A stretch of 12,930 bases of DNA from Candidatus Adiutrix sp. (GTDB lineage: Bacteria; Desulfobacterota; Desulfarculia; Adiutricales; Adiutricaceae). The notes under the pieces are model-generated. The model made no database searches and was not told the DNA's origin. It was given only the letters and a program-made list of their open reading frames with translations. Positions 1 through 12,930 of the stretch are shown in pieces (positions within the stretch are counted from its first letter, which is position 1; the number at the start of each line of letters is the position of its first letter). The stretch covers positions 1-12,930 of the forward strand of contig JAISRV010000121.1 of the NCBI GenBank assembly GCA_031273445.1, read 5' to 3'. The translations under genes were made by a program, and so were the position numbers.

Positions 1-619
1 GATCGTCTTCAGGAATGCCGGCTTCCACCTTGCCGACCAGGTCGGAGCCGACGTCGGCCGCCTTGGTGAAAATGCCGCCGCCGACCCTGGCGAACAGGGC
101 GATGGAGCTGCAGCCCATGGCGAAGCCGTTAATATACTGGACGGTATGGTCATTGCCGTCAAGACCGTAAAGATAGAACCAGAAGCCCACGCCGATCAGA
201 CCGAGCGAAGCCACGGACAGCCCCATGACCGAACCGGAAAAAAACGAGATGGACAGGGCCGCGCCCAGGCCTTTCTCGTTGGCCGCGGCCGCCGTGCGGG
301 AATTGCCTTTGGTGGCCGCGCTCATGCCGAAATAGCCGGCCGCGATGGAACACATGGCCCCGGTGAGAAAAGCAAAGGCGGTCTGATGATTCAAACCGGC
401 GCACAAAGCGACGAAGACCACCACGATGAATACGGCCAGATAGACATATTCCTTTTTCAAAAAGGCCATGGCCCCATCATGAATCAGGCCTTCCAGGCTC
501 TGAATCTCCGCGTTTCCGTTGGGCTGTTTTTTGACGTAGGCGTAAATCAGATAGGCGACCACCAACCCGATGACGCCCAACCAGGGGGCAAATTTTGTCA
601 ACTCCATCAATGACGACAT
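1..619 (-). CDS. hppA: Membrane-bound ion-translocating pyrophosphatase, N-terminal part (runs off the left edge)
   Basis: Integral membrane enzyme that hydrolyses pyrophosphate and uses the energy to pump H+ (or Na+) across the membrane. About 206 residues are visible, beginning MSSLMELTKFAPWLGVIGLV; the full family is about 670-750 residues. The first residues form a membrane helix, followed by the family's G-AMAFLKKEY pattern, a second helix (YLAVFIVVVFVALCAG), and GMSAATKGNSRTAAAA before further helices. Close to the edge lie ALFARVGGGIFTKAADVG and then SDLVGKVEAGIPEDD. These hold the pyrophosphate/Mg-binding motif, with D189, D193, K197 and E199. The position usually occupied by Ala in DVGADL is Ser here. 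The ATG at 619-617 is chosen because GGAGGAGA (634-627) lies 7 nt upstream. The residues that distinguish K+-dependent from K+-independent forms and H+ from Na+ pumps lie outside the window, so pump type cannot be stated. The gene is transcribed away from the glycosyltransferase gene. Confidence 0.96.
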   Translation of the reverse strand, partial: MSSLMELTKFAPWLGVIGLVVAYLIYAYVKKQPNGNAEIQSLEGLIHDGAMAFLKKEYVYLAVFIVVVFVALCAGLNHQTAFAFLTGAMCSIAAGYFGMSAATKGNSRTAAAANEKGLGAALSISFFSGSVMGLSVASLGLIGVGFWFYLYGLDGNDHTVQYINGFAMGCSSIALFARVGGGIFTKAADVGSDLVGKVEAGIPEDD

Positions 620-733
620 GCTTGGCTCTCCTCCGCTCTTAATTTTTGCGTTCCTCTATGCCCATCGCCGGCGAATCTTCCGTATGGCTCTATATTGTTT
701 TTCTAAGGCCGAGAGGCTTAATTGGAAAAGAAT

Positions 734-763
734 ATTATAGCATGTAATAAACGATATAGTCCA
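734..763 (-). promoter_or_regulatory. Candidate sigma70 promoter for hppA
   Basis: On the minus strand, TGGACT (763-758) is followed after 18 nt by a perfect TATAAT (739-734). The predicted start near 727 gives a leader of about 108 nt before the hppA ATG. The -10 is strong, the -35 matches 4 of 6 bases. The stretch between the promoter and the RBS holds no gene I can recognise. Confidence 0.45.
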
Positions 764-936
764 GCAAAAAATCGCCGACATTTGACGAAAAGAAGCCAAA
801 AGCGCAGGGCCATCACATAAAAAACGTAACCCTGTGAAATCACAAATATTCACAAACAGAGGCCTTTAAAAATCATCGTGACGTTTCAATATATTACGAT
901 TCTCATGCGGTTGCCCTGCCAAAAGCGAGAATTGCC

Positions 937-965
937 TTGACAGGCCTGGGCCGCCTGACTATACT
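937..965 (+). promoter_or_regulatory. Strong sigma70 promoter, plus strand
   Basis: A perfect -35 TTGACA (937-942) is followed by a 17-nt spacer and TATACT (960-965, 5 of 6). It points toward the methyltransferase-glycosyltransferase gene and would give a leader of about 180 nt. AGGAGG at 967-972 and ATG-TAG at 982-987 follow at once. The SD-like run overlaps the expected transcription start, and the ATG is closed by a stop codon, so they look accidental. An odd-centred palindrome TGTAGACTACA lies at 984-994, just after the start, and could be an operator. No regulator gene is next to it to support that. Confidence 0.6.
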
Positions 966-1027
966 CAGGAGGTAAACTGTAATGTAGACTACAAATTATA
1001 AGCCGACATCTTTATTTCGACGCTCTC

Positions 1028-1056
1028 TTGACTCTCTCCCTGGCTTTAATAATAAT
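1028..1056 (+). promoter_or_regulatory. Possible second, weaker promoter
   Basis: TTGACT (1028-1033), a 17-nt spacer and AATAAT (1051-1056) lie in an AT-rich stretch, TAATAATAATGATTAATAAT. Each hexamer matches 5 of 6 consensus bases. It points the same way as the promoter at 937-965 and would give a leader of about 90 nt. The low-complexity AT run makes chance matches likely. Confidence 0.3.
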
Positions 1057-1150
1057 GATTAATAATTAAAATAAGCCCCTTTCCAGGAATCTATTAAGGG
1101 CAGCGGCCAGATAGGCGCTTTTATTTATTGTGGACGGCGGCGGGGAACAA

Positions 1151-4100
1151 ATGAGCGGCAAACAGTCGAAAAAGAAAAAAATTCAAAGCCGGCCCGTCGC
1201 CCGGGCCCGGGCCCGGGACGAGGCTCTTGGCGACATTCTGGCCATTCTGCCCGAAGACGCCAAAACCATTTTGGAGATCGGCCGCGGCGACGCTTTTATA
1301 ACCGAGGCCCTGCCCAAAAACCTGAAGGTTAAGGCTCTGGACGTCAGCCCCAAAGCCCTTGCCCGGGTCAAACGGCCGGCCCTTCAGGGGCCGATTACGG
1401 ATCTCCCCTTTCCGGACGCCTCCTGGGACCTGGTGCTGTGCCGCGGCGTTCTGGAGCGTCTTTCGGAGCGAGATCGCCTCAGAGCCGTGGCCGAAATGTC
1501 CAGGGCGGCCGCCAAATACGTCGTCGTGGCCACGCCTTTGTGGGAAGACCTGAATCTGGACCTGATTCAATGCGAAGCCTGCGGCTCTCTTTATCAGGGG
1601 AGCGGCCATAAAAAGAGCTTTTCGCCCGAGGGCTGCCGGCAGCTTTTCAACGACGCCTCCTGGCTCTGTCTGTTGCAGGTTTTAAGCGGCGACGCCTCTT
1701 TGCAGACTCCCCCGGAGGCCTCTTTTTTCAAAAGCGTTTTGCTGCGGCACAACACGACCTCTTTATGGCCCACTTGGTGCGAACACTGCGGCCGGCCCTT
1801 CCGCCCCGCGGACCCTGACCACCCCGACGAGGGGCGCGTGGAGCAGTGGAATTATTTCCTGGCCGGCCGCCAGAACCGGACAGGGGTCGCCCCCCGTATT
1901 TTACGCACGGAGTGCCTGAGCCTGTTCGGCAAAAACCGGAAATCGCCCCGGCTTTTGCCGGCCGGCTTTTACGACGCGGGCTTCAACCCCGTCGAGACGG
2001 CTTTAAAGGCTTACCCTCAGGGGGAGATACTGTTTGAGGAAGAGAAGATTTTTCGCGCCGCTCATTTGCGGCCCTCGTTTCCAAGACCTCAATATGTGAA
2101 TGTGCGGCCGGCGGCCGGGCGGGGCGCTGAAATCGCCCCGGGCGATAACGCGCTGTTTTCATTTTTTCTGCCCGGCGACTTGCGCGGCGAGACATTGACC
2201 ATCTCCGGCACGGCTGAAAAAAAAGGCGCGGCCTGTATAAGCTATTATTTCAGCTCGCTCTTTACCCCGATTCACAATATGGAATATAGGGCGGGCGACT
2301 TCGAGCTGGTTGTGGGCCTGCCGCCTATTCCCCTGAGTCAATACGGCTTTTTGTTCAGCCTGACCGCCTCCACGGGCCTCAGGCTCAAAAAGGCCTCTTT
2401 GTCCCAAAACAGAGGCGAGTTCAAAGTAAGCCTCACCGGCCAAGCCCGCTTCTGGCGCCTGCCCGGGCCACACCCCGTTTTGCTGAGTTTGCCCGTCTAT
2501 GAAGGCTTTTTGCCCCACCAGCCCTGGATGGGCAACCTATCGGAGGCGGCCGAGGAAATCGAACGATATAGTCTGGCGGAGGGCGACCCCGCGGCGCGGG
2601 AAAAGACGATTTTAGCGGCCCAAAAATCCGCGGTCGATTTTTTCCTTCAAGGGACGGCGCTGAGCGAGGCCCGGTTCAAAGAGCTGGAAAACCGCCAGAC
2701 GGAGCTGCAAAACGATATGAATAGGGTTTTGCGGCTTCTTCCCGTCCGGCGGCTGCAAAAAATCAGGAGCTGGCCCGGAAAAATACAAAGACTGTCGGGA
2801 AAAATACAAAGACTGCCGGGAAAAATCAAATGGCGGCTCAGCCGATGGCCCGAAAAAATCAAAAACAAAGCGGACAGGTTGCGTTTAAAAACGCCCTGGA
2901 AAGAAAATATAATGTTTCTGGCTGATTCCCCCAAACTGCATCAGCGCTGGGAAAAGCCGATTCCGGGGCGCCGGCCCCGCTTCCTGATGATCTGCCATGA
3001 CCAGGATATGGATCGCCGGGTCATCCAGGAAGCCGCCTCTCTCCTGGATGACGGCTGGGAAGGGCTGGTCGTCGCCCTGAGCTATGACAATAACGACGCC
3101 CTGGAAGAGGTGGACGGGGTTATGATCCACCGGATCGGCTTAAGCCGCATCGTGCCGGACTGCGCCGTCTACTGGGCCTGGCGGAAACGCGGCGAGATAT
3201 GCGCCGAGCTCGCCTTTGCCGATTTCTGGCACAGACTGAACGACCGTTTATACCATTACTCCCTCAAGCGCCGCTACCGGGGCACGAACGTCCACCACCC
3301 CCTGCCCTTTGACCGCGCCTTCTACGGCGCGGCCCGGCATTACCGGGCGGATGTCGTTCAGGCCCATGATCTCCCGGCTTTAAAAACCGCCGTGCGGCTG
3401 GGCGGGGAATGGAATGTCCCGGTGGTCTATGACGCCCATGAGTTTTATCCGGAGCAAATCGCCTTTTCCCAAAAACAGAAACAAATCATGTTCGACGCCG
3501 AGGGCGAGAACATAAATAAATGCGCCGCCGTTTTCACCGTCAACCAGTCCATAGCCGAGGCCATGGCCGGGAAATACGGCTGCGGCCGGCCGCCGCGAGT
3601 GTTGATAAACGCCCTTGATCCCCCGCCGGATCTGAACCCCGCCTCAGGCCTTTTGCGCAAACATTTCCGCTTCGCCGGCCGCGATAAAATATTCCTGATG
3701 CAGGGCGGTCTCTCCCCCAACCGGAACTTTGAGGTTCTGGTCAAAGCCATGGCTGAAGTCAAAAACCAAAACATCAGGCTGGTCTTTATGGGCGACGGCC
3801 CGGAAAAACAGAAGCTGCGGAGTCTGGCGGAAGACTTGAAGGCGCCGGTCTTTTTTAAAGACGCCACGCCGCAAAAAGAGGTTCTGCAATGGGCCTGCAC
3901 GGCGGACGTCGGCCTCATCCCCTACCCGGCCGTCGACCTGAACACCAAATTCTGCACCCCCAACAAGCTTTTCGAATATATCCAGGCGGGTCTGCCCATT
4001 GTGGCCAATGATCTGCCCGAACTGCGCCGCTTTGTTCATGACGCCGGCTTCGGCCGGGTGGTGGACATGGAAGACCCGCGGGTGGTGGCCGCCGCCTTTG

Positions 4101-4321
4101 ACGAGGTCGCGGGCGACCCTGAGCAATTGGCCCGCATACGCCGGACGCTTCAGGAACGCAAGTCCGAATACGCCTGGAAAAACGTCGTGGGCGAATATGT
4201 TTCAACCATGAATGCGCTGGCCTTAAATAAGCGGGGCAATCAGGCTGAGCCGAAACAGGAAGTCAAAGGCGCCGGCCGCCGGCCCGGCGCCGATTTGGGG
4301 CGCTCTTCCGTTCTTCACTAA
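1151..4321 (+). CDS. SAM methyltransferase / GT4 glycosyltransferase fusion, surface-glycan type
   Basis: Predicted cytoplasmic, 1056 residues, with no signal peptide; the start MSGKQSKKKKIQSR is strongly basic. The ATG at 1151 is preferred over an in-frame GTG at 1130 because GGGGA (1142-1146) precedes it and the GTG has no RBS. Residues about 36-130 are a class I methyltransferase: TILEIGRGDAFITEAL is the SAM loop, and ITDLPFPDASWDLVLCRGVLE is typical of Methyltransf_11. Two CxxC pairs (C141/C144 and C210/C213) may form a zinc site. Residues about 315-420 are beta-rich and resemble a sugar-binding sandwich. About 540-575 is a cationic heptad linker. From about 608 to 1015 is a GT-B glycosyltransferase of family 4 type: DVVQAHDLPALKTAV, VVYDAHEFYPEQ, FLMQGGLSPNRNFEVLVKAM and the donor-site NKLFEYIQAGLPIVAN, with E942. 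The acceptor and donor sugars cannot be read. The last 31 residues appear to come from a duplicated leader sequence (see 4225-4402). Confidence 0.88.
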   Translation: MSGKQSKKKKIQSRPVARARARDEALGDILAILPEDAKTILEIGRGDAFITEALPKNLKVKALDVSPKALARVKRPALQGPITDLPFPDASWDLVLCRGVLERLSERDRLRAVAEMSRAAAKYVVVATPLWEDLNLDLIQCEACGSLYQGSGHKKSFSPEGCRQLFNDASWLCLLQVLSGDASLQTPPEASFFKSVLLRHNTTSLWPTWCEHCGRPFRPADPDHPDEGRVEQWNYFLAGRQNRTGVAPRILRTECLSLFGKNRKSPRLLPAGFYDAGFNPVETALKAYPQGEILFEEEKIFRAAHLRPSFPRPQYVNVRPAAGRGAEIAPGDNALFSFFLPGDLRGETLTISGTAEKKGAACISYYFSSLFTPIHNMEYRAGDFELVVGLPPIPLSQYGFLFSLTASTGLRLKKASLSQNRGEFKVSLTGQARFWRLPGPHPVLLSLPVYEGFLPHQPWMGNLSEAAEEIERYSLAEGDPAAREKTILAAQKSAVDFFLQGTALSEARFKELENRQTELQNDMNRVLRLLPVRRLQKIRSWPGKIQRLSGKIQRLPGKIKWRLSRWPEKIKNKADRLRLKTPWKENIMFLADSPKLHQRWEKPIPGRRPRFLMICHDQDMDRRVIQEAASLLDDGWEGLVVALSYDNNDALEEVDGVMIHRIGLSRIVPDCAVYWAWRKRGEICAELAFADFWHRLNDRLYHYSLKRRYRGTNVHHPLPFDRAFYGAARHYRADVVQAHDLPALKTAVRLGGEWNVPVVYDAHEFYPEQIAFSQKQKQIMFDAEGENINKCAAVFTVNQSIAEAMAGKYGCGRPPRVLINALDPPPDLNPASGLLRKHFRFAGRDKIFLMQGGLSPNRNFEVLVKAMAEVKNQNIRLVFMGDGPEKQKLRSLAEDLKAPVFFKDATPQKEVLQWACTADVGLIPYPAVDLNTKFCTPNKLFEYIQAGLPIVANDLPELRRFVHDAGFGRVVDMEDPRVVAAAFDEVAGDPEQLARIRRTLQERKSEYAWKNVVGEYVSTMNALALNKRGNQAEPKQEVKGAGRRPGADLGRSSVLH
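2777..2839 (+). repeat. 21-bp in-frame tandem repeat encoding a cationic heptad
   Basis: Three tandem copies of a 21-bp unit beginning GGAAAAAT encode GKIQRLS, GKIQRLP and GKIKWRL. The first two share a long identical core, and the third is diverged. Looser versions (IRSWPGKI before, SRWPEKI after) extend the pattern. It is rich in Lys and Arg with Ile and Leu at fixed spacing, and joins the beta-rich middle part to the glycosyltransferase. An amphipathic helix that holds the enzyme at the inner membrane is a reasonable reading, but unproven. Confidence 0.7.
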
Positions 4322-4402
4322 TTTTAGGCCGGCTACAGTGGCCTATTCTCAAGATGTCGCCCAGGCCGCCGGAATATCTTTCTTTGATCATCACCAAGGC
4401 CG
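4225..4402 (+). pseudogene. Relic of a paralogue of the next gene: decayed leader plus a scrap of discoidin domain
   Basis: Bases 4225-4318 align with 4423-4517, the RBS, start codon and signal-anchor region of the next gene. By hand count about 74 of 94 bases are identical, with one gap: the A of the start ATG is absent, leaving CTG at 4245. In the frame of that lost start there is no stop. The frame passes through ...FFTNFRPAT into VAYSQDVAQAAGISF (4338-4382) and then HHQG. This matches VAYSKDVASAPKISL and NHQG in the first discoidin module of the big protein. The order leader then discoidin is the same as in the intact gene, with everything between deleted. The methyltransferase-glycosyltransferase gene reads through the leader copy in another frame and stops at 4319-4321, so its C-terminal tail is an overprint of this relic. 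Confidence 0.75.
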
Positions 4403-4443
4403 CCGCCGGCTCCACAGTCCACAAATAAGCGAGGCAATCAGGC

Positions 4444-7400
4444 ATGAGCCGGAAAAAGAAGTTAACGACGCTGGCCGTTATCCTGGCGCTGATTTTTGGC
4501 GCTGTTCTATTTTTCACCGAATCTTCACTGAAAGACTACGAAGATAGAGCGCGGACCGAAGAGGCCCAACCCGGGCAGACGGCCGTCGACCAGATGGAAA
4601 TAGTTTTTTCGTCTGACGGCGTCATGCGGCATAATTCGCCCGAGCACGGTCCGCTGGTTTTACCCGGCTGGCTGGCTTTTCATGCCCTGTATATGCTGAA
4701 TAAAGGGCGGATGAGCGCGGAAGAGGAAAAGCAGTATTACGGATGCCTGAACTGGCTGAAGGATAACCTGCGGGAAAAAAAGCCCGGGCTCTGGGTCTGG
4801 GATTATCCCCTTGACAACACCTACAATGACATAACCATCAAAGCCCCCTGGGACAGCGCTTTTGCCCAAGGGGTGGGCGTCAGCCTCTTTTTGAAAGCCT
4901 GGGAAAAAGAACAGGACGACATCTACCTGGAAGCGGCGGAAAAAGCGGCCTCCGGCCTGTTTATCGACCTTAAGGAAGGCGGCCTGGCCGACATTAAGGG
5001 CGACGAGGTCTGGTTTGAAGAAGTGCCCTGGCCTCTTGATAATCCCACTCATATTTTAAACGCCCATATGAGCTCATTAATCGCCCTGAAAGACCTGCAT
5101 GAAGCGACGGGAAAACAGCCATACGGCGACCTGTTTGACCGTGGCCTTGCGACTTTAAAAAAACGGTTGCCTCTTTTCGATGCCGGCTACGCCCTGCGTT
5201 ATGACCTGAACCCCCAAAAAAAAGAAATTTTATTCAAGATTGCCAACCCCTATAATTTTGCGACCTTCCCCCTGGCCATGGAAAAAATTTCCATTAAAGA
5301 CCCGTTAAGCGGCCGCCAATTGACCATAGAGGCCGGCTCCGACCAAGCTTTCGAGGGCGATATGCGTCTGTCCGGCCTCCACTGGAGTCAGCCGGAAGAA
5401 GTCGCCGGGCGGACGGCGCGGCGTCTTGTTTCCGTGGAGGCGGGGGAGACCAGCCACTCCTATTTCGTTTTGAAGCTGCCGTCGGAATGGACCGACAACC
5501 TGCGCCGTGAAGAGTTTGAAATATATGTCACTTATTATGATGAAGCCCCGGCCAATTTGAATGTTCAAAAGAGGGCCATGGCCCCCGGGCCGGAATATCG
5601 CGATTTGAAATCCGGCAACCTGTTGCTGACCGGTTCCGGGCAGTGGCGGGAATGGCTGATCCCCCTGGCCCCCTCGGATCTGGGCTGGTGGGTCGGCGAA
5701 TCATACAATGCCTTTAACGGCTACTGGCTCCGGCGACTCGGCCAATACGACCCGGATTTGCTGGAATGGGCTCTGATCGCCGATGGGTATCACCGGGCTG
5801 GCGTCGAGACGGCCGACCCGGAAGTAGTTGAAGCCAAAATAGACCCGGCGAAGGCAACGGAAGGCGCATCCTATGGCCTGGAAACGGTCGAGCCGCTACG
5901 GCTTGCGGCTGATTTCATAGAAATAGAGACAAACAACTACTATGACATGCTGTCCTCTCTGACGGCTTTGGGGAATAATCAGTATTTGTATTGCGATTAC
6001 ATCAATATCTACTTTTTGTCCCTTGGCTCCGGGAGTAATTATACGATAACGCAAGTTGAACCTCTCGGTTTAAATTCAGATTTCGTGCCGACCGGTCTCT
6101 ATTATCACCAAGGCACGCTTTATATCGCCAATTACACGGGCAACAATATTTTAGCCGGCCAATTAAGCGCTGATAATTCCCGTTTGGAAATAACGCGCTC
6201 CATCACTCACCCAGCCTTGATCTCGCCGGAAAACATTTTTGTGGATGATGAAATAATCGTCACCGCCAATTACGACGGCAACAACGTCACCTGTTTCGAC
6301 CACGAAGGCCGGCTTTTGTGGGAAGTCAAAGTTCCCAACGCCCATGGCATCGACGGCAATAAAGACTTCTTGACGGTCACCGGACTGGGCGAACGCAAAA
6401 TTTACAAGCTGAGCCGTTCGGGCGAAGTCTTGCGCACAACCGGCCAATTGGGCTGGGAACTGAATGAATACGCCTGGCCGACCGACATCGACATTCTGCC
6501 GGCCAATGAGATCCTGGTGACTGATGCCCATACCGGCCGAATAACCAAGCTTGATTACGACCTAAAGCCCATAAAGGCCTGGGGGATAAACGGCTCAGCC
6601 AGGGCTGATTTTAATTTCCCCTATGCCCTATATCCACGAGAACAAGGATTGATTATCTGTGATACCTTCAAAGGCCGTTTTTTATTTTTAAATCAAGACT
6701 TTCAAATAGAAAAAATTATTTACCTGAACGGAAGAAACCCTGAGGCCGGCGATAAAAAATTATGGGGCATGAAAACTGACGCCTATGCCTATCCCAGCCT
6801 TGACGAGGAGCCGTTGAACATATTGCTGCAAGACTTTTTTCCGCCAAATGATTCTTTGTCATATATGAGCTCATATAATGGGTTCCGAATGCTTATTGGC
6901 GAAGAAATAAAAAAATATATTATCATGAATAGCAATAATCTCACCAAACCTGATTTTTATGGGTTTTTTTGGTACGTCACCATGGCGGAAAAACTGCCGC
7001 ATGATTCAGGGCGTTATTATGTGATATTTTCCCCACAAAATTATCACCCATTGTTTTTCGACAGCGAAACTAAGGCTTTCTTTTTGACGAAGCTGGACGC
7101 AATCCCGTACTCCACCTGGTCGGCGGCCGAGTCTGAATATATTGACGAAATGTTTCAAAAAATTAAACCTCACTTCATGACTTTGGAAAAAGCCATGAAA
7201 AGCGACGACGATCTGTTGAAGTTATGGGATCAATATTTAGGAAAAGACTCCAACAACCTTGTGCCAGGCTTGAAGGAGCTGCTGAACTACAGTGAAGCCG
7301 GCAAAAAAATAAGCGAAAAAATACAAAACGGTCGCTTGACTTCGGCTGATCTGGCTGAATTTAAACAAGCCATATCGGAAGACCTGACCATAAATCTGTT

Positions 7401-10400
7401 GGAATGCCTGGCGGTTTCGTATCTCGCGCAGAATAGCGCTCAGGACAAAACCGAAGATGTGGAAGATATTGCCCTTTCCGCCGCCGTAGCCGCCAGTTCC
7501 CCGGTCTACCCGGACTTCCCGGTGGAAAACGCCCTGGACGGCGACCCGAATGACGACTATGCGGCCATGCTGGAAGGCGAGACGCCGCAGGGCTTTATTC
7601 TTGAATTGGGCCGCCGGGCCCTGATTCACGAAATCAGCCTGGTTTTTGAAAACGAGGTCAACTTCCCCTTCAATTTTACTGTGGACAGTGTGGCCTACTC
7701 TAAAGACGTCGCCAGTGCCCCTAAAATATCTTTAATCGCCGAGGTTAAAAATCACCAGGGGAAAATATGGCGGCAAAAGTTTGATCCGCCGGTCTCGGCC
7801 GCCTTTGTCCGTTTCATGGCCGGGGCCTTTTCCGGCCAGCCCCGGCTGCTCCTGCGTCAGGTGGAGATAATGGCCGAGCCGCCCAGCCCCCTGCAAAGCC
7901 TGCTTTTGGCCCCCGGCGCCCAGGAAGTGGCGGCGGCGCATGACGACCCGGCCAATCCTTTGAGAATTTTCAGCTTTTACCCCATAACCAAGGGCATGAA
8001 CGACGTGGCGCGTTTGATCATAGGCGATGAAAATCTGTCGCCCCATCAAAAAATAGTCAAATTCATGCATGAATTTGACGATCATGAGTATTATGCCATG
8101 ACGAAAACAGCCACCGGGGTCGAGACCATGCTGACCGGCATTGGCGGTTGCGGCACTTGGACTAACGCGCTCATGGAATTTGCCTGGACGCAGGGCTGGG
8201 AAGGCCGCATTGTATATTTGCATAATTTCCCGGTCAACGCGGGGCACACTTTGGCGGAAATAAAAATAAACGGCCAGTGGCGGCTCTATGACCCGACTTA
8301 CGGCCTGTATTATACGACTGAGCCGGAAAACAGCCTCGACCCTCAGGTGCTGGGTTATGAGGAGCTGCGCCGGGGCGGGGCCTTGGCCCCCGGCGTGGCG
8401 CGGGTGGCGGGAAACGAAAAGCGCCTGGCCGCCGGCGGCGCTTTCGCCGACCCCCTGATATTCACCCAGGCCCAACCGGCCGGCCCCATCGGCCAGGATA
8501 AGCCCATGGTCTTTCCCTTGACCCTGGCGCTGAACTCCGTTTTGGAGTCGGAAAAATTCGATACCTCAACCCAGGGCGCGCCCTATATAGGCGCCGCTTA
8601 CGTCAACAATCACCAAAAATGGACCTTGACGGGCCTGAGGCCGGGGCAAAACTACGCCTTCATTATAACCCCGGCCTATATTGACGATCAGGAAAAGTCC
8701 GCCGGGGCAAAAGGTTCGTTTATTTTACAGGCCCGCTTTGAAAACGCAGAGTCTAGCGAAACCCTGGAGCGCACTTTTCAGGCCGACGACCTGGGGCCCT
8801 GGCGCCTGGAATTCACCGCCGCCGGCGACGAGGCCGCCCTCTATTTCAGTCACCCCTATCTGGGGCCGAAAAGCCGCTATTTAGGCGTCAAAAGCTATGA
8901 ATTGAAAGAAAGCGCCTCCAGCGGCGACAGAGACGCGGGTGAATCCAGGGCGCCGGCGCCTGAAGCCCCGGAGGCTGAACGAAAGCCGCCCAAGGCCGAT
9001 GCTCTTGAGGACCTCGCCCTTTCCGCCGCCGTAGCCGCCAGTTCCCCGGTCTACCCGGACTTCCCGGTGGAAAACGCCTTGGACGGCGACCCGAATGACG
9101 ACTATGCGGCCATGCTGGAAGGCGAAGCGCCGCAGGGTTTTATTCTTGAATTGGGCCGCCGGGCCCTGATTCATGAAATCAGCCTGGTTTTTGAAAACGA
9201 GGTCAACTACCCTTCTGATTTTACGCTTGACAGCGTGGGCTATTCACAAGACATCGCCAAAGCCGTCAGGCTATCATTGCTCGCTGATGTTAAAAGCCAT
9301 GCAGGGAAAATATGGCGGCAAAAGTTTGATCCGCCGGTCTCGGCCGCCTTTGTCCGTTTCATGGCCGGGGCCTTTTCCGGCCAGCCCCGGCTGCTCCTGC
9401 GTCAGGTAGAGATAATGGCCGGGCCGCCCAGCCCCCTGCAAAGCCTGCTTCTGGCCCCTGGCGCCCAGGAGGTGGCGGCGGCGCCTGACGACCCGGCCAA
9501 TCCTTTGAAAATTTTCAGCTTTTACCCCATAACCAAGGGCATGAACGACGTGGCGCGTTTGATCATAGGCGATGAAAATCTGTCGCCGCATCAAAAAATC
9601 GTCAAATTCATGCATGAATTTGACGATCATGAGTATTATGCTCTGACTAAAACCGTGACCGGCGCCGAGACAATGCTGACCGGCATTGGCGGTTGCGGCA
9701 GTTGGACCGCCGCGCTTATGGAATTTGCCTGGACGCAGGGGTTGGAAGGCCGCATCGTAAATTTGCATAATTTTCCGGTCAACGCTGGGCACACCTTGGC
9801 GGAAATAAAGGTAAACGGGCGCTGGCAGCTCTATGACCCGACTTACGGTCTGTATTATACGGCTGAGCCGGAAAACAGCCTTGACCCCCAGGTGTTGGGT
9901 TATGAGGAGCTGCGCCGGGGCGGGGCCTTGGCGCCCGGCGTGGCGCGGGTGGCGGGAAACGAAAAGCGCCTGGCCGCCGGCGGCGCTTTCGCTGACCCCC
10001 TGATATTCACCCAGGCCCAACCGGCCGGCCCCATCGGCCAGGATAAGCCCATGGTCTTTCCCTTGACCCTGGCGCTGAATTCTGTTTTGGAATCGGAAAA
10101 ATTCGATACTTCAACCCAGGGCGCGCCCTATATAGGCGCCGCTTACGTCAACAATCATCAAAAGTGGACCTTGACGGGCCTGAGGCCGGGGCAAAACTAC
10201 GCCTTCACTATAACCCCGGCTCATATTGTCGATCAGGAAAAATCAGCCGGGGAAAAAGGCTCGTTTATTTTACAAGCCCGCTTTGAAAACGCCGAGTCGA
10301 GCGAAACCCTGGAGCGCGCCTTTCAGGCCGACGACCTGGGGCCCTGGCGCCTGGAATTCACCGCCGCCGGCGACGAGGCCGCCCTCTATTTCAGTCACCC

Positions 10401-10497
10401 CTATCTGGGGCCGAAAAACCGCTATTTAAGCGTCAAGAGCTATGAACTGAAAGAAAGCGCCTCCGGCGGCGACCCGGCGACTGACGGCAAATCATGA
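4444..10497 (+). CDS. 2017-residue membrane-anchored multidomain protein: C5-epimerase-like, beta-propeller, 2 x (discoidin + transglutaminase-like + beta-sandwich)
   Basis: The start MSRKKKLTTLAVILALIFG is a signal anchor or signal peptide without a clear cleavage site. Start: ATG 4444, GAGG (4431-4434) 9 nt upstream. Residues about 60-250 match the D-glucuronyl C5-epimerase C-terminal family: LPGWLAFHALY, APWDSAFAQGVGVSLFLKAW, EVWFEEVPWPLDNPTHILNA. Residues about 250-450 continue with GEWREWL-like and LGWWVGESYNAFNGYWL patterns. About 510-765 is an NHL-type six-bladed propeller (LYIANYTGNNIL, AWPTDIDILPANEILVTDAH). About 770-1000 is an unrecognised helical region. Then come two modules, 1007-1495 and 1522-2010: a discoidin (F5/8C-like) domain, a transglutaminase-like domain and a C-terminal beta-sandwich. 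Both transglutaminase triads are complete: C1236/H1268/D1283 and C1751/H1783/D1798. Known transglutaminase-like enzymes form or cut amide bonds. The substrate here is unknown; surface glycan or protein is an inference. I recognise no named family with this whole architecture. Confidence 0.88.
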   Translation: MSRKKKLTTLAVILALIFGAVLFFTESSLKDYEDRARTEEAQPGQTAVDQMEIVFSSDGVMRHNSPEHGPLVLPGWLAFHALYMLNKGRMSAEEEKQYYGCLNWLKDNLREKKPGLWVWDYPLDNTYNDITIKAPWDSAFAQGVGVSLFLKAWEKEQDDIYLEAAEKAASGLFIDLKEGGLADIKGDEVWFEEVPWPLDNPTHILNAHMSSLIALKDLHEATGKQPYGDLFDRGLATLKKRLPLFDAGYALRYDLNPQKKEILFKIANPYNFATFPLAMEKISIKDPLSGRQLTIEAGSDQAFEGDMRLSGLHWSQPEEVAGRTARRLVSVEAGETSHSYFVLKLPSEWTDNLRREEFEIYVTYYDEAPANLNVQKRAMAPGPEYRDLKSGNLLLTGSGQWREWLIPLAPSDLGWWVGESYNAFNGYWLRRLGQYDPDLLEWALIADGYHRAGVETADPEVVEAKIDPAKATEGASYGLETVEPLRLAADFIEIETNNYYDMLSSLTALGNNQYLYCDYINIYFLSLGSGSNYTITQVEPLGLNSDFVPTGLYYHQGTLYIANYTGNNILAGQLSADNSRLEITRSITHPALISPENIFVDDEIIVTANYDGNNVTCFDHEGRLLWEVKVPNAHGIDGNKDFLTVTGLGERKIYKLSRSGEVLRTTGQLGWELNEYAWPTDIDILPANEILVTDAHTGRITKLDYDLKPIKAWGINGSARADFNFPYALYPREQGLIICDTFKGRFLFLNQDFQIEKIIYLNGRNPEAGDKKLWGMKTDAYAYPSLDEEPLNILLQDFFPPNDSLSYMSSYNGFRMLIGEEIKKYIIMNSNNLTKPDFYGFFWYVTMAEKLPHDSGRYYVIFSPQNYHPLFFDSETKAFFLTKLDAIPYSTWSAAESEYIDEMFQKIKPHFMTLEKAMKSDDDLLKLWDQYLGKDSNNLVPGLKELLNYSEAGKKISEKIQNGRLTSADLAEFKQAISEDLTINLLECLAVSYLAQNSAQDKTEDVEDIALSAAVAASSPVYPDFPVENALDGDPNDDYAAMLEGETPQGFILELGRRALIHEISLVFENEVNFPFNFTVDSVAYSKDVASAPKISLIAEVKNHQGKIWRQKFDPPVSAAFVRFMAGAFSGQPRLLLRQVEIMAEPPSPLQSLLLAPGAQEVAAAHDDPANPLRIFSFYPITKGMNDVARLIIGDENLSPHQKIVKFMHEFDDHEYYAMTKTATGVETMLTGIGGCGTWTNALMEFAWTQGWEGRIVYLHNFPVNAGHTLAEIKINGQWRLYDPTYGLYYTTEPENSLDPQVLGYEELRRGGALAPGVARVAGNEKRLAAGGAFADPLIFTQAQPAGPIGQDKPMVFPLTLALNSVLESEKFDTSTQGAPYIGAAYVNNHQKWTLTGLRPGQNYAFIITPAYIDDQEKSAGAKGSFILQARFENAESSETLERTFQADDLGPWRLEFTAAGDEAALYFSHPYLGPKSRYLGVKSYELKESASSGDRDAGESRAPAPEAPEAERKPPKADALEDLALSAAVAASSPVYPDFPVENALDGDPNDDYAAMLEGEAPQGFILELGRRALIHEISLVFENEVNYPSDFTLDSVGYSQDIAKAVRLSLLADVKSHAGKIWRQKFDPPVSAAFVRFMAGAFSGQPRLLLRQVEIMAGPPSPLQSLLLAPGAQEVAAAPDDPANPLKIFSFYPITKGMNDVARLIIGDENLSPHQKIVKFMHEFDDHEYYALTKTVTGAETMLTGIGGCGSWTAALMEFAWTQGLEGRIVNLHNFPVNAGHTLAEIKVNGRWQLYDPTYGLYYTAEPENSLDPQVLGYEELRRGGALAPGVARVAGNEKRLAAGGAFADPLIFTQAQPAGPIGQDKPMVFPLTLALNSVLESEKFDTSTQGAPYIGAAYVNNHQKWTLTGLRPGQNYAFTITPAHIVDQEKSAGEKGSFILQARFENAESSETLERAFQADDLGPWRLEFTAAGDEAALYFSHPYLGPKNRYLSVKSYELKESASGGDPATDGKS
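7462..8928 (+). repeat. Module 1 of an intragenic duplication
   Basis: First copy of a 1467-bp unit whose period to the second copy is 1545 bp, with no net indel along its length. It encodes the discoidin domain, the transglutaminase-like domain and the beta-sandwich of residues 1007-1495. By hand count about 39 of 489 residues differ from copy 2. Fifteen of them fall in one 32-residue patch, 7663-7758, and none in about 105 residues from EPENSLDPQ to GQNYAF. Confidence 0.95.
9007..10473 (+). repeat. Module 2 of an intragenic duplication
   Basis: Second copy, residues 1522-2010. The two copies are joined by a 78-bp linker (8929-9006) encoding a Pro-, Ala- and Glu-rich stretch (SRAPAPEAPEAERKPPKADA) that looks flexible. 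The variable patch corresponds to 9208-9303. The protein ends eight codons after the unit, at TGA 10495-10497. Confidence 0.95.
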
Positions 10498-10513
10498 GGT
10501 TTCAAACCGCTAA

Positions 10514-10648
10514 ATGTTCGTTTCTTTGACACAACCGCACAAATGCCTGATGATAGGCGGGGTTGAAGCGCGGTTGCGGCAACTTGGCGAACAGGCCGCC
10601 CTGCCCAAGGCTCATCCCCATAAATTCCGGCCTACCCTTCACGTTTGA
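10514..10648 (+). pseudogene. Fragment of a phage-type tyrosine integrase
   Basis: A 44-codon open frame, MFVSLTQPHKCLMIGGVEAR followed by LRQLGEQAALPKAHPHKFRP and TLHV, then TGA. The stretch KAHPHKFRPT resembles box II of tyrosine recombinases (usually HPHKFRRT, with the HxxR pair), and VEARLRQLGEQA resembles the helix just before it. The N-terminal part and the nucleophile Tyr are absent, so it cannot be active. It sits 17 bp after the big gene and runs directly into the DUF1016 fragment in another frame, which marks a recombination scar. The match is short, so the family call is moderate. Confidence 0.6.
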
Positions 10649-10976
10649 AAAGATTATTGAAATTATTGAGAGCGCGTGCGAAAGGGCTTTCCGTGCGGTG
10701 AACCGTGAACTCATCTCAACGTACTGGGAAATTGGGCATTACATGAGCGAAAATGTATCTTCCAACAACTGGGGGCAGTCTGTCGTTCTAGAATTTTCAC
10801 GGTTTATCCAGTTGCGCTTTGTCGGCCTTAAAGGATTCTCGCCGCAAAACATATGGCGGATGAAGCAGTTTTACGCAACTTATGCCGGCAACGAAAAACT
10901 CTCGCCGCTGGTGAGAGAAATCAGCTGGGTGAACAACGTGTTGATATGGCGCAAGATACGGAAAATGTCGTCTTAA
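10563..10976 (+). pseudogene. Truncated DUF1016 (YhcG-type) nuclease-family gene
   Basis: The frame starting at TTG 10563 encodes 137 residues; homology to DUF1016 begins at about 10644 with FEKIIEIIESACERAFRAVN. It continues with ELISTYWEIGHYMSE, NNWGQSVVLEFSRF, GLKGFSPQNIWRMKQFY and KLSPLVREISWVNNVLIW. That is the N-terminal half of the family. The family's usual length is about 340 residues, with a PDDEXK-like nuclease half at the C-terminus, which is missing. The natural start is also gone: upstream codons come from the integrase fragment. The frame stops at 10974-10976 after unrelated residues RKIRKMSS. A remnant of the end may survive at 10991-11038. YhcG-type proteins are linked to DNA metabolism and defence, but this copy is almost certainly dead. 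Confidence 0.75.
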
Positions 10977-10990
10977 CGGCAACGAGTTAA

Positions 10991-11038
10991 TCTGAAGTTG
11001 AACTGGAGCGGACGATCGACGATTTGGAGGCAACGTAA
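10991..11038 (+). pseudogene. Possible C-terminal scrap of the DUF1016 gene
   Basis: A short frame, SEVELERTIDDLEAT then TAA, resembles the acidic helical end (LPSE-ELE...) found at the tail of many DUF1016 proteins. If so, some 550-600 bp of the nuclease half were deleted between about 10960 and 10991. The match is too short to be firm. Confidence 0.3.
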
Positions 11039-11065
11039 AAAGCCCTACATTCGAGAAAATCTTGC

Positions 11066-11108
11066 TTGCCAAATGCTACGTTTTGATACATAATGCTAGC
11101 TGAAGCAT
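11066..11108 (+). promoter_or_regulatory. Promoter and likely operator of the toxin-antitoxin pair
   Basis: TTGCCA (11066-11071), a 17-nt spacer and CATAAT (11089-11094) form a good sigma70 promoter, 5 of 6 at each box. Overlapping the -10 and the start is the inverted repeat ATGCT (11093-11097) / AGCAT (11104-11108), with the palindrome GCTAGC (11095-11100) inside it. Type II antitoxins usually repress their own operon at such palindromes, so this is the expected operator. Confidence 0.55.
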
Positions 11109-11124
11109 CAAGCGGGAGCTACTT

Positions 11125-11367
11125 ATGGCCCAGGTAAATATCAGAATAGACGACAGACTCAAGGAAGAGGGCGAATTGCTGTTCAGGCGGCTCGGTTTAT
11201 CATTTTCATCGGCGGTCAGCGTTTTCGTAAGTCAGGCGGTGCGCGAAAAAGCGATACCATTCAAAATTTCCGAAAACCGAGCAAAAGATATTACGCTTGC
11301 AAGCGAAAAAGCCCTCGCCAAAGACTGGCTTTTGCCAGAAGAGGACGCCGAATGGCGGGATTTGTAA
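11125..11367 (+). CDS. RelB/DinJ-family antitoxin
   Basis: An 80-residue protein. MAQVNIRIDDRLKEEGELLF, then RRLGLSFSSAVSVFVSQAV and REKAIPFKI, is the standard ribbon-helix-helix N-terminus of RelB/DinJ antitoxins. The C-terminal part (LASEKALAKDWLLPEEDAEW) is the toxin-binding tail. It is expected to bind and neutralise the toxin encoded next and, as a dimer, to bind its own promoter. GGGAG (11114-11118) sits 6 nt before the ATG. The gene overlaps the toxin gene by 16 bp, the usual translational coupling. The unusual point is the partner: it belongs to the MazF/PemK fold and not RelE/YafQ. Confidence 0.92.
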   Translation: MAQVNIRIDDRLKEEGELLFRRLGLSFSSAVSVFVSQAVREKAIPFKISENRAKDITLASEKALAKDWLLPEEDAEWRDL

Positions 11368-11624
11368 AAGGCGACGTTGTGGTCGTGCCGTTTCCATTTT
11401 CGGACTTAAGTTCCTCTAAACGCCGCCCCGCGCTCGTTTTGGCCAAAGCAAACGCAAGCGATCTGATTTTGTCGCAAATAACAAGCAAAAGCGTCGGCGA
11501 TGAATATGCGGTTGAGCTTATCACGTCTGATTTTAGTTCGGGTGGGCTGAACGCGACAAGCAACGTCCGTCCAAACAAATTAAGGTTCATTCGGCGGCGT
11601 CTATTCAGTTGGGCACAATTTTGA
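11352..11624 (+). CDS. MazF/PemK-family toxin, probably frameshifted near its C-terminus
   Basis: A 90-residue frame beginning MAGFVKGDVVVVPFPFSDLS, then KRRPALVLAKA, DLILSQITSK and NATSNVRPNKLRF. These are the family's GDVV, FPFSDL, RRPALVL and ITS blocks. MazF toxins are ribonucleases that cut mRNA at short motifs. After NKLR the frame gives RRRLFSWAQF and stops. The -1 frame from 11585 instead gives VHSAASIQLGTILTQFLKAA, which looks like the family's usual last part (here LGTIL for the IG-L segment) and stays open to 11734. A one-base deletion near 11585 would explain this, so the toxin may be inactive. GAGGA (11341-11345), inside the antitoxin gene, is the RBS. Confidence 0.82.
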   Translation: MAGFVKGDVVVVPFPFSDLSSSKRRPALVLAKANASDLILSQITSKSVGDEYAVELITSDFSSGGLNATSNVRPNKLRFIRRRLFSWAQF

Positions 11625-11649
11625 CGCAATTTTTAAAAGCGGCCATGAA

Positions 11650-11708
11650 AAAGGGCTTGGGCGCCGGTGGTTCCGGATCGCGCAAGCCCTTTAAATTCGA
11701 CCGGCGCC
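11650..11708. repeat. Two interleaved perfect inverted repeats (order a, b, a', b')
   Basis: Arm a AAAGGGCTTG (11650-11659) pairs with a' CAAGCCCTTT (11683-11692), 10 bp. Arm b GGCGCCGGT (11660-11668) pairs with b' ACCGGCGCC (11700-11708), 9 bp. The arms alternate, so RNA could form either hairpin, or both in a pseudoknot-like fold. The a:a' hairpin is followed by TTTAAATTCG, which is not a U-run, so a standard terminator is not convincing. It lies between the toxin gene and the Fic gene promoter. Confidence 0.7.
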
Positions 11709-11863
11709 GTAGGCCAGAACTAAGTTTGCTATAAACACGTTGATATTAAAGACTTTATCACTGCTTGCCGCCTTTCGTTCCCCTAGAATATGTCCATAGA
11801 ATTTTTTAAATCTTTTTCCTTCCCAAGGTCGGCAGTCGCCTCAACGCGACTTGTAGCTTTCAG
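11709..11863. other. Gene-free stretch before the Fic promoter
   Basis: Moderately AT-rich with T-runs (AATTTTTTAAATCTTTTTCC at about 11801-11820). TCGCCTCA at 11836-11843 is the inverted form of the Fic repeat core TGAGGCGA (11871-11878) and may be a third, opposite-facing binding site. I see no gene in it. Confidence 0.5.
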
Positions 11864-11892
11864 TTGCCGCTGAGGCGAATAGAGGCTATAAT
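11864..11892 (+). promoter_or_regulatory. Sigma70 promoter of the Fic gene
   Basis: TTGCCG (11864-11869) and a perfect TATAAT (11887-11892) are separated by exactly 17 nt. The start should be near 11899, giving a leader of about 27 nt. The first copy of the TGAGGCGAATAGAGG repeat occupies 11871-11885, almost the whole spacer, so a protein bound there would block RNA polymerase. Confidence 0.7.
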
Positions 11893-11938
11893 CGCTTCAC
11901 TAATTGAGGCGAATAGAGGATGTAAATGCTTCAGTATT
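11871..11938 (+). repeat. 34-bp tandem repeat across promoter and start codon of the Fic gene
   Basis: Two abutting 34-bp copies, 11871-11904 and 11905-11938, agree at about 28 of 34 bases, with the first 15 identical (TGAGGCGAATAGAGG). Copy 1 fills the promoter spacer and contains the -10. Copy 2 holds the ribosome-binding site (GAGGA 11916-11920) and the ATG. This placement suggests an operator that controls both transcription and translation start, most simply by autoregulation. Confidence 0.8.
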
Positions 11939-12930
11939 TTTGGCAGTCAGAACAATGGCCTCATTACCGCTGGCGGGCTGATGACTTATTGGGGCCGCTG
12001 GCGGAGTTGCGCAAAGCGCAGGGCCGCGTTCTGGGGCTGGCGGCCAACCTGGGCTTTGATGAAGGCTTGCGGGCCTCAGCCCTGGCTTTAGAGGAAGACG
12101 CCATCCAGACGGCGGCCATCGAGGGCGAGCGGCTGGACCGGGAAAAAGTACGCTCTTCCCTTGCCCTGCGCCTGGGCTTGCCGCAAGCGACGCCGCCGCC
12201 CGCCGACCGGGCGGTGGACGGCTTGGTGGAAGCGCTTTTGGACGCCGCGCGCCAATATGACCAACCACTGGATGAAAAACGCCTTTGCGGCTGGCACGCC
12301 GCCTTGTTCCCCACCGGCCGCTCTGGCCTTGATGACGTCACCGTGGGTGCTTGGCGCACGGCCGCCATGCGGGTGGTTTCCGGGCCTTTCGGAAAGCAAA
12401 AAGTGCATTTTGAGGCCCCGCCGCCGGAACGCCTGCCCGATGAGATGAAATCATATTTCGACTGGTGGCAGGAAAGCCGGGGGGCTGTGGACGGCTTGAT
12501 TCGGGCCGCTTTGGCCCAGCTTTATTTCGTCGCCATCCACCCCTTTGACGACGGCAATGGCCGTCTGGCCCGCGCCCTGTCCGATTTGGCCCTGGCGCAG
12601 GATGAAGGCACGGGCCAGCGTTTTTACAGCCTGTCGGCCCAGATCATGAAAGAGCGCCAGGAGTATTACAACATTCTGGAGCGGACGCAAAAAAACGACG
12701 GCGATTGCACCCAGTGGCTTTTATGGTTTTTCGGTTGCCTGGCGCGAGCCATAGAGGGGACGGAACAGCTTCTGGCGAACGTGCTGCTGAAGGCCAGGTT
12801 CCGGCAAAAACACGCCGCGGCCGAACTCAGCGGACGCCAGAAAAAAGTCTTAAATACTCTGCTCGACGCAGGCCCAGGCGGTTTTGAAGGTGGGCTTACC
12901 ACCCGCAAATACATGAGCTTGACTAAAACC
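11926..12930 (+). CDS. Fic-domain protein with DUF4172-like N-terminus (runs off the right edge)
   Basis: An open frame of 335 residues without a stop before the window ends. The start is ATG 11926, with GAGGA (11916-11920) 5 nt upstream. It begins MLQYFWQSEQWPHYRWRADD, the DUF4172-type opening. At 62-67 TAAIEG fits the inhibitory motif (S/T)xxxE(G/N), so this is a class II Fic protein with the self-inhibiting helix before the Fic core. The catalytic loop HPFDDGNGRLARAL starts at H205. Both the catalytic His and the phosphate-binding Gly-Asn-Gly-Arg are intact. After SAQIMKERQEYYNILERTQK and a helical part, residues from about 303 (ELSGRQKKVLNTLLDAGPGG) begin a winged-helix DNA-binding domain, cut by the edge. 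Fic enzymes usually transfer AMP to target proteins; the target here is unknown. The winged helix is a candidate to bind the repeat at its own promoter. Confidence 0.93.
   Translation, partial: MLQYFWQSEQWPHYRWRADDLLGPLAELRKAQGRVLGLAANLGFDEGLRASALALEEDAIQTAAIEGERLDREKVRSSLALRLGLPQATPPPADRAVDGLVEALLDAARQYDQPLDEKRLCGWHAALFPTGRSGLDDVTVGAWRTAAMRVVSGPFGKQKVHFEAPPPERLPDEMKSYFDWWQESRGAVDGLIRAALAQLYFVAIHPFDDGNGRLARALSDLALAQDEGTGQRFYSLSAQIMKERQEYYNILERTQKNDGDCTQWLLWFFGCLARAIEGTEQLLANVLLKARFRQKHAAAELSGRQKKVLNTLLDAGPGGFEGGLTTRKYMSLTKT

Follow-up and report, generated by a model that had tools for sequence, protein, structure and literature searches.

A fused C5-epimerase-like, propeller, and transglutaminase-like protein of Candidatus Adiutrix with relatives in polysaccharide export clusters

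A single protein of 2017 residues, encoded in the window analyzed here (the whole stretch of 12,930 nucleotides from Candidatus Adiutrix sp.), together with the gene clusters in which its relatives are found, suggests an undescribed way to edit, and perhaps cross-link, surface polysaccharide. A glycan-directed, membrane-anchored role of this protein is well supported, resting on gene neighborhood more than on the protein alone, and a role in finishing a glycan is highly probable. Our full reading, to which we assign a probability of roughly 0.5, is that it is anchored in the membrane, faces the periplasm, and finishes a uronate-containing polysaccharide of the kind that Wzm/Wzt exports, acting by the mechanism proposed below. 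In the open-licence PMC literature we found no paper on the combination of such an epimerase with a transglutaminase (TG), either by itself or together with AsnB and an exporter.

The initial annotation, made from the DNA letters, had described a C5-epimerase-like domain, an NHL-type propeller, and two copies of a discoidin-transglutaminase-beta-sandwich unit in one chain, and both sequence comparison and structure models confirm this observation (Table 1). The proposed membrane anchor corresponds to a hydrophobic segment directly after a basic N-terminus, the two catalytic triads are indeed intact, and the helical region of unknown kind proved to be a beta/helical tail associated with the propeller. 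In Pfam model searches, PF06662 and discoidin matches passed, the latter in agreement with the predicted CBM32 fold, whereas the propeller scored 17.8 against the NHL cut-off of 20 and PF01841 gave no row at E≤0.1 for the 2017-residue protein. The propeller segment is a six-bladed NHL fold in the predicted model; the N-terminal structure model (pTM 0.55) does not give the relative arrangement of its domains. An outer-surface location had also been proposed, and an inner-membrane protein facing the periplasm would be just as compatible with the single N-terminal anchor.

Table 1. Features of the window. Positions count from the first letter of the window; aa, residues of the fused protein.
Feature	Position	Strand	Remark
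Methyltransferase-glycosyltransferase (MT-GT), 1063 aa	1130..4321	+	37% and 35% to two parts of the MT-GT of L008
Fused protein, 2017 aa: anchor, C5-epimerase, NHL propeller and helical tail, two discoidin-transglutaminase-beta units	4444..10497	+	
N-terminal hydrophobic anchor, aa 7-25, after MSRKKK	4462..4518	+	near-identical N-terminus in stand-alone propeller protein P0016
C5-epimerase domain and following beta-sandwich, aa 31-475	4534..5868	+	
Six-bladed NHL-type beta-propeller, about aa 483-753	5890..6702	+	separate gene in P0016, L009, L013
Beta/helical tail going with propeller, about aa 754-1005	6703..7458	+	kept in P0016, P0017, P0021; model
Discoidin / CBM32-like domain, copy 1	7459..7893	+	
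Transglutaminase-like core, copy 1 (C1236, H1268, D1283)	7936..8343	+	
C-terminal beta-sandwich, copy 1	8446..8928	+	
Discoidin / CBM32-like domain, copy 2	9004..9438	+	
Transglutaminase-like core, copy 2 (C1751, H1783, D1798)	9481..9888	+	
C-terminal beta-sandwich, copy 2	9991..10479	+	

The tandem units are identical at 450 of 492 residues. With 116 differences over 1476 bases in their coding sequences, most of them in the third position of a codon (25, 24, and 67 at positions 1, 2, and 3), the duplication is unlikely to be an assembly artefact. Between the two units dN is 0.043 and dS 0.229 (dN/dS about 0.19). Within its own genome, discoidin-TG units occur in this protein only.

The epimerase domain matches PF06662 with 108.8 bits against a Pfam cut-off of 23.3, and it has the GlcE fold. 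Excerpts of PMC13308652 give E499, Y500, N510, Y560, and Y578 as key residues of GlcE. With the human numbering fitted by us onto the printed chain, E193, N206, and Y253 are the equivalents of E499, N510, and Y560 in the phmmer alignment, and all 14 aligned epimerase rows keep these three residues. In contrast to human and zebrafish GlcE (PDB 6i01, 4pxq), Y500 is replaced (V194 here; V, I, or F throughout the 14 rows) and Y578 is uncertain, its candidate equivalent Y270 being kept in seven of the 14 rows and lying outside the HMMER alignment. The substrate or the step catalyzed may therefore differ. One could read the same replacements as signs that the PF06662 domain has lost its role as a GlcA C5-epimerase and is now a binding module or performs other chemistry, on another uronate or of a lyase-like kind; we regard this as unlikely, and an active C5-epimerase as reasonably probable. 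We place the domain, judged by its sequence, in the PF06662 fold family and do not present it as a proven glucuronyl C5-epimerase. It further differs from the animal enzymes in its fusion to propeller, CBM32, and TG domains and in its bacterial export-cluster setting. The Bermanella marisrubri C5-epimerase (Raedts et al. 2013), named in excerpts of PMC13308652 as the only identified bacterial GlcE-like one, shares by description the trait of a bacterial GlcE-like epimerase; those excerpts mention neither a TG nor a propeller for it.

Relatives of the fused protein are built from the same modules. A protein search, in which at least 7996 candidates were scored, returned at least 14 homologues besides the protein itself (1258-1441 aa), all carrying precomputed PF06662 and PF01841 labels in one chain. 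The nine of these 14 that were aligned show the order epimerase, epimerase, discoidin, TG, beta-sandwich, although P0004 lacks the greater part of its discoidin domain. Domain searches found the same order in loci L008, L010, L011, and L012. An epimerase joined to discoidin-TG is thus found in other genomes, but these relatives have a second epimerase where the 2017-residue protein has its propeller and helical tail, and they have one TG unit where it has two. Other proteins hold other combinations. The propeller and tail stand alone in P0016 (78% identity over 99% of that region), the epimerase is joined to the propeller in P0036, the tail is joined to discoidin in P0046 (by its Pfam label) and, as judged by eye, apparently also in P0021, and P0043 spans discoidin and TG. 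Elsewhere the modules are separate neighbors, in the gene order epimerase, TG, TG, propeller, TG, epimerase in L009 and propeller, epimerase-epimerase-discoidin, TG in L013 of Hyphomicrobium zavarzinii, whereas in L014 the TG comes first and the epimerase follows. This mixing of modules is the clearest sign that they share a function. Loci L008-L014 are those kept from 11 confirmed in a genome scan with a TG profile; the other four, L015-L018, were dropped as partial matches of 21-32% identity, and no PF06662 was found in the genome of L015 or that of L016.

The system that joins epimerase and TG (epi-TG) is rare and patchy. Two of 395 genomes of its own phylum matched, one being its own and the other a weak match, as did three of 60 relatives, again including its own genome, the other two being partial matches. 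In the same family, the TG pieces of G022 (50% and 37% identity) lie at a contig end and contain an in-frame stop. The 7.5-kb contig of the weak match G429 carries neither an epimerase nor AsnB. We had predicted beforehand that new TG matches in the phylum of G444 would adjoin an epimerase and AsnB. Three of 392 genomes of that phylum matched, two of which were already known (G442, G444), and on the only new one, G1236, the prediction failed, unless its TG is an unrelated one: the match covers model positions 70-146 of 320, and neither an epimerase nor AsnB lies on its 10.8-kb contig. Horizontal movement of the system is likely; a search of 72,556 plasmid records with the protein of L011 gave no match.

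Eight reference epi-TG loci were compared, namely L008-L014, found via TG, and L038 (genome G470), added when 398 genomes from the genus of L010 were searched for the epimerase. The host of L008 belongs to the Desulfovibrionaceae; an rpoB comparison, usable only in part because several other pairs did not align properly, gave 60% between this host and the one studied here, and 67% between the latter and a genome of its own class. AsnB is present in all eight loci and Wzm/Wzt-type genes are present in seven, the eighth, L012, being a 9.6-kb contig. The clusters also carry glycosyltransferases, including a relative of the MT-GT in every reference locus (a weaker one in L009) and in the locus studied here, so that the methyltransferase-glycosyltransferase noticed earlier beside the fused gene matches that of the reference clusters. 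A propeller gene is found in L009 and L013. In the seven genomes of L008-L014, every PF06662 match falls within the epi-TG locus. In the genus of L010, PF06662 was found in nine of 398 genomes at 10 loci, two of which are epi-TG loci; the remaining eight (L033-L037, L039-L041) show no TG-unit match, and one of them has an AsnB-like fragment at its edge. The epimerase loci of G1217 and G977 likewise gave no TG or AsnB matches.

As controls we took 40 of 83 non-case Wzt_C rows (85 rows in total, from 119 genomes), roughly every second one, all from the genus of L010, with a radius of about 10 kb around Wzt_C. AsnB was found in 8/8 epi-TG loci and in 0/40 control loci (Fisher 2.7e-9), a contrast to be read knowing that many control loci are seemingly orthologous 418-423-aa types, and so not independent, while the eight cases span several phyla. 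Restricted to Pseudomonas, the counts are 3/3 and 0/40 (8e-5). Two of the cases are also anchored differently: in L009 the radius takes in a second AsnB copy from the edge of the locus, the cluster's own AsnB lying about 14 kb from Wzt, and L012, which has no Wzt on its contig, is counted among the 8/8. Epimerase, TG, propeller, and MT-GT were, like AsnB, found in none of the 40 control loci at 1e-5, whereas Wzt was present in 40 and Wzm in 39; loosening to E 1 brought only short partial AsnB matches, in four of the 40. The earlier proposal of an outer-surface glycan machine is thus borne out as far as a glycan-directed, membrane-anchored protein is concerned, through the Wzm/Wzt clusters, their glycosyltransferases, and AsnB, and cross-linking stays a proposal.

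AsnB, which lay outside the view of the initial annotation, is the main clue to a possible substrate of the TG. The AsnB proteins of L008, L009, L011, L014, and L038, and one from the genome studied here, score above the cut-off of TIGR01536, the model for asparagine synthase, and below that of the polysaccharide-linked model TIGR03108, and they may therefore only make asparagine. We know of no glycan structure for the epi-TG clusters. A uronamide is chemically like the side chain of glutamine, the usual acyl donor of transglutaminases. Because of this likeness, and because an AsnB-type enzyme of P. gingivalis makes glucuronamide on a linking sugar according to excerpts of PMC7468200, we propose that the TG may act on uronamides. 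In the proposed mechanism, AsnB would act in the cytoplasm, converting some of the uronate carboxylates to carboxamides, and the chain would then be capped and exported. The epimerase domain would invert C5 of the remaining uronates, the chain being held by the CBM32-like discoidin domains and the NHL propeller. The active cysteine of the TG would take the acyl group from a uronamide or an amide-linked amino acid, releasing ammonia, and pass it to an amine, by which chains would be cross-linked or tied to protein. The same excerpts implicate PorU, a cysteine enzyme, in the coupling of proteins to the P. gingivalis glycan, so that the WbpS/PorU system has in common with the scheme proposed here an AsnB-type uronamide-making enzyme and a cysteine enzyme implicated in protein-glycan coupling. 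In contrast, PorU belongs to the gingipain family and not to the TG-like enzymes, the bond to the protein is made by an amino-acid-bearing sugar and not via the uronamide, and those excerpts of PMC7468200 do not mention a C5-epimerase.

The TG-like domains share with the transglutaminase-like superfamily (PF01841; 3isr) a Cys-His-Asp triad placed on helix, strand, and strand. In the modeled core the cysteine lies at the start of helix 232-245, the histidine in strand 263-271, and the aspartate at the end of strand 274-279, and all three are kept in 13 of 13 TG rows with letters at those positions. The core of the 2017-residue protein differs from that superfamily in being missed by the Pfam model and in adjoining epimerase and CBM32 domains. 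Among relatives, PF01841 scores lie above 23 bits in L008 (27.9), L009 (24.6), L011 (34.4), and L013 (42.3) and below it in P0043 (20.7) and two further L009 proteins (19.5 and 17.2). With the TG profile, the sole significant solved TG match was 3isr, a putative cysteine protease (2.9e-5); peptide N-glycanase and CPR-C4, both at E 0.4, fell short of significance. In the structure search, CBM32 matches crowd the ranking, and the matches of low TM include TG2 (8tr9) and a putative protease (3kd4).

Many proteins with a TG-like fold are proteases or amidases, and the chief competitor of TG action on uronamides is amide hydrolysis. Under it, the domains would be hydrolases that trim amide-linked amino acids or uronamides, or that process a surface protein, with the epimerase and binding domains only targeting them. 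The nature of 3isr and the many proteases among TG-core relatives speak for hydrolysis. The constant presence of amide-forming AsnB fits the use of amides but is compatible with their removal too, and an unsystematic look at the clusters noticed no conserved protein substrate. We judge the hydrolase explanation rather unlikely. Action of the TG on amide groups of a glycan is about evenly balanced, and net cross-linking or anchoring, rather than hydrolysis, is the more doubtful part of our reading.

The window itself shows less of a cluster. Besides the MT-GT, the contig carries an H+-pyrophosphatase at its left edge on the other strand and, downstream of the fused gene, a RelB/PemK pair, a short DUF1016_N frame, and Fic. 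AsnB, Wzm, and Wzt had no match on the 12.9-kb contig, and Wzt_C had none in the genome, which is 72% complete; AsnB relatives lie on three other contigs (C351, C290, C217), the best at 38-39% identity over about 385 residues. Since the genome is incomplete, a split cluster and a lost one look alike here. The protein might thus be an orphan or a decaying cluster fragment beside one MT-GT, next to a toxin-antitoxin and Fic region, and the in-frame stop in the TG pieces of G022 would fit such decay. We consider this very unlikely: the 2017-residue frame is open, both TG triads are intact, the units show the low dN/dS given above, and a missing partner is weak evidence in a genome of this completeness.

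In the genomes covered here, the family links GlcE-like epimerases with transglutaminase-like enzymes and an amidotransferase, in export clusters that belong to five groups of bacteria. That several phyla combine AsnB-made uronamides, C5-epimerization after export, and a transglutaminase that cross-links polysaccharide or ties protein to it, and so has a sugar substrate, is a speculative extension that we hold to be improbable as it stands. If the TG does work on the glycan, it would represent new chemistry for bacterial coats and may offer a tool for making cross-linked or IdoA-containing polysaccharides.

The modules of the window protein occur in natural un-fused form in a Selenomonadaceae reference locus (L009, 7763-19667), where two epimerases, three transglutaminase-like (TG) proteins, one NHL propeller and the AsnB-type amidotransferase AsnB are encoded by separate genes. 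In a Planctomycetota protein (L014, 9626-12202), the TG domain precedes the epimerase, which is the reverse order. Within the host's own family, genome G022 carries TG pieces with 50% and 37% identity to the window (L044, 6884-7593, minus strand); they are interrupted by an in-frame stop and lie at a contig end. Either this copy is decaying or the sequence contains an error.

The genes located 3' of the window protein gene are listed below. The RelB-type antitoxin and PemK/MazF-type toxin frames overlap, the pair spanning 11125-11624, and the short DUF1016 frame apparently lacks its C-terminal part.

Features at the right side of the window
Feature	Position	Strand	Remark
DUF1016 N-terminal domain	10563-10976	+	short frame, 137 aa
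RelB-type antitoxin	11125-11367	+	above Pfam cut-off
PemK/MazF-type toxin	11352-11624	+	above Pfam cut-off
DUF4172-Fic protein	11926-12930	+	gene extends past contig end

The fold matches of the window propeller (5863-7458, plus strand) include a lactonase propeller. Across this propeller and its protein relatives (P0016-P0041), the motifs DAHxG, AHG and ANYxGxN are almost invariant and could form an active site of the family.
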